Source: Bacteroidales bacterium (GTDB taxonomy: Bacteria; Bacteroidota; Bacteroidia; Bacteroidales; UBA932). Taken from it: a stretch of DNA of 64,000 nt. The notes under the pieces are model-generated. The model was given only the letters and a program-made list of their open reading frames with translations. It made no database searches and had not been told where the DNA came from. Shown in pieces: positions 1-64,000 of the stretch; the first letter of the stretch is position 1, and each line of letters begins with the position of its first letter. A program made the translations under genes and the position numbers. The stretch lies in the NCBI GenBank assembly GCA_017423025.1, contig JAFPGC010000032.1, forward strand, positions 19,918 through 83,917. The letters are read 5' to 3'.

Positions 1-136
1 TTCCGAACACTCCTATCCAGGTCCAGTCCGGAGCCAGCAGTGCCAGTACGGCACCGATGACAAGCCCCACGAAAATGCGGAGAATCAGACTGGTGGCAAC
101 CCATTTCTTGAGGAGGGAACGGAACTGGAGGGTCAT
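1..136 (-). CDS. sstT: Serine/threonine:sodium symporter SstT, N-terminal part
   Basis: The visible 45 residues begin at an ATG (complement of 134-136); the rest lies outside the window. They consist of a short basic cytoplasmic start (FRSLLKKW), a first membrane span (LILRIFVGLVIGAVLALL) and the beginning of the next segment (WTWIGVFG). This pattern matches the N-terminus of SstT-like members of the dicarboxylate/amino acid:cation symporter family, which import serine and threonine with sodium at the inner membrane. The match rests on recall of family sequences, and other DAACS members cannot be excluded from so short a piece. It lies downstream of the CoA-transferase on the same strand with a 16-nt gap, so the two may be cotranscribed. 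Confidence 0.6.
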   Translation of the reverse strand, partial: MTLQFRSLLKKWVATSLILRIFVGLVIGAVLALLAPDWTWIGVFG

Positions 137-152
137 AGGGCAGGGATTTTGA

Positions 153-1415
153 TTATCGGCCGAAACGCTCGAAGGCGGCACGCTCGAGGGCCTCGCGATG
201 AGCGGGATGGGCTATGCTGGTGAGCAGCTTGGCACGTTCCTGGAGGGATTTCCCGTACAGGTTCACGGCGCCGAATTCTGTTACCACCCACTGGATATCG
301 GCCCTGGGGGTTACCACGCCGGCCCCGGGCTTGAGTGTGGGCACTATCTTGGGCAAACCCTTGGTGGTTTGCGAAGCCATGGCGATGATGGCCTTTCCGC
401 CCTTGGAGAGCTTGGCTCCGCGCACGAAATCCAGCTGGCCGCCCGTACCGGAATAGATGCGGGTGCCTATGGAATCGGCACAGACCTGACCGGTGAGGTC
501 AATCTCGATGGCGGAGTTGATGGACACCATGCCGGGATTGCGGGCTATGTTCCAGGGGTCGTTGGTATAGGCAATCTCCTTCATGAGCACGGCGGGATTG
601 CGGTCCACAAAGTCGTAAACTTTCTGGGAGCCCAGCAGGAAGGATGCCACCACCTTGCCGGTGTCAATCACCTTGCAGGAATTGTCAATTACGCCCTTGA
701 GGATGAGTTCCAGGGCCCCGTCGGAGAACATTTCCGTATGCAGGCCCAGGTGCTTATGGTCCTTGAGGCAGGCGCAGATGGCGTTGGGCATGGCACCTAT
801 GCCCATCTGCAGGCAGGCCCCGTCGGGAACCAATTCCGCGCAATGGCGGCCGATGGCCTGGTCCGTCTCCGAGGGCTGGGAATACTCTTTGGTGATGAGG
901 GGGGTATCGGCCTTTACCAGTGCGGTGAATCGTTCGATGGGAACCAGGTCCCCGTAGGCGAAGGGCACATTGGGATTGACCACGGCGATGCGCTCGCGGG
1001 CCACCTCCAGGGCGGCGACGGAGCAGTCCACCGAGGTACCCAGGGACACCATACCGTCCACAGGCTCAGAGACTTGCACCAACGCCACATCGCAACGAAG
1101 CGCGCCGGTGCGGTACATAGCCTGCGTCTCGTACAGGTTCACGGGGAGATAATCGGCCAGGCCCTTCCCCACATTTTCCCTCACATTGGGGCCGATGAAA
1201 AAGCCCTGGTCCAGGAAAGCGCCGCCTTCGGCATAGGGTGCCGGGCCTTCCGTATGAAAATGGTGGAAATGTACGTCTTCCAGTTCCTGGCCCCTTGCGC
1301 ACAAAGCCTCTATGAGGACCTGCGGGACACTGGCAATGCTGGAAAGGTGGATGTGGTCTCCGCTGCGTACTGCGCGGACGGCTTCCTGGGCGCTGATGAA
1401 GTTTGTCGTGTTCAT
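153..1415 (-). CDS. Acetyl-CoA hydrolase/transferase family protein (acyl-CoA:acetate or 4-hydroxybutyrate CoA-transferase)
   Basis: This is a 420-residue cytosolic protein of the Ach1/Cat family, which transfers CoA between short acyl groups through a glutamyl-CoA intermediate. Family features in order are an N-terminal segment beginning with SAQEAVRAVRSGDHIHLSS, GIGAMPNA near residue 205, HTEMFSDG near 226 containing the likely catalytic Glu, and GTGGQLDFVRGA near 325. The length is normal for the family. The sequence does not reveal the acyl substrate; 4-hydroxybutyrate, acetate, propionate or succinate are all possible in an anaerobic fermenter. The ATG lies eight nt after a TATATTTG -7 box on the same strand, suggesting a nearly leaderless mRNA divergent from mazG. 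Confidence 0.85.
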   Translation of the reverse strand: MNTTNFISAQEAVRAVRSGDHIHLSSIASVPQVLIEALCARGQELEDVHFHHFHTEGPAPYAEGGAFLDQGFFIGPNVRENVGKGLADYLPVNLYETQAMYRTGALRCDVALVQVSEPVDGMVSLGTSVDCSVAALEVARERIAVVNPNVPFAYGDLVPIERFTALVKADTPLITKEYSQPSETDQAIGRHCAELVPDGACLQMGIGAMPNAICACLKDHKHLGLHTEMFSDGALELILKGVIDNSCKVIDTGKVVASFLLGSQKVYDFVDRNPAVLMKEIAYTNDPWNIARNPGMVSINSAIEIDLTGQVCADSIGTRIYSGTGGQLDFVRGAKLSKGGKAIIAMASQTTKGLPKIVPTLKPGAGVVTPRADIQWVVTEFGAVNLYGKSLQERAKLLTSIAHPAHREALERAAFERFGR

Positions 1416-1423
1416 TTCGGAGA

Positions 1424-1431
1424 CAAATATA
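1424..1431 (-). promoter_or_regulatory. -7 promoter box (TATATTTG) for the CoA-transferase
   Basis: On the minus strand this matches the Bacteroidota -7 consensus TAnnTTTG and sits eight nt before the ATG at 1415. No clear -33 TTTG was found at the usual 19-21 nt spacing. Confidence 0.5.
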
Positions 1432-1444
1432 GCATAAAATGTTG

Positions 1445-1452
1445 TATCTTTG
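1445..1452 (+). promoter_or_regulatory. -7 promoter box (TATCTTTG) for mazG
   Basis: It matches TAnnTTTG and lies 19 nt before the mazG ATG at 1472. It is back to back with the divergent box at 1424-1431, so one 30-nt region appears to drive both genes. Confidence 0.55.
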
Positions 1453-1471
1453 CGTCTCTAAATCATTTTCT

Positions 1472-2263
1472 ATGCACACCAGAGAGGAAAAAATCCAGGC
1501 TTTCGGCCGATTGCTGGACATCATGGACGCCCTGCGCGAAAAATGTCCCTGGAACGCCGCCCAGACCATGGAATCCATAAGGCCGATGTCGGAAGAAGAA
1601 GTTTACGAACTCTCCGACACCATCCTGGAAGGCGACCGCCAGGGCACGGCCAAAGAGATTGGCGACCTGCTGTACCACATGGTCTTCTACGCCCGCATCG
1701 GCCAGGAAGAAGGGGCCTTCGACATTGCCGATTCCATCAACAAGGTGTGCGACAAGATGGTGTTCCGCCACCCGCATGTGTTTGGTCCCGAGGCCGGCAA
1801 GGCCACATCGGCCAAGGAGATTGCCGATACCTGGGAACTGGTGAAAGCCAAGGAAAAGGACGGCAACAAAACCGTAATGGGCGGCATCCCCAAGGCCATG
1901 CCCGCCATCCTCAAGGCCCTTTCCATGCAGGAAAAGGCCCGGGGCTGCGGCTTTGACTGGGAGAAAAAGGAGGATGTCTGGGAGAAGGTACAGGAAGAAG
2001 TTGGCGAGGTTACGGAGGCCACGCTTTCGGCCAGCCCCGAGCAGCTCGAGATGGAGTTCGGCGACCTTCTGTTTGCCGTCATCAACGCCGCCCGTCTCTA
2101 TGGCGTGGACCCGGAGGCCGCCCTGGGCCGCTCCAGTGAAAAGTTCCGCCGCCGCTTCAACTATGTAGAGGCCGAAACCCTCCGCAGCGGCCGCCAGCTC
2201 AAGGACATGACCCTGGCCCAGATGGACCGGCTCTGGGACGAAGCAAAAGCTAAAGGGCTATAG
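1472..2263 (+). CDS. mazG: Nucleoside triphosphate pyrophosphohydrolase MazG
   Basis: This 263-residue cytosolic enzyme hydrolyses nucleoside triphosphates to monophosphates and pyrophosphate. It has the two tandem MazG domains of full-length bacterial MazG. The first starts at LREKCPWNAAQTMESI and carries the metal-binding EIGDLLYHMVFYA helix with EEVYELSDTI before it. The second has EEVGEVTEAT followed by EFGDLLFAVINAAR. The start chosen is the ATG giving MHTREEK; an in-frame upstream ATG at 1439 would overlap the promoter box and add a non-conserved leader. The gene ends convergently with cydB across a 76-nt gap. Confidence 0.93.
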   Translation: MHTREEKIQAFGRLLDIMDALREKCPWNAAQTMESIRPMSEEEVYELSDTILEGDRQGTAKEIGDLLYHMVFYARIGQEEGAFDIADSINKVCDKMVFRHPHVFGPEAGKATSAKEIADTWELVKAKEKDGNKTVMGGIPKAMPAILKALSMQEKARGCGFDWEKKEDVWEKVQEEVGEVTEATLSASPEQLEMEFGDLLFAVINAARLYGVDPEAALGRSSEKFRRRFNYVEAETLRSGRQLKDMTLAQMDRLWDEAKAKGL

Positions 2264-2339
2264 GCTCCGTGAAACGGAAGTATTTTATAATTAGCAATTT
2301 TAGTATCTACATCAGAATCAACCACTTGCATTTCACGGG
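2264..2339. other. Short intergenic region between convergent mazG and cydB
   Basis: It begins with a small hairpin (TCCGT, loop GAA, ACGGA at 2266-2278) followed by an AT-rich stretch, which might be a weak terminator for mazG. Nothing else is recognisable. Confidence 0.3.
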
Positions 2340-3479
2340 CTAATACTTGTGAGGAGTCCCTTCTATCTCTTCGGCCGTGATCTTCTTCTTGTCCATCTGG
2401 TGCCAGGCAAAGGCTATGTAGGCCACCACGAAAGGAATCAGGAGAGAAACACAGGCCATCACCTTGAGGGTGAAATAGCTGGAGCAGCTGTTGTCCAGGT
2501 ACAGGGAACTCTGGAGGTCCGTGCAGGATGGATAGTAAGCCGTACCGTTGAATCCCGCCAGGAAGAACACGCTCATGACCACCAGCACGGTACCGGGCAT
2601 GGCGAACCAGATGCCCTTACGGGACTTACTGAAAGCTCCCAGATACAGGCTATAGAGGATGAGCACTACCCCGACCAGCAGCATGCACAGTACCACCGGC
2701 ATGGCCAGCAGGTTGTGCAGATACTTGAAGGGTTCCAGGGAAACGACTCCATCTGGAGACACGGCATACCCCTGCCGGCTCAACAGGATGGCCGTCCAGG
2801 ACAGGAAAAAGAAAAGGAAAGGGCCGATAGCCACCTTGAGGCTGCGGCGCATCTGAGCATGGATTCCTTCGTCTTCTACGTTGTTAAGGACATACAGAGA
2901 ACCCAGGATGGCGGCGAGGAACATGAGCGTGCAGCCCAGCAGGACGGCATGGTACTGGCCCAGGGCTTCGAGCCCGTGCCAATTATTCCCCCACGTACTG
3001 ATAACCGGGGCCGAAGGGTCCGTAATGGCCATCTTATTGACCGTAAAGTCGGAGCCGGTGAAGAAGGTACCCACGGCCGTTCCCACCAGGAAAGGAGCCA
3101 GTAAGCCGTTGACCATGAGGGCAATGCGGAAGCCCTTTACTCCCAGCAGGTTTCCCTTCTTGTTCTGGAACTCATAGGCCACGGCCTGGAACACGAAGGT
3201 AATGAGCAGCAGGATCCATACCCAGTAGGCGCCGCCAAAGCTGGTGCTGTAAAAGAGCGGGAAGGAGGCGAAGAAGGCTCCGCCGAAGGTGACTAGCGTA
3301 GTAAAGGTGAGTTCCCACTTCCGGCCCGTAGAGTTCAGGATCATCCGTTTCTGGGTGTCGCTCAGGGCACGGTTTCCCAGATGCAGGTTGGCGCCCTGCA
3401 CAAACATGAGGGCCACCAGCAGACCACCCAGCAGGGCGATCAGGACCCACCAGTAGTTCTGTAAGAATTCGTAAGTCAT
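2340..3479 (-). CDS. cydB: Cytochrome bd ubiquinol oxidase subunit II
   Basis: This 379-residue polytopic inner-membrane protein pairs with CydA to form the bd-type terminal oxidase, which reduces oxygen to water with quinol electrons and has high oxygen affinity. The N-terminus (LQNYWWVLIALLGGLLVALMFVQGANLH) carries the typical CydB first span and the QGAN motif, and the length equals that of the classical enzyme. About eight to nine hydrophobic segments are visible. It starts three nt after the cydA stop, so cydA and cydB are translationally close. In gut Bacteroidales this oxidase serves nanaerobic respiration and oxygen scavenging. Confidence 0.95.
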   Translation of the reverse strand: MTYEFLQNYWWVLIALLGGLLVALMFVQGANLHLGNRALSDTQKRMILNSTGRKWELTFTTLVTFGGAFFASFPLFYSTSFGGAYWVWILLLITFVFQAVAYEFQNKKGNLLGVKGFRIALMVNGLLAPFLVGTAVGTFFTGSDFTVNKMAITDPSAPVISTWGNNWHGLEALGQYHAVLLGCTLMFLAAILGSLYVLNNVEDEGIHAQMRRSLKVAIGPFLFFFLSWTAILLSRQGYAVSPDGVVSLEPFKYLHNLLAMPVVLCMLLVGVVLILYSLYLGAFSKSRKGIWFAMPGTVLVVMSVFFLAGFNGTAYYPSCTDLQSSLYLDNSCSSYFTLKVMACVSLLIPFVVAYIAFAWHQMDKKKITAEEIEGTPHKY

Positions 3480-3482
3480 AGC

Positions 3483-4970
3483 CTAGCTGTTTAGGGGTTC
3501 AACATCGGGTCCTTTGCCTATGGCGCGGATCATAATGCGGATTTCGATAACGAGGAACAGGGCAAATACCGCCAGGAAGACAAAGAAGGTTGTCTTCACG
3601 GCTGCTGCACTGAGGCTGGAGATGGCTACATTCACCGGCAGCAGGCCCTGGATGGTCCAGGGCTGGCGGCCCACTTCGGCCACCACCCAGCCGCTCTGAC
3701 CGCAGATATACACCAGCGGGATGCAGATGATGGAGGCCCAGAGAAGCCAGGTCCATTGGCCCAGTTTGTCTTTCCAGAGGGCAAACAGGCAAAGCAGCAG
3801 AACCAGGGCGATAAGCATACCCAGGCCGATCATGAAGCGGAAGGCCCAGAATACGATGCCCACCGGCGGAACGACGTCCTCGGGTTTCTCCAGATGGCCG
3901 TAACCCATGTACTGTACATTAGCGTCCAGGATGGCGCGGGCTTCGGCCTTGATGGCCGGATCATCGGTACTGCGGTACACGGCCAGGGCGTCCAGAGCCT
4001 GGCGGCCCATGGCCATCTTATCGGCCACGGAAGGGATTACGTTGCCGTCGTTGTCCGTGTAGCCGTTCAGGATGTCGTTGATGCCGGGCACATAACCGTT
4101 CCAGTCGTGGGTAGCCAGCAGGGAAAGCATGTGCGGCACCTGGATGCCGGGAATGATGGTAAAGGCAGCGCCGTTGCCACCGTCCCGCAGGCCTTCGGCC
4201 GCGGCCAGCTTCATGGGCTGGAATTCAGCTGCATGGACGCCGGAAGAGTCACCGGAAAGCATCACGGCACCGGAACCCACCAGGCCTACGATGGCGCCTA
4301 TGAGCATGCTCTTCTTGGCAAACTCCCCGTGCCGTTTCTTGAGCAGGTACCAGGCACTCACGCCCACCACAAAGATGCCGCCGGTCACCCAGCCGCTGGT
4401 AACGGAGTGGCAGAACTTGCTCACAGCCACGGGATTGGAAATAACCTCCCAGAAAGCAGCCGCCGAGGCCATCTCGCTGCGGACCGTCTCAGGGTTGAAT
4501 GTGGTTCCTACGGGATTCTGCATCCAGCCGTTGGCCACCAGGATCCAGTAGGCGCTGATGGTGGCGCCAATGCCGGTGAGCCAGGTGGAAGCCAGATGGA
4601 ACTTGGGCGAGACCTTGTTCCAGCCGAAGAACATGACGGCAAAGAACGTAGCTTCCATGAAGAAGGCCAGGATGCCTTCGATGGCCAGCGGTGCGCCAAA
4701 CATGTCTCCCACAAACCAGGAGTAGTTGCTCCAGTTGGTTCCAAATTCAAATTCCAGGATAATGCCGGTGGCAATGCCCACGGCAAAGTTGATAGCAAAG
4801 ATTTTGATCCAGAACTGCGCGGCCTTTTTCCAGAACTCGTCTTTCTTGACCACGTAGAGGGTCTCCATCACCGCCATCACCAGGGCCAGGCCCAGGGTGA
4901 GCGGGACAAACAGCCAATGGTAAGCGGCTGTCATCGCGAACTGGATTCGCGACCAAACGACAACATCCAT
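3483..4970 (-). CDS. cydA: Cytochrome bd ubiquinol oxidase subunit I
   Basis: This 495-residue haem-bearing subunit holds the quinol site and haems b558, b595 and d. Visible conserved residues are His18 (AYHWLF), Glu98 and Glu106 in LAIEGILAFFMEATFF on the proton/haem b595-d path, and His188 (FCHSVTSGW), the b558 ligand. FRFMIGLGML in the C-terminal half contains the expected Met ligand region. The protein is somewhat shorter than the E. coli subunit, consistent with the short Q-loop of many Bacteroidota enzymes. It is preceded three nt upstream by the DUF4492 gene and followed by cydB. Confidence 0.96.
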   Translation of the reverse strand: MDVVVWSRIQFAMTAAYHWLFVPLTLGLALVMAVMETLYVVKKDEFWKKAAQFWIKIFAINFAVGIATGIILEFEFGTNWSNYSWFVGDMFGAPLAIEGILAFFMEATFFAVMFFGWNKVSPKFHLASTWLTGIGATISAYWILVANGWMQNPVGTTFNPETVRSEMASAAAFWEVISNPVAVSKFCHSVTSGWVTGGIFVVGVSAWYLLKKRHGEFAKKSMLIGAIVGLVGSGAVMLSGDSSGVHAAEFQPMKLAAAEGLRDGGNGAAFTIIPGIQVPHMLSLLATHDWNGYVPGINDILNGYTDNDGNVIPSVADKMAMGRQALDALAVYRSTDDPAIKAEARAILDANVQYMGYGHLEKPEDVVPPVGIVFWAFRFMIGLGMLIALVLLLCLFALWKDKLGQWTWLLWASIICIPLVYICGQSGWVVAEVGRQPWTIQGLLPVNVAISSLSAAAVKTTFFVFLAVFALFLVIEIRIMIRAIGKGPDVEPLNS

Positions 4971-4973
4971 AAG

Positions 4974-5222
4974 CTAATCGGTTAATAAGTTTAGTGTATC
5001 GGTGTGATGTGGTTGTGTCAGGACATTGCCCACCTTTTCGCTCTTCTGCTCGTCCGTGAGTCCTCTCATGGCGGGCTTGAAGAAAAAGACGCGGAGAATG
5101 CCGAAAAGGATGATGAGCTTGAGCAGGATAAGCCACACCAGAGGCTTACCCCAGGTCATGTTGCGGAAACCGTCCCGGTACAGGGACGTAAAAAAAGAAA
5201 TGATACTGCCCGGCCTGTACAT
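4974..5222 (-). CDS. DUF4492 family small membrane protein of the cytochrome bd operon
   Basis: This 82-residue protein has a short amphipathic start (MYRPGSIISFFTSLYRDGF), one membrane span (LVWLILLKLIILFGILRVFFF) and a charged tail. The family is known mainly as a small gene directly upstream of cydA in Bacteroidota, as here, with three nt between them. A role as an accessory or assembly subunit of the bd oxidase is plausible by analogy with CydX-type peptides but is inference. The ATG at 5222 was chosen over a longer frame because the longer one would run through the -7 box and the terminator stem. Confidence 0.8.
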   Translation of the reverse strand: MYRPGSIISFFTSLYRDGFRNMTWGKPLVWLILLKLIILFGILRVFFFKPAMRGLTDEQKSEKVGNVLTQPHHTDTLNLLTD

Positions 5223-5239
5223 GGTGTGGTCAGTTTCCA

Positions 5240-5270
5240 CAAATGTACAAACTCTTTCCAACAAAACCAA
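5240..5270 (-). promoter_or_regulatory. Promoter of the DUF4492-cydA-cydB operon
   Basis: The minus strand shows a -7 box TACATTTG (5240-5247) and a -33 TTG (5268-5270) separated by 20 nt, fitting the Bacteroidota sigma-ABfr promoter. The -33 box abuts the preceding gene's terminator. Confidence 0.6.
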
Positions 5271-5300
5271 CAAGGGGTGCACCTGGAAGTGCACCCCTTG
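5271..5300 (-). terminator. Intrinsic terminator after the YjgR-type ATPase
   Basis: It is a perfect 12-bp inverted repeat (5271-5282 with 5289-5300) with a 6-nt loop. On the minus strand it is followed by TTGGTTTTGTTGG, a T-rich run. It lies 19 nt after the stop of the ATPase gene and just upstream of the cyd operon promoter, insulating the two units. Confidence 0.8.
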
Positions 5301-5319
5301 ATTTATAATGGGCCGATAG

Positions 5320-6957
5320 TTACTTGATCAGGTTCCCCAGGATGGAACGGGTGAGTTCCTTGGTGAGGGTGTTGGTGGCGCTGCGGGTGGCTTTCTTGAC
5401 CACTTTCTCGCCGGTGGAAGTCTTGGAGGTGGACTTCTTGCCGGTAATCTTGCCCGTAACGGCGTCGGCGGCAGCGGCGGCAGCCACGCCGGTGACGGCG
5501 GTGAGCACGGACTTCAGTACCTTGGCACCGATGCCGTTGGACTTCTTCTTGGCAGCTTCCTTCGCGGCCTTTTCGGCCTCCTTGGCGGCTTTGGCATCGG
5601 CCTTGGCCTGGATGGCGGCCTGCTTCTCGGCCTCTGCGGCGGCTTCAATCTCTGCCTTCTGGCGCTCGGCCTCCAGGGTGGCGGCGGTAATCAGTTCATA
5701 GGCACTTTCGCGGTCGATGGAATGATCATACCGGCCGTAGAGACGGCTGCGCTTGATAAGATCGGCCCTCTGGTCTTCCGTGATGGCGCCAATCTGGCTT
5801 AGCGGGAAGAGGATCTTGGCGCGTTCCACGATGGCCGGAGTACCCTTTTCGTCCAGGAAGGAGACCAGGGCTTCGCCGGTTCCCAGTTCCAGAAGCGTGT
5901 CGTAAGTCTTGAATTCCGGGTTGGGGCGGAAGGTGTCGGCTGCCACCTTGACGGCCTTCTGGTCCTGCGGCGTATAGGCGCGAAGGGCGTGCTGCACACG
6001 GTTGCCCAGCTGGCCCAGGATGTTGGACGGGATGTCCGTAGGGCTCTGGGTAATGAAATAGATACCCACGCCCTTGGAACGGATGAGGCGGATAACCTGC
6101 TCAATCTTGTCCGTAAGGGCCTTGGAAGTACCTTCAAACAGCATGTGGGCCTCGTCGAAGAAGAACACCAGCTTGGGAAGGTCCATCTCCCCTACCTCGG
6201 GCAGGGTGGCATAGAGTTCAGACAGCAGCCAGAGCAGGAAGGTAGAATAGAGCTTGGGCTGGAGCATGAGTTTATCGGCCGCCAGCACGTTCATGATGCC
6301 TCTTCCGGCCTCGCACTGCAGGAGGTCGTAAATGTCAAAGTCCGGTTCTCCGAAGAAAAGGTCTGCACCCTGGTTCTCCAGAGCCAGCAAGGCGCGCTGA
6401 ATGGCCCCCACGGAGGCCGATGTCACATTGCCGTACTGGGTGGTATATTCGGCCGCATTCTGCCCCACGAAGTTGAGCATGGCGCGGAGATCCTTGAGGT
6501 CGATGAGGAGGAGGCCGTTGTCATCGGCAATCCTGAAGACGATATTGAGTACCCCGGTCTGGGTCTCGTTGAGGTCCATCAGGCGGCCCAGCATTTCGGG
6601 ACCCATCCGGGAGATGGTGGAACGCATGGGATGTCCCTGCTCTCCGTATACGTCAAAGAAACGCACCGGGCAGCTCTGGAACTGAGGATTCTCAATTCCG
6701 AATTCCGGCATACGCTTCTCGATAAAGCCCGAGAGTTTACCCGTCTGCGAAATACCGCTGAGGTCCCCTTTCATATCGGCCATGAAGCAGGGCACGCCGG
6801 CCTGGCTGAAAGTCTCTGCCAGCACTTGTAGGGTTACGGTTTTACCGGTACCGGTGGCGCCGGCGATGAGTCCATGGCGGCAAGCCATCTTGCCCTGAAG
6901 GGAAATGGGGCCGTTCGCAGAATGCGCAACGTACAGTCCTCTTTCTTTGTCTAGCAT
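5320..6957 (-). CDS. DUF853/YjgR-type HerA-like ATPase
   Basis: This 545-residue P-loop ATPase carries GATGTGKT (Walker A) near residue 40, a FFFDEAHMLF Walker B segment in the middle and FITQSPTDIP downstream, all typical of the YjgR/DUF853 branch of the HerA/FtsK superfamily. Its cellular substrate is not established; DNA or peptide translocation has been suggested for relatives. The C-terminal ~110 residues are an Ala/Lys/Glu-rich probable coiled coil followed by an Ala/Gly/Thr/Lys-rich tail. The ATG giving MLDKERGLYVAH was preferred because the longer frame would start with TTG. It lies downstream of cstA, separated by the palindromic element. Confidence 0.82.
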   Translation of the reverse strand: MLDKERGLYVAHSANGPISLQGKMACRHGLIAGATGTGKTVTLQVLAETFSQAGVPCFMADMKGDLSGISQTGKLSGFIEKRMPEFGIENPQFQSCPVRFFDVYGEQGHPMRSTISRMGPEMLGRLMDLNETQTGVLNIVFRIADDNGLLLIDLKDLRAMLNFVGQNAAEYTTQYGNVTSASVGAIQRALLALENQGADLFFGEPDFDIYDLLQCEAGRGIMNVLAADKLMLQPKLYSTFLLWLLSELYATLPEVGEMDLPKLVFFFDEAHMLFEGTSKALTDKIEQVIRLIRSKGVGIYFITQSPTDIPSNILGQLGNRVQHALRAYTPQDQKAVKVAADTFRPNPEFKTYDTLLELGTGEALVSFLDEKGTPAIVERAKILFPLSQIGAITEDQRADLIKRSRLYGRYDHSIDRESAYELITAATLEAERQKAEIEAAAEAEKQAAIQAKADAKAAKEAEKAAKEAAKKKSNGIGAKVLKSVLTAVTGVAAAAAADAVTGKITGKKSTSKTSTGEKVVKKATRSATNTLTKELTRSILGNLIK

Positions 6958-6985
6958 ATCTATTAATTGTGTAGTTATCAATTCG

Positions 6986-7106
6986 GATGAATAGGTACCC
7001 TCCTGAGACTACGGACCTTCGGTCCTATCCCTCCCACCGCTTCGCGGCGGGCCCCTCCCATTCACGAGCATGGGCGGCTACGGTCTCAGGAGGGTACCTA
7101 TTCATC
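6986..7106. repeat. Long palindromic element, copy 1 (structured core with unique outer arms)
   Basis: Outer arms 6986-7009 and 7083-7106 are perfectly complementary (24 bp). They enclose a 73-nt core that shares the order TACG, hairpin, an identical 35-nt block and a final CTACG with the second copy at 53029-53156. The core can fold into hairpins at 7013-7025 (5 bp), 7033-7051 (7 bp with a mismatch) and 7057-7074 (5 bp). It begins five nt after the cstA stop and ends before the ATPase start. No U-tract follows on either strand, so it does not look like an ordinary terminator. I do not recognise the family. Confidence 0.85.
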
Positions 7107-7111
7107 TATTA

Positions 7112-8563
7112 TTATTTACTTCTAGTTCTCCAAAGATAGAATAAAAAGGACGAAATCGCAAAGGTGATTACGCCAATGAGGGGTGCCAGCGTCTGGGGAA
7201 GACGCAGGCCGATTTTATCCACCATAATGAAGGTGACGCACACGGAGGTCATGAACAGGGCCGGCAGCAGGGTAATCAGATACCAGCGCCCCCCCTTGGT
7301 GCGATACAGATAGACGGTAGCCGTCCAGAGCATAAACACGGCCAGCGTCTGGTTGCTCCAGCCAAAGTAACGCCAGATAACGTTGAAGCCGTTGGCATCG
7401 GCAATATTATACCAAAGCAGGAAGGCCGATGCGGCAAAGAGCGGAATGGCGATGGCAAGGCGCTTGTGAATGTCCTTCTGGGGCAGTTTGACAAAATCGG
7501 CCACAATGAGACGGGCACTGCGGAAAGCCGTATCACCGGAAGTAATGGGGGCCGCAACCACGCCCAGGATGGCCAGGATGCCACCCATCAGACCCAGCCA
7601 GTTCTCCGAAACCTTGGTTACCACGGCAGGTGCCGCGGCACTCATACTGGAACCCACTTCCTCGGCACCGCCGGAGAAGAAGAACCAGGAAGCGACGGCT
7701 GCCCAGATAAGGGCCACGAAACCTTCCGTAATCATGGAGCCGTAAAAGACGGACCTTCCCAGTTTTTCGTTCCGGATGCATCGAGCCATGAGCGGGCTCT
7801 GCGTGGCATGGAAGCCGGAAATGGCTCCGCAGGCAATGGTAATGAACAGGCAAGGGAAGATGGGCTGGTTCTTAAGGCCGGCCTTTTCGGACCAGCCGCC
7901 CAGGCCGTCCCATAGTTCCGGCAGCGTGGGCCACTTGATGAAGAGGCAGACCATAAGGGCAACCGCCATGAAGAGCAGCGCCACGGCAAAGATGGGATAT
8001 ACCTTGCCGATAAGCTTATCGATGGGCAGAAGCGTAGCTATCAGATAATAGAAGAAGATGATGCCCACCCACAGCATGATGGAGCCGCGGCTACCGTCTC
8101 CGGCAATGTCTCCAAGGATAAGGGCCGGGCTGTAGACGAACACCGTTCCTACCAGCAGGAGCAGCACGATGGAGAACACCAGCATCACCCGCTGGGTCCT
8201 TTTGCCCAGATAGTCTCCCACCAGATCCGGGAACCCGGCACCTCCGTGACGCACGGAAAGCATGCCGCACATATAATCGTGCACGGCTCCGGCAAAAATG
8301 CAGCCCAGGACAATCCACAAATAGCTGGACGGGCCGAATTTGGCACCCATGATGGCACCGAAGATGGGACCCGTACCGGCAATATTGAGGAACTGGATCA
8401 TATACACTTTCCAGGTAGGAAGGGGGATGTAGTCTACGCCGTCCTGCATCTCAATGGCCGGTGTTTTCCGGCGAGGATCGGGGCCGAAGGCACGGTCTAC
8501 GATTCTACCATAGATGAGATAGCCCAGAATCAGGGCCACAATGCTGATGAGGAAGGAGATCAT
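7112..8563 (-). CDS. cstA: Carbon starvation protein CstA family pyruvate/peptide transporter
   Basis: This 483-residue inner-membrane protein belongs to the CstA family, linked to uptake of peptides and, in enterobacteria, pyruvate. Family signatures include QFLNIAGTGPIFGAIMGAKFGP near residue 55, GAVHDYMCGMLSVRHGG near 90, and FHATQSPLMARC in the middle; many hydrophobic spans follow. The length matches the short CstA form common in anaerobes. It starts three nt after rsmD ends, so it belongs to an operon with rsmD, the DUF3822 gene and the upstream membrane protein gene. The substrate here is not determined. Confidence 0.9.
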   Translation of the reverse strand: MISFLISIVALILGYLIYGRIVDRAFGPDPRRKTPAIEMQDGVDYIPLPTWKVYMIQFLNIAGTGPIFGAIMGAKFGPSSYLWIVLGCIFAGAVHDYMCGMLSVRHGGAGFPDLVGDYLGKRTQRVMLVFSIVLLLLVGTVFVYSPALILGDIAGDGSRGSIMLWVGIIFFYYLIATLLPIDKLIGKVYPIFAVALLFMAVALMVCLFIKWPTLPELWDGLGGWSEKAGLKNQPIFPCLFITIACGAISGFHATQSPLMARCIRNEKLGRSVFYGSMITEGFVALIWAAVASWFFFSGGAEEVGSSMSAAAPAVVTKVSENWLGLMGGILAILGVVAAPITSGDTAFRSARLIVADFVKLPQKDIHKRLAIAIPLFAASAFLLWYNIADANGFNVIWRYFGWSNQTLAVFMLWTATVYLYRTKGGRWYLITLLPALFMTSVCVTFIMVDKIGLRLPQTLAPLIGVITFAISSFLFYLWRTRSK

Positions 8564-8566
8564 AGT

Positions 8567-9097
8567 TTATTCGAAAAAAGTAAAATGGACCCGGCCGTAG
8601 TGCTTTTCCTTCTTGAAATGGGGATGTTCCGTAAAAGAATGCTCGTCCCCGTGCTCCAGGATAAAGTAGCAGCCCGGATGAAGCAGGTCCAGGGAAAAAA
8701 TCTGGTCCGGAAGGGTTTCCAGTCCCTCCAGGGCATAGGGCGGATCGGCAAAGATAATATCGAACTTTTCGCGGCAGATGGGCAGGAAGTCGAAGACATT
8801 GTCCCGCACCATGGTTACATTGGAAAGCCCCAGACGGTCCGCCTCCGTTTTGATGAAGCTAGCATTCTCGCGGGCCATTTCCACGCAATAGACGCGGGAC
8901 GCACCCCGCGAAGCGAATTCAAAGGCGATGGAGCCGGTGCCTCCGAAGAGATCCAGCACCTTGAGATCCTCAAATTCGTATTCGTTGTCCAGGATATTGA
9001 ACAGACCTTCCTTGGCAAAGTCCGTGGTGGGACGCGCATTGTATCCTGCCGGTGGCAGAATCACTTTTCCTTTGAGTTTTCCGCCAATGATTCGCAT
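8567..9097 (-). CDS. rsmD: 16S rRNA (guanine(966)-N2)-methyltransferase RsmD
   Basis: This 176-residue SAM-dependent enzyme methylates G966 of 16S rRNA during 30S assembly. It starts with MRIIGGKLKGK and has the substrate-facing ARPTTDFAKEGLFNIL segment, the SAM-binding VLDLFGGTGSIAFEF loop, and the catalytic DPPY motif in DIIFADPPYALEG. The length is usual for the family. It sits four nt downstream of the DUF3822 gene, an arrangement common in Bacteroidota. Confidence 0.94.
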   Translation of the reverse strand: MRIIGGKLKGKVILPPAGYNARPTTDFAKEGLFNILDNEYEFEDLKVLDLFGGTGSIAFEFASRGASRVYCVEMARENASFIKTEADRLGLSNVTMVRDNVFDFLPICREKFDIIFADPPYALEGLETLPDQIFSLDLLHPGCYFILEHGDEHSFTEHPHFKKEKHYGRVHFTFFE

Positions 9098-9101
9098 GTT
9101 G

Positions 9102-9791
9102 TTATAATTGTACTACGCCCTTGAAATAGCGGTACAGGGACATGCGGGCCTCGGAGGTGAGCGGTGTGCGGAAGCAAACCGTAGACACTTCCGGATTAAG
9201 CTGCAGTTGCTTGAGGCCCAGGAACAGGAAATACTGGGCAGTGGTGAAGTCCGGAGCCTGGAATACATTGGCCAGGCGCAGGCTCTTGCCCTGTGCAATG
9301 ACCAGATGGAGATACCCGTCGGCCCAGGAGGCCACAATCTTGTTGTATTCCGTGAGGGTTTCCAGTTGCCGCAGGAGATAATACATCTCCGGCAATACCC
9401 GGACGGGCTCTCCCGAAACGGGCAGCACTGTCTGGGCTATCACTTTGGAAAGGGACTCGCCTATGGAATTGCTGAACACCAGCAAGGAGGCTTGCGAAGG
9501 CACGGGGACGGTTTCTACGAAATCGGCCGCTTCCAGGGTGCAGAGTTCCTCCAGGGCAGCCCGGGCACGGGAAGGCTCAAAGAAGACTTCCGGTACCAGA
9601 CAGACCTTGGGGGTAAGAAGCGACACGGCCACTTTCTCGTAGCGGCGCTGGAACTCCGGGGTGGTGAAAAGGGTTTCCGCACCCAGCCAGTCTGACATGC
9701 GGACCCCTTCTTCGGTTTGCACCTTAAAAGAATATCCACTCAAGGAGACTTGAATGGATATCCCTGTAAAAGTTGTATTGGAGCCTTCCAT
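9102..9791 (-). CDS. DUF3822 family protein
   Basis: This 229-residue protein has no signal peptide or membrane span. The sequence (IQVSLSGYSFKVQ at the start, LRLANVFQAPDFTTAQYFLFLGLKQL near the end) resembles the DUF3822 family, which is found next to rsmD in Bacteroidota and has an actin-like/ASKHA-type look suggested for relatives of pilus and PilM proteins. The function is unknown. It lies between a membrane protein with a pilin-like N-terminal half and rsmD; whether it acts with the former is speculative. The family call rests on recall of its usual neighbourhood and length. Confidence 0.75.
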   Translation of the reverse strand: MEGSNTTFTGISIQVSLSGYSFKVQTEEGVRMSDWLGAETLFTTPEFQRRYEKVAVSLLTPKVCLVPEVFFEPSRARAALEELCTLEAADFVETVPVPSQASLLVFSNSIGESLSKVIAQTVLPVSGEPVRVLPEMYYLLRQLETLTEYNKIVASWADGYLHLVIAQGKSLRLANVFQAPDFTTAQYFLFLGLKQLQLNPEVSTVCFRTPLTSEARMSLYRYFKGVVQL

Positions 9792-9800
9792 ACAGGAAAA

Positions 9801-10502
9801 CTACTCCCAGTTACCGGCGTTGTTGTTAGGAGCGGTAACGCTACCTACCTGCAGGCCTTCGTACTTGTTCTGATCCTTACGTTCGGCATCCAGGTTGATG
9901 CGGAGCTGGTTGTCCAGCCCCTTGCACAGAGCCTTGTAAGGCATACGGGCCTCGAACAAGGGAACGTGAACACCGGAAACCATCTTGATGGTGGATTCCA
10001 TTTCAGTCTTGACGCCACCGGAGAACGGGATGTAGGCCAAGGAGTCGATGTGGAAGTCCGGACGGTTGGTGAAGAGGGTGTCCTTCACGGGAACCTGGGT
10101 AGTGACAGAATACACCACGGGAGTACCCTGCTTGTAGGCTTCCTGAAGTTTCTCGAGCATCTGCTCGGGTTTAAGTTTCTTGTTGGCCTTCTTGATGGCC
10201 TCGGTGTTGGCAACAGCCACAGAGTCGTCCATGGAGCCGATCTGCATCACGATAGCCATTTTACCACCTTCATAGAACATCTTGAGGGAGTCCATGGTGG
10301 GGCTGAAACGACCGGTTTCACTCTTGAAGGCAACCTGAAGGGTACGGATGTCTTTCAGACGCTGGATGGCCACCTGAGAACGGGCGGCAACCTCTTTGTT
10401 AAACTTGACCGGCTTTTGAACACTCTTGACCGTAAGCCAGGCAAGAAGGACGATAAGGGCTGCCAGGGCGCACTCAATTGCGATTTTGACTGATTTGTTC
10501 AT
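9801..10502 (-). CDS. Conserved membrane-anchored protein of unknown function, pilin-like N-terminus
   Basis: I do not recognise a named family. The 233 residues start with one membrane span (IECALAALIVLLAWLTVKSV, residues ~8-27). A region follows (VAIQRLKDIRTLQVAFKSETGRFSPTMDSL, shown here as separate words IQRLKDIRTLQVAF and ETGRFSPTMDSL) that reads like the helix-plus-GRF/YP-SLxxL pattern of type II pseudopilins and type IV pilins, but without a type III leader peptidase site at the very N-terminus. The remainder is soluble, with tandem Asp/Lys-rich strands, probably periplasmic. It opens an operon with DUF3822, rsmD and cstA, and is divergent from the DHH phosphoesterase. Confidence 0.6.
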   Translation of the reverse strand: MNKSVKIAIECALAALIVLLAWLTVKSVQKPVKFNKEVAARSQVAIQRLKDIRTLQVAFKSETGRFSPTMDSLKMFYEGGKMAIVMQIGSMDDSVAVANTEAIKKANKKLKPEQMLEKLQEAYKQGTPVVYSVTTQVPVKDTLFTNRPDFHIDSLAYIPFSGGVKTEMESTIKMVSGVHVPLFEARMPYKALCKGLDNQLRINLDAERKDQNKYEGLQVGSVTAPNNNAGNWE

Positions 10503-10536
10503 TATTCTAGTGTTTTATAATTTCCTAAACTTCCGA

Positions 10537-10567
10537 CAAAGTTAAAAAAATGATTTCTCAAAAGCAA
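10537..10567 (-). promoter_or_regulatory. Promoter of the pilin-like protein/DUF3822/rsmD/cstA operon
   Basis: The minus strand has -7 TAACTTTG (10537-10544) and -33 TTG (10565-10567), 20 nt apart. It leaves a leader of roughly 30 nt before the ATG at 10502. Confidence 0.5.
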
Positions 10568-10577
10568 TAATCTTTTG

Positions 10578-10585
10578 TAAATTTG
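10578..10585 (+). promoter_or_regulatory. -7 box (TAAATTTG) for the DHH phosphoesterase operon
   Basis: It matches TAnnTTTG, 22 nt before the ATG at 10608, and diverges from the box at 10537-10544. No convincing -33 box was found. Confidence 0.45.
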
Positions 10586-10607
10586 CCATCGCAAATTGGT
10601 CCTGTAC

Positions 10608-11660
10608 ATGCTTGTCCTTACGGAAGAGATAATTACAAAGCTGAAAACCCTGCTGGAAGCCGCCTACCGGGTGGTTGTGGTGGGGCATACCCATGCCGAC
10701 GGTGACGCCCTGGGTTCCACCGCCGCCCTGTGCCTCTTCCTGAGGGAAAGCATGGGAAAAGAGGTCAGCTGCCTGTTCAGCGACACCCCTCCGGAAAATC
10801 TGCGTTTCCTCCTGGCCGAAGGCATCCCGTACTATTTTCACGACCGGCAGCCCCTGAAGTGCATCCAGACCATAAAAAAGGCCGATCTGATAGTCCTGCT
10901 GGACGCCAACACCTTCGACCGCACGGAAGCCCTGATGCAACCGCTTCGGGAATCATCGGCCCGCAAGGTCCTCATTGACCATCACCTCAATCCGGACCTC
11001 CAGAGCTTCGACCTGGTCATTTCCACGCCGGACATTTCCTCGGCATCGGAACTCCTGTACTGGGTTCTCAAGAAGCTGGGATTCCCCGTGAAACCTGGTA
11101 TGGCGGAACAGTCTCCGGCATATAAGGCCGCGGGCGAAGCCCTCCTGGCCGGAATGACCACGGATACCAACAATTACAACAATTCGGTCTTCCCTACTAC
11201 TTTCCAAATGGCTTCGGAACTCATCGGAGCTGGCGTAGACCGCGACATCCTTTTGCAAAAGCTGTACTGGTGTTACCGGGAAAACCGGGTGCGCCTGATG
11301 GGATATATGCAAAGCAAGCAGCTGACCATCCTGCCGGGCGGTGCCGCCTACATGATTCTCTCCCGCAAGATCCAGGAACAGTTCGACCTGCGCGAAGGAG
11401 AATCCGAGGGGCTGGTCAACGTGCCGCTGTCCATTGAGAAAGTACGCCTGAGCGTGCTGGTAAAAGAAGACGGTCCCTTCTGGCGCGTAAGCATCCGGTC
11501 CAAGAAAGGCACATCGGCCCAGAAACTGGCCCAACTCTGCTTCCACGGTGGAGGACACGAAAACGCAGCCGGAGGAAAGATTATCCCGGGACAGGATTTT
11601 GCCCGCTCCAGGGGACTCCGTTCCTATCTGGAAAGAATATTAAACGACTATCTCTCATGA
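10608..11660 (+). CDS. DHH-family phosphoesterase (NrnA-like oligoribonuclease/pAp phosphatase)
   Basis: This 350-residue cytosolic protein has the DHH signature order: GHTHADGDALGS near residue 28, LIVLLDANTFDR near 95, LIDHHLNPD (the DHH motif) near 124, TDTNNYNNS near 187, and a DHHA1 C-terminal domain ending in FHGGGHENAAGG. The residues match metal ligands of Mn-dependent enzymes such as NrnA, which degrade nano-RNAs and dephosphorylate pAp. The start at ATG 10608 was chosen; a frame from an upstream TTG would begin only just after the promoter. The stop overlaps the next gene's start by four nt (ATGA). Confidence 0.88.
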   Translation: MLVLTEEIITKLKTLLEAAYRVVVVGHTHADGDALGSTAALCLFLRESMGKEVSCLFSDTPPENLRFLLAEGIPYYFHDRQPLKCIQTIKKADLIVLLDANTFDRTEALMQPLRESSARKVLIDHHLNPDLQSFDLVISTPDISSASELLYWVLKKLGFPVKPGMAEQSPAYKAAGEALLAGMTTDTNNYNNSVFPTTFQMASELIGAGVDRDILLQKLYWCYRENRVRLMGYMQSKQLTILPGGAAYMILSRKIQEQFDLREGESEGLVNVPLSIEKVRLSVLVKEDGPFWRVSIRSKKGTSAQKLAQLCFHGGGHENAAGGKIIPGQDFARSRGLRSYLERILNDYLS

Positions 11661-12214
11661 AGCGAAGCTCCGTCATCCTCCTGGTCCTTCTTCTTGCAGC
11701 CTGCACCAAGCAGTCGCTGCAGACCACTTATGACAAGCAGACCAGCAACATTGAGAGTTTCATATCGACCAATATGGGCCGGGACGCCACCGCCACCCTG
11801 GTCCGTAACGAAGGGGCCTACCGCCTGAACCTGCACGACACGCTGGATGCCACCCTCCACCGCACCGATTCGCTGGATTGGGGCGGTCAAGTGGCGCTGT
11901 ACTACGGGTGCTTCATCTTCTCCGGTACCAGCTTGTCTTTCACGAACCTGGTGGCTACCAACTCCAGGGAACTGGCCAAAGAGGCCGGTTGGAAACTTAC
12001 CGACGAATCCCGATACAAGCTGGACACCCTTACGCTGGACAAATCCCTGCTGCCCGGCCTGGCCGCAGGCCTGGTGGGCGTACAGCCCATGGATGAGGGT
12101 TATATCCTCTTCACCGGAAAATATGGCTATGGCGGTTCCCAGAAAGGCACGATTCCTGCAAGAAGTGCCCTGGCCTATTACTTTTGGATAGAAAATATAA
12201 GCAATGAAAACTAA
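11657..12214 (+). CDS. Lipoprotein with degenerate FKBP-type fold
   Basis: This 185-residue protein has a signal peptide with lipobox LLAAC, so Cys16 is the likely lipidated residue. The C-terminal half shows FKBP-like pieces: a central VALYYGCFIFSGT, then MDEGYILFTGKYGYGG, and the closing strand IPARSALAYYFWIENI. Typical active-site residues are weakly kept, so catalytic peptidyl-prolyl isomerase activity is doubtful. It overlaps the DHH gene by four nt and the following FKBP lipoprotein by 11 nt, so the three form one transcript. The pair resembles the tandem GldI/FKBP-type lipoproteins found in many Bacteroidota. Confidence 0.7.
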   Translation: MKRSSVILLVLLLAACTKQSLQTTYDKQTSNIESFISTNMGRDATATLVRNEGAYRLNLHDTLDATLHRTDSLDWGGQVALYYGCFIFSGTSLSFTNLVATNSRELAKEAGWKLTDESRYKLDTLTLDKSLLPGLAAGLVGVQPMDEGYILFTGKYGYGGSQKGTIPARSALAYYFWIENISNEN

Positions 12215-13247
12215 ATATCTCCTATTAGCCGCCCTGGGTTTCGCGCTCATGGGATGTGCCAAAGAAAACACGCCCTCTTCGGGAGAAGTGGCCCGCCAAT
12301 ACCTGAGTCTGTGGATGGACAAATACCATCCCGGCATTGACCCCAATGCCGATGGTCTGTACATCCTGCAGGACAATCCCGGCACGGGAGACCTTTGGGA
12401 TGATTCCAAGAGTTATACCTACGTAGAGGTGACCATCAGCAACCTCAACGGCGTCATTTCTTCCACAACCGATTCCACTCTGTCCAAACAGCTGGGCACT
12501 TACGTCAAGGGTAACTATTACGGTCCCCGCTTCCAGAGCACTGGAGAAGGGAGCAGCTATGCCGGTTTTGACGCCCTCCTCAAGGGAATGCGCGTGGGAG
12601 GAAGCCGCCAGGCGGTAGTTCCCTCGTGGTTACTGACCACAAGCCGCTACAAAACCGAGAAGGAGTATCTGAATGCAGCGACTTCCGCCGCTTCCCTCAT
12701 CTATAGGGTAACCCTCAGAGGCCAGACCGACGACGTGGCTGATGTCGAAAAAGACAGCCTTACCCGCTATGTCTTGCGCAAATATGGCAGCGTCGCCCCT
12801 TCTACTTACAAGACTGACGAAGAGGCCGATGGCACTTTCTATTTCATCAGTGACACCTCGGCTTTCATCAACAGCGGCGTAGAACCCCGCGGAGCCAATG
12901 ACGAAGGCAAAATCAACTACACCGGCCGCCTCCTCAACGGGCAGTTATTTGACACTACGGTGGAAAGAGCGGCCAAGGATGCCGGTATGTTCGTCAGGGA
13001 TAAGAGCTACGAACCGGTAACCATTACTTTCGCCTCCGAGTGGAAAAGCATTGCCATGGGAAGCAGTTCGTCCCTCATTGACGGTTTCAAGGGTGGTCTT
13101 TACAAGATGAGATACCCGGGCCAGAAAGCCATTGTGGTTTTCACCTCCACCCACGGATATACCAGCACCGGAAGCGGCAGCACCATTCCCGCCTGGTCCC
13201 CCCTGGAGTTTGAGCTGGAGTTGGTCAGCCTAACCCGTCTGAATTAA
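12204..13247 (+). CDS. FKBP-type peptidyl-prolyl isomerase lipoprotein with two FKBP-like domains
   Basis: This 347-residue protein has a signal peptide with lipobox (LMGC, Cys18). Two FKBP-like units follow. The first spans roughly residues 60-175, with FDALLKGMRVGGSRQAVVPS and a closing SLIYRVTL strand. The second spans roughly residues 225-345, starting at INYTGRLLNGQLFDTT and containing IDGFKGGLYKMRYPGQKAIVVF and the closing IPAWSPLEFELELVSL. The second unit is closer to the canonical fold. It probably helps fold secreted or outer-membrane proteins. It lies four nt upstream of the MATE gene. Confidence 0.8.
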   Translation: MKTKYLLLAALGFALMGCAKENTPSSGEVARQYLSLWMDKYHPGIDPNADGLYILQDNPGTGDLWDDSKSYTYVEVTISNLNGVISSTTDSTLSKQLGTYVKGNYYGPRFQSTGEGSSYAGFDALLKGMRVGGSRQAVVPSWLLTTSRYKTEKEYLNAATSAASLIYRVTLRGQTDDVADVEKDSLTRYVLRKYGSVAPSTYKTDEEADGTFYFISDTSAFINSGVEPRGANDEGKINYTGRLLNGQLFDTTVERAAKDAGMFVRDKSYEPVTITFASEWKSIAMGSSSSLIDGFKGGLYKMRYPGQKAIVVFTSTHGYTSTGSGSTIPAWSPLEFELELVSLTRLN

Positions 13248-13250
13248 GAT

Positions 13251-14651
13251 ATGGGCTCAAGCGCAGTCCCTACCGAACTGGGCACCAAGCCCATTGGCGC
13301 CCTCATCAAGCAGTACGCCGTTCCTGGCATCATAGCCATGACGGCGTCTTCGCTGTATAATATGGTGGACAGCATCTACATCGGCCACATTGCCGATGTG
13401 GGGTCCCTGTCCATCGCCGGCCTGGCGGTCACCTTCCCGCTCATGAACATTTCCACCGCCTTCGGTACGCTGGTGGGCGTGGGCGCCGCCACCATGATTT
13501 CCGTGCTACTGGGCCAGAAAAACTATACCGCCGCCAGCAAGGTCCTGTGCAACGAGGTCACCCTCAACATCATAACGGGCCTTCTTTTCACCCTGGTCAC
13601 GCTTCTGTGGATGGATCCCATCCTACGCTTTTTCGGAGCCTCGGACGCCACTCTGCCCTTTGCCCGGAGCTATATGACCATCATTGCCATCGGCAACGCC
13701 GTCACACACCTTTACTTCGGCCTCAACTCCGTGGTGCGGTCTTCGGGAAATCCCAAACTGGCCATGGGGCTCACGCTGTTTACGGTGATATCCAACGCCA
13801 TCCTGGACCCTGTTTTCATCTTCGTGCTGGACATGGGCATCCAGGGAGCGGCCATCGCCACCGTCCTGTGCCAGTTCATGTCCCTGTGCTATACGCTGCG
13901 GTATTTCCTGGACCAGGACCGTTTCCTCCACATTCCGCGCTCGCTCAAAATCTTCCGGGTGGACTGGAAGGTGGCCACAGATTCCCTGGCCATCGGCCTG
14001 GGACCTTTCCTGATGAACCTGGCCAGTTGCATCGTAGTACTGTTCATCAACCAGCAGCTGGGCAAATGGGGAGGAGACCTGGCCATAGGCGCCTACGGCA
14101 TCGTGAACCGCGTCACCTTCCTGTTCGTGATGATTGTATTCGGCTTCAACCAGGGCATGCAGCCCATTGCCGGCTATAATTATGGCGCCAGGCAGTACGG
14201 CCGCGTGCGGGAGGTGTACCTCAAAACGGCCATGTGGGGCACCATAGTCACTGTTTTCGGCTTCATCGTGTCCGAATTCCTGGCCGTCCCCACCGTAGAG
14301 ATTTTCACCAACGACCCGGTGCTCATAGACAAGGCGGCCCGGGGTCTCCAAAAGATGAACGTGGTGTTTCCCATCGTGGGTTTCCAGATGGTAACCACCA
14401 ACCTATTCCAGTGCCTGGGCATGGTGCGGAAGTCCATCTTCCTGTCCCTGTCCCGGCAGCTCTTGTTCCTGCTGCCCTGCATCTACCTCCTGCCGGCCCT
14501 GATGGAGTCCGAGGTGGGTGTCTGGTACAGTTTCCCCATCTCCGATACCATCGCCGCCGTCATCACGGCCATCCTGGCCGCCGGCCTGCTGAAGAAGTTG
14601 GCCAAGCTCAAGGACGGGGACGATCCGTATATCCTGGGAAGCCAGATATAG
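13251..14651 (+). CDS. MATE family efflux transporter
   Basis: This 466-residue inner-membrane protein has twelve predicted spans and belongs to the MATE superfamily, which exports drugs or metabolites in exchange for Na+ or H+. Typical segments are MVDSIYIGHIADVGSLSIAG near residue 37, VGVGAATMISVLLGQKN near 78, and the second-half counterpart FGFNQGMQPIAGYNYGARQYGR near 300. The length is normal. The substrate cannot be inferred. Its 3' end runs directly into a short palindromic repeat (14651-14675) before the next gene. Confidence 0.9.
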   Translation: MGSSAVPTELGTKPIGALIKQYAVPGIIAMTASSLYNMVDSIYIGHIADVGSLSIAGLAVTFPLMNISTAFGTLVGVGAATMISVLLGQKNYTAASKVLCNEVTLNIITGLLFTLVTLLWMDPILRFFGASDATLPFARSYMTIIAIGNAVTHLYFGLNSVVRSSGNPKLAMGLTLFTVISNAILDPVFIFVLDMGIQGAAIATVLCQFMSLCYTLRYFLDQDRFLHIPRSLKIFRVDWKVATDSLAIGLGPFLMNLASCIVVLFINQQLGKWGGDLAIGAYGIVNRVTFLFVMIVFGFNQGMQPIAGYNYGARQYGRVREVYLKTAMWGTIVTVFGFIVSEFLAVPTVEIFTNDPVLIDKAARGLQKMNVVFPIVGFQMVTTNLFQCLGMVRKSIFLSLSRQLLFLLPCIYLLPALMESEVGVWYSFPISDTIAAVITAILAAGLLKKLAKLKDGDDPYILGSQI

Positions 14652-14675
14652 ATTCTTCACTTCGTTCAGAATGAC
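14651..14675. repeat. Short palindromic repeat of the GATTC...GAATGAC family
   Basis: This 25-nt unit begins GATTCTTCAC and ends AGAATGAC, with ATTCT/AGAAT at the ends forming a stem. Its frame and ends (GATTC and GAATGAC, 25 nt) are the same as those of the copies at 20325, 20550 and 25575, but the middle differs. It covers the MATE stop region and the first possible ATG of the following gene. Confidence 0.6.
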
Positions 14676-14682
14676 AAACACC

Positions 14683-15288
14683 ATGCATACGATTATCAAC
14701 GTGGGCCGGAGCTTTGGCAGCGGCGGCGGGTTCGTGGGGCAGGCCATCGGCCGCAAACTGGGCATCCCGGTTTTTGACAACGAACTCATTTCCAAGGCCG
14801 CCGAGGAAAGCGGTTACTCCAAGAGCCTCTTCGCCAAAGGGGAGGAAAAGAGCCTGTTCTCCGTCTCCAGTTTCTTTGCATCGGGCCGATTGAGCTATCT
14901 GGACAACGGCTACGTGAACGACAACGTACTCTTCAACATCCAGAGCGAGGTCATCCGCAGCATTGCCGACAAGGGAGACGCCGTCATCATAGGCCGATGT
15001 GCTGACTACATCCTGCGCGACCGTCCCTGCCTGAACGTTTTTGTGGGCGGCCCGGAAGAGTACCGAATCCGCCGGCTTATGGAAAATGAGCATCTGTCGG
15101 AACGCGAGGCCGAGAAGCTCATGCGACGCAAGGACCGCACCCGTGAAACGTACTATAACTACTACACCTTCGGTTCCTGGGGACTTGCTTCCAACTACCA
15201 TCTGTGCGTAGACAGTTCCCTGCTGGGCATTGAAGGAACGGCCGATTTCATCATCGACTTCGGCCGCCGCGCCGGTCTGGTGAAGTGA
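14683..15288 (+). CDS. Cytidylate kinase-like family protein
   Basis: This 201-residue P-loop protein of the Cytidylate_kin2 type begins HTIINVGRSFGSGGGFVGQ, in which the glycine-rich stretch replaces the usual GKST loop. It then has AIGRKLGIPVFDNELI, a DAVIIGRCADYILRD core strand, and an Arg-rich lid (REAEKLMRRKDRTRETYYNY). The true substrate is uncertain. The ATG at 14683 was preferred to one at 14671, which lies inside the palindromic repeat. Its stop overlaps the GTG start of the next gene. A separate, canonical cmk occurs at 55109. Confidence 0.8.
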   Translation: MHTIINVGRSFGSGGGFVGQAIGRKLGIPVFDNELISKAAEESGYSKSLFAKGEEKSLFSVSSFFASGRLSYLDNGYVNDNVLFNIQSEVIRSIADKGDAVIIGRCADYILRDRPCLNVFVGGPEEYRIRRLMENEHLSEREAEKLMRRKDRTRETYYNYYTFGSWGLASNYHLCVDSSLLGIEGTADFIIDFGRRAGLVK

Positions 15289-16586
15289 ATCATTCCCGGC
15301 TCATATACGGCCTTCTGACCCTCGCCATCCTGGTGGGAGGCAGTTTCTGGCTACGCCTGCGCGGCCAGGGGGAAGAGGCCGTGACCTTCATGGAAACGAA
15401 GGCCGAGCCGGAGATTCCCGTAGCCTGGGTGGAAAACCTCAACGAATCCATTGTCAACGACCTTTCCCACCTCCCTGCCATGGACCAGGTGGTGGACAGT
15501 TTCATGAATTTCTGGTCCCTGAAGGGCGCCGCACTGGCCGTCGTGAGAAACGATTCGCTCCTCTACGCCCGTGGGTATGGACGTGCCGATGCCTCCTACC
15601 CCATGACCCCGGGTACCACCATGCGCCTGGCCTCCGTTTCCAAGCTCCTCACCGCCATAGGCATCATGCGCCTGCAGGAGCAGGGAAAGGTATTCCTTGA
15701 AACTCCTGTCTTCGGCCCGTTTGGCGTTTTGAACGAATACGACCGCTACATCAAGGACGACAATTATTATCTGATGACGGTGCAGCACTTGCTGCGTCAT
15801 CAGGGAGGCTTCACCTCCCGGGGCGGGGACGTGATGTTCTCCACCCTCAAGTTCATGCAGCGCCACGGCCTGTCCAAACCGCCGACCTCGGACTATCTGG
15901 TTCAGAAGGAAGTGGCCCGGCCCCTGGCGTTTGAGCCCGGCACCTCGCAGGAGTATTCCAATTTCGGCTACCTGCTGCTTTCCCTTGTGATTGAGAAGGC
16001 CTCCGGGATGCCTTACGAGGAGTTCATGCAGAAGGAAGTCTTTGAGCCCGCCGGCTGCCACGGCTTCCGCCTGGGCGGCGATTATCTGGAAGACCGCCTG
16101 CCCGGGGAAACCCGCTACTTCGTCCAGTCCGACGACCAGCCTACCGCCTCGTTCGACGGGAAGTACGCTTCCGTCCAGCGCTGCTACGGAGGCAATTACA
16201 TTTCCGGCCTGTACGGTGCTGGAGGCTGGATTGGCTCGGTGGTGGAACTGGCGCGTCTGGTGAGCGCCATCGACGGGGTGGGCCCGGTCCCGGACCTGCT
16301 GGATCCTTTCAGCATCCGCCAGATGACGGTGTGGTACGACGACGAAACCTACGGCCTGGGCTGGCTGGACTGCCGCCCCGAAGGCGAATGGACGCGCACC
16401 GGCTCCTTCGCCGGCACATCGGCCCTTATTAAGAAATATGCCGATGGGGAAACCTGGATCTTCGTGACCAATACCTCCACCTGGCGAGGCTCCCGCTTCT
16501 CCCGCAATTCCGGCGCCCTCTGCAGGAACCTGCGCGACCGCTTCGATTCGCAACTTCCCACCCGCGACCTGTTCCGGGAGAATTAG
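15285..16586 (+). CDS. Serine hydrolase of the beta-lactamase class C/PBP4* family
   Basis: This 433-residue protein has an N-terminal membrane anchor (residues ~5-25) and a periplasmic serine-hydrolase domain. The active-site triads are visible: SVSK at 117-120 (nucleophile Ser117, Lys120) and Y-S-N at 224-226. LRHQGGFTS and a C-terminal GTSALI-type segment also fit. Members include D-aminopeptidases, esterases and cell-wall carboxypeptidases; the substrate is unknown. The start is GTG, overlapping the preceding stop (GTGA), which implies translational coupling to the kinase-like gene. Confidence 0.85.
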   Translation: MNHSRLIYGLLTLAILVGGSFWLRLRGQGEEAVTFMETKAEPEIPVAWVENLNESIVNDLSHLPAMDQVVDSFMNFWSLKGAALAVVRNDSLLYARGYGRADASYPMTPGTTMRLASVSKLLTAIGIMRLQEQGKVFLETPVFGPFGVLNEYDRYIKDDNYYLMTVQHLLRHQGGFTSRGGDVMFSTLKFMQRHGLSKPPTSDYLVQKEVARPLAFEPGTSQEYSNFGYLLLSLVIEKASGMPYEEFMQKEVFEPAGCHGFRLGGDYLEDRLPGETRYFVQSDDQPTASFDGKYASVQRCYGGNYISGLYGAGGWIGSVVELARLVSAIDGVGPVPDLLDPFSIRQMTVWYDDETYGLGWLDCRPEGEWTRTGSFAGTSALIKKYADGETWIFVTNTSTWRGSRFSRNSGALCRNLRDRFDSQLPTRDLFREN

Positions 16587-16633
16587 GCATTTTCCCAGAT
16601 TTTCTTTAACTTAGCAGGACGAATAACACTGCT

Positions 16634-18313
16634 ATGGCCGACGAAAAGATTATCTTCTCCATGAACGGAGTGGGAAAAGTGCTTCCCCACAACAACAAAG
16701 TCATCCTCAAAGACATATACCTGAGCTTCTTCTACGGAGCCAAGATTGGCATCATCGGCCTCAATGGTTCCGGTAAATCCACGCTTCTGAAAATCATCGC
16801 CGGGGTGGAGAAATCCTACAAGGGAGAGGTGGTCTGGGCACCGGGCTATACCGTTGGTTACCTGGAGCAGGAGCCCCAGATGGATCCGGAGAAAACCGTG
16901 CTGGAAGTGGTGCAGGAAGGCGTGCAGGAGGTTATGGACATCCTTCAGGAATACAACGATATCTCCCTCAAGTTCATGGAGCCCATGGACGACGACGAGA
17001 TGAACCGCCTCATCGAGCGCCAGGGAGAACTCACGGAAAAGATTGACCACGTGAACGGCTGGGAGATTGACTCCAAACTGGAGCGCGCCATGGACGCCCT
17101 GCAGTGCCCGCCGTCCGACCAGAAGATCAAGGAACTCTCCGGAGGCGAGCGCCGCCGCGTTGCCCTGTGCCGCCTGCTGCTGAGCGAGCCCGACGTGCTC
17201 CTGCTGGACGAGCCCACCAACCACCTGGACACCGAATCCATCCAGTGGTTGGAAGCCCACCTGCAGCAGTACAAGGGAACGGTAATCGCCGTTACCCACG
17301 ACCGTTATTTCCTGGACAACGTGGCCGGCTGGATCCTGGAACTGGACCGCGGAGAGGGCATCCCCTGGAAGGGCAACTACTCCTCGTGGCTGGACCAGAA
17401 GACCAAGCGCCTGGCCCAGGAAGAGAAGGCCGAAAGCAAGCGCCGCAAGACCCTGGAGCGGGAGCTCGAATGGGTGCGAATGGCGCCCAAGGCCCGCCAG
17501 GCCAAGCAGAAAGCCCGTCTGGGCGCTTACGAAAAACTGGCCGCGGCCGATGCCAAACAAAAGGAAGCCAACCTGGAAATCTATATCCCCAACGGCCCGC
17601 ACCTGGGCAACAAGGTCATCCAGTTCACCGACGTATCCAAAGCCTATGGAGACAAGCTCCTGTTCGAGCATCTGACCTTCGAACTGCCGCCGGCAGGCAT
17701 CGTGGGTGTCATCGGCCCTAACGGTGCCGGTAAGACCACGCTCTTCCGCCTCATCATGGGCATTGAGCAGCCGGACAGCGGCACCATCGAGATCGGGGAG
17801 ACCGTCAAGATTTCTTATGTGGACCAGCAGCACCGCAGCATTGATCCGGAGAAAACGGTTTACGAGACCATCGCCGGCAATTCGGAATGGGTGCGCATGG
17901 GCGGAAGGGACGTGAATGCCCGCGCCTGGGTGTCCCGTTTCAATTTCTCGGGGGCCGATCAGGAAAAACTCTGCGGCGTCCTCTCCGGAGGTGAACGCAA
18001 CCGCCTGCACCTGGCCCTGACCCTGAAGGACGAGGGCAATGTGCTCCTTCTGGACGAACCTACCAACGACGTGGACGTAAACACCATCCGCGCCCTGGAA
18101 GAAGGCCTGGACGGCTTTGCCGGCTGCGCCGTAGTGGTGAGCCACGACCGCTGGTTCCTGGACCGCGTGGCCACCCACATCCTGGCCTATGAAGGAGAGG
18201 GCAAGGTGGTCTTCTTCGAAGGCAACTACCAGGAATATGAAGCCAACCGCAAGATGCGCCTGGGGGCCGATGCCGAACCCAAGCGATTCAAGTACAAGAA
18301 ATTAATGGAATAA
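16634..18313 (+). CDS. ettA: Energy-dependent translational throttle protein EttA (ABC-F)
   Basis: This 559-residue cytosolic ABC-F ATPase has two ABC domains. The first has Walker A GLNGSGKST near residue 40 and signature LSGGERRRVALCRLL near 168. The second has GPNGAGKTT near 360 and LSGGERNRLHLALTL near 453. Both have D-E-P-T-N Walker B ends. The linker carries the RKTLERELEWVR and KARQAKQKARLGAYEKL arm/tRNA-interaction segment. The length and the N-terminal sequence (IFSMNGVGKVLPHNNKVILK) match EttA, which sits in the ribosomal E site and gates translation according to the ADP/ATP ratio. It is followed two nt later by an aldose epimerase gene. Confidence 0.95.
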   Translation: MADEKIIFSMNGVGKVLPHNNKVILKDIYLSFFYGAKIGIIGLNGSGKSTLLKIIAGVEKSYKGEVVWAPGYTVGYLEQEPQMDPEKTVLEVVQEGVQEVMDILQEYNDISLKFMEPMDDDEMNRLIERQGELTEKIDHVNGWEIDSKLERAMDALQCPPSDQKIKELSGGERRRVALCRLLLSEPDVLLLDEPTNHLDTESIQWLEAHLQQYKGTVIAVTHDRYFLDNVAGWILELDRGEGIPWKGNYSSWLDQKTKRLAQEEKAESKRRKTLERELEWVRMAPKARQAKQKARLGAYEKLAAADAKQKEANLEIYIPNGPHLGNKVIQFTDVSKAYGDKLLFEHLTFELPPAGIVGVIGPNGAGKTTLFRLIMGIEQPDSGTIEIGETVKISYVDQQHRSIDPEKTVYETIAGNSEWVRMGGRDVNARAWVSRFNFSGADQEKLCGVLSGGERNRLHLALTLKDEGNVLLLDEPTNDVDVNTIRALEEGLDGFAGCAVVVSHDRWFLDRVATHILAYEGEGKVVFFEGNYQEYEANRKMRLGADAEPKRFKYKKLME

Positions 18314-18315
18314 GT

Positions 18316-19425
18316 ATGAAAAAGATTCTGACACTTAGCCTGGTCGCACTGGCCCTGTCCTGCTGCACCCCTTCCGTAAAGCTCATTCCCCGCAAGGCTT
18401 TCCAGGGAGAAGTGGAAGGCGTTCCCATTGATCTGTACACCCTTAAAAGCGAGAATTTAACCGTCCAGATAACCAATTTCGGTGCCCGCGTGGTTTCCCT
18501 GTACACCCCGGACAAGCACGGAAACTGGGCCGATATAGTAGTAGGACACGACAACCTTCAGGCCTATGTGGCTCCTCCCGGAGAGCGTTTTCTGGGCGCT
18601 ACCGTCGGCCCTGTGGCCAACCGCATAGGGAATGCCGCCTTCCAGGTGGAGGGCGAAACCTGGCACACCGACGCCAATGACAACGGCGTCAACACCTTGC
18701 ACGGTGGCTTCAAAGGCATTGACATGCGTCCCTGGACGGTGGAATCTTCCTCCGCCACGTCCCTTACCCTCAGCCTGGAATGCCCCAACGGGCAGGACGG
18801 TTTCCCCGGCAACCGCACCATTACGCTCACGTATTCGGTTTCCGACGCGGACTTCAAGGTGGAGATTGAGGCCAACTCCAACAAAATCACGCCCTTCAAC
18901 ATTACCCACCATCCTTTCTTCTGCCTCCGTGGCGAGGGCGAAGGCACGGTGGAAGACTATCTGATGACCATCTGCGCATCGGCCTATACCCCGGTGGATT
19001 CCCTGAGCATTCCTACGGGAGAGATTGTTCCTGTTGAAGGAACTCCCTTCGACTTCCGGAAGCCCCATGCCATAGGACAGTATATCAATGAAGAGAATGA
19101 ACAGCTCCGCTTCGGTCACGGCTACGACCACAACTGGTGCCTGGACGGAGAGGGGATGCGCACGGCCTGCAAGGTGCAGGATCCGGTGAGCGGCCGTACA
19201 ATAGAAGTAATTACCGACCAGCCAGGTCTTCAGTTCTACAGCGGCAATTTCTTTAACGGCGGGGAAGCCGGCAAGAACGGAAAGCCCCTGGGCTTCCGCA
19301 GTTCCCTGGTCCTGGAAGCACAGGGCTGGCCCGATGCCGTAAACCACCCCAACTTCCCTTCCAGCTTAATCCTTCCGGAAGAAACCTACCGTTCCATCAC
19401 CATTTATCGCTTCGGGGCAGAATAA
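18316..19425 (+). CDS. galM: Aldose 1-epimerase (mutarotase) lipoprotein
   Basis: This 369-residue GalM-family enzyme interconverts the anomers of free hexoses. Recognisable elements are ITNFGARVVSLYTPDKHG, the FLGATVGPVANRIG loop, LHGGFKGIDMRPW, the ITHHPFFCLRG strand carrying the catalytic-type His, and the C-terminal LVLEAQGWPDAVNHPNFPS, whose Glu would be the catalytic base. A signal peptide with a cysteine pair (SCC, residues 15-17) indicates a periplasmic lipoprotein. It is not part of the glycan locus downstream but could serve it. Confidence 0.9.
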   Translation: MKKILTLSLVALALSCCTPSVKLIPRKAFQGEVEGVPIDLYTLKSENLTVQITNFGARVVSLYTPDKHGNWADIVVGHDNLQAYVAPPGERFLGATVGPVANRIGNAAFQVEGETWHTDANDNGVNTLHGGFKGIDMRPWTVESSSATSLTLSLECPNGQDGFPGNRTITLTYSVSDADFKVEIEANSNKITPFNITHHPFFCLRGEGEGTVEDYLMTICASAYTPVDSLSIPTGEIVPVEGTPFDFRKPHAIGQYINEENEQLRFGHGYDHNWCLDGEGMRTACKVQDPVSGRTIEVITDQPGLQFYSGNFFNGGEAGKNGKPLGFRSSLVLEAQGWPDAVNHPNFPSSLILPEETYRSITIYRFGAE

Positions 19426-19431
19426 TTTTTG

Positions 19432-19439
19432 TACCTTTG
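19432..19439 (+). promoter_or_regulatory. -7 promoter box (TACCTTTG) for polA
   Basis: It matches TAnnTTTG and ends only seven nt before the ATG at 19447, which would make the mRNA leaderless or nearly so. No -33 box is evident. Confidence 0.5.
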
Positions 19440-19446
19440 GAGTTCT

Positions 19447-22119
19447 ATGGATAAACTCTACCTAATAGACGGACACGCCCTGGTGTTCAAGATGTACTAT
19501 GCCTTCCTGCGAAGACCCATGATCAACTCGCAGGGGGCCGATATGTCCATCCTGTACGGCTTTACCAAGTACCTGCTGGAAATGCTGGAAAGGGACAAGC
19601 CCACGCACGTGGCCGTAGCTTTTGACCCGCCGGGCGGAACGTTCCGCAACCAGTTGTATCCGGAATACAAGGGCACCCGCCCCCCTACCCCGCAGTTGGT
19701 AATTGACGCCCTGGAGCCTCTGACCCGGCTGGTGCAGGGTATGAACATCCCCGTCCTCACCATTCCCGGCTTCGAGGCCGATGACGTCCTGGGATCGGCC
19801 GCCACGCAGTTTGCGTCCGCAAAGCTGGATGTGTATATGGTCACGCCCGACAAGGATTACGGGCAGCTGATTGGCCCGCACGCTTTCCAGTTGAAGCCCG
19901 GCAAGAGCGGTTCGGAGGCCGAACTGGTAGATTCCGCCGCCCTCTGTGAAAAATGGGGTATCTCCAGCCCTTCCCAGGTCATTGACATGCTGGCCATCTG
20001 CGGCGATACGGCCGACAACGTGCCCGGTGTAAAGGGCGTTGGAGAAGTGGGCGCTGCCAAACTCATAGCCAAATACGGCACCCTGGAGAATATCTATGCC
20101 CACCTCGAGGAACTCTCCCCCAAGCAGCAGGAAATGTTCCGCGAGGCCCAGCCACATATGGCTCTGTCCAAGCTTCTGGTCACCATCAAGACCGATATGG
20201 ACCTCCCCGTCACGCTGGAAGACATGCGTTACACCGGGCGGTTTACGTCCGAGTTGGCACGTCTGTTTGACCAATACGAGTTTGCTTCCCTGAAGAAATA
20301 TTTGGCAGGAAGAGTGACGACAGAGATTCCCGGTCAAGCCGGGAATGACGGGAAGGGAACCGGGAATGAAGGAACGAGCACCGGGAATGACGCTGTCATG
20401 GCCGGCCCCGACCGGCCATCTCATCCCGAATTCAACTACAAAGAAGCCTCCCCTGCAGAGGTCATCAAAGCCGCCCAAAAGACTGGCAAGGTGGGCCTGG
20501 TTCTGGCTGGGAAAAAGCTGATTATGGCGAGCGATGGTCTAGTCTGCCAGATTCCCGGTCAAGCCGGGAATGACGTTCTACATGATTCCTCCATTGCCAA
20601 ATACGGGGTGGATCTTAAGAAGATGGCCAACACGCTGGCAGAGGAAGGGATAAGCCTGGAAGGCCTGTGGAACGATATCGAGCTCATGCACTATGTGCTG
20701 AATCCGGAGCGCAGCCACGAACTGGCCGCCCTGGCGCAGACATATCTGGGGGTATCGCTGGAAGAAGCATCGGCCCCTGTGCAGACGGCGTCTCTCTTTG
20801 ACGAGGTTCCCGAGGAAGACGACTCCCCGCGTCTGAAGGAAGCGGCGGTGCTCATTCCCCTGGGAGACAAGCTGCGCGAAAACCTCCCGGCCTTCTACGA
20901 CACCATGGAAGAGCCGCTGGCCAAGGTGCTGGCACAGATGGAAAGGGACGGAGTCAAGGTGGACATGGCGCAGCTCAGGGTCTTTGCCGATGACCTGCGC
21001 AAAGAACTCACGGAACGCGAGGCCCGCATCCGGGAAATGGCCGATGAGCCCACCCTCAACATTTCCTCCCCCAAGCAGGTGGGAGACCTTCTGTTTGACA
21101 AACTCAAGCTGGACCCCAAGGCCAAAAAGAGCGGCAACAAGAGCCAGTATACCACCGACGAAGCCACGCTGGTGGCCATAGCGGACCGGCATCCCATAGT
21201 GGATGAGATTCTGGAATTCAGGGCTGTCAAGAAACTGCTGTCCACCTACATAGAGCCCTTCCCTTCGTATATTTCGGAGAAGGACGGCCGGGTGCACACC
21301 ACCTTCAACCAGGCCCTTACGGCCACCGGCCGCCTGTCCAGTTCCAATCCCAACCTGCAGAACATTCCGGTGCGTACGGAGCGCGGAAAGGAGATTCGCA
21401 AAGCCTTTGTTCCGGGCATTCCGGACGGCCTCATTGTCAGTGCCGACTATTCCCAGATCGAGCTGCGCATCATGGCCCATCTGAGCTGTGACGCCCACCT
21501 CACCCAGGCTTTCCGCGACGGGGTGGACGTACACGCCGCCACCGCCGCCAAGATCTTCAGGATCCCGGTGGAGGAAGTGACGCGGGAGCAGCGAGGGATG
21601 GCCAAGACGGCCAACTTCGGCATCATGTACGGCATCTCTTCCTTCGGCCTGGCCCAGCGGCTGCACCTGCCCAGAACACAAGCCAAGGCCCTCATAGACG
21701 ATTATTTCGCTGCCTTCCCCGCCATCCGCAGTTTCATTGACGACAGCATAGCCTTCGCCCGCGAGAACGGCTATGTGGAAACCCTCTTCGGCCGCCGACG
21801 GTATCTGCCGGACATATCGGCCCGCAATGCCACCGTCCGGGCACTGGCAGAAAGGAACGCGGTAAATGCCCCCATCCAGGGCACATCGGCCGATATCATC
21901 AAACTGGCCATGATTGGCGTGGCCCGAAGGCTCAAGGAAAGCGGCCTCAAGAGCCGCATGGTGCTGCAGATTCACGACGAACTGCTGTTCGAGGCCCCTG
22001 CCGCCGAAATGCCGCAGCTGCAGGAACTGGTGAAAGACGTGATGGAGAATGTCATCAAGCTGTCGGTTCCGCTCACGGTGGAATGCAGCAGCGGAAACAA
22101 TTGGCTGGAAGCCCATTAA
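19447..22119 (+). CDS. polA: DNA polymerase I
   Basis: This 890-residue repair and Okazaki-maturation polymerase has three regions. The 5'-nuclease spans ~1-285 (DGHALVFKMYYAF, GFEADDVLGS, DNVPGVKGVGEVGA). The 3'-5' exonuclease-like domain spans ~330-480. The polymerase domain spans ~485-890, with TGRLSSSNPNLQNIPVR, motif A DYSQIELRIMAH, the O-helix GMAKTANFGIMYGISSFGLA, and motif C IHDELLFE. The exonuclease domain lacks recognisable DEDD acidic residues (GLVLAG where FDTET is expected), so proofreading is probably absent. Residues ~292-329 and ~368-376 are encoded by palindromic repeat insertions (both contain IPGQAGND) and fall at the domain linker and inside the dead domain. The start is the ATG after the -7 box. 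Confidence 0.95.
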   Translation: MDKLYLIDGHALVFKMYYAFLRRPMINSQGADMSILYGFTKYLLEMLERDKPTHVAVAFDPPGGTFRNQLYPEYKGTRPPTPQLVIDALEPLTRLVQGMNIPVLTIPGFEADDVLGSAATQFASAKLDVYMVTPDKDYGQLIGPHAFQLKPGKSGSEAELVDSAALCEKWGISSPSQVIDMLAICGDTADNVPGVKGVGEVGAAKLIAKYGTLENIYAHLEELSPKQQEMFREAQPHMALSKLLVTIKTDMDLPVTLEDMRYTGRFTSELARLFDQYEFASLKKYLAGRVTTEIPGQAGNDGKGTGNEGTSTGNDAVMAGPDRPSHPEFNYKEASPAEVIKAAQKTGKVGLVLAGKKLIMASDGLVCQIPGQAGNDVLHDSSIAKYGVDLKKMANTLAEEGISLEGLWNDIELMHYVLNPERSHELAALAQTYLGVSLEEASAPVQTASLFDEVPEEDDSPRLKEAAVLIPLGDKLRENLPAFYDTMEEPLAKVLAQMERDGVKVDMAQLRVFADDLRKELTEREARIREMADEPTLNISSPKQVGDLLFDKLKLDPKAKKSGNKSQYTTDEATLVAIADRHPIVDEILEFRAVKKLLSTYIEPFPSYISEKDGRVHTTFNQALTATGRLSSSNPNLQNIPVRTERGKEIRKAFVPGIPDGLIVSADYSQIELRIMAHLSCDAHLTQAFRDGVDVHAATAAKIFRIPVEEVTREQRGMAKTANFGIMYGISSFGLAQRLHLPRTQAKALIDDYFAAFPAIRSFIDDSIAFARENGYVETLFGRRRYLPDISARNATVRALAERNAVNAPIQGTSADIIKLAMIGVARRLKESGLKSRMVLQIHDELLFEAPAAEMPQLQELVKDVMENVIKLSVPLTVECSSGNNWLEAH
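20325..20432. repeat. Cluster of palindromic repeats inserted in frame in polA
   Basis: A full GATTCCCGGT...GAATGACG unit occupies 20325-20350. It is followed by two partial CCGGGAATGA units (near 20360 and 20381) and a second palindrome (ATGGCCGG/CCGGCCAT, 20398-20420). The whole run keeps the polA frame open and encodes a Gly/Asn/Thr-rich linker containing IPGQAGNDGKG. Confidence 0.8.
20550..20575. repeat. Second in-frame palindromic repeat in polA
   Basis: It is identical to the unit at 20325-20350, with the same orientation and reading frame, and gives IPGQAGND again inside the exonuclease-like domain. Confidence 0.85.
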
Positions 22120-22124
22120 CAGAT

Positions 22125-22700
22125 ATGGAGAGCAAAGAAAAAGAGTTGGTGGAGAAAGCCATGCAGGGAGACCAGATGGCCTTCCGCATGTTGTACCAGA
22201 TTCACGAAAAAGCTGTTCGCGGACGCGTAAGCGGCTATTTCCATTGGAAGGCCGATGTGGACGACGTGGTGCTGGAGAGCTTCCAGAAAGCTTTCAGCGC
22301 CTTGCAGGGCTTTGACACGGAGCGGGAATTCCGCCCCTGGCTGCTCACCATCGCCACCCGTACGGCGCTGGACCACCTGGAGAGCATCAAGCGGGAAACG
22401 GAGAAGAAGGAAGGCATCCTGCTCAAGGCGGGGGCCGAACATCCCGAAAGCAGTACCCCGCTCACGGACTATACCCCGGAGGAAGAAATCATCAATGACG
22501 AGGTGCACGAGCGCCTGATGGGCTTCATCGACGAGCTCCCTTCCCTGTACAAAGACGTGATGATCAAGTACATGATAGAAGAGCTGGAATACGAAGAGAT
22601 TGCCAAGGAACTGGACCTGGAACTGAATACGGTGCGCACACGCATCCGCCGGGGCAAGCAGCACCTGGCCCAAATGATGGTAAGGGGGGAAGTGGAATGA
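22125..22700 (+). CDS. RNA polymerase sigma-70 factor, ECF type
   Basis: This 191-residue protein has region 2 (AFRMLYQIHEKAVRGRVSGYF, then VDDVVLESFQKAFSALQGFD and FRPWLLTIATRTALDHLES) and region 4 (ELPSLYKDVMIKYMIEELEYEEIAKELDLELNTVRTRIRRGK, given here only as its helix-turn-helix end IAKELDLELNTVRTRI). The middle is acidic and longer than usual. No anti-sigma gene adjoins it; the downstream gene is rsmG, with a four-nt ATGA overlap. The ATG at 22125 was preferred because a longer frame would overlap the polA end with unrelated sequence. Confidence 0.88.
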   Translation: MESKEKELVEKAMQGDQMAFRMLYQIHEKAVRGRVSGYFHWKADVDDVVLESFQKAFSALQGFDTEREFRPWLLTIATRTALDHLESIKRETEKKEGILLKAGAEHPESSTPLTDYTPEEEIINDEVHERLMGFIDELPSLYKDVMIKYMIEELEYEEIAKELDLELNTVRTRIRRGKQHLAQMMVRGEVE

Positions 22701-23350
22701 CAGGGAACGATTTCTTAGCTTTTATCAAGGCCGATTTCGCCCTCACGACCCGGCAGGAAGAATTATTCCTGGCGCTGGATCACCTGTACCGCGAATGGAA
22801 CGCCCAGATCAATGTGATCTCCAGAAAGGATATTGACGGCCTCTACGACCATCACGTCCTGCATTCCCTGGCCATTGCCCGGTACCTGTTGACGGTACCC
22901 GGAGTGGAAGAAGCCTTTGCCAAAGCCGATGTCCTGGATTTGGGAACCGGCGGCGGTTTCCCCGGCATTCCCCTGGCCATCCTGTATCCCCAGGCCCATT
23001 TCATCCTGTGCGATTCTGTAAACAAAAAAACCATCGTAGCCCAGGCCGTATCCCAGGCCCTGAAACTGGACAACGTGCAGGTGGTAAACGCCCGTGCCGA
23101 ATCCCTGGGCCTTAATTTTGACTTCGTGGTCTCCCGCGCGGTGGCCTCCCTGCCCAACTTCTATCCCTGGGTAAAAGGCCGGTACGACCAGGGGATTCTC
23201 TACCTCAAGGGAGGCGACGTGAACGAAGAAATTGCCCAGGTCATGGCCCGTCACAAACTGGCCCGGGGCAAAGTTCACACCTGGCCCGTCTCTTCCTGGC
23301 TGAAGGACCCGTATTATGACGGAAAGTTAGTCATTCACATCGAAAAATAA
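22697..23350 (+). CDS. rsmG: 16S rRNA (guanine(527)-N7)-methyltransferase RsmG
   Basis: This 217-residue SAM-dependent enzyme makes m7G527 in 16S rRNA. Features include the WNAQINVISRKDIDGLYDHH segment, the SAM loop VLDLGTGGGFPGIPLAI, the acidic CDSVNKK strand, and VVSRAVASLPNFYPW. The length is normal. It overlaps the sigma factor gene by four nt. Loss of RsmG activity in other bacteria gives low-level streptomycin resistance (family knowledge). Confidence 0.94.
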   Translation: MTGNDFLAFIKADFALTTRQEELFLALDHLYREWNAQINVISRKDIDGLYDHHVLHSLAIARYLLTVPGVEEAFAKADVLDLGTGGGFPGIPLAILYPQAHFILCDSVNKKTIVAQAVSQALKLDNVQVVNARAESLGLNFDFVVSRAVASLPNFYPWVKGRYDQGILYLKGGDVNEEIAQVMARHKLARGKVHTWPVSSWLKDPYYDGKLVIHIEK

Positions 23351-23351
23351 T

Positions 23352-23382
23352 TTTGCAGTTTCGTTTAGAATTACTACCTTTG
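23352..23382 (+). promoter_or_regulatory. Promoter of rpmH
   Basis: A -33 TTTG (23352-23355) and -7 TACCTTTG (23375-23382) are separated by 19 nt, a textbook Bacteroidota promoter. It overlaps the end of rsmG and leaves a leader of about 30 nt. Confidence 0.75.
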
Positions 23383-23417
23383 CAGTCCTTACGCGAAAAA
23401 TATAAAAAAGAGATATC

Positions 23418-23570
23418 ATGAAGAGAACATTTCAACCCTCCCGTCGCAAGCGTGTGAACAAGCATGGTTTCCGCGCTCGCATGGCCTCTGCCAACGGCCG
23501 CCGCGTGCTCAGCGCCCGCCGTCGCCACGCCCGCAAAAAGCTCTCTGTTTCCGACGAAGATCGTTGGTAA
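23418..23570 (+). CDS. rpmH: 50S ribosomal protein L34
   Basis: This 50-residue, strongly basic protein begins [20 protein letters not shown] and continues with [20 protein letters not shown], the universal L34 pattern. A short acidic tail (SDEDRW) is typical of Bacteroidota. L34 binds 23S rRNA in the large subunit. It has its own strong promoter and is closed by a clear terminator, so it is a monocistronic unit. It lies next to neither dnaA nor rnpA here, unlike the arrangement around many origins. Confidence 0.97.
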
Positions 23571-23591
23571 TAGCTTTTGCATCAGACACTT

Positions 23592-23620
23592 ACCGCAGGT
23601 ATTTTTACCTGCGGTTTTTG
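23592..23620 (+). terminator. Intrinsic terminator of rpmH
   Basis: A perfect 10-bp stem (23592-23601 with 23606-23615) with a TTTT loop is followed by TTTTG TTTG. It lies 21 nt after the rpmH stop. Confidence 0.9.
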
Positions 23621-23633
23621 TTTGTCGTTTGCG

Positions 23634-23641
23634 TATCTTTG
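23634..23641 (+). promoter_or_regulatory. -7 box (TATCTTTG) directly before the unknown gene at 23646
   Basis: It matches TAnnTTTG and ends four nt before the ATG, so the message would be leaderless if this is the true start. The rpmH terminator is just upstream. Confidence 0.45.
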
Positions 23642-23645
23642 CAGT

Positions 23646-24188
23646 ATGACAAACGATGCGCTGCTGGCTCTTTTCTTCCTCTCGCACCAGGGTTTCGCCG
23701 CCCTGGAAGAGAATCCTGAATCCTACGGGACGGCCGAAGAAAGCGAAGCCCGGGATCTGCTGGGATTCGTCCGGCAGGCCCGCGACCGCTACCAGGCTCC
23801 GGCGCCCGGCCTGGTGCGCATCACCCGCACCCTGCGGGTCTATATCGGCCCGGATGAACTCAAAATCCGCCCCATGGCCAAGACCGTACTTCTTCTTTTC
23901 CTGCGCCATCCCGAGGGTATCCTGCTCAAACACATTTCCGACTACAGGGCCGAGATGACGGCCGACTACCGCCGCTGCATGCGCAGCCTGAACCCGGACG
24001 ACGTGGACCGGCGCATCCAGAAACTGATGGACATCTTTTCCAACGAGCTCAATGTAAACATCTCCCGCGTGAATGCGGCCCTGTCGGCCCTGGTATCTCC
24101 GGAAGAAGAACAGCTCTACCGGGTGAGCGGCAGAGCTGGAACTCCTAAGGCCATCCGGCTGGACAGGACCTTGGTTATTTGGGAATAA
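23646..24188 (+). CDS. Protein of unknown function, possible winged-helix domain
   Basis: I do not recognise this gene. The 180-residue soluble protein has an acidic N-terminal helix pair (ALLALFFLSHQGFAAL, EEDSEARDLL-like region) and a central strand-helix part (TRTLRVYIGPDELKIRPMA, then KTVLLLFLRHPEGILLKHIS). A helix ends in NELNVNISRVNAALSALV. The pattern of a short strand pair, a -TVLLLFLRHPEGI- helix and a later recognition-like helix suggests a winged helix of the response-regulator output type, but this is only a visual impression. It has its own promoter box and faces the GPH transporter gene convergently with three nt between them. Confidence 0.55.
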   Translation: MTNDALLALFFLSHQGFAALEENPESYGTAEESEARDLLGFVRQARDRYQAPAPGLVRITRTLRVYIGPDELKIRPMAKTVLLLFLRHPEGILLKHISDYRAEMTADYRRCMRSLNPDDVDRRIQKLMDIFSNELNVNISRVNAALSALVSPEEEQLYRVSGRAGTPKAIRLDRTLVIWE

Positions 24189-24191
24189 TCC

Positions 24192-25535
24192 TTACTTCTT
24201 GATGGGATAGAGCTTGAGCAGCAGAAGGATGAGCAGGGCGATGGCCGCCGGGAACAACGAGAACAGGGACCAGATCATGGTCTGGACCGAGGCCTCGTTG
24301 GTGATGTTCACGATGGTCTCTCCGGTAGCCGGATCCGTATTGGAGACAAAGCCCGCCAGACCCAGCAGCATGGCCACCAGGGCGCCGGAAATGGCCGATC
24401 CGAACTTCTGGGCCATGGTTCCGGAAGAGAAGATGAGGCCGGTGGAGGAGGTGCCGTTCTTCTGCGTGGCATAGTCTGCCACATCGGCATACATGGACCA
24501 GATGAGCGGGGAATAGAAGCCGATGCCGATGGAAGTGATGATGACATTGGCAATCATGACCCAGATCCAGGCCGGATCCATGGGGATGAAGAAGAACAGG
24601 ACGGAAGAAACGGCACAGATGATGGCCGCCCAGGCAAAGGCCTTGTGCTTGGAGCCCACCTTCTTGGTGAACCAGGGGCACAGCCCTCCGAACACCATGC
24701 AGGTAGCCTCTCCGAACATCATGAATACGGTGTAGTTGATCACCAGGCCCATGACGGTGACTTCCCCGTGAAGGCAGTATTCCATCAGATAGGCCGCCAC
24801 CGCATAACGGAAGCCGTTGAAGAAATTGGTGCAGATTCCTATGAGGGTCAGGTAAATCCAGGGTTTGTTCCTGAACAGGTCTGCAAAGGGTTTCCAGGAG
24901 AACTTTTCTGCGCGGACGGGTTTCAGGCGTTCCTTGGTGAGGAGGCCGCAGCCCAGGGTTCCCAAAGCGGCGACGGCACCCAGCAGTACGCCCAGCACGG
25001 CATACTGATGCTTGGGGTCTCCTCCCACCATTCTCTGCAGATAAGGGAAGGAGAAGAGCATGATAAAGCCCATGGCATAGGCGCCCACCATGCGGTAGGA
25101 AGAGAACTGGTTCTTCTCGTTGTCATCGTCCGTCATCACGCCCAGGAGCGAACCGTAGGGCACGTTGACGGCCGTATAAACCACCATCATCAGAAGATAC
25201 ATCGCATAGGCGTAAACCCGCTTGCCCACAGGCCCCAGATCCGGGGTATAGAGCAGGAGGGCAAACACCAGCCCCAGCGGAATGGCTCCGAAAATAAGCC
25301 AGGGCCGATAGGTGCCCCAGCGGGACTGGGTGCGGTCTGCGATGGCGCCCATCATAGGGTCCGTGACCACGTCGAACAGACGGGCCACCAGCATGAGCGC
25401 TGCCGCATCGGCCACGGTAAGGCCGAAAACATTGGTGAAAAAGAAGGGGAAAGCGATGGACATGACCTTCCAGGTAATTCCGCCGGCGGCGGCGTCTCCC
25501 AGGGCATATCCTATTTTTTCCGAGAGTTTAGCCAT
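24192..25535 (-). CDS. GPH-family sugar:cation symporter (mannobiose/oligosaccharide permease of the PUL)
   Basis: This 447-residue polytopic inner-membrane protein belongs to the glycoside-pentoside-hexuronide family (MelB-like, MFS). Signatures are LGDAAAGGITWKVMSIAFPFF at the start, LMLVARLFDVVTDPMMGAIADRT near residue 50 with the cation-site Asp residues, and WGTYRPWLIFGAIPLG. Twelve spans are expected. It is the last gene of the glycan locus, after the 2-epimerase, and would bring disaccharides released in the periplasm into the cytosol. Mannobiose as substrate is inferred from the neighbouring epimerase and GH130 phosphorylase. Confidence 0.88.
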   Translation of the reverse strand: MAKLSEKIGYALGDAAAGGITWKVMSIAFPFFFTNVFGLTVADAAALMLVARLFDVVTDPMMGAIADRTQSRWGTYRPWLIFGAIPLGLVFALLLYTPDLGPVGKRVYAYAMYLLMMVVYTAVNVPYGSLLGVMTDDDNEKNQFSSYRMVGAYAMGFIMLFSFPYLQRMVGGDPKHQYAVLGVLLGAVAALGTLGCGLLTKERLKPVRAEKFSWKPFADLFRNKPWIYLTLIGICTNFFNGFRYAVAAYLMEYCLHGEVTVMGLVINYTVFMMFGEATCMVFGGLCPWFTKKVGSKHKAFAWAAIICAVSSVLFFFIPMDPAWIWVMIANVIITSIGIGFYSPLIWSMYADVADYATQKNGTSSTGLIFSSGTMAQKFGSAISGALVAMLLGLAGFVSNTDPATGETIVNITNEASVQTMIWSLFSLFPAAIALLILLLLKLYPIKK

Positions 25536-25574
25536 AGTTATACAGTGTTATCCTTACAAATGTAAGAAAAAAAA

Positions 25575-25597
25575 GATTCCCGGTCAAGCCGGGAATA
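25575..25597. repeat. Palindromic repeat at the 3' end of the 2-epimerase gene
   Basis: GATTCCCGGT through CGGGAAT is identical to the polA copies for 22 nt, then diverges (ACAG rather than GACG). The epimerase stop codon and its last residues (VFPA) lie inside it. Confidence 0.8.
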
Positions 25598-26768
25598 CAG
25601 ATAACACTTGCAGGCACATGCGGGTGTTGTGGTAAGGACACTTCCAGAAACCCGCCTTGGGCTGGGACAAGTCCAGGCTTCCGTCCGGAAGCACCGCCCA
25701 CCACCATTCGCCGGCCTCACGGTCTACCAGATGGTCCCGGATATAACTCCAGGCCGCCAGGGCCCTTTCGGCCCCCTGGGGGTCGGAATGGTATTTCCAG
25801 AGCCAGAGGTTGCCCACCACGGTCTCGGCCTGCACCCACCACTGGCGGGAATCGTCAAAGCTGCCGTCCAGGAGTTTCTCGTAGCGGAGGGAACCATCGG
25901 CCAGAAGGCCCTCGTTGCCGGCCTTGCCCATGGCCAGAGCCCAGGGGCGCACGCGGTTCACAATGTCCAGGTCCTTCAGGGCGAAGGCGCACTCCAGCGC
26001 CAGCCAGGACGTTTCGATGTCATGGCCGTAGGAAACACCGCCCGGCATCACGCTCCAGTCCCGGGTGAAATAAAGCTGCAGGTGCCCGTCGGCCGCCATG
26101 ACTTTGGTGCCGATAATGTCCAGAAGCCTCTCCACGGCCCCTTTCAGCTCCTCGTCCGGCCACACCTGGTACAGGTTGGCATACGCCTCCAGGATGTGCA
26201 GGTGGGAATTCATGGTTTTGTCGGCGTTGATGTCGTGGGCGCTCAGGGACATATCTTCCAGCGGGGAGAAATCCCGGGCCAGCGCCTCGATGTATCCGCC
26301 GTTTTCCTTATCGGCAAAATACGTCTCCACCACCTTGTACAGGTTCACGGCATTCTTGAGCACTTCGTCGTCGCGGGTCACCTTGTACAGCTCGCTAAGG
26401 CCGTAGATGGCAAAGCCCTGGGCATAGAGCTGCTTCTTGGTGTCCAGGCGCTCCCCTTCCGCATCTACGCTCCAGTATACGCCACCGTACTTATGGTCGC
26501 AGAAATGCTCCAGGAAATAGTCCCGGGCATGAACGGCCGCCACCAGGTAAGAAGTTTCGTGCAAGGCCTGATAAGCCGCCGCAAAAGACCAGATGATGCG
26601 GGCATTCAGGATGACGCCGCGCGGGGCATCGTAAAGCACGGTTCCATCGGCCGCCACTTCCCCGTAATAGCCTCCGCGGGGGTCTTTGAGCTTGAGCCAG
26701 TAAGGCAAGATGCAAGAGGTCAGGTTCTCCCTGACCTCCTGCAAAAAAAGATTGGTTCTAGTATCCAT
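25584..26768 (-). CDS. Cellobiose/mannobiose 2-epimerase (AGE family)
   Basis: This 394-residue cytosolic enzyme of the N-acylglucosamine 2-epimerase superfamily has an (alpha/alpha)6 barrel. Family features are WLKLKDPRGGYYGEV, RIIWSFAAAY, KQLYAQGFAIYGLSELYK, a MNSHLHILEAYANLYQ helix, GHDIETSWLALE and RQWWVQAE, which contain the conserved His/Trp residues of cellobiose 2-epimerases. Next to a GH130 phosphorylase, the expected reaction is beta-1,4-mannobiose to mannosyl-glucose. The ATG chosen overlaps the GH3 stop by one nt (TAATG); a longer frame would run back into GH3. The stop lies inside a palindromic repeat, so the C-terminus may have been altered by its insertion. Confidence 0.88.
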   Translation of the reverse strand: MDTRTNLFLQEVRENLTSCILPYWLKLKDPRGGYYGEVAADGTVLYDAPRGVILNARIIWSFAAAYQALHETSYLVAAVHARDYFLEHFCDHKYGGVYWSVDAEGERLDTKKQLYAQGFAIYGLSELYKVTRDDEVLKNAVNLYKVVETYFADKENGGYIEALARDFSPLEDMSLSAHDINADKTMNSHLHILEAYANLYQVWPDEELKGAVERLLDIIGTKVMAADGHLQLYFTRDWSVMPGGVSYGHDIETSWLALECAFALKDLDIVNRVRPWALAMGKAGNEGLLADGSLRYEKLLDGSFDDSRQWWVQAETVVGNLWLWKYHSDPQGAERALAAWSYIRDHLVDREAGEWWWAVLPDGSLDLSQPKAGFWKCPYHNTRMCLQVLSVFPA

Positions 26769-29080
26769 TAGATATTGGGCGTTTCCCAAACCTTGGTTTT
26801 GTCGCAATGGGTCATGACTCCCAAGCCTCCGCAGGAGATGCGGAAATCACCTTCTTCCAGACGCCACTTGCCGTCTGCGCCTACGAAGGCCAGACGGGAG
26901 GCGGGAATCTCGAAGGTGAGGGTCTGCTTCTCACCGGGCACCAGCTGCACCTTGTCAAAGGCGCGCAGGCGCTTGACCTCGGGGATGATGGAAGCCACCA
27001 GGTCGGAACTGTAAACCAGGACGGATTCCTTGCCGGAAATATCGCCGGTATTGGTTACGTCCACGGACACCTTGAGCACGTCATCCGGGCCGAACTGAGC
27101 CTTGTTCACCCTGAGATTGCTGTACTCGAAGGTGGTGTAGCTGAGGCCGAAGCCGAAGGGCCACTGCACGTCCATGATGGCGTCGTAGTTGTAGGAGCCG
27201 GACATGGTTTCACGGTGCTCGGAAACCTTGTAGTCGTAGGTATGCAGGGCATTGATGTGCTTGGAGTAGGTGAAGGGCAGCTTACCGGAGAAGTTGCGGT
27301 CTCCGGACAGCAGGGTGGCCAGGGCCTCACCGCCGTAGTTGGAGGGAAGCATGATGTCCACCACGGCCTTGGCCAGAGGCTCGATGTCTCCGATGAGGCG
27401 GGGACGGCCTTCATTGAGGATGAGGATGACGGGGTTGCCGGTAGCGGCAAGGGCCTTCACCAGCTGCTTCTGGTTGGCCGACAGATTGAGGTCGTCCATG
27501 TTGCCGGGGGTCTCGCAATAGGTGTTCTCACCAATGCAGGCCACAATGACATCGGCCTTGGCAGCAGCCAAAACGGCCTTGGCAATGCCGGAAGCATCTT
27601 CGGCCTGCCAGTCATCGCCGGGCAGGTACTGGATACCGGGCTCATAGCTCACCTTGCCGGGGAAACGTCTCTGGAGAGCCTCCAGGATGGTATTATACTG
27701 AGGGGCATAGTCATCGGCCGCACCCTGCCAGGTGTAGCTCCAGCCGCCGTTGAGCGTGCGCAGGCTGTTGGCATTGGGACCGGTAACCAGGATTTTCTCC
27801 GTACCCTTGAGAGGCAGGATGCCATCTTCGTTCTTCAGCAGCACCTCGGACTCCACGGCAGCGTCATAGGACTCGCGGGCGAAGGCATCGGAGCCAAACA
27901 TGAGATACTCTTTCTCCCAGGTGGGGTTCTCGAACAGGCCCAGGCGGACCTTCAGGCGCAGGACACGGCGGACGGCGTCGTCAATGCGGGACATGGGAAT
28001 ATCACCGCTCTTGACCAGGTCCACAATCACGTTGCAGCACTCGGGATCATAGGGATCCATGATCATATCGATACCGGCGTTGATGCCCATCTTCACAGCT
28101 TCGTGCTTGTTGGCAGCCACGTGATCGCGGGTGAAGAGGTTGTCAATATCGGCCCAGTCCGTCACGAACAGGCCGTCCCAACCCAGTTCTTCCTTAACCC
28201 AGCCGCTGAGCAGGATGGCATTGGCGTGGGTGGGAACACCGTTGATGGAGGCCGAGTTCACCATGGCGGTTAGGGCGCCGGCGCGGAAGCACTCCAGGAA
28301 AGGAGCGAAGAACTTCTCGCGAAGGTCGTTGGGGGCGATGATGGCCGGGGTACGGTCCTTACCGGTAGCCGGAACGCCATAGCCCATGAAATGCTTGATG
28401 GAAACGGCCACATTGTCCAGGCCGATATGGTTGGGGTCTTCACCCTGCAGGGCCAGCGTCTCTTCGCGGGCCAGTTCGCTCTGGAGATAGGGATCTTCAC
28501 CGAAGCTCTCCCAAATGCGGGGCCAGCGGGGATCGCGGCCCAGGTCCATCACCGGGGAGAACACCCACGGCACCTGGGCGGCACGGGTCTCATAAGCCAT
28601 GGCGTGGCCCATCATCCGCGCATAGGTGCGGTTGAAAGTGGCGGCCAGGTTGATCTCCTGCGGGTAGAAGGAACCGTCGGTGAGGTAAGACGCCCCGTGA
28701 ATCATGTCCAGACCATAGATGCAGGGAATGCCGATGGCTTCCATGGACTTGTCCTGGATGTCTTTCACCATCTGGGCGGTATGCTCGCGGGAATGGGCGT
28801 GGTCATTCATCACGTTAAGGATGGAGCCCACCTTGTATTGGCCGATGATTTTGTCCAATTTGGCAGGATCCAGGGCTTCGTTCGTTTCGTCCTGAAGGAG
28901 CATGATGGAAAGCTGGACCATCTGGCCGGCCTTCTCCTCGAGGGTCATGCCTTTCAAAACCTGCTCCACCTTGGCTTCGACAGCTTGATCGGCAGGGATT
29001 ACGACTTCTCCCTTCCGGGAGGCACAAGAAAGAAAACTAGCTGAAAGCATGGCAAAAACGGGGATTACATACGTTTTCAT
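26768..29080 (-). CDS. bglX: GH3 beta-glucosidase/beta-glycosidase lipoprotein (BglX-like)
   Basis: This 770-residue GH3 enzyme has a lipobox ending at Cys19. In order it has the GH3 N-terminal barrel with IPCIYGLDMIHGASY near 120, WVFSPVMDLGRDPRWPRIWE near 172 and KHFMGYG near 229, with nucleophile Asp308 in FVTDWADIDN. The C-terminal sandwich carries EVLLKNEDGILPL and a closing fibronectin-III-like domain (YKVSEHRETMSGSYNYD, FGFGLSYTTFEYSNL). It removes non-reducing beta-glucosyl (possibly beta-mannosyl) units from oligosaccharides in the periplasm. In this locus it would trim the glucose side of glucomanno-oligosaccharides. Confidence 0.92.
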   Translation of the reverse strand: MKTYVIPVFAMLSASFLSCASRKGEVVIPADQAVEAKVEQVLKGMTLEEKAGQMVQLSIMLLQDETNEALDPAKLDKIIGQYKVGSILNVMNDHAHSREHTAQMVKDIQDKSMEAIGIPCIYGLDMIHGASYLTDGSFYPQEINLAATFNRTYARMMGHAMAYETRAAQVPWVFSPVMDLGRDPRWPRIWESFGEDPYLQSELAREETLALQGEDPNHIGLDNVAVSIKHFMGYGVPATGKDRTPAIIAPNDLREKFFAPFLECFRAGALTAMVNSASINGVPTHANAILLSGWVKEELGWDGLFVTDWADIDNLFTRDHVAANKHEAVKMGINAGIDMIMDPYDPECCNVIVDLVKSGDIPMSRIDDAVRRVLRLKVRLGLFENPTWEKEYLMFGSDAFARESYDAAVESEVLLKNEDGILPLKGTEKILVTGPNANSLRTLNGGWSYTWQGAADDYAPQYNTILEALQRRFPGKVSYEPGIQYLPGDDWQAEDASGIAKAVLAAAKADVIVACIGENTYCETPGNMDDLNLSANQKQLVKALAATGNPVILILNEGRPRLIGDIEPLAKAVVDIMLPSNYGGEALATLLSGDRNFSGKLPFTYSKHINALHTYDYKVSEHRETMSGSYNYDAIMDVQWPFGFGLSYTTFEYSNLRVNKAQFGPDDVLKVSVDVTNTGDISGKESVLVYSSDLVASIIPEVKRLRAFDKVQLVPGEKQTLTFEIPASRLAFVGADGKWRLEEGDFRISCGGLGVMTHCDKTKVWETPNI

Positions 29081-29095
29081 ATATTATTTTTTGCA

Positions 29096-31846
29096 TTATA
29101 GTCCAATTCTGCAAGTCAGGCCATCGTAGTTGATGCAGAGGGCATTCAGGTTGTCCGGGTCAAAAGGAAGCGGATTGTCCGGGTCTATGACCCCCACAGA
29201 GAAGGTGCGGTTCCTGGTCATGCCGGGGTAAGAGCCCTTCCTCTCATCCAAGGTGAGAATGCGGGCATCATCATCCCAGTGAAGGTCGATGCGGCTGCTC
29301 TGTCCTTTCTCATAACCATAGGTAAGACCGTCATCCTCATAGAAGGTAAAGTGGGCATCCTTGCCGGCGTACACCAGGAAAGTAATGTGCTCCGCCTGCT
29401 TCTCATCAGAGGTCCATTCCACCAGATCACCTATCGGGACAATGCTGCCTTCCCGCACATACAGGGGCATGCGTTCATAGGGAGCGTCTACGGTCATGCG
29501 CCGGCCACCCTGAATAAACTTGCCGGAATAGAAGTCGTACCAGCCGCCTTCCGGGAAGTAAACCTCGCGGCTGCGGGCCTTGTATTCATACACCGGGCAA
29601 GGCATGAGGGCCGGTCCCAGCATCCACTGGTCGGACAGGTCACGCACCTCGGGATCCGTAGGATAATCCATAGGAAGGCCTCTCATGATGGTTTCATCCT
29701 CATAGTAAACGCCTCCTGCCAGGGAATAGAGGTAAGGCATCAGGCGGTAGCGCAGCTGCATGTACCAGAGAATGCTGTTGTAGGCGGCCGATCCTTCCGG
29801 AGCGATGTTCCAGAGTTCGCGGCGGGGCCACTGGCCGTGGGTGCGGAACAGCGGCACGAAGGTGCCGAACTGATGCCAGCGGGTCTGCAGTTCCTGCCAT
29901 TCATCGGCATTCGCGGCATCGTAGAACTTGCTCATCACGGAGAAACCGCCGATATCCATTCCCCAGAACGGGATGCCGCTCATGGAGTAGTTCAGGCCGG
30001 CGGCCATCTGCATGCGCATGTCGGTCCAGGATGTGCCGATGTCGCCGCTCCAGGAAGCCGTGCTGTAGCGCTGCAGGCCGGCAAAGCCGTTGCGGGTGAG
30101 CAGGAAGACGCGCTTGTCAGGGTCCACGCTGCGCTGGCCTTCATAGATGGCCTGCGCGTTAACCAGGGCATAGGCGTTCAGGTATTCGGTAGAAGACCCC
30201 AAGGCATTGGGCGTGAGGAGCCACTTGAAATAGTCCATGGGCAGACAGTCACGGAGATTGGGCTCGGAAGCGTCCATCCACCAGGCGTCGATCTTCTTGC
30301 CGAATCTGCTGTAAAGACTCTCGTCCATCTGGCGCCAGAACATCTTGCGGCCACCGGGGGCATAAGCATCGTAGAAGCTCTGCTTGTAGCCCAGCCAGTC
30401 CACCAGGCCGTCGTCCTCGGCATGGGTGTAGGCATATCCTGCGGCCTTCAGTTCCTTGTAATGTTCCGTGTTGGTATAGAACTTGGGCCAGACGGAAATC
30501 ATGAAACGGCCGTTCATGGCGTGCACGTCGTCCAGCATCTTCTCGGGATCGGGATAGCGGGAAGCTTCAAACTCATGGCTGCCCCACTGGTCATCGGGCC
30601 AGTACTGCCAGTCCTGAACGATATTGTCCACCGGAATGTGGCGGCGGCGCATTTCGGCCAGGGTTTCCACCAGTTCTTCCTGGGTGCTGTAACGCTCGCG
30701 GCTCTGCCAGAAGCCCAAGGCCCATTTGGGCATCACCGGGGCCTTGCCGGTAAGCTGACGGTACCCTTTGATGACGCCGTCGTAGTTGTCTCCGGCGATG
30801 AAATAATAATCGGCCTGAGGCTCGAATTCGCTCCAGAAAGTGAGGCGGGATTCCTGCTCGGGCGTTTCCAGAGGAGCCACGCGGAGGCCGATGTAGGACA
30901 CGTCCCCGTCCGGTTCCCAGTTAATCTGGATGGGCGTAGGTTTTCCGGCCTCCAGATGCACGGTGAACTTATAGCTGTTGGGATTCCAGGCCGGACGCCA
31001 GCGGCGGCTCATCACCTCCACTCCGTCAACGGACGTGCTCTGGAAACCGGCATAGTACTGGATAAAATGATAGTCTCCGGTCTCCCGGGCCGTAATAGTT
31101 CCTTCATAAGTGACCTGGGCACCCATCAGGGGGATGTCGGGCAGGTTGCGGAGGGCCCACTCGTTCTCATAGAACAGGCTGTCTTCCGGTTGCACCACAG
31201 GCTCTCCCTCGGCGGGCCGATAAGTCCCGGTAAACCGGAGGTCAAAAATCTCGCCCAGTTGTTTGTAAGGCTGGGCACTCCCCCATCGGCTTAAGGAATA
31301 CGCGTCGAAGAGCATACCGTATCCCTTGTTGGACACCACCAGCGGAACACTGATCTTGGTGTTGTACTGGTACAGTTCTTCGCGCAGGCCTTTGTGGTTA
31401 AACTCGCCGGCCTGATGCTGTCCCAGCCCGTAAAAGGCTTCGTCCGGAGTAGAGGCATAGCTCACCGTGGTGCTCCAGGCCTGCTTCCCCTCCACCTCGA
31501 TGGGAGCAAAGCAGGAACGGCCGTCCGAGGCGAGCGGGGTGCCGTCGGCCTTGAAGAATTGGAGAGTTCCGTCGGCCTTGGAAACCTCTACCGAAAGGGC
31601 CGATGTAGATAACAACACCTTGCCCGCCTCTTTGGACAGCTTGAAATCTGCATTCTTCTGTTGCGGCAGCACCACCAGGCTGGGCCGGTCGTGGAACTTG
31701 CCGTCCGGGGACACGGTCACCCGTACAATCTCCGGAGAAATGACCTGCAGGCGGACAGCGCCATTATCGGTAGGCACCACCACCTGCCCGCGGTTGCAGG
31801 AAGCCAAGGCCATAAGGGCCGATAGGAAAAGAACTAGCTTTTTCAC
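29096..31846 (-). CDS. GH31 alpha-glycosidase lipoprotein with PA14 insert (alpha-xylosidase-like)
   Basis: This 916-residue lipoprotein (LASC, Cys17) of family GH31 has an N-terminal beta domain (~20-220), a PA14-type insert (~225-330, with VTYEGTITARETGDYHFIQ), a catalytic barrel (~375-720) and C-terminal beta domains. The nucleophile is Asp525 in WWMDASEPN and the acid/base is Asp602 in SWSGDIGTSW. This PA14 architecture is known from alpha-xylosidases of xyloglucan loci, although alpha-glucosidases share the fold. Its fit to a mannan locus is not obvious. The start codon is GTG, five nt after the GH130 stop; no ATG is near. Confidence 0.88.
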   Translation of the reverse strand: MKKLVLFLSALMALASCNRGQVVVPTDNGAVRLQVISPEIVRVTVSPDGKFHDRPSLVVLPQQKNADFKLSKEAGKVLLSTSALSVEVSKADGTLQFFKADGTPLASDGRSCFAPIEVEGKQAWSTTVSYASTPDEAFYGLGQHQAGEFNHKGLREELYQYNTKISVPLVVSNKGYGMLFDAYSLSRWGSAQPYKQLGEIFDLRFTGTYRPAEGEPVVQPEDSLFYENEWALRNLPDIPLMGAQVTYEGTITARETGDYHFIQYYAGFQSTSVDGVEVMSRRWRPAWNPNSYKFTVHLEAGKPTPIQINWEPDGDVSYIGLRVAPLETPEQESRLTFWSEFEPQADYYFIAGDNYDGVIKGYRQLTGKAPVMPKWALGFWQSRERYSTQEELVETLAEMRRRHIPVDNIVQDWQYWPDDQWGSHEFEASRYPDPEKMLDDVHAMNGRFMISVWPKFYTNTEHYKELKAAGYAYTHAEDDGLVDWLGYKQSFYDAYAPGGRKMFWRQMDESLYSRFGKKIDAWWMDASEPNLRDCLPMDYFKWLLTPNALGSSTEYLNAYALVNAQAIYEGQRSVDPDKRVFLLTRNGFAGLQRYSTASWSGDIGTSWTDMRMQMAAGLNYSMSGIPFWGMDIGGFSVMSKFYDAANADEWQELQTRWHQFGTFVPLFRTHGQWPRRELWNIAPEGSAAYNSILWYMQLRYRLMPYLYSLAGGVYYEDETIMRGLPMDYPTDPEVRDLSDQWMLGPALMPCPVYEYKARSREVYFPEGGWYDFYSGKFIQGGRRMTVDAPYERMPLYVREGSIVPIGDLVEWTSDEKQAEHITFLVYAGKDAHFTFYEDDGLTYGYEKGQSSRIDLHWDDDARILTLDERKGSYPGMTRNRTFSVGVIDPDNPLPFDPDNLNALCINYDGLTCRIGL

Positions 31847-31851
31847 AGTTA

Positions 31852-33006
31852 CTATTTCAGGTTCAGGTCAATCAGTTTATTCAGGGTCTCCACGGAAAGG
31901 CCGGTACGGAGACCGTCCGGAGCCGTATTCATGCAGTAGTCCACCAGACGGTCCACCGTAGAGGTGGCCACATGCATGCGGGTGTCGGAAGAGCCGTAAT
32001 AGATGAACACCTTGCCGTCGGGGTCGCAGATCCAGCCGTTGGAGAAGAGGACGTTCATCACGTCTCCTATGTATTCGGGGCCCTCGGGAGCCATGAAGAA
32101 ACCCGCGGGATCGGCAATGACCTGGGAAGGATCTTCCAGGGAGGTCATGTACAGATACAGCACATAGCGGAGACCGCTGGCGCAGCCGCGAACGCCGTGA
32201 GCCAGGTGCAGCCAGCCCTTGTCGGTCTTGATGGGGTGCGGGCCCTCACCGTTTTTCACTTCCCTGATGGTATGGTAGTGGCGGAGGTTGATAATCTTCT
32301 CTTCCTTGATCACGGCCTCCTCCATGCTGTCCACCAGGGCCCAGCCAATGCCACCGCCGTTACCGGCGTCAATGAAACCGTCCTGCGGGCGGGTGTACAG
32401 GGCATACTTGCCGTTCACAAACTCGGGGTGCAGCACCACGTTGCGCTGCTGGCTGGCACTCTTGATATCCGGCAGGCGCTCCCAGTTCACCAGGTCTTTG
32501 GTGCGGGCCACGCCGGCGGCAGCCGTAGCGGCAGAGAGGTCTCCTTCTGCGTCGTGGTCCTTGCGCTCCACGCAGAAAATGCCGTAAATCCAGCCATCCT
32601 CGTGGGCGGTAAGGCGCATATCATACACATTGGTAGCGGGCTCTCCCCACTCGGGCATCGTGATGGGACGCGGCCAGAAGGTGAAATTGTCCACGCCGTT
32701 GGGACTTTCGGCCACGGCAAAGAAAGACTTGCGGTCGGCTCCTTCTACACGCACCACCAGCACATACTTGTCTTTCCACTTGATGGCGCCGGAATTAAGG
32801 GTGGCGTGAATGCCGAAACGCTCCATCAGGTACGGGTTGCGGTCCGGATTGAGGTCGTAGCGCCACTCCAGAGGAGCATGGTCGGCCGTCAGGATGGGAT
32901 TCTCGTAACGCTCGTACACACCGTTCCCCTCCACGGGGAAGTTCTTTCTTTCAATCAACTGCTTATGGCTCACCTTGAGCCACTTCAAACGCTCTTTGTA
33001 AGTCAT
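31852..33006 (-). CDS. GH130 4-O-beta-D-mannosyl-D-glucose phosphorylase
   Basis: This 384-residue cytosolic enzyme has no signal peptide and a five-bladed beta-propeller. YERYENPILTADHAPLEW near the start, LNSGAIKWKDKYVLVVRVEG near 70, ATNVYDMRLTAHEDG with the probable general acid Asp129, and GEGPHPIKTDKGWLHLAHGV are typical of subfamily GH130_1. These enzymes split mannosyl-1,4-glucose with phosphate into alpha-mannose-1-phosphate and glucose. Together with the 2-epimerase this forms the mannobiose pathway described in Bacteroides fragilis. It lies between the GH26 and GH31 genes with gaps of two and five nt. Confidence 0.93.
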   Translation of the reverse strand: MTYKERLKWLKVSHKQLIERKNFPVEGNGVYERYENPILTADHAPLEWRYDLNPDRNPYLMERFGIHATLNSGAIKWKDKYVLVVRVEGADRKSFFAVAESPNGVDNFTFWPRPITMPEWGEPATNVYDMRLTAHEDGWIYGIFCVERKDHDAEGDLSAATAAAGVARTKDLVNWERLPDIKSASQQRNVVLHPEFVNGKYALYTRPQDGFIDAGNGGGIGWALVDSMEEAVIKEEKIINLRHYHTIREVKNGEGPHPIKTDKGWLHLAHGVRGCASGLRYVLYLYMTSLEDPSQVIADPAGFFMAPEGPEYIGDVMNVLFSNGWICDPDGKVFIYYGSSDTRMHVATSTVDRLVDYCMNTAPDGLRTGLSVETLNKLIDLNLK

Positions 33007-33008
33007 GG

Positions 33009-34100
33009 TTATGGTAGGAATACAATATTATCAAGTTCGCTGAAGGCCTTCATATCGGCGGCGCCTTCATAACCGTCCCAGGCGGCATAGAAATGACCGG
33101 GCTGATCCCAGGCATTGCGCCAGGTAAGGACATAGGAGATGGGAAAATCCTGGATGGACGGAGCCAGCGACCCGGTCCACCACTTCAGGTCCGGAATCCC
33201 TTCCAGGCCCGTTTCGCTCAGGCAGATGAGCTTTTTATGCTCATCGCCCAGGGCCACCAGGGTAGAAAGCATGTTCTTCACCTGGTTCTGGAACCGTACG
33301 CCGGCCTCTTCCACAGAGCCGTCTCCTACATATTCATAGATATCCGTTCCCAGGATGTCTACAAACTCATCGCCGGGATAGCGGGACATATACACCTCCG
33401 GAGGAATGGGACCATTGGGGGAATAGCACCAAAGAAGGTTGGTAAGGCCGCGTTCCTTGGTAAAATACAGCCAGGTGGCACGGAAAAGCTCTTTGTATTC
33501 CTGGTCGGAGCAAAGCTTCCCTCCCCACCAGAACCAGCTTCCCAGGTTTTCATGCCAGGGGCGGAAAATGATGGGGACATCCGGGCCTATAGATTCGATG
33601 AAATCGGCCGCACGCTGCAGCCAAAGCATGAATTCGGCGTGCTTCTCACCGCCCGGGAGGACGGATTTCACCACCTCCGTGGAGGAGATGTCCCACGCAT
33701 CACCGCCCGTGAGGGGGTTCCGGGGATGCCAGGAGAAGGTGACCATTCCGCCCCGCTCCACCTGCTTGAGAACAGCCTTTCTCATCAGGCCGAAGGGAAT
33801 GCCGTCCAGGTTCTTGTCGGCCCCCAGCTCTATGCCGCCCAGGTCGCACCCCAGGATCATGGGATAGCGTCCGGTGACATCCTTGACATCGGAACGTTCC
33901 AGGGCGTCATTCTCCCAGTCCTCTACCTTCCAGGTGTGGCCGTAGAAGAGGTCGTCCTGGTGCCCGTAGGCAATCTTTCCGCTCTCGGCATAGGAGAACA
34001 GGGTATGCACCAGATGGTCTTTGGGCGTTTCCATGGGTTTCTTATTTCCGGAGCCGCAGGCCACCAGAGCCAATGCAGCAAAGAGGTATAATCTTTTCAT
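33009..34100 (-). CDS. GH26 beta-mannanase lipoprotein (mannobiohydrolase-like)
   Basis: This 363-residue lipoprotein (LVACG, Cys15) belongs to GH26. The barrel begins AYGHQDDLFYGHTW near residue 44. Acid/base Glu184 is in IIFRPWHENLGSWFWW and nucleophile Glu296 is in LICLSETGLEG. The compact single-domain form without a binding module resembles Bacteroides GH26 enzymes that release mannobiose from the chain end, which would feed the 2-epimerase; endo versus exo action cannot be told from sequence. The start overlaps the upstream GH5 stop (TGATG), and GH130 follows after two nt. Confidence 0.92.
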   Translation of the reverse strand: MKRLYLFAALALVACGSGNKKPMETPKDHLVHTLFSYAESGKIAYGHQDDLFYGHTWKVEDWENDALERSDVKDVTGRYPMILGCDLGGIELGADKNLDGIPFGLMRKAVLKQVERGGMVTFSWHPRNPLTGGDAWDISSTEVVKSVLPGGEKHAEFMLWLQRAADFIESIGPDVPIIFRPWHENLGSWFWWGGKLCSDQEYKELFRATWLYFTKERGLTNLLWCYSPNGPIPPEVYMSRYPGDEFVDILGTDIYEYVGDGSVEEAGVRFQNQVKNMLSTLVALGDEHKKLICLSETGLEGIPDLKWWTGSLAPSIQDFPISYVLTWRNAWDQPGHFYAAWDGYEGAADMKAFSELDNIVFLP

Positions 34101-35689
34101 CAGAACTTGGGTGCGCTGTTATAAACGGTTTCCAGGGTATAACCTTCACTTTCGGTGAACCAGGCTTTCTTCATCACGTCAATCACCTCCTTGCTGTTGC
34201 CAATAGGGGTGCCTTTTCCGTGGTGGACGTATCCGTGCTTCTCCTTGCCGGCGCCTTCTCCATTGTTATCCCAAAGGAAGCAAGGGATGCAATAGGTCTT
34301 GGCAGCTTTCACCACATATTCCATATAATACTTGTAGAAAGCCCATGCATGGGTATCGCTCTTGGACCGCATGGAGCAGCCAAACTCTCCCATATATACA
34401 GGAATACCCTTAGCTACGAAATCGGAATACAGCTTACTGTAGAGCTGCTTGGTTTGTTCCTCACCGGCGGCGGGTTTCTTGCCGGCAGTGCCAGTATGAC
34501 CCCACTCGGGATACTGGACGTCTCCTATGGTATAATCATAGGGATCGTAGCTGTGAACGGCAACGGCCAGTTTGCCGGCAGTGTCGTTGGGAAGGGTGAA
34601 ATACTTGGAGCCGGTGAAGGACGGGCTTGCGCAATAAGTGGGAACGCCCAGCCAGCGGGTGGCATTGTTACCACCGGTTGCACGCACGGCATTCACAAAT
34701 GCCTGGTTCCATTCGTTAAGCACCGCACACTGTTTCTGAATTTCGGCATCCGGACTTCCGCCCCATTTTCCGTCATTGAGTTCGTTGAAGCCCTCCAACA
34801 AAAGCCAGTCGTCTCCGCAATCGGCAAACTTGGTGGCAATCTGCTTCCACACAGCCGTGATTTTGGTCGTAATCTGGTTTTTGAGTTCGGCATTATTGGC
34901 AGCGTTCTTGATGTCCAGCCACTCATAGCTGTTAGAAGTGCCGTGATTCTCGTCGTGATGGGTGTTCACAATCACTTTCAAACCAGCCGTATGGGCGTAC
35001 TGAGCCACCGTGTACACGCGATTCAGCCACTCTTCATTAATCTTGTAATCCGGAGCATCTCCTATCATTTTCAGCCAGGAGACGGGAATACGGACACTTG
35101 TAAAGCCCAGATTCTTCAAGCCATCGAAAGTGGCCTGGGTGGCCTTGTACTCATCTTTCGGATCTGGCATCCAGCAAGTTTCATCCGGATAACCTTCCTT
35201 ATCTCTTGCCCAGGAACCGTTATAGTAGGCGTCGAATTGGTTGCCCAGATTCCAGCCCAGGCCGAAGAAAGAGGCCAGACCGTCATAGCCGGGTGCCGGC
35301 GGATCGGGTCTTGTGGCTGCCGCCTGAGAGACGGTCAGCGTAGCCGAAGAGGCTCCGGTAGCCTTGAAAGTAAGGGTGGCCGAACGGGCTTCGTAGGCCG
35401 TATTGGCCGCTACCGTCAGGGTGGTCACGACACTGTAATTGGCCAGCGTTCCGTTGGAAACCGTAATCCAGTCCGGTTTTTCCACCTGAGGGACGAACGG
35501 GGTCTTGACGGTTATGTCGTAGGTTCCGCCCTCGGCCGGGGCCGATACGGAGACAGGGCTGAGCACGATGGCCTTGGGGGCCGGATCCGGGGTAGGCGTG
35601 GGCTCCGGATTCTCCTTATTCCCGTTGCAGCTGCACATCACGGAAACCAGGGTGAGCAGCGGCAAGATACAATGTTTCAAATATTTCAT
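34100..35689 (-). CDS. BACON-GH5 endo-beta-glucanase/glucomannanase lipoprotein
   Basis: This 529-residue protein has a signal peptide with Cys21 as the likely lipid site. A Pro-rich linker leads to a BACON domain (~40-125), then a GH5 barrel (~138-520). GLGWNLGNQFDA, SVRIPVSWLKM, IVNTHHDENHG, acid/base Glu303 in LLEGFNELND and nucleophile Glu435 in YMGEFGCS are visible. The barrel resembles the GH5_2/GH5_4 endoglucanase group rather than the mannanase subfamilies. In this locus it probably cuts at glucose positions of glucomannan; xyloglucan or mixed-linkage glucan are alternatives. The BACON domain is nearly the same as that of the GH26 gene just upstream. Confidence 0.9.
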   Translation of the reverse strand: MKYLKHCILPLLTLVSVMCSCNGNKENPEPTPTPDPAPKAIVLSPVSVSAPAEGGTYDITVKTPFVPQVEKPDWITVSNGTLANYSVVTTLTVAANTAYEARSATLTFKATGASSATLTVSQAAATRPDPPAPGYDGLASFFGLGWNLGNQFDAYYNGSWARDKEGYPDETCWMPDPKDEYKATQATFDGLKNLGFTSVRIPVSWLKMIGDAPDYKINEEWLNRVYTVAQYAHTAGLKVIVNTHHDENHGTSNSYEWLDIKNAANNAELKNQITTKITAVWKQIATKFADCGDDWLLLEGFNELNDGKWGGSPDAEIQKQCAVLNEWNQAFVNAVRATGGNNATRWLGVPTYCASPSFTGSKYFTLPNDTAGKLAVAVHSYDPYDYTIGDVQYPEWGHTGTAGKKPAAGEEQTKQLYSKLYSDFVAKGIPVYMGEFGCSMRSKSDTHAWAFYKYYMEYVVKAAKTYCIPCFLWDNNGEGAGKEKHGYVHHGKGTPIGNSKEVIDVMKKAWFTESEGYTLETVYNSAPKF

Positions 35690-35698
35690 AGGCTGTTG

Positions 35699-37099
35699 TT
35701 ATTCGTGGGAAGGCATTCCTTCGCGGGTAAGAACCTTGTTCGAAGACATAATGGACTTCCAATAAGATGTGGTATTCAGTTCATAGGATTCCAGGTCCCA
35801 GACCAGGAACCAGTTCCAGCCCTGTCCGGCATCCAGGCACTTGGCCGGGTTGGGGATATTGCCGCACTCGCTGACAGTCACCAGCTTGTGGCCGCCGGAA
35901 AGGGCCACAGCCGCATCGTACTGACGGGCTTTGGCATCCGTATCATCGGCATAGATATCTACACCCACTATATCTACCAGGTCGTTTCCGGGATACCAGG
36001 AAGCGTAGTCTTTCTCTGCGCCAGGAGTGGCATCCAGGGTCCAGACCCAGATGAGATTGTTCAAACCGTACTCCCCTTCCAACTTATCCCTCAGGAGTTT
36101 CCACAGTTTCTTGCAGGCATCGGCCCCGCCGCGGCCCCACCAGAACCAGGCGCCGTTGCCTCCATACAGGTTGTAATTGCCGGCAGCCTCGTGCAGCGGA
36201 CGCCACAGAACGGGAATGCCCGCATCCTGCAACAGTTTCAGATAACCGGCCACCTTTTCGATGTCCTGAAGGATGAAATCGTTCTCCCAGGTCCCGCTCT
36301 TCAAGGCATTGGCTATGCTGAATTTGGTTTTATCACAGTAAAAGTTATAACCGGAGAAGTCTCCGCTCTTTCCCTTCTCCCAATCTGCCTTGGTGGAAGG
36401 CACATTCCAGTGCCACATATAAGACACCAGGCCGTTGTTCTGCCACTGCTCCTTAGGAGCCGAAATATCTCCATAATCCACCACCCAGGTCCAACCGGCC
36501 GGAGTGGGAGAATACTGCAGGAAAATATAATCGTAGCCGGCCAGGGCAGGGTGCTTGCCGGTCATGGTATAAACCTGGTTCACCCGCTCGTTGTTGTTGG
36601 CCGTTCCGCCGGACTGGACACCGCTCAGCATCTTGCTTCCGGCCTGTTCCCGAAGGAAAGTATAAACCCACTTTGCCTCGGCCGTGGCGTTTTCATTGGT
36701 AAGGTCCTTATCCATCTCGGCCGGTTCCGGTTTCTCGGCAGCGGCCTGAGAAAGGGAGAAGGTGGCCGAAGTGGCACCCGTAGCCTTGAAGGTGAGGGTC
36801 GCGTTACGAGGCTCATAGGCAGTATTGGGCGCCACGGTCAGTTTAAGAGTAACCGTGTAATTGACCAGGTTGCCGCTGCTCACCGATACCCAGTCCGGTT
36901 TGTCCACCTGCGGCACAAACGGACTCTTGACAGTTACGTCTATGGTGCCGCCTTCCGCAGGGGCGCCATAAGAGGTAACATTCAAGGTAACGGCCTTGGG
37001 AGCCGGGTCTACGGGCGGAACCACCGGTTGTTCCGGTTCGGTCTTTCCGCAGGCCCACAGCAGCAGGGCCGATAAAGCTATGATGGTAAAGTTTCTCAT
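35699..37099 (-). CDS. BACON-GH26 beta-mannanase lipoprotein
   Basis: This 466-residue surface-type lipoprotein (LLWACG, Cys17) has a BACON domain (~37-121), a short linker and a GH26 catalytic barrel (~130-460). Acid/base Glu304 is in VLWRPLHEAAGN and nucleophile Glu411 is in VTVSECGNIP. WFWWGRGGADACKKLW follows the acid/base, as in endo-mannanases. It probably makes the initial endo cuts in mannan or glucomannan at the cell surface. It follows the large glycan-binding protein gene by 51 nt and precedes the BACON-GH5 gene by nine nt. Confidence 0.92.
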   Translation of the reverse strand: MRNFTIIALSALLLWACGKTEPEQPVVPPVDPAPKAVTLNVTSYGAPAEGGTIDVTVKSPFVPQVDKPDWVSVSSGNLVNYTVTLKLTVAPNTAYEPRNATLTFKATGATSATFSLSQAAAEKPEPAEMDKDLTNENATAEAKWVYTFLREQAGSKMLSGVQSGGTANNNERVNQVYTMTGKHPALAGYDYIFLQYSPTPAGWTWVVDYGDISAPKEQWQNNGLVSYMWHWNVPSTKADWEKGKSGDFSGYNFYCDKTKFSIANALKSGTWENDFILQDIEKVAGYLKLLQDAGIPVLWRPLHEAAGNYNLYGGNGAWFWWGRGGADACKKLWKLLRDKLEGEYGLNNLIWVWTLDATPGAEKDYASWYPGNDLVDIVGVDIYADDTDAKARQYDAAVALSGGHKLVTVSECGNIPNPAKCLDAGQGWNWFLVWDLESYELNTTSYWKSIMSSNKVLTREGMPSHE

Positions 37100-37150
37100 A
37101 AATGGAACCCGGAGGGAGGGTCAGCCCCCTCCGGATTAAAAACTATCGGC

Positions 37151-39895
37151 TTACTTCTTCAAGCCTATCTGGGTGATGGTGTAACCGGTGCCGCAAACGA
37201 CAAGGCCACCATTGGCTACCAGCTCGTCAATATCGGCCTGGGTGAGCTCTATTTCGTGACCGCCGTCCTGCAGGGGCAGGTTGCCGTCAGGAGCCAGGCC
37301 GGCTGTACTGGGGATAGCAGCCCAGCTGCCGTTGCCGATGCGGATGCATCCCTCGGGATCGTCAATGGTATAGTGGAGGCACAGGACAGTGCCGGCTTCC
37401 ACAGTGGTCCAGTCATAACCGCCCCAGGAGAGGTCGGTCACGGCGCCGCCACTCCAAGTGACGGTGGAATTGCCTTCCCAGATAGCCGTCTCCACGGGAC
37501 CGCCACCTTCCATGGTCACAAGAGCCACTTCCGTGAGGGTCCAGAACGCACCGCAGATAACCAGACCGCCATTGTTGACCAGCTCGGCGATATCGGCATC
37601 GGTGAGTTCGAACTCATAACTGGTGAGGCCGGCGATCGGGATATTGCCGTCCTGGGCCAGCCCGGCAAGGCTGGGCATGGAAGCCCAGCTGCCGTTACCG
37701 AAGCGCATAACGGCATTGTCATCACTGGCTGTAAAGGATACGGCAAGCTTGGTGCCGGCCTGGACAGTACTCCAATCGTAACCGCCCCAGGAGAGTGCAC
37801 CCATAGAACCATCCCAGTTACCAACAGTCGTGCTGCCTTCCCAGATGGTGGTGCGCTTCTCGGCGGCACCGAAGTGAATCAGGGACAGGCCGGTGATGGC
37901 CACATGCTGACCGTTGCAGGTCCAGGAACCGCCCCAGCCCTGTACGGAGGTGAGTTGTGCGAGCACCTGGGCCGTCACGTTGAAGGCAAAGTAGCCTGTA
38001 GAGGCATCGCAGTTTCCGGCATTGATATCCTTGCCGCCGCCAAGCTCATCCAGATGCATTTCATCCCAGTGACCGCCATAGGCCTGGAACTGCCAGTCAT
38101 CAGCCAGCGGAGTGAAGTACACGCGAACCACGTCACCTTCTGTAATGCCGGCTTCAGTGAAGGCACCTTCAGCACCCAGGTAAGGCTGGTTACTCCATTC
38201 ACCCAGGTCTTCATAGCCTTCCCAGATGAACTTCTCCGTGAACGGAGCCGTAATCTCGAAGGGAACGGGCCAGGTGAGCTCGGTGCCGTCCATCAGCACA
38301 AAGTTCAGGCGATAGACGCCAGGGCCGATACCATCCGGAATGGCAAAGACCATCGCATCGTCGGCACGCTGGGCAAAGCTGGTTACCCGCTTACCCTTGA
38401 TCAATACCTGATCAACCTGCAGGAGGTTGGCACCCTTGATGCTGATCATCTGGCCCAGGCCGAAGGAAGGAGCGTCAAACTTCACGCTCACGGCCATGTC
38501 ATAAGTGATTGTAATCGCATTCGTGCTGGTTTGATAACCGGCGGCGGAAGTGAAGGTGATGGGGCCGGTATAAGCCTGCTCCGGAAGGGCAACCTTCACA
38601 TCGGCATAGCCTAATTCATCCGTAACCAACTCGAATTCGCAAGGGATGAGACCATTGTCCTTGTCGCCGATGGTGACAGAAGTAACCAGATCAAGGTCTT
38701 CACCAACAATGGTAACAACCGTCTTTCCGGCCACGTACTCATCGAAGTACTCCACATCCCGGATTTCGGGCTTCACTACCTCCAGTTCCTCAGAGAAGGC
38801 CTGTACGCCGGATTCCAGGGTTACTGTTACCCTGCCATCCTTGGCCTCGGCAGGAACGCTGGTGATGAGGGATCCTTCGGAATAGTAGAAGCTGGCTTCC
38901 ACATCTCCGCCGAACATTACGCTGGTCACAAGATCCAGGTCCGAGCCGGTGATTTCCACATCGTAGCCGGCCTTGAAGCGCTGGTCTTCGGACAGGGACT
39001 TGACGCTGAGGTCTGTTACCACGACAGCCTCAATCTCTCCCACCTCGAAGACGTCCTCATTGAAGGTGTAAAACATCAGTTTACCGCTCTGGGCCTTGGC
39101 GGGCAGGGTAAAGCTGATGCCTTCGCCTTCGTCCTCTACCATGAAAGCAATGTCTTCGGCATTGGGCAGGCTCACCGTCTTGATCATGTCCAGATGCTCA
39201 CCGGTAACGGTGACAATCTGGCCGGCCTTTACGGTAAGGGCCTCGGTGAAAGCATCGATTACCGGAGTGCCGACACCCAGTTCCTTTTCCGTATAGATAT
39301 GGTTGGGAATGGTATTCTGGTCCGTGATTTCATCCACGTCACTCAGAATCACAGGACCGGCAAGGACGCTGAAGGGAACCTTGACGGAAAGCTCGTGGCG
39401 GCTCTGGCTCTCAAAGTCTGTCACCATGATATCATCGGAGAAGATAACTGTCTTCACATCGTTCAGGTATTCTCCCTTGAAGGTGAGGACATCTCCCGAG
39501 CGAACCACTTCCGGAGTGAAAGAATCAATGGAGATGGGCTCGGAGAAGGTGAGGTCGAACTTGGTGCTGGCCACGCGGCCGTCTTTGCCCACCACGGTCA
39601 CTTTACCCACCTCGGGGCCTTCCAGGGGAACCATCACGCGAATCTCGCTGCGGGAGCCCTTTTCCACCACCGTGATGTCGGTAACGGTAACATTGCCGGC
39701 AAACTTGACCTCAGTGGCATTTTCCAGACCACCACCCACGATGCGGAGTTCACCGCCGCGCATGACGGGGTTGGGAGCAATGGCTGCCAGGGAGAAACCG
39801 TTGAACTGGTCTGTATCCAGCTCCGATTTCTTACACCCGGAGATGGCAGCTACGGCCAGTACGGCAAGAAGGGAATATTTCAGTATCTTTTTCAT
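37151..39895 (-). CDS. Large surface glycan-binding lipoprotein: IPT/TIG repeats plus three C-terminal beta modules
   Basis: This 914-residue lipoprotein (ISGC, Cys21) has no enzymatic motif. Residues ~35-550 are about six Ig-like IPT/TIG repeats (each with the pattern ...G..v.i.G..l..v..v.f...), forming a stalk. Residues ~555-681, ~682-802 and ~803-914 are three related modules. The last two share WGGYDW(S/T)TV, (F/I)GNGSWA and AGLA.DGN and are clearly recent duplicates. The position, third after SusCD, and the lack of catalytic residues suggest a surface glycan-binding protein that presents chains to SusCD, with aromatic-rich modules as binding sites. The module family is not recognised. 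Confidence 0.8.
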   Translation of the reverse strand: MKKILKYSLLAVLAVAAISGCKKSELDTDQFNGFSLAAIAPNPVMRGGELRIVGGGLENATEVKFAGNVTVTDITVVEKGSRSEIRVMVPLEGPEVGKVTVVGKDGRVASTKFDLTFSEPISIDSFTPEVVRSGDVLTFKGEYLNDVKTVIFSDDIMVTDFESQSRHELSVKVPFSVLAGPVILSDVDEITDQNTIPNHIYTEKELGVGTPVIDAFTEALTVKAGQIVTVTGEHLDMIKTVSLPNAEDIAFMVEDEGEGISFTLPAKAQSGKLMFYTFNEDVFEVGEIEAVVVTDLSVKSLSEDQRFKAGYDVEITGSDLDLVTSVMFGGDVEASFYYSEGSLITSVPAEAKDGRVTVTLESGVQAFSEELEVVKPEIRDVEYFDEYVAGKTVVTIVGEDLDLVTSVTIGDKDNGLIPCEFELVTDELGYADVKVALPEQAYTGPITFTSAAGYQTSTNAITITYDMAVSVKFDAPSFGLGQMISIKGANLLQVDQVLIKGKRVTSFAQRADDAMVFAIPDGIGPGVYRLNFVLMDGTELTWPVPFEITAPFTEKFIWEGYEDLGEWSNQPYLGAEGAFTEAGITEGDVVRVYFTPLADDWQFQAYGGHWDEMHLDELGGGKDINAGNCDASTGYFAFNVTAQVLAQLTSVQGWGGSWTCNGQHVAITGLSLIHFGAAEKRTTIWEGSTTVGNWDGSMGALSWGGYDWSTVQAGTKLAVSFTASDDNAVMRFGNGSWASMPSLAGLAQDGNIPIAGLTSYEFELTDADIAELVNNGGLVICGAFWTLTEVALVTMEGGGPVETAIWEGNSTVTWSGGAVTDLSWGGYDWTTVEAGTVLCLHYTIDDPEGCIRIGNGSWAAIPSTAGLAPDGNLPLQDGGHEIELTQADIDELVANGGLVVCGTGYTITQIGLKK

Positions 39896-39913
39896 ATTCT
39901 ATTCTCCTTTAGA

Positions 39914-41221
39914 TTATTTGATAGGGACAGCACGGATGTTGTCGATCTTCATAATGGGCTGACAGTCGGTACCCGTTACGCCGCCGCTCCATACAAAGAT
40001 GGTGAGGGAGGTAAAGGTTTCGGGTTTGATAGTTTCCGTATTGGCACTACCGTCCGATTTCTTGTTGAACTCGGAGTAGGGAATCGTTACGGTAATCCAC
40101 TTGTCACCAGTGTCAAAAGAACCGCTGTCTTTCCAGGGAATCCACAGGGCACGGGGAGCCTGGGGCTTACCGTCGCCGCTGATGAACTTGTTATTGGCAC
40201 CGGCCGTTACATTGCCGTCAATGTCAACAACACCTTCACCACCGCCGGTTACGGCATCCACGCCACCGATGATGAGCTGCATGGCACCAGACTTCCAGGG
40301 ATTGGAAGAAGGAATGTAGAGTTCGAACTTCAGGGCCATGGAGTTCCAGGCGGAGAAGTCGGCGAAGTCGGTCAGGCGGGGGCTGTCGGCATAAGTAACA
40401 GGTTCGTCCCAGTCACCGGGCCAGTACTCAAAGGAGAAGTTGGCGTCGTTCCATCCGCCTTCGGCATCCAGGGTAACGGTAGGATCACCGAAACGCAGGA
40501 AGTTTCCGCTGAGGGCAGTCGCATCGGTTTCAATGACCTGAGCATGCCAGCCATGGTTGTCGGGATGGGGATCGTTGTCGAAGTTGAAGAGCATACCGCG
40601 GCTGTCCTTGTACATGAACACGGACTGGCCGGTACCGGAAGCTGTGGTGACTTTGATCTTGCCGGGCTGAGCGCCTTCGGGAACCACCAGACTGATGGAT
40701 GATCCGTCGGTAGCCGCTGCCTCGACAGGGTCTACACCCGGGAAGGTAACGGTAACCGGAGCGAAGAGATAGGAACCGTTGATGGTAACCGTCTCGCCGG
40801 GCTGGGCCCACTCCAGGGACATGGACTCCACCTTGGGAGCCGGGGGAAGCACCTTGAAATCATAGGAAACCACGGTGCTGTCCTTGGTAATCATATAGAT
40901 TTTGTCGGTCTGCACCACGGGCATATTCTTGGGAACGGAGACAACCAGGGTCTTGGCCGTCATATAGCTGGTATTGAGTACGGCAGCCTGGTCGTTGAAG
41001 TAGAGGTCGTGGATACTGGTAAGGTTCTCACCAACCAGGCACACGACTTCTTCCATGTTGGCCTGGGTAATCATAACATCCTTGTCAGCGTAGCGGATGA
41101 AGTCCAGCTTGGGAACACCGGAAGTCTGAACGAAACGGTCCGGATAGTCCACCTGGGTGCAGGAAGCAGCTGCAAGGACGAGACCCAGCATCAAAGCAGT
41201 ATATTTGGTTGTTGCTTTCAT
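39914..41221 (-). CDS. Surface glycan-binding protein (SGBP-B/XBD-like lipoprotein)
   Basis: This 435-residue lipoprotein (AAASC, Cys21) has two IPT-like Ig domains (~35-210) followed by a C-terminal beta-sandwich beginning MLFNFDNDPHPDNHGW. It contains LRFGDPTVTL, FSFEYWPGDWDEP, a WIPWKDSGSFDTGDKW loop and a closing strand (IMKIDNIRAVPIK). This domain order is that of SGBP-B proteins whose C-terminal domain binds xyloglucan in Bacteroides ovatus; relatives occur in mannan and beta-glucan loci. The several exposed Trp residues fit a glycan-binding platform. It sits between SusD and the larger binding protein. Confidence 0.85.
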   Translation of the reverse strand: MKATTKYTALMLGLVLAAASCTQVDYPDRFVQTSGVPKLDFIRYADKDVMITQANMEEVVCLVGENLTSIHDLYFNDQAAVLNTSYMTAKTLVVSVPKNMPVVQTDKIYMITKDSTVVSYDFKVLPPAPKVESMSLEWAQPGETVTINGSYLFAPVTVTFPGVDPVEAAATDGSSISLVVPEGAQPGKIKVTTASGTGQSVFMYKDSRGMLFNFDNDPHPDNHGWHAQVIETDATALSGNFLRFGDPTVTLDAEGGWNDANFSFEYWPGDWDEPVTYADSPRLTDFADFSAWNSMALKFELYIPSSNPWKSGAMQLIIGGVDAVTGGGEGVVDIDGNVTAGANNKFISGDGKPQAPRALWIPWKDSGSFDTGDKWITVTIPYSEFNKKSDGSANTETIKPETFTSLTIFVWSGGVTGTDCQPIMKIDNIRAVPIK

Positions 41222-41232
41222 CGGATCAGGAA

Positions 41233-43011
41233 TTAAAAGTCATAGCTATAGGTTTCACGCACATCCACGTGGACGGGTTCGGCCGTAGAACCCACATTGG
41301 GATTGCTCACTACATCTTCCGTAGGGAACGGGACCACGAACATGGAAGCCTTGACGTCCACAAGGTCGTCTTCGGTGTTGTAAACAATGGAGGAATTGTC
41401 CCACTTATGGGCACCGGGACCGACATAATTGCCTTCATCGTCTACAACATAGTCTTTGTAAACTTTGGAGATACCATCCCAGTGGGAACGACGCTGGGCC
41501 TTCAGTTCGGCGATGCATGCGTCTACATCGTAGTAAGAGCGGCGTACGAAGTCGTACCAGTTGTCTCCTTCCAGGGACAGTTCCAGACGACGTTCTTTCC
41601 ATACGTCCTGAACGGTGACGGAGGTCAGCTGGGATGCGTTGGCACGGGCGCGGACCTTGTTCACATATTCAAGGGCTTCGGCATTGTTACCGGTAAGTAC
41701 GCAGGCTTCGGCATACACGAGGTAGATATCGGACAGGCGGAGGATATGGGTGGGCAGCTGGTAGCACATGCGGCTGGCGCTCACACCCAGGGCAGCCTGG
41801 TGGTCGGCGCCGCAGCCAAACAGGTGCTTGGCATAGTTAGCACCGGACTGGCAGCACCACTCATGGTTGGAACCGTTCTTTTCCAAACCCACCGGATAAT
41901 AGGTGTCGTCGAAGAAGAAGCGATAGAAATCGAAACCGCCACGGTCAATCCAGAAGTAGTCATACTTGTCACCGAACATCATCATGGTAGCGGCACGGCG
42001 GTCATCGGTGTTGGGACGCTGTTCGGGATCCTCGATGGCCGAAACGCCAAAGGCTTCCTGCAGGTCGATGCTGGGGCCTTTCCAGTCTCCCCAGATATCG
42101 CCGAACTCACTGAAACCGGTGAGTCCCACGTCGCTCTGGATGGAGTTCTGGGCCGTCCAGATGCCGGAGGTGGAGGTCCACTGCCAGGAGAAGAGGTTCT
42201 CGCCGGTCTGCTGGAACACGCTGGGGCTCAGACGGAAAACGTCGGAATACTTGGGTGTGAGACTGCGGCCGGAGTTTTCAATCACGTCCTTGGCACAGCG
42301 GGCGGCCATACCGAGGTCTTCCTGGCTGAGGGAACCACTCACACCGGCCTTGGTCAGATAAACCTTGGACAGAAGGCCTTCGGCGGCATAGTAGTCGATG
42401 CGGTTGTACTTGCCGATATTGGCGTCCTTCGGAAGGAGCTCCATGGCTTTCTCAAGGGTCATGATGATATATTCATACACATCGGCCTTCTGAACCTTCA
42501 CCTGCTCGTTGTAGGTGGCTTCCTTGATGACCTCGGTATTGTCGTGGATAATAGGTACGTCGCCGAAGGTGCGGACCAACAGGAAGTAAGCCATGGCTTT
42601 CCAGGCCAGTGCCTCGCCGATGGCCTTGTTCTTGGCGGCCTGGCTGGCGGTACCCGTAGAAGCAAGAATGTTCTTAATCACGGTATTGCACTGGGCATTT
42701 ACAGCCCAGAGGGAATAAGCCATATTCTTGAGGTCTGCATCGGTACCGTTGACCGTAAGGGTGGAATAGGGACTGCTGCCCTGGTACACATTTCCGCACA
42801 TGGTTTCGGAACCATAGATGTAGAAGCGGATGATGTCGTACCACGGGGAGTTATACAGATAGTTTACCGACTGCTCCACCTGCGTGTCATTCTGGTAGTA
42901 GTTGGCAGTGGTATAACTGTCTTCGGCCGGACGGTCCAGGAATTTGGCGCAGGAAGCGAATACCAGGACGGCGGCTGCCAGGGTAAGGATATATTTGAAA
43001 GTATTTTTCAT
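41233..43011 (-). CDS. susD: SusD/RagB family starch-binding-type outer-membrane lipoprotein
   Basis: This 592-residue lipoprotein (VFASC lipobox) has the SusD order: N-terminal KFLDRPAEDSYTTANYYQND, TPR-like helices (SLWAVNAQCNTVIKNI, AKNKAIGEALAWKAMAYFLLV) and C-terminal LRLSDIYLVYAEAC, ALEYVNKVRARAN and WKERRLELSLEGDNWYDFVRR. It caps the SusC barrel and passes oligosaccharides into it. The second in-frame ATG (43011) is preferred to one at 43026 because GGAGGA precedes it at Shine-Dalgarno distance, an unusual feature in this phylum. It follows susC directly. Confidence 0.94.
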   Translation of the reverse strand: MKNTFKYILTLAAAVLVFASCAKFLDRPAEDSYTTANYYQNDTQVEQSVNYLYNSPWYDIIRFYIYGSETMCGNVYQGSSPYSTLTVNGTDADLKNMAYSLWAVNAQCNTVIKNILASTGTASQAAKNKAIGEALAWKAMAYFLLVRTFGDVPIIHDNTEVIKEATYNEQVKVQKADVYEYIIMTLEKAMELLPKDANIGKYNRIDYYAAEGLLSKVYLTKAGVSGSLSQEDLGMAARCAKDVIENSGRSLTPKYSDVFRLSPSVFQQTGENLFSWQWTSTSGIWTAQNSIQSDVGLTGFSEFGDIWGDWKGPSIDLQEAFGVSAIEDPEQRPNTDDRRAATMMMFGDKYDYFWIDRGGFDFYRFFFDDTYYPVGLEKNGSNHEWCCQSGANYAKHLFGCGADHQAALGVSASRMCYQLPTHILRLSDIYLVYAEACVLTGNNAEALEYVNKVRARANASQLTSVTVQDVWKERRLELSLEGDNWYDFVRRSYYDVDACIAELKAQRRSHWDGISKVYKDYVVDDEGNYVGPGAHKWDNSSIVYNTEDDLVDVKASMFVVPFPTEDVVSNPNVGSTAEPVHVDVRETYSYDF

Positions 43012-43027
43012 CTTGTTGTCCTCCATT

Positions 43028-46000
43028 TTAGAAAGTGATGTTCAGGCCGAAGGAACAAGTCATCGGGGAAGGATAACGTCCGTTATCCACACCGAAAGTC
43101 AGACCGCTGGAGTCCTGGGTAGAAGCACCCACTTCCGGATCATAACCCATATACTTGGTGAAGGTATAGAGATTCTGAATATTGCAGTAAACGCGGACAT
43201 TCTCAATCTTAACCTTGGAGAGCACGCTCTTGGGGAAGTTGTAACCCAGGGTGATGTTCTTGATGCGCAGATAGGAGCCATCCTCCACGTAACGGTCGCT
43301 CAGGCGGTCGTTGTCGTTGGGGTCGGCAATGGTGGGACGGGGAGTCTTGGTATCGGCATTGGCCACGCGTACGTTGGTAACATCGTTTAACCAGTCCCTG
43401 GAAGCGTCGATGGCCTCCAGACGGGCACGGTTGGCAATGCTGTTGTGCTGGTTCACCCAGACACTGTTCATGTGCACCAGACCGTTGTAACCCTGGCCCA
43501 TCATATTGTAGTTGAGAACCTTGTTACCTACGGAACCACTGAGGAAAATGCTCAGGTCCACGTTCTTGTAACGGAAGGTATTGGTCCAGCCGAAGGTGAA
43601 CTTGGGCAGCGGAGAACCGATGTTGGTACGGTCCAGCTCGTTGATGACGCCGTCCTTGTTCACATCCTCGAACTTGAGGTCACCGGGCCATACGGTGGTG
43701 TTGCGGTTGAACACGCCGTCGGCGGGGAACTTCTCGGCCTTGGGGGAATTCATGATGTCTTCGAAGTCCTTGTAAACGCCCACGACCTTGTAACCGTAGA
43801 AGTTGTAGAGGGACTCACCGATCTCGGTCACGGACACGATATCGTTCCACTGGCCGTAACCTACGAGCTGAGCGTTGGCGCTCCCGTCCAGGGCGACGAG
43901 TTTGTTCTGGTTGAAGGAAATCTGGAAGTTGGAATCCCAGCTGAAGTTCTTCCCGTCGATGGGGTGCGTATCCAGGGTAATTTCCAGACCGCGGTTGCGG
44001 ATGGTACCGTAGTTGCCCTTAGGGGCAGCCAGAGCAGAAGATCCGTTACCCTGGGTACCCATATAGGAAGGAAGGCTCATGGACATGAGCATGTCGGAAG
44101 AAACCTTCTGGTAGAGGTCTACGGTGAGGTTGAGACGGTTCTGGAAGAAATTGAGGTCGAAGCCCACGTTGATCTGCTGCTGCTTCTCCCAGTGGATACC
44201 CGTATTGGAAATGTTGGCGGGACGCTGGCTGTCACCCAGGGCGCTGGGCATTTTGCTCATGCCCGACTCCCAGGCACCGGAGCCGATGTTGGCGTTACCG
44301 GTCTGGCCCCAGCCCAGACGGATCTTACCGTCGTTGAGAACGTTCTTATTGGTGAAGAATTTCTCGTTGGTGAAACGCCAGCTGCCGGCTACGGAATGGA
44401 AGCCAGCCCAACGGTTATCCGGACCGAAGTTAGAGGATCCGTCGTAACGGAAGGTGTAGGTGAGCAGGTAGCGGTTGTCGTAGTTGTAGGTCTCACGGGT
44501 AAAGAAAGAGGCCATGGCGGAGGAGCCGAAACCGGATCCAACCGTGGGCGTACCCGTTGCCAGACGCAGGTTGTGGATTTCATCCGAAGGAAGGTCCGTA
44601 TTGGCACCGCTTAGATAACTCCATCTGGATTCCCAGGCTTCCTGACCCACCATGGCGGTGAGGCTGTGCTTGCCGAAGGTATTGGCATAGGTGAGGTAGT
44701 TCTTGATGGACCAGTAGGTGCTGGAATTACGCTGCTGGCTCACGGAGTTGCTACCCTGCTGGAAAGTACCCAGGGAGATCTTGGGTTTGTACGTATCGGC
44801 CTGAGAAGCGCTGATGTCGAAACCTACTTCACTGCGCCATACGAAGTGCTTGATGGGAGTGAGCTCGGCATAGATGTTACCGGTGAGCTTCTGACGTTTG
44901 AGGAGGTTTTCGTTATACATGGCGAGAGCCACCGGGTTGCGGGTGGTATAACCTTCGCGCACCACGGTTGAGTAGTTGCCATCGATGTCGTAGACCGGGA
45001 TATCGGGCAGGGAAGACAGGGAGTAGAAGATGACACCTTCCTGACCGTCAGCCAGTTTCAGATTATCGTGGGTGAGGGCATAAGTAGCGTTCACACCCAG
45101 TTTGAACCATTCCTTGAGCTGGGCGTCCAGGTTGGTGCGGAAGCTCAGACGGTCAAAGTTGGAACCGATGATGGTACCCTGCTGGTTCATATAGGAACCG
45201 GACACATAGTACTGGACCTTCTCGGAACCGCCGGTGGCGCTCACCTGGTGCTGGTGCTGGATGGCGGTGCGGAACACCTCGTCCTGCCAGTTGGTACCCT
45301 TGCCCAGGATGGTAGGATCGGCATAGAGGGCATTGGCGGAAACTTCGCCAAGGGACACCATGTCGTTATAATATTCAGCGTATTCGCGCAAGTTCATCAT
45401 GTCAATGCGGCTGGTCTGGCGGGAAACGGCCACCATGCCGTCATAGCTGAACTTGGCGTCGCCGGCCTTACCGTGCTTGGTGGTGATGAGAACAACACCG
45501 TTAGCGCCTTGAGCACCGTAGATAGCGGTAGCGGAAGCATCCTTCAGGATTTCCATGCTCACGATATCGGCCGGGTTGATGGTAGATAGCGGGGAAATGG
45601 TGGAAACGCGGCCATTACCCAAGGCATCGCCCAGACCGAAGTCGGCACCGGAGTTGCCGCCACCCTGGACGATTACGCCGTCAATGACGTACAGAGGTTC
45701 GGCATTGGCGTTAACCGTGGCTTGACCACGAACGCGGATAGAGGAGCTAGAACCCGGGGCACCGGAAGTCTGCACAGCGCTCACACCGGCGGCGCGGCCC
45801 TGCAGGGACTGGTCCAGGTTGGTGATGATGGAGCCCTTCAGGTCTTCCTCCTTCATGGAAACGGAAGCGCCGGAGAGGTCACTCCTTTTCATGACACCGT
45901 AACCCACGACGACAACCTCGTCGAGGAATTCGGCATCCTCTTTCAGGAGTACGTTGATGACAGACTGGCTGCCCACAACAATCTCCTGCGTTGCATAGCC

Positions 46001-46216
46001 GATGGAAGAGAACACGAGCGTAGCGCCGGGCTTCACCGTGATCACGTAGTTTCCATCCAGGTCTGTGATGACACCATTGTTGGTGCCCTTCTCCATTACC
46101 GAGACTCCGATCGCCGGTCCCAGATCATCGGAAACCGTACCCGTCACCTTGTTCTGTGCGAACAGGGCAGCGGAGGCGAGGAGCGCCAGCATGAAGGTCA
46201 CAACTTTTTGTTTCAT
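43028..46216 (-). CDS. susC: SusC/RagA family TonB-dependent outer-membrane transporter
   Basis: This 1062-residue protein has a cleavable signal peptide (ending ALFAQ, ~residue 21), a CarboxypepD-regulatory-like domain (~22-105, VTGTVSDDLGPAIGVSV), the SusC TonB-box-type segment LDEVVVVGYG near 98, a plug domain (~115-235, SIRVRGQATVNANAEPLYVI, ILKDASATAIYGAQGANGVV) and a 22-strand barrel ending LNITF. It imports oligosaccharides released at the surface, using TonB energy. It is preceded 28 nt upstream by the GH5 mannanase and followed at once by susD. Confidence 0.96.
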   Translation of the reverse strand: MKQKVVTFMLALLASAALFAQNKVTGTVSDDLGPAIGVSVMEKGTNNGVITDLDGNYVITVKPGATLVFSSIGYATQEIVVGSQSVINVLLKEDAEFLDEVVVVGYGVMKRSDLSGASVSMKEEDLKGSIITNLDQSLQGRAAGVSAVQTSGAPGSSSSIRVRGQATVNANAEPLYVIDGVIVQGGGNSGADFGLGDALGNGRVSTISPLSTINPADIVSMEILKDASATAIYGAQGANGVVLITTKHGKAGDAKFSYDGMVAVSRQTSRIDMMNLREYAEYYNDMVSLGEVSANALYADPTILGKGTNWQDEVFRTAIQHQHQVSATGGSEKVQYYVSGSYMNQQGTIIGSNFDRLSFRTNLDAQLKEWFKLGVNATYALTHDNLKLADGQEGVIFYSLSSLPDIPVYDIDGNYSTVVREGYTTRNPVALAMYNENLLKRQKLTGNIYAELTPIKHFVWRSEVGFDISASQADTYKPKISLGTFQQGSNSVSQQRNSSTYWSIKNYLTYANTFGKHSLTAMVGQEAWESRWSYLSGANTDLPSDEIHNLRLATGTPTVGSGFGSSAMASFFTRETYNYDNRYLLTYTFRYDGSSNFGPDNRWAGFHSVAGSWRFTNEKFFTNKNVLNDGKIRLGWGQTGNANIGSGAWESGMSKMPSALGDSQRPANISNTGIHWEKQQQINVGFDLNFFQNRLNLTVDLYQKVSSDMLMSMSLPSYMGTQGNGSSALAAPKGNYGTIRNRGLEITLDTHPIDGKNFSWDSNFQISFNQNKLVALDGSANAQLVGYGQWNDIVSVTEIGESLYNFYGYKVVGVYKDFEDIMNSPKAEKFPADGVFNRNTTVWPGDLKFEDVNKDGVINELDRTNIGSPLPKFTFGWTNTFRYKNVDLSIFLSGSVGNKVLNYNMMGQGYNGLVHMNSVWVNQHNSIANRARLEAIDASRDWLNDVTNVRVANADTKTPRPTIADPNDNDRLSDRYVEDGSYLRIKNITLGYNFPKSVLSKVKIENVRVYCNIQNLYTFTKYMGYDPEVGASTQDSSGLTFGVDNGRYPSPMTCSFGLNITF

Positions 46217-46244
46217 GCTACTAGATTTGTTGGTTAATTATAAA

Positions 46245-47513
46245 TTATTGGTTTAGATTTGAAATTGCCTCTTTGATAACGTCTACGGTGTAATCCGTTA
46301 CGTAAACGCCATTGAGTCCCTGGGCCTCCTGGGCCGGGTCTCCGGCATAAGGGTCACCGTGTTCCCACTGTTCGTGCAGCGGACGGGCAAGACCGCTCCA
46401 GCCCCAGAAGTTGACACCCTGGAGCATACCGCCCACCTGGGAGAACACATAAGCATAATAGGTATCGCGTGCGCGCGTGGTAGCGTCCATGGAAGGAGAG
46501 AAGCCGTCCCGGGGGAAGCCGAATTCTTCCAGCACCACCGGTAGTCCCAGCCTGCGAGCCAGGTCATGATGCCGGCCGATGTAATCAGCCGTCTTTTCCA
46601 TGGCAGCCGGAAGGTCTTCCTCCAGGCTGGCTGCTTTGGCCCAGCTCCAGTTGTAGGGCCAGATGTGGATGGTCATGTAATCTACGCCGGGAATGGAGTT
46701 GACGCGCTCCGTGAGTTCCCAACTGTTTTCGCAGCCCATCAGACCTTCGTTGCCGGTAGAAATCATATGGTTGGGATCCAGTTCCCTGATAAGGCGGGCA
46801 CTTTCCGTGAGCCAGCCGATGAAGGCGTCCTGGATTTCCTTTTCGGAAGAGAAGCAGCGGGGCTCGTTGCCAATCTGCCAGGAGAAGATGGCAGGGTCTT
46901 CCTTGTAAGGCTTGCCCGTGATGGAATTGGTGCGGCCGACGATGGCACGCACATGGTTATAGAAAAGTTCCTGGGCCTCTTTGCAGGTCTGGAACTTGCG
47001 CATCTGCTGCATGAAGGGCCAATAGCCATCCACCAGCGGAATCAGGGCCTTCTCACCGGTAGCCCATTCCAAGTACTGGCCATAACCTCCGCTCCATTCC
47101 CAGGAGTTGTTCAGATAGAGGACAGCCTGCATGTCCCGCTTGCCCAGTTCCACCAGGAAACGGTCCAGCCCCACCAGAAGGGTTTCGTTATAAACGCCGG
47201 GCTCTACTTCCAGGGTAGGTTCCACGCGGGAGAAAACGCCATTGGCGCCCTGTGCACCTACCAGAACACGAAGGTTGGTAAGGCCGAGGGCTTTGAGCGT
47301 ATCCAGCTCCTGCGTAAGACGCTCAAAATCACCGCCTTCTCCATCGGAAGCCAGAATAGGTCCATACCAGAAATTGGTGCCGATGAACGTATACGGCCTG
47401 CCGTCGCGCACGAACTGACCGTCCTGCACGGTGACGAAAGAAGGAGTTTGGGAACAGCTGAGGGCGATGAGGGCAGTGCACACCCATCCCGCCAGTTTTG
47501 GTGTTATTTTCAT
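46245..47513 (-). CDS. GH5_7-like beta-mannanase lipoprotein, first gene of the PUL operon
   Basis: This 422-residue lipoprotein (ALSC, Cys20) of GH5 has a barrel beginning FVRDGRPYTFIGTNFWYG. It contains LTNLRVLVG, LYLNNSWEWSGGYGQYLEW, acid/base Glu217 in FSWQIGNEPRC and nucleophile Glu330 in VVLEEFGFPRDG, with VDYMTIHIWPYNW between them. This set of motifs is that of subfamily GH5_7, which is mannan-specific. The second ATG (47513) was preferred because it gives a Lys-containing signal peptide start; the ATG at 47528 is an alternative. Its promoter region is the only sizable gap before the operon. Confidence 0.9.
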   Translation of the reverse strand: MKITPKLAGWVCTALIALSCSQTPSFVTVQDGQFVRDGRPYTFIGTNFWYGPILASDGEGGDFERLTQELDTLKALGLTNLRVLVGAQGANGVFSRVEPTLEVEPGVYNETLLVGLDRFLVELGKRDMQAVLYLNNSWEWSGGYGQYLEWATGEKALIPLVDGYWPFMQQMRKFQTCKEAQELFYNHVRAIVGRTNSITGKPYKEDPAIFSWQIGNEPRCFSSEKEIQDAFIGWLTESARLIRELDPNHMISTGNEGLMGCENSWELTERVNSIPGVDYMTIHIWPYNWSWAKAASLEEDLPAAMEKTADYIGRHHDLARRLGLPVVLEEFGFPRDGFSPSMDATTRARDTYYAYVFSQVGGMLQGVNFWGWSGLARPLHEQWEHGDPYAGDPAQEAQGLNGVYVTDYTVDVIKEAISNLNQ

Positions 47514-47544
47514 TATGTTGGCCGACATAAATAATGTTACAGTG

Positions 47545-47573
47545 CAAAATTACACCTTATCCGTCAGCACAAA
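47545..47573 (-). promoter_or_regulatory. Likely promoter of the glucomannan PUL operon
   Basis: The minus strand has -7 TAATTTTG (47545-47552) and a TTTG at 47570-47573; the 17-nt spacing is slightly short. It is the only promoter-like match found before the 13 co-directional genes. The 139-nt gap (47514-47652) is strongly AT-rich around 47570-47610, where an AraC-type activator could bind; no clear direct repeats were seen. Confidence 0.5.
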
Positions 47574-47652
47574 AAATGAAAATTTATCTAATTCTGATAC
47601 TTTTTTAACATGGCGTTATTCTACGCTGCGCTAAGAATCACACGGAGAGGTC

Positions 47653-48531
47653 CTAAACGTACACCCTGTTCTTGGTAAAGAGGGCGCGGAAATCGCGGGG
47701 GGTGTAGCCGCGACGGGCCTTGAAAATGCGGTTGAAATTGGAGAGGTTGTTGAAACCGCAGGCGTAGCAAATTTCGGAGATGCTGGTGGTGGTATCCACC
47801 AGCAGGCGGGCTGCATTCCCCAGACGGACGTCGATGATGTAATCCGACAGGGTGCGGGTGGTATGCTGCTTGAAAAAGCGGCTGAAGGCGCTGGGGGCCA
47901 TCCCCACCAGGGCCGACAAGTCTTCCAGGCGCAGATCTTCCGCGTAATGGTTTGATATATATTCTTTTACCTTGGCAACGCGGCGGCTTTCCCTATCGGC
48001 CTTCACATCGGCAAAAGAGGTGGAAGCCAAGGTTCTGGCGCCCTGGTCCTGGGAAAGCTCGTAGAGAATCTTGAGCATGGTGAGAAACTGCTCGAATTTC
48101 TCGTTCATGGTGGGCAGACTGTCCAGGAAATTATACACGCGCAGAATGCCGGTCATGGAGAAAGCCACCCCCATGCGGGCCTTCTCGAACATTTTGCGTA
48201 TAGAGGCAAACTGGGTGCGGCCCAACAGGCGCTCGTCCAATAGCGTAGACGAAAACTGAATAGTGATTTCCCTCACATCCGGTTCCGTGCAGTTTCCCTG
48301 CTGCCAGGCATGTTCAAGGCCGTTTCCGGTAACCAGCACCAAATCGTAATGGCCTATTTCTTCAATGCTGTCCCCCACAACCCGGTGAACACCACGGCCA
48401 TGCTCCACAAAATTGAGCTCAAATTCCTGATGCGAATGGATGGGATAGAGGAACTCGCTCTTGTGACGCTCTACGATGTAAAAACAGTCTTTTTCGGTAA
48501 TGGGCGGCGTTTCCCGTAATACTTTTGCCAT
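47653..48531 (-). CDS. AraC-family transcriptional regulator of the glycan locus
   Basis: This 292-residue protein has an N-terminal cupin-like sensing domain (PIHSHQEFELNFVEHGRGVH, DLVLVTGNGLEHAW) and a C-terminal double helix-turn-helix of AraC type (~190-292, EDLRLEDLSALVGMAPSAFS and ISEICYACGFNNLSNFNRIF, then TPRDFR). The cupin end suggests a soluble sugar effector. It lies immediately upstream of the PUL on the same strand, separated by the promoter gap. By position it is the probable activator of the operon, since no hybrid two-component or ECF-sigma/anti-sigma regulator is present at this locus. Confidence 0.9.
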   Translation of the reverse strand: MAKVLRETPPITEKDCFYIVERHKSEFLYPIHSHQEFELNFVEHGRGVHRVVGDSIEEIGHYDLVLVTGNGLEHAWQQGNCTEPDVREITIQFSSTLLDERLLGRTQFASIRKMFEKARMGVAFSMTGILRVYNFLDSLPTMNEKFEQFLTMLKILYELSQDQGARTLASTSFADVKADRESRRVAKVKEYISNHYAEDLRLEDLSALVGMAPSAFSRFFKQHTTRTLSDYIIDVRLGNAARLLVDTTTSISEICYACGFNNLSNFNRIFKARRGYTPRDFRALFTKNRVYV

Positions 48532-48548
48532 AAAATGATATTTATTTG

Positions 48549-49010
48549 CTAATACGCCGCAGTCTGACGGGAAATATTCAGTTGCTGGATCTTGTACGTC
48601 TCCTGCCCCGAGGAAGTTGCATAAATGGTAACCTGGAAAAGTTCACCGCCGGCATTGAGCTGGCCAATCAAATACTTCTTATTGGCTTCGGAAGCCTTGT
48701 GGGTAACCTCGAAGGAGCGGGGTGTATTGGAGGAGAAAAAGTTGCGAAGAATCTCGCGGGCCTGTTTCTTGGAACAGTTGCGGGAGGTGGAGAGGACGGT
48801 TACGTCCAGATTGTCTGCAAACCAGGTGGACAGGGAGGCCTCGTCTCCAGCCGCCAGGTACTTGGTGATGGAAGAGAAAACGGAGAATTCTCCTCCCTGC
48901 GGCTGCTGGGTACGGGCATTGGTATTGGAAATAAGGAAAGACTGGGCGCCGGCACCCAGACTCACCAGAAGTGCAGCCACTACGGTAAAGGTATGCAGAA
49001 GTTTGTTCAT
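48549..49010 (-). CDS. DUF4783 domain secreted protein
   Basis: This 153-residue protein has a cleavable signal peptide (MNKLLHTFTVVAALLVSLGAGAQ) and a small alpha/beta domain resembling the NTF2-like DUF4783 family of Bacteroidota (FSSITKYLAAGDEASLSTWF, VLSTSRNCSKKQAREILRNF, then strands ending YKIQQLNISR). The function is unknown. The ATG at 49010 was chosen because the longer frame adds residues before the signal peptide. It is divergent from rlmH and lies 17 nt before the AraC gene start on the same strand. Confidence 0.75.
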   Translation of the reverse strand: MNKLLHTFTVVAALLVSLGAGAQSFLISNTNARTQQPQGGEFSVFSSITKYLAAGDEASLSTWFADNLDVTVLSTSRNCSKKQAREILRNFFSSNTPRSFEVTHKASEANKKYLIGQLNAGGELFQVTIYATSSGQETYKIQQLNISRQTAAY

Positions 49011-49022
49011 TTGCCTGCATAC

Positions 49023-49053
49023 TTGCAAATTCCGCGCCGAATCGCTACATTTG
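49023..49053 (+). promoter_or_regulatory. Promoter of rlmH and the histidine kinase gene
   Basis: A -33 TTG (49023-49025) and -7 TACATTTG (49046-49053) are 20 nt apart. The -7 box ends seven nt before the rlmH ATG, implying a leaderless message. Confidence 0.6.
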
Positions 49054-49060
49054 TGCTGGT

Positions 49061-49534
49061 ATGGAAATCAAACTCATCACGGTAGGAAAAACGGATGTTT
49101 CCTGGGTCCGGGAGGGCCTGGATCTGTACGGATCCCGGCTCAAACACTACGTCCCCTTCTCTGTGGTGGAGATTCCCGAACTCAAGAAAGTATCGGCCCT
49201 TACCCAGGCCCAGATCAAGGAAAAGGAAGGGGAACTCATCCTCAAGCTGGTGGGGCCGCAGGACCTTCTGGTGCTTTTGGATGAACACGGTCACGAATAC
49301 CGCTCCCTGGAATTTGCCGACCACCTGCAAAAACTCATGGCCAGGGGTTCCAAGAGCCTGGTCTTTGTGATAGGCGGGGCCTACGGTTTCTCGGATGCCG
49401 TTTACAACCGCTCGTTCGAGAGAATTTCCCTCTCCCGCATGACTTTTTCGCACCAGATGGTTCGCACGATTTTTGCGGAACAGCTGTACCGGGCTTTCAC
49501 CATCCTGAAGGGAGAGCCCTATCATCATGAATAG
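49061..49534 (+). CDS. rlmH: 23S rRNA (pseudouridine(1915)-N3)-methyltransferase RlmH
   Basis: This 157-residue SPOUT-class methyltransferase modifies pseudouridine 1915 in helix 69 of 23S rRNA. MEIKLITVGKTD at the start, the LLVLLDEHGHEYRSLEFA strand, the knot segment LVFVIGGAYGFSD and the C-terminal RTIFAEQLYRAF with the family Tyr are all present. The length is normal. It overlaps the histidine kinase gene by eight nt. Confidence 0.96.
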   Translation: MEIKLITVGKTDVSWVREGLDLYGSRLKHYVPFSVVEIPELKKVSALTQAQIKEKEGELILKLVGPQDLLVLLDEHGHEYRSLEFADHLQKLMARGSKSLVFVIGGAYGFSDAVYNRSFERISLSRMTFSHQMVRTIFAEQLYRAFTILKGEPYHHE

Positions 49535-52500
49535 GAAACGGTCCATACGGCAATGGTGGGCGGTGGCGCTTATGGCGGCCGCCGTGATTGTCTATATCAT
49601 ATCGGCCCTGGTGGGAACGGGCAGGTCGGATGTTACATCGGCCGCCCAGGAAATGAGCCGCAAGGTGGAGGTCCGCATGAACCTGCTGGACTCTTACATC
49701 GAACAGGCTCTTCAAGGAGACCCTACAACCTGGATGGATTTGCAGGGGCTGCCGGAAGACATGGTGGTATACCGTTATTTTGACGATTCCCTCCAAAGCT
49801 GGGCCAACCAGTTCCCCCTCCGCAACGACGACATCCACCTCCGCACGCTGGTACAGCGGCTGGGAGATACCCGCAGTTCGCTGGCCTCCCCGCTTTGGGA
49901 AGCATCGGCCCAACCCTCTTTTGTGAATTACGGGCCCAAGTGGTATCTGGTGAAGGCCATTGAGGGGGATAACTGTAAAGTGGTGGCCGGCCTGGAGATT
50001 GTGAACGAACTCAGCACAGCCCAGAGCGGGGTGAACCGCCATTTCCGTGTCAATGAAAGATATAGCGTAAGGCCCCTTTCCGCCGGCGTGGGGGCCCCCG
50101 TCTGCGTCAACGGCGAGCCCCTTTTCCTGCTGACGGACGAAACCCTGGCCGAGCCTTCCGGGACGCACTCGGCCCTGCTGTGGCTGGCCATCGGCCTCCT
50201 CTTTGCCGGGCTTATCCTGCTGCTGAGCGTCCATCCCACCCTCCCCTGGCTGGTCGGCGTGATGCTTTGCCAGATTGCCGTGCTGGGCTGGCTCTATCTG
50301 AACGGTCCGCACCTGTTCCTGAACACCCAGCTCTTCTCTCCCCTGCTGTATGCCGACGGTCCCCTCCTGTACTCGCTGGGCGCCGTGATCCTGGTGAACC
50401 TGGGGCTCAACCTGGTGGTCATGGACCTGTTCCTGGTCCGTTGGACCCTCCTCAAGCAGGTCCGCCGGCTCCACTCCCGCACCTTGCTGTGGGTTGTTGC
50501 GGGACTGCTGCTGCTTCTGCTGCTGGCCATAGCCACCTACCTGCACCTTACCTTCAAGAGCATCCTCATCAACTCCAGCATCAACCTGGAACTGTATAAG
50601 GTCTTCCTGCTCAACGACTACACGGCCGTTGTGTACATATCCTTCCTGGCCCTGTCCATCACCCTGCCGGTGCTGCTCCAGATGCTCTCGCCTTTCGTCC
50701 GCGTCCTTCTGGGCATTCGCTACGACATCTTCACCCCCGTGGGACGCCTGGTTTATGCCATCTGCATAGGCGTCTATTTTGTGGTGGCCTCCTCCACCCT
50801 GGGCTTCAGCAAGGAGCAGCGGCGCATTGACGTATGGGCCGCCCGCCTGGCCATGGACCGCGACATTGCCCTGGAAATCCAGCTCCGATCGGCCGAAAAT
50901 GCCATTGCCAGCGACCCCATGATAGGCGCCCTTTCCGTTCTGGACGGCAGTGAAGACATTATCCGCAGCCGCCTCACCAGTGCTTTCATGAGCCGCATCT
51001 CCCAGGATTACGACATTACAGTAGTCCTCCCCGGGGCCGATGTCACCGTGGCCACGCTGTTCCAGGAACGCGTCCGCAGTGGAACGCGCCTGGGAGACAA
51101 CTCCCATTTCTTCTACACCAGCCTGGGAGAGGGCCGCACCGCTTATACCGGCCTCTTCTCCTATTATATGGAGGGCTACGGATCCCGCCTGGTGCTCATC
51201 AGCGTGGAATCCAAACACAACCGGGAGGACAGAGGTTATCTGAGTCTCCTGGGCATTTCTGATCCGGGACGCGTATCCCTGCCGTCCGTCTATTCCTGGG
51301 CCAAGTACAATACGGACAAGCTGGTGCAGTACAAAGGTTCCTATGCCTACCCCACCGTTTATTCGGGCCGGCTCCGGCAGTTGGCCGAGCAACATTCCAG
51401 CGGCCATGTAGACCTGGAAGGGTGGTGTCACTTCGTGCGCAACGTCTCCGACGAAGAGGTTATCATCCTCTCCCGTCCCCAGACGGAATGGCTGTACTAT
51501 GTGGTGGAGGCCTTCCTGTTCTCCATCCTGGCTTTCGGCCTCCTTACCTGGCTTTCCTGGAGAAAACGCAATTCCGGCAGCCGCCGTTACTTCCAGAACC
51601 GGATCAGCCTGGTGGTCTATGTCTCGCTGCTGGTCACGCTGGTGGCCATGGCCGTCTTCAGCGTGTGGTTCGTGTACAAGCGCAACAACTCGGACATGAA
51701 CAGCGTCATGACCTCCCGCATCAACACCCTGCAGGGCATGTTGCAGGAGCATCTGCGGCAGGTGGACCATCCGGAGCAGCTCTCCACCACCCAGAACCTG
51801 GCGGCCGTGGAGGGCGTGGGCAACAACCTCCGCTGCGACATCACGCTCTTTGACGTAGCCGGCCGCGTGGTCATGAGCACCACCCCCGAAGTGTACGACC
51901 GCATGATCCTGGGCCAGCGCCTGGACAACGATGCCATCTACAACATCCTCTATGCCCACAAACGCTTCTACATGCAGAAGGAGCGCGTGAGCCGCCGCAG
52001 TTTCTATGCCTTGTACGCCCCTGTGTTCAACAGCCGCGGCAACATGATAGCCATTGTATCCTCACCCTTCACAGACCTTTCCCAGGACTTTGAATCCGAG
52101 GTCATCCTGCACGTAGCCACGGTCATCACCATCTTCCTGTTGCTTCTGCTCATCTCCCGCTTTGTCACCTTCATCATGGTGAGCCGCCTGTTCCGCCCCC
52201 TCACGGCCCTCAGCCGCAAGATGACGGTGAGCGACGTGGACCACCTGGAGCCCCTGGTATACGACGGAGACGACGAGATAACCCCGCTGGTAGAGGCCTA
52301 CAACCGCATGGTGCAGGTGCTGGGAGAGAGTTCCCGCCGCCTGGCCCAGGTAGAAAGGGACAAGGCCTGGACCGACATGGCCCGCCGCGTGGCGCACGAC
52401 CTCAAGAACCCGCTTACGCCCATCAAGCTCCAGCTCCAGATGCTCATGCGCATGAAGGAGTCCGGCAATCCCGCCTGGCAGGACCGCTTTGACGAAGTAG

Positions 52501-53030
52501 CCTCCACCGTCCTGTACCACGTGGATCTTCTGGCCGATTCTGCCGACCAGTTCTCCACCTTCGCCAAGATGTACGACCAGAAGGCCGAAAGGATAGACCT
52601 GGACGCCCTGGTGCGCCAGGAGGTAGACCTCTTCGACTCAAGGGATGATGTTCAGATTGAATACTTCGGCCTGGAAGGCGCCTTTGTGCACGCACCGCGC
52701 CCGCAGCTCACCCGCGTGGTGGTGAACCTCATCACCAACGCCATCCAGGCGGTGGAAGACATGGACGCCCCGCGCCGCCTGCTGGTAGCCGTCCGCAATG
52801 CCGACGAAAACGGCTTCTACAACGTTGTAGTTGAAGACAACGGCCCGGGCGTCTCCGAACAGAACCAGGACAAGATCTTCACCCCCGACTTCACCACCAA
52901 GACCAGTGGCAGCGGCCTGGGTCTGGCCATCTGCAAACGAATCGTAGAGCACTGCGGCGGCACCATCGCCTATTCCCGCTCCTTCGCCCTGGGCGGAGCC
53001 TGCTTCACCATCAAACTTCCCAAGGCCTAG
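49527..53030 (+). CDS. Very large multi-span sensor histidine kinase (NtrY-like)
   Basis: This 1167-residue protein begins with one span (~10-30) and a periplasmic domain (~32-212), followed by a cluster of about six spans (~215-430). A second extracytoplasmic domain lies at ~430-652 and spans at ~655-675 and 693-717, then a third sensor domain (~720-855), a span (~858-885), HAMP (~885-945), HisKA with His957 in RRVAHDLKNPLTPIK, and HATPase (N-box near 1067-1072, DNGPGV near 1104, GSGLGLAI near 1128). The HisKA/HATPase part resembles NtrY. The input signal is unknown. The likely partner is the response regulator at 53887-55035, beyond efp. The stop codon is overlapped by a palindromic element. 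Confidence 0.88.
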   Translation: MNRKRSIRQWWAVALMAAAVIVYIISALVGTGRSDVTSAAQEMSRKVEVRMNLLDSYIEQALQGDPTTWMDLQGLPEDMVVYRYFDDSLQSWANQFPLRNDDIHLRTLVQRLGDTRSSLASPLWEASAQPSFVNYGPKWYLVKAIEGDNCKVVAGLEIVNELSTAQSGVNRHFRVNERYSVRPLSAGVGAPVCVNGEPLFLLTDETLAEPSGTHSALLWLAIGLLFAGLILLLSVHPTLPWLVGVMLCQIAVLGWLYLNGPHLFLNTQLFSPLLYADGPLLYSLGAVILVNLGLNLVVMDLFLVRWTLLKQVRRLHSRTLLWVVAGLLLLLLLAIATYLHLTFKSILINSSINLELYKVFLLNDYTAVVYISFLALSITLPVLLQMLSPFVRVLLGIRYDIFTPVGRLVYAICIGVYFVVASSTLGFSKEQRRIDVWAARLAMDRDIALEIQLRSAENAIASDPMIGALSVLDGSEDIIRSRLTSAFMSRISQDYDITVVLPGADVTVATLFQERVRSGTRLGDNSHFFYTSLGEGRTAYTGLFSYYMEGYGSRLVLISVESKHNREDRGYLSLLGISDPGRVSLPSVYSWAKYNTDKLVQYKGSYAYPTVYSGRLRQLAEQHSSGHVDLEGWCHFVRNVSDEEVIILSRPQTEWLYYVVEAFLFSILAFGLLTWLSWRKRNSGSRRYFQNRISLVVYVSLLVTLVAMAVFSVWFVYKRNNSDMNSVMTSRINTLQGMLQEHLRQVDHPEQLSTTQNLAAVEGVGNNLRCDITLFDVAGRVVMSTTPEVYDRMILGQRLDNDAIYNILYAHKRFYMQKERVSRRSFYALYAPVFNSRGNMIAIVSSPFTDLSQDFESEVILHVATVITIFLLLLLISRFVTFIMVSRLFRPLTALSRKMTVSDVDHLEPLVYDGDDEITPLVEAYNRMVQVLGESSRRLAQVERDKAWTDMARRVAHDLKNPLTPIKLQLQMLMRMKESGNPAWQDRFDEVASTVLYHVDLLADSADQFSTFAKMYDQKAERIDLDALVRQEVDLFDSRDDVQIEYFGLEGAFVHAPRPQLTRVVVNLITNAIQAVEDMDAPRRLLVAVRNADENGFYNVVVEDNGPGVSEQNQDKIFTPDFTTKTSGSGLGLAICKRIVEHCGGTIAYSRSFALGGACFTIKLPKA

Positions 53031-53156
53031 CCCTACAGGGAGTGCCTCCAAAAGGTACGCGCCTACGGCGCTATCCCTCCCACCGCTTCGCGGCGGGCCC
53101 CTCCCGTTCACGAGACACGGGCGTCTACGCCTTTTGGAGGCACTCCCTGTAGGGCT
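53029..53156. repeat. Long palindromic element, copy 2 (structured core with unique outer arms)
   Basis: Outer arms 53029-53055 and 53130-53156 are perfectly complementary over 27 bp and unrelated in sequence to the arms of copy 1. The 74-nt core contains the same 35-nt block (53071-53105) and hairpins at 53059-53071 (GCGCC/GGCGC) and 53103-53121 (CCCGT/ACGGG). Compared with GGACC/GGTCC and CCCAT/ATGGG in copy 1, these change bases on both sides of the stem. The left arm includes the last two bases of the kinase stop codon. No U-tract follows. Confidence 0.85.
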
Positions 53157-53169
53157 GGCACAAAGAAAA

Positions 53170-53201
53170 TTTGCAGAAAAAGTGACAAATCATTAATTTT
53201 G
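53170..53201 (+). promoter_or_regulatory. Promoter of efp
   Basis: A -33 TTTG (53170-53173) and -7 TAATTTTG (53194-53201) are separated by 20 nt, with a leader of about 30-35 nt to the ATG. It starts 14 nt after the palindromic element. Confidence 0.65.
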
Positions 53202-53240
53202 TGCGATATTTTGATCAATTAATAACTAAAGATACATTTT

Positions 53241-53810
53241 ATGGCAACAACTGCTGATCTGAAGAACGGAATGTACATCATGTTCAACGGCAAACCTTGC
53301 GCCGTGGTGTACTTCCAGCACGTCAAACCCGGCAAGGGCCCGGCCTTTGTCAAGACCAAACTCCGCAACCTGGAAAACGGCCGCATCCTTGAGAACACCT
53401 TCACCGCCGGTGTCAAGCTGGACACCATCAGCGTGGAGCGCCGCCCCTACCAGTTCCTTTACGATGACGGCGAGGCCTTCAACTTCATGCACGAAGAGAC
53501 CTACGAGCAGATCACCCTTCCCCACGACGTAGTGGACAATGCCGACCTCATGAAAGAAGGCCAGCACGTGGAGATGATGTTTATGACCGAACCCGAAGAG
53601 CGCTGCCTCACCTGCGAGCTTCCCACCTATGTCACCCTAGAGGTTACCTATTCCGAGCCTGCCGTGAAGGGCAACACCGCCTCCACCTCGGCCCTGAAGG
53701 AAGTCACCCTGGAGACCGGCGCCAAGATCATGGTTCCCCTCTTCATCGAGACCGGTGAGATCATTACCGTGAACACCACCGACCGTTCCTACGGCCAGCG
53801 CGTGAAGTAA
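53241..53810 (+). CDS. efp: Elongation factor P
   Basis: This 189-residue translation factor relieves stalling at polyproline. Three beta-barrel domains are visible: the N-terminal KOW-like domain (LKNGMYIMFNGKPCAVVYFQHVKPGKGPAF), the middle OB domain (ERRPYQFLYDDGEAFNFMHEETYEQI) and the C-terminal OB domain ending in IMVPLFIETGEIITVNTTDRSYGQRVK, with the conserved RSYxxR. The loop tip is HVKPGKGPAF, in which a Lys is the expected modification site. It has its own promoter and a terminator. Confidence 0.96.
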   Translation: MATTADLKNGMYIMFNGKPCAVVYFQHVKPGKGPAFVKTKLRNLENGRILENTFTAGVKLDTISVERRPYQFLYDDGEAFNFMHEETYEQITLPHDVVDNADLMKEGQHVEMMFMTEPEERCLTCELPTYVTLEVTYSEPAVKGNTASTSALKEVTLETGAKIMVPLFIETGEIITVNTTDRSYGQRVK

Positions 53811-53833
53811 AATCCACGCACATAAGCAAAACA

Positions 53834-53865
53834 AATCCCCAGGCCACGCGGCCCGGGGATTTTTG
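53834..53865. terminator. Bidirectional intrinsic terminator between efp and the response regulator
   Basis: A 12-bp stem with one mismatch (53834-53845 with 53850-53861), ACGC loop, is followed by TTTTG on the plus strand and TTTGTTTTG on the minus strand. It lies between two convergent genes and fits both. Confidence 0.8.
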
Positions 53866-53886
53866 TTATCCGGTCTGTTAACAGAC

Positions 53887-55035
53887 TTAGAAAGCGTAAT
53901 CCTTGACGTCCTGAGCGCTGATGGGACTGCCGCCCAGGATGAGCAGACGCTCCACCACATTCCGCAGTTCGCGGATGTTGCCGGGCCAGGAACGCTCCTG
54001 CAGCAAGGCAAGGGCCTCGGGAGCAAACTCGCGGACCGGTTTGCCGCTCTCCGAGCAAATGCTTCCGGAGAAATAATTGATGAGTAGAGGGACATCGTCC
54101 TTGCGGTCGTCCAGGGCAGGAACCTTGAGCACGATGACGCTCAGGCGGTGGTACAGGTCCTCGCGGAAATTGCCCTTGGCAATCTCCTCCTGGAGGTTCT
54201 TGTTGGTGGCGGCAATGACGCGCACGTCCACCGTTATCTCCTTGTCGCCGCCCACCGGGGTGAGCTTTTTCTCCTGCAGGACGCGCAGCACCTTGGCCTG
54301 GGCCGCCAGGGACATATCTCCTATCTCGTCCAGGAAAATGGTTCCGCCATCGGCCTGCTCGAATTTTCCCTTGTGGTCCCGGATGGCCGAGGTGAAGGAG
54401 CCTTTCTTGTGGCCGAAGAGTTCGCTGTCGATGAGCTCGGAAGGAATGGCGGCGCAGTTCACCTCCACAAACGGCATCTGCGAGCGCTGGGAAAGCTGAT
54501 AGATGCTCTGGGCTACCAGTTCCTTACCGGAACCGTTGGGGCCCGTGATGAGCACGCTGGCCTGCGTAGGAGCCACTTTCTGGATCATATCCTTGAGGTG
54601 GGCAACGGGTTCGGAGGCGCCCACCATCTCGCGGCCGTAGATCTTCTTCTTGAGGATCTTGGTCTCCTTGACCAGGGATGCCTTGTCCGTGGCGTTCTTG
54701 AGGGTGATGAGGATGCGGTTCAGGTCCAGCGGCTTCTCAATGAAATCGAAGGCGCCTTTCTTGATGCAGTCCACGGCGGTGGTAATATCGGCATGGCCGG
54801 ACACCATGACCACTGGGGTTTCAATCCCCTCTTCTATGACTTTGGCCAGCATCTCGGTGCCGTCCATCTCGGGCATTTTGATGTCGCAGAAGATGGCATC
54901 GTATTTTTCTTTCTCTGCCTTCTGGAGGCCTTCCAGCCCGTTTTCGGCGGTTTCTACCTGATAGCCTTCCATTTCCAGGATTTCTTTCAGGGAATAGCGG
55001 ATGGCCCTTTCGTCGTCTACAATCAGAATCTTCAT
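53887..55035 (-). CDS. Sigma-54-type response regulator without a C-terminal DNA-binding domain
   Basis: This 382-residue protein has a receiver domain (1-120; Asp7/Asp8, phospho-acceptor Asp51 in FCDIKMPEMDG, Lys101) and an AAA+ domain (~137-370; Walker A GPNGSGKE at 165-172, Walker B GGTIFLDEIGDM, WPGNIRELRNV). The sigma-54 contact loop, normally GAFTGA, reads GSFTSA (212-217), and the protein stops at QDVKDYAF without a Fis-type helix-turn-helix. It may therefore act by another contact or without specific DNA binding. It is the nearest partner for the NtrY-like kinase at 49527. The ATG before KILIVDD was chosen over upstream ATGs. Confidence 0.88.
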   Translation of the reverse strand: MKILIVDDERAIRYSLKEILEMEGYQVETAENGLEGLQKAEKEKYDAIFCDIKMPEMDGTEMLAKVIEEGIETPVVMVSGHADITTAVDCIKKGAFDFIEKPLDLNRILITLKNATDKASLVKETKILKKKIYGREMVGASEPVAHLKDMIQKVAPTQASVLITGPNGSGKELVAQSIYQLSQRSQMPFVEVNCAAIPSELIDSELFGHKKGSFTSAIRDHKGKFEQADGGTIFLDEIGDMSLAAQAKVLRVLQEKKLTPVGGDKEITVDVRVIAATNKNLQEEIAKGNFREDLYHRLSVIVLKVPALDDRKDDVPLLINYFSGSICSESGKPVREFAPEALALLQERSWPGNIRELRNVVERLLILGGSPISAQDVKDYAF

Positions 55036-55065
55036 GGATGAGTGAATTAGATAATGCAAATATCG

Positions 55066-55073
55066 CAAAATTA
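55066..55073 (-). promoter_or_regulatory. -7 box (TAATTTTG) for the response regulator gene
   Basis: It matches TAnnTTTG on the minus strand, 30 nt before the ATG at 55035, and lies back to back with the cmk box. Confidence 0.45.
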
Positions 55074-55077
55074 TTCT

Positions 55078-55085
55078 TATTTTTG
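55078..55085 (+). promoter_or_regulatory. -7 box (TATTTTTG) for the cmk operon
   Basis: It matches TAnnTTTG, 23 nt before the cmk ATG at 55109. No distinct -33 element was seen. Confidence 0.45.
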
Positions 55086-55108
55086 TATTCTTGAGAGCAC
55101 ATAAAACT

Positions 55109-55828
55109 ATGAACAGCATTCCCGACATCATCATTGCCGTAGATGGCTATTCTTCCACAGGCAAAAGCACCTTCGCCAAGATGGTCGCGGCCGAGTACGG
55201 ATTCCTCTATCTGGACAGCGGTGCCATGTACCGCGGCGTCACGCTGTATGCCTTGGAAGAGGGCATCATAGGGGCCGATGGCTCCATAGACGAGGCCCGC
55301 CTGAAAAAGGAAATCGGCCCTCTGGACCTGCATTTCGGCAGGGCCGATGGCGTCACCCGCCTGTATCTGGGAGAGCGCTGCATAGAGACGGAAATCCGCA
55401 CCCTGCAGGTCTCTTCATTTGTGAGCCCCATAAGCGCCATTCCTTTTGTACGCAATTATGTCGATGACCGCCTGCACGCCTTCTCGGAGGGCGGCCGCGT
55501 TATCATGGACGGCCGCGACATAGGCACCACGGTGTTCCCCAATGCAGAGGTCAAGATTTTCATGACGGCCGATGAACAGGTCCGCGCCCGCCGCCGCTAC
55601 GACGAACTCGTAGCCAAGGGCCAGACTCCTTCCCTGGAAGAGGTCCTGGCCAATCTCAAGGAGCGTGACTACATTGATTCCCATCGCGAAACTTCCCCGC
55701 TCCGCAGGGCCGATGACGCCTACGTGCTGGACAACACCCACATGACCCTCCACGAAGAACTGGTCTGGATGCTGGGTCTTCTGCAGGGACGCTTCAACAT
55801 TCTGGATAGTCCCGGCCTGTCATGCTGA
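55109..55828 (+). CDS. cmk: Cytidylate kinase
   Basis: This 239-residue (d)CMP kinase makes (d)CDP for nucleic-acid synthesis. Walker A AVDGYSSTGKSTFAK, the LDSGAMYRGVTLYAL segment, VIMDGRDIGTTVFPNAEVKIF and the lid with LKERDYIDSHRETSPLRRADDA are all canonical. The ATG at 55109 is preferred over a longer frame that begins near the promoter. It overlaps ispH by seven nt; the cmk-ispH pair is common in Bacteroidota. Confidence 0.95.
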   Translation: MNSIPDIIIAVDGYSSTGKSTFAKMVAAEYGFLYLDSGAMYRGVTLYALEEGIIGADGSIDEARLKKEIGPLDLHFGRADGVTRLYLGERCIETEIRTLQVSSFVSPISAIPFVRNYVDDRLHAFSEGGRVIMDGRDIGTTVFPNAEVKIFMTADEQVRARRRYDELVAKGQTPSLEEVLANLKERDYIDSHRETSPLRRADDAYVLDNTHMTLHEELVWMLGLLQGRFNILDSPGLSC

Positions 55829-56691
55829 AAGTAGAGATAGATCCCGGCTCCGGCTTCTGCGGAGGAGTGATCCGCGCCATCACCCGCTCGGAGGATTTCC
55901 TGTCCCAGGAAGGCCGCTTGTATTCTTTGGGTGCCATTGTGCACAACGATGCCGAACTGGGCCGTCTGCAGAAGCAAGGGCTCATTACGGTCAATAGCCT
56001 GGAAGAGGTCCCCGAAGGCGGGACGGTGCTCATCCGCGCCCACGGGGAGCCGCCCGCCACGTATGAATCGGCCCAAAAGCGCCATCTTGCCGTCATCGAC
56101 TGCTCCTGCCCCGTGGTGCTGCAGCTTCAGCGCCGCATTCGCGACGCTTATATCCGCCTGCACCAGGACGGCATCCACGGCCAGATTATCATCTTCGGCC
56201 GGGTGGGTCACGCAGAGGTTCTGGGCCTGCTGGGTCAGGTCGACGGAGACGCCCTGGTGGTGGAAAACCCGCAAATGCTGGAGGAGGCCATGGAAAAGCT
56301 GGATTTCTCCGAGCCCATGGAAATCTTCTCCCAGACCACCAAAAGCCCCCTTGAATACAAGGAAATCTGTGACATGCTCCTTGCCCGGGGTGCCCGCCTG
56401 ACCGTCAACGACACCATCTGCGCCCAGGTAGCCTCCCGACACGAGAAACTGGTCAGCTTCGCCCGTACGCACGACATCATCCTCTTCGTATCCGGCAAGT
56501 CCTCCTCCAATGGAAAGGTCCTCAGTGACCTCTGCCGCAGCGTGAATCCCCATACATATCTCATCAATTCCCCGGCCGAGATTGAGGCCGGCTGGTTCCA
56601 GAGCGGTCAGAGCGTGGGCATCTGCGGCGCCACCTCCACCCCTAAATGGCTGTTGGAACAGGTGGCCCTTGCCGTCCGGTCCCTGGATTAG
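55822..56691 (+). CDS. ispH: 4-hydroxy-3-methylbut-2-enyl diphosphate reductase
   Basis: This 289-residue iron-sulfur enzyme is the last step of the non-mevalonate isoprenoid pathway, giving IPP and DMAPP. The three cluster cysteines are visible: Cys13 (GFCGG), Cys96 (DCSCP) and Cys200 (NDTICAQV). LGAIVHNDAELGRL, IRAHGEPP, QTTKSPLEYKEI and the C-terminal CGATSTPKWLLEQV are family motifs. It overlaps cmk by seven nt and is followed three nt later by the AsmA-like gene. Confidence 0.95.
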   Translation: MLKVEIDPGSGFCGGVIRAITRSEDFLSQEGRLYSLGAIVHNDAELGRLQKQGLITVNSLEEVPEGGTVLIRAHGEPPATYESAQKRHLAVIDCSCPVVLQLQRRIRDAYIRLHQDGIHGQIIIFGRVGHAEVLGLLGQVDGDALVVENPQMLEEAMEKLDFSEPMEIFSQTTKSPLEYKEICDMLLARGARLTVNDTICAQVASRHEKLVSFARTHDIILFVSGKSSSNGKVLSDLCRSVNPHTYLINSPAEIEAGWFQSGQSVGICGATSTPKWLLEQVALAVRSLD

Positions 56692-56694
56692 GAC

Positions 56695-59600
56695 ATGAAG
56701 GTCTGGAAGGTCATACGGAATGTGCTCATCGGGCTCATCGGCCTGGTGCTGGTACTTCTGGTGGCTCTCCAGATTCTGCTGCGCCCTTCCGTCCTTACCG
56801 GCATTGTGAACGACGTGGCGGCCAACCTGGTGGAAGGCGATGTCTCTTTCCAGGAGGTGCGGGCCCATGTAATCAAGAGCTTCCCGTTCCTGAACATTGA
56901 CGCCAAGGAGTTTTCCATCACCTACCCCCACGAGCGGTATGCCCGGTATGACAGCGTTTACACCCCGGCCGGCCGCCGCTTCAATCTGCTGCGCATGGGA
57001 AACGGCCGCGAGGTGCCGGTAGACACCTTGGCCTACGCCCGGGAACTGAGCCTCTCGCTCAATTATGTATCCCTCGCCAAAGGCGCCTATCACATCCGGA
57101 AAGCGGAACTCAAGCGACCCCGCATCTTTGCCCACTACTTCGATTCCACAGCCGCCAACTGGGATATCCTGCCCCTGAAATCCGACTCCGAAAAAACCGA
57201 CACCACCGGCAAGCCTCTGCCTCCCATCACCCTTGACAAGGTAAGCCTTTCGGACAGGCCCCTGGTTGTCTTTACAGACCCTGTCGATACCCTTCATGCC
57301 CTGTTCAGCATGCGCAGGCTCACTCTGGACGGCAAGCTGGAGCTCCAGGACCCGGGCGCCATCCAGGCCCGCTTTGCCATCGATTCCATGCGTATTTCCG
57401 GCCAGTTGCCGCAGGACACCCTGTCCGTACGGCTGGAATCCCTGCGCCTGTCGGCCGGACATCGGCACGTAGAGGCCAGCGCCGAGGCTTCCACCCGCCT
57501 TCACACCCGCAGTTTCGGACGCCTGGCGGTTCCCATCGGCCTGGAAGTGAATGCAGACCTTCCCGAAAGGGCCGATGATGCCCTGGAAGTAATCCTCAAC
57601 TCTCTCAAACTGAGGCTGTCGGCCCTGGAAATGGAAGGCGCCGGAAAGCTGGTCAAGCATCCCGGAAAATGGGAAATGGACGTACAGGCCGCCATCCACG
57701 ACTGCCCGCTGGGGAAACTGATCCAGGAGTATAAGAACAACCTCGAATTCCTCAAAAAGGTAGATACAGATGCCCGGGTAAGCCTGGAGGCATCGGCCAA
57801 GGGCTTCTATGGCGAAGGCCTTACGCCCGCCCTCAACGCCCGCCTGCTGGTACCGACCTCCACCATCGACTACGAAGGGCTGGGCCGAAAGGGCCGCCTG
57901 GCAGTGGACACCCGCGTGACTACCGACGACTTGCAGGAGGTGGATGCCCGGATAGACCGCCTGCTGGTAGATATAGCCGGAGCCCAAATGGACGTAACGG
58001 GAACGGCCAAGGACATTCTGGGCAAAGACCCGCTGATGCAACTCAACGGAACGGCCAAGGCCCGGCTGGATTCCCTCACCCGCGTTTTTACGGCCGATAT
58101 GGGCCTCTCCGGAACCGGCGACCTGCAGCTTAAAATGCGCGCCAAGGCCCGGCTTTCCCAGCTGAGCGCCGCCGCCATCGGCAACGCCGATATCGACTGC
58201 GACCTCACGGGCCATAACCTTTCGCTGGACTATGCCGCCGACAGCCTCACCGCCCTGCTGCCTTCCCTGGAACTGAACCTGGCCACCCGCGGCAACACCA
58301 TAGACCATAACCTGCCGGAAGGCGCCCGGGTGTTGGCCCTCAAAGCCCTTGTAGACACCCTGGATGTGAATTACGGCAGCATGTTCGTCCGGGGCGGCAA
58401 GCTCAACATCCTCATGCAGAATTCGGCCGATGTTCTCCAGGGCCAGACGGACCGTACGTCCATCATGGGTCTCTTCCGGGTGAACAACCTGCGCCTCAGA
58501 GACCAGGACGGCCTGGCGGTGGGCGTGAAGGAGAACTCCCAGCGCTTCCGCCTGGAACCCGCTTCCGAGTCGCGCCCCGTCCCCCGCATCAACCTGGCTT
58601 CCAACAGCGGACGCCTGCGCCTCCGGATGGGAGACGACGTATATTCCCTCCGGGATGTGAAGGTGGACGTTTCGGCGCAGCGGCATCAGGCCCGCCAGTC
58701 TTCCTCCGAGCGCCGGGAGCATCTGCTGGATTCCCTTCAGCGACTCTATCCCGACATTCCCCGGGATTCTCTCTTCCGCAAGGCACGCCAGGAACGCATA
58801 ACGCTCCAGACCCGGGACGAATTCGCTTCGGCCGATGTTTCCATCAGCCTCTCCGAAGCTGTCCGCAAGTATCTCCGCAACTGGGATGTGGAGGGTAATC
58901 TGGACCTGGGCGGCGGCCGCATAGCCATGCCTGCCTTCCCGCTGCGCACCAGCCTCGCCGAAGTCAAGGGCTCCTTCAACAACGATATGCTGGATTTGAA
59001 GAGCTTCACCCTCAACGCCGGAGCCTCGGATGTGAGTGCATCGGCCCGCCTGACCGGCCTTCGAAGGGCCCTGATGGGCAGCACCCGCAGCAAGCTCAAG
59101 CTCAAAGCCAATGTAACCAGCAACTTCCTGGACGTGAACGAGCTCATGAAGGCCTATGCCTACTACAGCACCTATCAGCCGGAGAATTTGTCCGGTGCGT
59201 CCGACGAGGCGGTTGAAGCCGCCACTTCCGACGCCCAGTTGCCGGACAGCGTCAACAAGGCCAAGTTGCTGGTCATCCCCTCCAACCTGGAGGTGGATTT
59301 CTCCCTGGAGGCGAGCGGCATCCACTATGACAGCCTGGAAGTAAGCTGGGCGGCGGCCGATGTAGCCATGCGCGACCGCACGGTGCAAATCACCAATGCC
59401 CTGGCCGCCACCAACATGGGAGACATGTACTTCGAGGGCTTCTACAGCACCCGCTCCAAAAAGGACATCAAGGCGGGCTTCGACCTCAACCTGGTAGATA
59501 TTACGGCCGAGAAAGTCATTACCCTCTTCCCGGCCGTGGACACCATCCTTCCCATGCTCACCTCCTTCGCCGGAGACCTGGACTGCGAACTGGCCGCCAC

Positions 59601-60279
59601 CACGGACATCGACACCTGCATGAACCTGGTGCTTCCGTCCATCGATGGAATAATGCGCATCTCCGGTAAAGACCTTTCCCTCAACGACAGCAAAGAGTTC
59701 AGCCGCCTGGCCGGCAAACTCAAGTTCAACAACACGGACAAAGCCCATATCGACAACATGTCCGTCACGGGCATCGTCCAGGATAACATCCTGGAGGTAT
59801 TTCCCTTCGTTCTGGATGTTGACCGTTACCTGGTGGCCGCCAGTGGCCGCCAGGGCCTGGATCAGGATTTCCTCTACCATATTTCCGTCATCAAGTCTCC
59901 AATGGTGCTCAAGTTCGGCATCAATGCCTGGGGACCGGACTTCGACCATGTCCACTACGGTCTCACATCGGCCAAATACCGCAGCGCCAACGTACCGGTG
60001 TTCACCAAGCAGTTGGATACCGTGCAGTACAGCCTCATCGCCGCCATCCACAACATCTTTGAAATGGGCGTAGAGAAGGCCATGGCCGATAACCGAAGCG
60101 CCGCCACTCATGTATCGGCCCAGTCCGTCCAGGAAGAAGAGGTGCCGCTGGAGGAAGAGCTGCCAGAATCCGAGGGACTGGCCGGCCTGGTGGAAGAGGT
60201 GACCCACACCGTCTCTTCCCGCCGCGAAGCCCTCAAACAGGAAGTCCTGCGCCTGCAGAAAGAAGTCGCCAAGCCATGA
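56695..60279 (+). CDS. AsmA-like envelope protein
   Basis: This 1194-residue protein has a single N-terminal membrane anchor (WKVIRNVLIGLIGLVLVLLVALQILL). A long periplasmic part resembles the AsmA family: VNDVAANLVEGDVSFQEVRAHVIKSFPFLNIDAKEF near the start (seen as FPFLNIDAKEFSITYP) and a C-terminal repeat of amphipathic strands (ISGKDLSLNDSKEFSRLAGKL) near 985-1005. Such proteins form long lipid-binding grooves for phospholipid transfer to the outer membrane. The last ~80 residues are acidic and helical. It overlaps prmA by four nt. The function here is inferred from the family. Confidence 0.82.
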   Translation: MKVWKVIRNVLIGLIGLVLVLLVALQILLRPSVLTGIVNDVAANLVEGDVSFQEVRAHVIKSFPFLNIDAKEFSITYPHERYARYDSVYTPAGRRFNLLRMGNGREVPVDTLAYARELSLSLNYVSLAKGAYHIRKAELKRPRIFAHYFDSTAANWDILPLKSDSEKTDTTGKPLPPITLDKVSLSDRPLVVFTDPVDTLHALFSMRRLTLDGKLELQDPGAIQARFAIDSMRISGQLPQDTLSVRLESLRLSAGHRHVEASAEASTRLHTRSFGRLAVPIGLEVNADLPERADDALEVILNSLKLRLSALEMEGAGKLVKHPGKWEMDVQAAIHDCPLGKLIQEYKNNLEFLKKVDTDARVSLEASAKGFYGEGLTPALNARLLVPTSTIDYEGLGRKGRLAVDTRVTTDDLQEVDARIDRLLVDIAGAQMDVTGTAKDILGKDPLMQLNGTAKARLDSLTRVFTADMGLSGTGDLQLKMRAKARLSQLSAAAIGNADIDCDLTGHNLSLDYAADSLTALLPSLELNLATRGNTIDHNLPEGARVLALKALVDTLDVNYGSMFVRGGKLNILMQNSADVLQGQTDRTSIMGLFRVNNLRLRDQDGLAVGVKENSQRFRLEPASESRPVPRINLASNSGRLRLRMGDDVYSLRDVKVDVSAQRHQARQSSSERREHLLDSLQRLYPDIPRDSLFRKARQERITLQTRDEFASADVSISLSEAVRKYLRNWDVEGNLDLGGGRIAMPAFPLRTSLAEVKGSFNNDMLDLKSFTLNAGASDVSASARLTGLRRALMGSTRSKLKLKANVTSNFLDVNELMKAYAYYSTYQPENLSGASDEAVEAATSDAQLPDSVNKAKLLVIPSNLEVDFSLEASGIHYDSLEVSWAAADVAMRDRTVQITNALAATNMGDMYFEGFYSTRSKKDIKAGFDLNLVDITAEKVITLFPAVDTILPMLTSFAGDLDCELAATTDIDTCMNLVLPSIDGIMRISGKDLSLNDSKEFSRLAGKLKFNNTDKAHIDNMSVTGIVQDNILEVFPFVLDVDRYLVAASGRQGLDQDFLYHISVIKSPMVLKFGINAWGPDFDHVHYGLTSAKYRSANVPVFTKQLDTVQYSLIAAIHNIFEMGVEKAMADNRSAATHVSAQSVQEEEVPLEEELPESEGLAGLVEEVTHTVSSRREALKQEVLRLQKEVAKP

Positions 60280-61121
60280 ACAGTGAAGAATACATTGAAG
60301 TAAGCGTAAAGCTGGATCCGTTCACCGAAGAAATGGCCGAGATTCTCACCGCCGAGCTCTCGGACCTGCCCTTCGACTCCTTTGTCACGGAAGAGCCTTT
60401 CCTCAAATGTTATATACAGAAAGACGCCTATCGGCCCTCTGAAGTAAAGGTTGTCCTGAGCGGGTATCCCGCCGCATCGGGTTTTACGGCCGTACTGGTT
60501 CAGGGACAGAACTGGAACAAGGTCTGGGAGTCGGAATTCCAGCCCATCGTGGTGGACGGGGTGGTTACCGTCAAGGCTAAGTTCAATACGAATGTACCCC
60601 GCACACGCTTCAATATCTGGATCGACCCCCGCATGGCCTTTGGGACCGGCTACCACCACACCACCTTCATGATGATGCAGCGGATGCTGGGCCTGGAGGA
60701 GTTCATCCGCGGCCGCTCGGTGGTAGATATGGGCTGCGGAACGGCCATCCTGGCCATCCTGGCCGCCAAGATGCGCGCCCGGAAGGTATTCGCCGTGGAC
60801 ATTGACGCCGTCGCCGCCCGCAGCGCCTGGGGCAACTGCCGATGGAACCGCGTGGGGACCCGCGTAGAAACCGCCTGCGGCGACGCTTCCCTGCTGCAGA
60901 TGGGCACTTACGACGTCCTGCTGGCCAACATCCACCGCAACATCATCCTGCAGGATCTGCCCACCTACTGCCGCTCCCTGCGCCGGGGCGGGCACATGCT
61001 TCTGAGCGGCTTCTATACGAAGGATGTTCCCGCCATCCGCTCCGCCGCCGAGGCCCTCGGCCTGGAGTATGTGGGAGAATCGGCCCGCGAGGACTGGGCC
61101 TGCGTGGAATTCCGAAAATAA
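60276..61121 (+). CDS. prmA: Ribosomal protein L11 methyltransferase
   Basis: This 281-residue enzyme trimethylates lysines of ribosomal protein L11. The N-terminal substrate-recognition domain (EYIEVSVKLDPFTEEMAEIL) is followed by a SAM domain with the family block WIDPRMAFGTGYHHTTFMM, then VVDMGCGTAILAILAAKM, AVDIDAVAARSAWGNC and YDVLLANIHRNIILQDLP. The usual P in GTGxHPTT is replaced by H. It shares a four-nt overlap with the AsmA-like gene and is followed by tRNA-Leu. Confidence 0.92.
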   Translation: MNSEEYIEVSVKLDPFTEEMAEILTAELSDLPFDSFVTEEPFLKCYIQKDAYRPSEVKVVLSGYPAASGFTAVLVQGQNWNKVWESEFQPIVVDGVVTVKAKFNTNVPRTRFNIWIDPRMAFGTGYHHTTFMMMQRMLGLEEFIRGRSVVDMGCGTAILAILAAKMRARKVFAVDIDAVAARSAWGNCRWNRVGTRVETACGDASLLQMGTYDVLLANIHRNIILQDLPTYCRSLRRGGHMLLSGFYTKDVPAIRSAAEALGLEYVGESAREDWACVEFRK

Positions 61122-61125
61122 TCCT

Positions 61126-61133
61126 TATCTTTG
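61126..61133 (+). promoter_or_regulatory. -7 box (TATCTTTG) for tRNA-Leu
   Basis: It matches TAnnTTTG nine nt before the mature tRNA 5' end. Confidence 0.5.
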
Positions 61134-61142
61134 CACTCCCAT

Positions 61143-61224
61143 GCGGGTGTGTTGGAATTGGTAGACAACCCAGACTTAGGATCTGGTGCCGCAAGGCGTA
61201 TGGGTTCGAGTCCCTTCACCCGCA
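61143..61224 (+). tRNA. tRNA-Leu (anticodon TAG)
   Basis: The 7-bp acceptor stem GCGGGTG/CACCCGC (61143-61149 with 61217-61223) has discriminator A. The anticodon arm CCAGA-CTTAGGA-TCTGG gives TAG. A class II variable arm (TGCCGCAAGGCGTA) and the T-loop GGTTCGAGTCC are present. CCA is not encoded. It is followed by an AT-richer segment, as expected for a tRNA used as an integration site. Confidence 0.95.
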
Positions 61225-61323
61225 CAAGGTATTTAAGTGATTGATTATTAGGTATTTACGAATCTGTGAAAAGTTGATTTCTAACAGAATTCGGAATATG
61301 TGAAAACTGATAATCGAGCCAAA

Positions 61324-61352
61324 GCCCCGGCAATCCACTAGGATGTCGGGGC
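61324..61352. terminator. Terminator-like hairpin
   Basis: A 9-bp stem (61324-61332 with 61344-61352, one G-T pair) with an 11-nt loop lies between tRNA-Leu and the HXXEE gene. U-tracts on either side are weak, so it is a possible rather than certain terminator. Confidence 0.4.
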
Positions 61353-61387
61353 CTATTCATTTCGATAAACAGGGAATTTATTTGTCC

Positions 61388-62011
61388 TCATTTCCCGGCA
61401 ATGCGTTTGCGGACATTTGAAAGTATGTCCTTGTAACTCATTTTTCCACCGATCGATGCCACCAGGCTCCGTTGCATGCAGACAAAGCAGAACAAGAAAA
61501 CAAACGGGCCAAAGGTATAGTCGTACCACGCTCCAAGATGATTGACGGCAATGTAAGTTATGAGGCAGATACCTGTCACCAGTTCAATTTCAGCCGTTAC
61601 CAGTCCCGGAGTATAAGGTTTGGGCAGCTTGAAAATCTTGATGCCCACCACATGGACAATGCCCTCGAAAATACAGAATGTTGCCATCGCAACCGGGAAC
61701 ATGGGTATCTGGTCGCCAAAGAAGAACGGCACAAGGGTCATCACAAAGATGAAAACGGCCGTGATGAGACGACTGCCGAGTTTGGTCTCTTTTTCGAGTT
61801 CTATTTGCAACACATTCTTTTGAATCAGGTCGAGGAATCCTCCGGGGTAACGTCCTTCTTCCCACTCGTGCAAGATACAGAGGAACGACACCCAGACGGC
61901 AAATTGCTGGATGACGGTCAGTCCATCCATGAACATGGCAACCAGGGTAATGAGCAGCATGGCAATCACAGTGTAGATTTCCAGCGCGTATAGTTTCATA
62001 AATTTCCACAT
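61388..62011 (-). CDS. HXXEE domain-containing membrane protein
   Basis: This 207-residue polytopic membrane protein has about five to six spans. Its first part has LCILHEWEEGRYPGGF, the H-x-x-E-E motif that names the family, followed by VFIFVMTLVPFFF, VAMATFCIFEGIVHVVGIKIF and LITYIAVNHLGAWY. The repeated His and Glu residues in membrane segments suggest a di-metal or hydroxylase-like centre, but no activity is established. The start is uncertain: ATGs at 62050, 62029 and 62011 are in frame. 62050 falls inside the -7 box, and 62011 has an A-rich upstream stretch. Codon use differs from the rest of the window. Confidence 0.75.
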   Translation of the reverse strand: MWKFMKLYALEIYTVIAMLLITLVAMFMDGLTVIQQFAVWVSFLCILHEWEEGRYPGGFLDLIQKNVLQIELEKETKLGSRLITAVFIFVMTLVPFFFGDQIPMFPVAMATFCIFEGIVHVVGIKIFKLPKPYTPGLVTAEIELVTGICLITYIAVNHLGAWYDYTFGPFVFLFCFVCMQRSLVASIGGKMSYKDILSNVRKRIAGK

Positions 62012-62047
62012 AATCGTAAATTTTAGCATTCTGTCTGTTTGATGTCG

Positions 62048-62055
62048 CAAAATTA
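62048..62055 (-). promoter_or_regulatory. -7 box (TAATTTTG) for the HXXEE gene
   Basis: It matches TAnnTTTG on the minus strand in the gap between the divergent HXXEE and AraC genes. The ATG at 62050 lies within it. Confidence 0.45.
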
Positions 62056-62179
62056 CTACTCAACTGATCAAGTTGCTAAACCATTTCAACGAAAATATGT
62101 GCAGATTCAACGAAATCTTCTCTTTCCATTGCAAAAGTGCTCAAAATATAGCACCTTTGCACCGAAATTTGACAGTCGC

Positions 62180-63031
62180 ATGAATAATAGTCCTCGCATT
62201 CTGCCCGCCCATCTGCTCCGACAGGTGATCAGTGGCAATCCCTATATCTATTCCAACGAGAGTTTTGCTTTTGTCAATCATGTCAGCGACTCCATGATTG
62301 AACAAGTGCAGCAACTGATGAGCACACCACAATATGTTCCGGTAGGGCGGCTTGTCCGCATTACGCAGGGCAGCGGTAATTTCAAGGTCAACATGCTGCC
62401 CTTCGACTTGCAAGCCGGAGATGTGCTCGTCATCCCCGAAAACAGCTACATCGAAATCAACAGTCTCTCTGCCGATTTTGACGTGCAGTTCATCTCGTTC
62501 AAGAATCTCCCGGTTTCTTATGCAAGAGCAACGCAAATTCACCTTGCCGACAATGATTTCCTGCGCATAGGCAAGTATTTCGCTCTCATCTGGGAGGTTC
62601 TCCATAAGCCTTCTTTCTCGATGCAGACCGTCGAATATCTGCTATCAGCCGTAATGAACGACCTTGCGAATATACATGAGCAGGCAGCCGAACATAATAT
62701 AAGGCTTACACACGCGCAGCAGCAGATGCAACAGTTTACAGATTTGGTAGCTATGTACGGAACCAAGGAGCGCAATGTCGCTTTTTATGCAGAACATTTG
62801 CACCTGAGCCCGAATCATCTGTCGGCATTGGTTCGCAAACAGACAGGACGAAGTGTAATGGAGTGGCTTAATGAACGGACTATATTGCAGGCCAAAGTAT
62901 TATTGCGTCATACAAACCGACCTGTCAGTGATATTGCATTTGAACTGAATTTTACGGAGGCCACTCTTTTCTCCCGTTTCTTCCGTCGGGAGACAGGTAT
63001 ATCGCCCAGGAATTACCGCTCGAACAAGTAA
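62180..63031 (+). CDS. AraC-family transcriptional regulator
   Basis: This 283-residue protein has an N-terminal cupin-like domain (VSDSMIEQVQQLMST, GNFKVNMLPFDLQAGDVLVIPENSYIEI, seen as DLQAGDVLVIPENSY) and a C-terminal AraC double helix-turn-helix (AEHLHLSPNHLSALVRKQTG, VSDIAFELNFTEATLFSRFF, then TGISPRNYR). It is divergent from the HXXEE gene and probably regulates it. The start at 62180 (MNNSPRIL) follows an imperfect -7-like CACCTTTG; the longer frame overlaps the other gene's promoter. AT-richer codon use suggests acquisition. Confidence 0.85.
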   Translation: MNNSPRILPAHLLRQVISGNPYIYSNESFAFVNHVSDSMIEQVQQLMSTPQYVPVGRLVRITQGSGNFKVNMLPFDLQAGDVLVIPENSYIEINSLSADFDVQFISFKNLPVSYARATQIHLADNDFLRIGKYFALIWEVLHKPSFSMQTVEYLLSAVMNDLANIHEQAAEHNIRLTHAQQQMQQFTDLVAMYGTKERNVAFYAEHLHLSPNHLSALVRKQTGRSVMEWLNERTILQAKVLLRHTNRPVSDIAFELNFTEATLFSRFFRRETGISPRNYRSNK

Positions 63032-63248
63032 TAGAATAAGTTTATATTTTCCCTTGAAAATCTCGATTTATAGGTGCGAATTTACTTAAATCCAAAGACA
63101 TGACAAAGAAAACGCCCTGGCTGTGAAGCTGAGGCGCTGATGGCGGATGGACTGGAGTCCGGGACTACGGCTCGCCGCCGGCGGCTGCGGTGTGAATCTC
63201 TATCCCAGGTATAAAGGATAACTCCGAAAACCGAATTTTACTCCTCGC
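63032..63248. other. Intergenic region with a GC-rich patch
   Basis: The first ~75 nt are AT-rich. From 63101 a tiny frame (MTKKTPWL) ends at once, and 63125-63200 is locally GC-rich with CGCCGCCGGCGG. This might be gene debris or a junction. No repeat, RNA or promoter was recognised. Confidence 0.35.
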
Positions 63249-63992
63249 TTAGAGGGCGAGTTGGAAATACTTTTCCAGAGTCACTTCCGCTGGAGTTATC
63301 TTGAAATTCGCCTGCCAGGTTTGTACACCCTTTGCAACGTTAGCCTCCACAGTCTCTTTTACTTCCTCATAGTTTGTACTGCGTGTGATAACCTGGAAAC
63401 CGGGGTTGTCATAAATAAAGCAGGTCAAAAAGATGGCCTTCTCACTACGATTTAAACTTTTGCCCAATTCAGACATATGGCGGGCCATGCGGCCCGTGGA
63501 GGAGAACGGTGCCACCTTTTTGCGCTTTACATATTCCGGGATGTCTAATTGCAGGTTGATAAGCGGAGTTTTCACCTCAAGATAGGTGTCGTCAACCTTG
63601 AAATCCAATTTAGAATCTCCCAGAAAAACTTCCCGCTGTACGGAAGTTGGGTATCCAACAATATCGGAGAATCCACCATTGCGAAGAAAATGCTCCACAT
63701 AGCGGTTTGCCGCATTCTCATTAATCCCTATCCACGCCTTCTCATTGTCTTCCGGACGATTCAAAGAAATGGCTTCCACCGTGTAGAGGGTTTTCCTGTT
63801 TGGGTCTTTGCTCTTGGAAAGCAAGCATGGCCTTCCGGCAATATCAATATCTCCAATTCTTGTGGTGGTGGGACAGTGGGCCTTTGCATTCTGCCCCTCC
63901 GCCTCGATTGTCATCGTGAACTGACTGTTGCGTTTGATGACCACACCTTCAATAAGGGGTGTTTCAAAAACATATGCTTGAGAGGATATCAT
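63249..63992 (-). CDS. sfsA: SfsA-like DNA/RNA nuclease (sugar fermentation stimulation protein family)
   Basis: This 247-residue protein begins VFETPLIEGVVIKRNSQFTM. It has AHCPTTTRIGDI near residue 38 (the usual HCPNTG-like motif, altered) and the nuclease-type core LDFKVDDTYLEVKTPL near 130, which has the D-x(n)-E-x-K arrangement of PD-(D/E)xK enzymes. FSSTGRMARHMSELGKSL replaces the family's DAxTxRGxKHLxEL. The substitutions make it a divergent member. The start is eight nt from the window end; an upstream start cannot be excluded. Base composition matches the adjacent AT-richer genes. Confidence 0.75.
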   Translation of the reverse strand: MISSQAYVFETPLIEGVVIKRNSQFTMTIEAEGQNAKAHCPTTTRIGDIDIAGRPCLLSKSKDPNRKTLYTVEAISLNRPEDNEKAWIGINENAANRYVEHFLRNGGFSDIVGYPTSVQREVFLGDSKLDFKVDDTYLEVKTPLINLQLDIPEYVKRKKVAPFSSTGRMARHMSELGKSLNRSEKAIFLTCFIYDNPGFQVITRSTNYEEVKETVEANVAKGVQTWQANFKITPAEVTLEKYFQLAL

Positions 63993-64000
63993 AAATCTCG

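Follow-up and report, generated by a model that had tools for sequence, protein, structure and literature searches.

The question raised by this locus is what kind of sequence keeps a conserved core between long, almost perfectly paired arms, and how it spreads and changes. The window, the whole stretch of 64 kb analysed here, contains two palindromic elements of about 125 bp, with perfect arms of 24 and 27 bp and cores of 73 and 74 nt, respectively, whose coordinates and pairing, already described in the original prediction, were re-derived. We propose that they are probably copies of a non-autonomous mobile palindrome of ~100-180 bp that acts like the Rickettsia palindromic elements (RPEs), and whose arms and core are reworked by template switching.

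The two elements of the window

Copy 1 (6986-7106; 24-bp arms, 0 mismatches, 73-nt core) is composed, on the + strand, of a left arm (6986..7009) in perfect pairing with the right arm (7083..7106) and of a core (7010..7082) in which TAC, hairpin A (7013-7025), CCCT, hairpin B (7033-7051), CCCCT, a pseudoknot strand, hairpin C (AGC/GCT, 7067-7079) and ACG follow each other, the pseudoknot being formed by CCCAT (7057-7061) and ATGGG (7070-7074). It takes up all the sequence that separates a CstA-like gene, which has its stop at 7112 (- strand), from a HerA-like ORF starting at 6981 (- strand), its core is antisense to both, and congener G208 (L074) also has an element at this site. Copy 2 (53029-53156; 27-bp arms, 0 mismatches, 74-nt core) has, also on the + strand, its left arm at 53029..53055, its core at 53056..53129 and its right arm at 53130..53156, with hairpin A at 53059-53071, hairpin B at 53079-53097, the pseudoknot between CCCGT (53103-53107) and ACGGG (53117-53121), and hairpin C (AGAC/GTCT) at 53113-53126. 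Its left arm begins inside the TAG stop codon of a histidine-kinase gene, from which it takes its first two bases (AG), and its right arm lies upstream of the EF-P gene, which starts at 53241. An orthologous element is present in congener G019 (locus L079/L058), and congener G220 (L105), where the kinase and EF-P genes meet in the same way as judged by eye, lacks the element.

Reading the two copies side by side confirms the predicted common block of 35 nt (CTATCCCTCCC...CCCCTCCC) and the predicted paired changes, which affect two hairpins. Two occurrences of a 31-nt core pattern were counted in the window, against a mean of 0.00 in 100 shuffles, and the two copies are the only perfect inverted repeats of the window with arms of at least 14 bp and a spacer of at most 170 nt. 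Whole elements have folding z-scores between -8.0 and -10.3, on either strand and whether folded as DNA or as RNA, against -1.0 to -1.6 for the core alone; the case for a core structure is therefore one of covariation and not of energy. We also noticed, on the - strand opposite the core (7029-7059 and 53075-53105), a GGGAGGGG-hairpin-GGGAGGG sequence, a possible G-quadruplex (loops of one base) and potential competitor of hairpin B.

Copy number and distribution

A covariance-model search of this genome and its relatives had been proposed in the original prediction, together with a count of copies and of arm perfection. With a model built on seven copies, 25 matches were obtained in the own genome at E<=1, 20 of them at E<=1.4e-8; the five weakest are variants, mostly with an enlarged core, whose arms are still 21-28 bp long, and arms of at least 15 bp are present in 23 of the 25. 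The 31-nt core pattern, with up to three mismatches, occurs 12 times in the same genome. Of 200 genomes of the genus, counting the own genome, 159 have a match (E<=0.01), as do five of a sample of 393 genomes of the order (E<=1e-4), namely the own genome, one other of the same family and three of other families (4/392 when the own genome is set aside). A pattern scan of named genomes gave at least 118 stretches; the 80 matches listed are from Bacteroidales or Bacteroidia MAGs, and include many herbivore-gut MAGs and two Candidatus Cryptobacteroides species. No match to the exact 19-nt core pattern was observed in viral contigs.

Core identity is no different within (0.734) and between (0.729) genomes, and recent bursts are therefore not the general rule. 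L121 and L124 have identical cores and different arms, the C41 and C87 copies of the own genome have nearly identical arms, and L228 and L253 have their arms in common. In G089, ten fetched copies (L076, L108-L116; three near contig ends) are alike in their flanks and nearly identical in their arms, and the element there therefore rides within a larger repeated sequence. Two copies lie 2 kb apart in C63 among what we take, from their sequences, to be ordinary genes, with no transposase.

Fold of the core

The core is formed by three hairpins and a covarying pseudoknot. Among 103 matches from 100 loci, this structure is paired in 97.9% of its 3377 cells; shuffling lowers the figure to 67.9%, and sliding the structure to 34-50%. 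The alignment is fitted to the covariance model and so biased toward it for all helices except the pseudoknot. The pseudoknot (CCCRY/RYGGG) is paired in 99.2% of cases though absent from the model, and each of its two variable positions shows two or three pair types. Two-sided changes are observed in 966 cells and one-sided changes in 15 (103 aligned copies). Conservation of the core appears to go beyond what drift would leave, which, with the covarying pseudoknot, suggests that the fold is read by something; the conserved C-runs and the pseudoknot would point to a folded strand read by some protein or by replication itself.

Covariation of the three hairpins and the pseudoknot is what would be expected of a functional structured RNA (a 3' UTR stabiliser, a processing site or a riboregulator) with stems covarying under selection, and many copies are, in fact, near gene 3' ends. 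The rarity of one-sided changes argues against an RNA, as does the absence of Rfam matches on the element, both in the window at gathering score and in nine loci at E<=5, where the nine weak matches are all outside the elements.

Pairing and sequence of the arms

The mismatches of the arms also bear on an RNA. In 155 distinct elements, a sample in which the arm finder and the searches favour well-paired copies, the arms have a median length of 20 bp and are without mismatch in 101 elements. Only 67 of 3126 arm pairs are mismatched (on the core strand, 15 G-T, 32 A-C and 20 other), and wobble-type mismatches, counting either strand, total 47/3126. Real RNA stems show more G-U. An RNA in core orientation should favour G-U over A-C, and the opposite is seen; read on the opposite, G-rich strand, the same mismatches are 32 G-U against 15 A-C, a count with which an RNA of that strand is compatible. 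GT pairing is also described as frequent in REP stems (PMC3733652). The rare one-sided changes and the few wobble mismatches suggest that arm pairing is maintained as DNA.

The arms had been predicted to be unrelated between copies. This holds for their outer part, which is almost without consensus, and fails for the inner ~14 bp, in which a weak consensus was recognised (109/155 copies, those that could be re-aligned). Ungapped arm identity is 0.49 (inner) and 0.31 (outer) within genomes, and 0.37 and 0.27, respectively, between genomes, G089, with its copies inside repeated sequence, being omitted from this comparison. Since global arm alignment has a high chance baseline (0.56), we relied on the ungapped comparison and on named pairs.

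Inversion of the core at shared sites

Elements of different genomes with both flanks alike form 45 pairs at 19 sites, and the orientation of the core is opposite in 18 of these pairs and at nine of these sites, among them each of the three pairs with the most similar flanks (95.6, 92.8 and 91.7% identity). In L068/L123 (95.6%) and L192/L200 (91.7%) the arms are nearly unchanged and their inner single-base differences keep to the frame of the flanks and not to that of the core; therefore, only the core turned. In L176/L053 (G207 and G203; 92.8%) the outer arms have almost nothing in common, and rewriting or separate insertions may be the reason. In L117/L252 (88% flank identity) the inner part of the arms was altered en bloc on both sides, and both species retain one outer mismatch. 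Inversion of the core between its arms, as seen at these sites, accounts for the opposite orientations of the two window copies relative to the genes that they follow, remarked on in the original prediction.

Template switching between inverted repeats was reported to homogenise arms and to invert spacers, with inversions confined to repeats with arms over 9 bp and with inverted spacers a few bases long in the cases described (PMC8604942), and loop inversions with simultaneous compensatory changes were also reported (PMC8794818).

In one further pair, L065/L220 (88% flank identity), the arms are alike and the cores belong to different subfamilies, as would be expected if the core alone moved, into the loops of pre-existing palindromes or terminators; elements also adjoin stop codons, as terminators do. 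However, such long perfect palindromes are rarely seen without the core, and the window has none. In ~1.04 Mb of loci that overlap in part and were mostly selected because they hold the element, 47/154 palindromes lack the core; 26 of these 47 have spacers of less than 20 nt and a few have variant cores or RAYT hairpins. The empty sites compared (G220; G019, G139 and G174) hold no long palindrome by eye. We consider movement of the core alone very improbable.

Genomic context and empty sites

For 122 elements taken with their surroundings, and with genes defined by simple ORF calls, 38 of 101 gene 3' ends are located -8 to +10 nt from the arm and just five lie deeper, while 22 of 90 gene 5' ends are located 10-20 nt from the arm. 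Relative to gene 3' ends within 20 nt, the core is in sense orientation in 24 cases and in antisense in 28. This lack of preference, with the flips between close species and the copies that lie in open frame inside protein genes in either orientation, argues further against a functional RNA, which we consider unlikely overall.

Sites without the element exist. The GlpT/GlpC gap holds an element in G000 and is 14, 19 and 31 nt long, without the element, in G019, G139 and G174, respectively. Because these empty spacers have no likeness to the arms by eye, arm, core and arm seem, from this sequence comparison, to arrive as one unit. In the gap before hypA an element is present in G000, G005, G203 and G207 and a remnant in G062, and the gap is, by eye, of at most 15 nt in 22 of 28 congener loci.

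The original prediction included insertion with duplication of flanking DNA in inverted form, which could occur by snap-back synthesis, with the arms made by inverted copying of ~25 nt of flank. The left arm can, in fact, overlap the end of a conserved gene, stop codon included, in which case the right arm repeats some of the coding sequence in inverted form (copy 2; G000 C31:18021), and the mtaB genes of G061 and G149 have a right-arm-like sequence with the core and most of the left arm missing. Nevertheless, the arms at GlpT/GlpC match no ancestral spacer (14-31 nt) and no inverted flank duplication is apparent there by eye, arms in tight gaps stop near the stop codon and rarely extend deep into the gene, and the G061/G149 state is equally explicable as a deletion. 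Other shortened copies are present at that position in G156 and G148. Formation of the arms by snap-back seems improbable to us.

Exact adjacent repeats, as expected for a target-site duplication, were not found at lengths of at least 4 nt (0/125), and those of 3 nt number seven, against 2.2 in shuffled sequence. Repeats of at least 5 nt anywhere within the 12-nt flanks number 17, against 7.5, and give no clear signal of target-site duplication.

We also identified a second palindromic family of ~55 bp (TTTTTCTACCCC-loop-GGGGAGCGAAAAA, with GAC-rich ends), which fills the same gaps in other species, in both orientations by eye. It is present at the L126 site (12900-13250) in G156 (L133), G170 (L138) and G062 (L147), and at the GlpT/GlpC site in G061 (L171) and G062 (L172).

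Copies inside protein-coding genes

Many copies, overlooked in the original prediction, are located within genes: of 122 elements with 500 nt or more of sequence on each side, 25 lie in an ORF of at least 150 aa that extends 50 aa past the element on each side, some of these frames being possibly spurious, and a looser listing has 30 entries. Host ORFs were identified by scanning ten with Pfam and ten with NCBIfam, in partly overlapping sets. The MtaB host matches TIGR01579 in one stretch across the insert (396 bits, cut-off 357), and the YgiQ and PBP1C hosts match curated models with 749 bits (cut-off 462) and 660 bits (cut-off 494), respectively. In the MFS, PolA, MurB, UvrA and UvrD/PcrA hosts there are model matches on either side of the insert, and the TilS domain ends immediately before its insert. 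The MFS gene carries the element in G203 and G207 in opposite orientations, with the frame open in both. Open frames in elements amount to 2.66/6 against 2.18/6 in shuffled sequence, which is little excess.

For the MtaB linker, 30 loci from 32 genomes searched were compared by eye, one of which was not read in frame. The element is found in one orientation in G000, G062, G163, G019 and G164 and in the inverted one in G028, G081, G078 and G034, and loci such as those of G156, G148 and G207 have it in shortened or altered form; in the remaining loci it is absent or other repeats are present. Other structured repeats, C- and G-rich (GGCGCC...GGCGCCCGGCCG), lie in frame at this linker in L441, L446 and L447 (G171, G101 and G208, respectively), and L443 has a tandem repeat there; the linker therefore looks like an insertion hot spot. 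The linkers of L451, L452, L422 and L430 contain in-frame short repeats (CATTCCGAGCGAAG...) encoding CHSERSEES- or VIPSEVEESP-like peptides.

Search for a mobilising enzyme

A transposase gene with the core at its ends, which the original prediction had suggested looking for, was not found. One candidate is a RAYT (REP-associated tyrosine transposase), by which the element would be mobilised as a REP-type repeat: of the 200 genomes of the genus, 143 have Y1_Tnp (PF01797) matches (E<=0.001), and REPs are likewise described inside replication and repair genes (PMC3733652). However, the single Y1_Tnp match of the own genome has different hairpins of its own alongside, and among 30 congener loci none has the element beside the gene, four having core-like sequence ~1 kb off. 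There is also no GTAG tag outside the stem: no more than 53 of 103 copies could have CTAC, two bases of which are paired in hairpin C. RAYT as mobiliser is not supported by these loci, and we give this explanation a low probability. The RAYT-like Y1_Tnp gene itself (~344 aa; G000 C19, L186) is flanked on both sides (786-876 and 2024-2112) by near-identical nested hairpins (GTGCGGTAGACGTCCCA...), and a related hairpin is present in L005.

Proposed mechanism

We hypothesize that arm, core and arm enter a site as a single unit, which would survive where it is harmless, in short gaps by stop codons or as an in-frame protein linker. The arms would then act as an inverted repeat for template switching during replication: one arm would repeatedly template the other, so that mutations enter both arms and the pairing stays near-perfect while the sequence drifts, and switching between the arms would turn the core, leaving it in either orientation at the same site. 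Template switching fits because arms are rewritten together, one-sided changes are few, the core turned between unchanged arms, and there is no orientation preference outside genes, and we hold with good confidence that it is the cause of the arm and flip behaviour. We infer that the element would move through an enzyme or through replication itself, and that it would have no function for the host.

Several observations weigh against this mobile, template-switched palindrome, namely that neither a transposase nor a clear target-site duplication was found, that the core seems too conserved for drift alone, that arms are not always new (C41/C87 and L228/L253), that the arms of G207 and G203 could stem from separate insertions, that well-paired copies are favoured by the searches and the arm finder, that the mismatch of L117/L252 persists in both species, that 74 nt would turn here against the few bases described in PMC8604942, and that the mismatches read on the G-rich strand favour G-U. 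In an alternative without a transposase, the folded core would stall replication, move by template switching, take new arm sequence at each landing site and supply in-frame linkers to core genes; we regard this as possible and rather unlikely.

Comparison with known elements

No description of this element was found among the best-ranked papers of the literature search. Our best reading is that it works like RPEs, which are of ~150 bp, palindromic, dispersed and found in frame within unrelated genes (PMC10969869, PMC3733652); here too, a palindromic repeat of ~100-150 bp is present in many copies, many of them genic and in frame. RPEs belong to another phylum, and the likeness proposed here is one of mode of working. 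To our knowledge, inversion of the core between the arms, with joint rewriting of the arms, has not been described for RPEs. Quasi-palindromes under template switching are alike in arm homogenisation and spacer inversion (PMC8604942, PMC8794818), and in our element the arms seem to be homogenised as DNA and the spacer is inverted between unchanged arms (L068/L123 and L192/L200). The reported cases are mutational events that affect ordinary sequences and have spacers only a few bases long, whereas the element is a dispersed family with a structured spacer of ~74 nt at many sites.

REP/REPIN sequences with RAYT are also palindromes by gene ends, some within repair genes, but are described with stems of 5-13 bp, a GTAG/CGTC tag and frequent GT pairing (PMC3733652). 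In contrast, the arms of the element are mostly 15-30 bp long and untagged, with G-T in 15 of 3126 pairs. Terminal repeats of MITEs are features shared by a family, whereas the outer ends of the element differ in most copies, with outer arm identity little higher within (0.31) than between (0.27) genomes, C41/C87 and L228/L253 being exceptions. Bacterial MITEs such as ERIC and BOX are otherwise comparable, as small non-autonomous repeats sometimes fused in frame to genes (PMC10969869). The repetitive hairpin-forming elements of sponge mitochondria are likewise dispersed and apparently mobile, but have, according to their description, conserved stems and variable loops, the reverse of what is seen here (PMC2800124).

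The dispersed, apparently non-autonomous palindrome initially predicted, with a covarying conserved core and with arms that differ at most sites, is supported by these data. If our reading is true, the element would be a natural replicated record of template switching in bacteria, in which arm rewriting and long-spacer inversion can be counted at many sites, in a host genus found in many herbivore guts. Stem covariation, usually read as the mark of a selected RNA, may stem from a DNA mutation process. The copies in murB, polA and uvrA suggest that RPE-like protein-coding palindromes exist outside Rickettsia, and that new linkers in proteins can come from a selfish hairpin.
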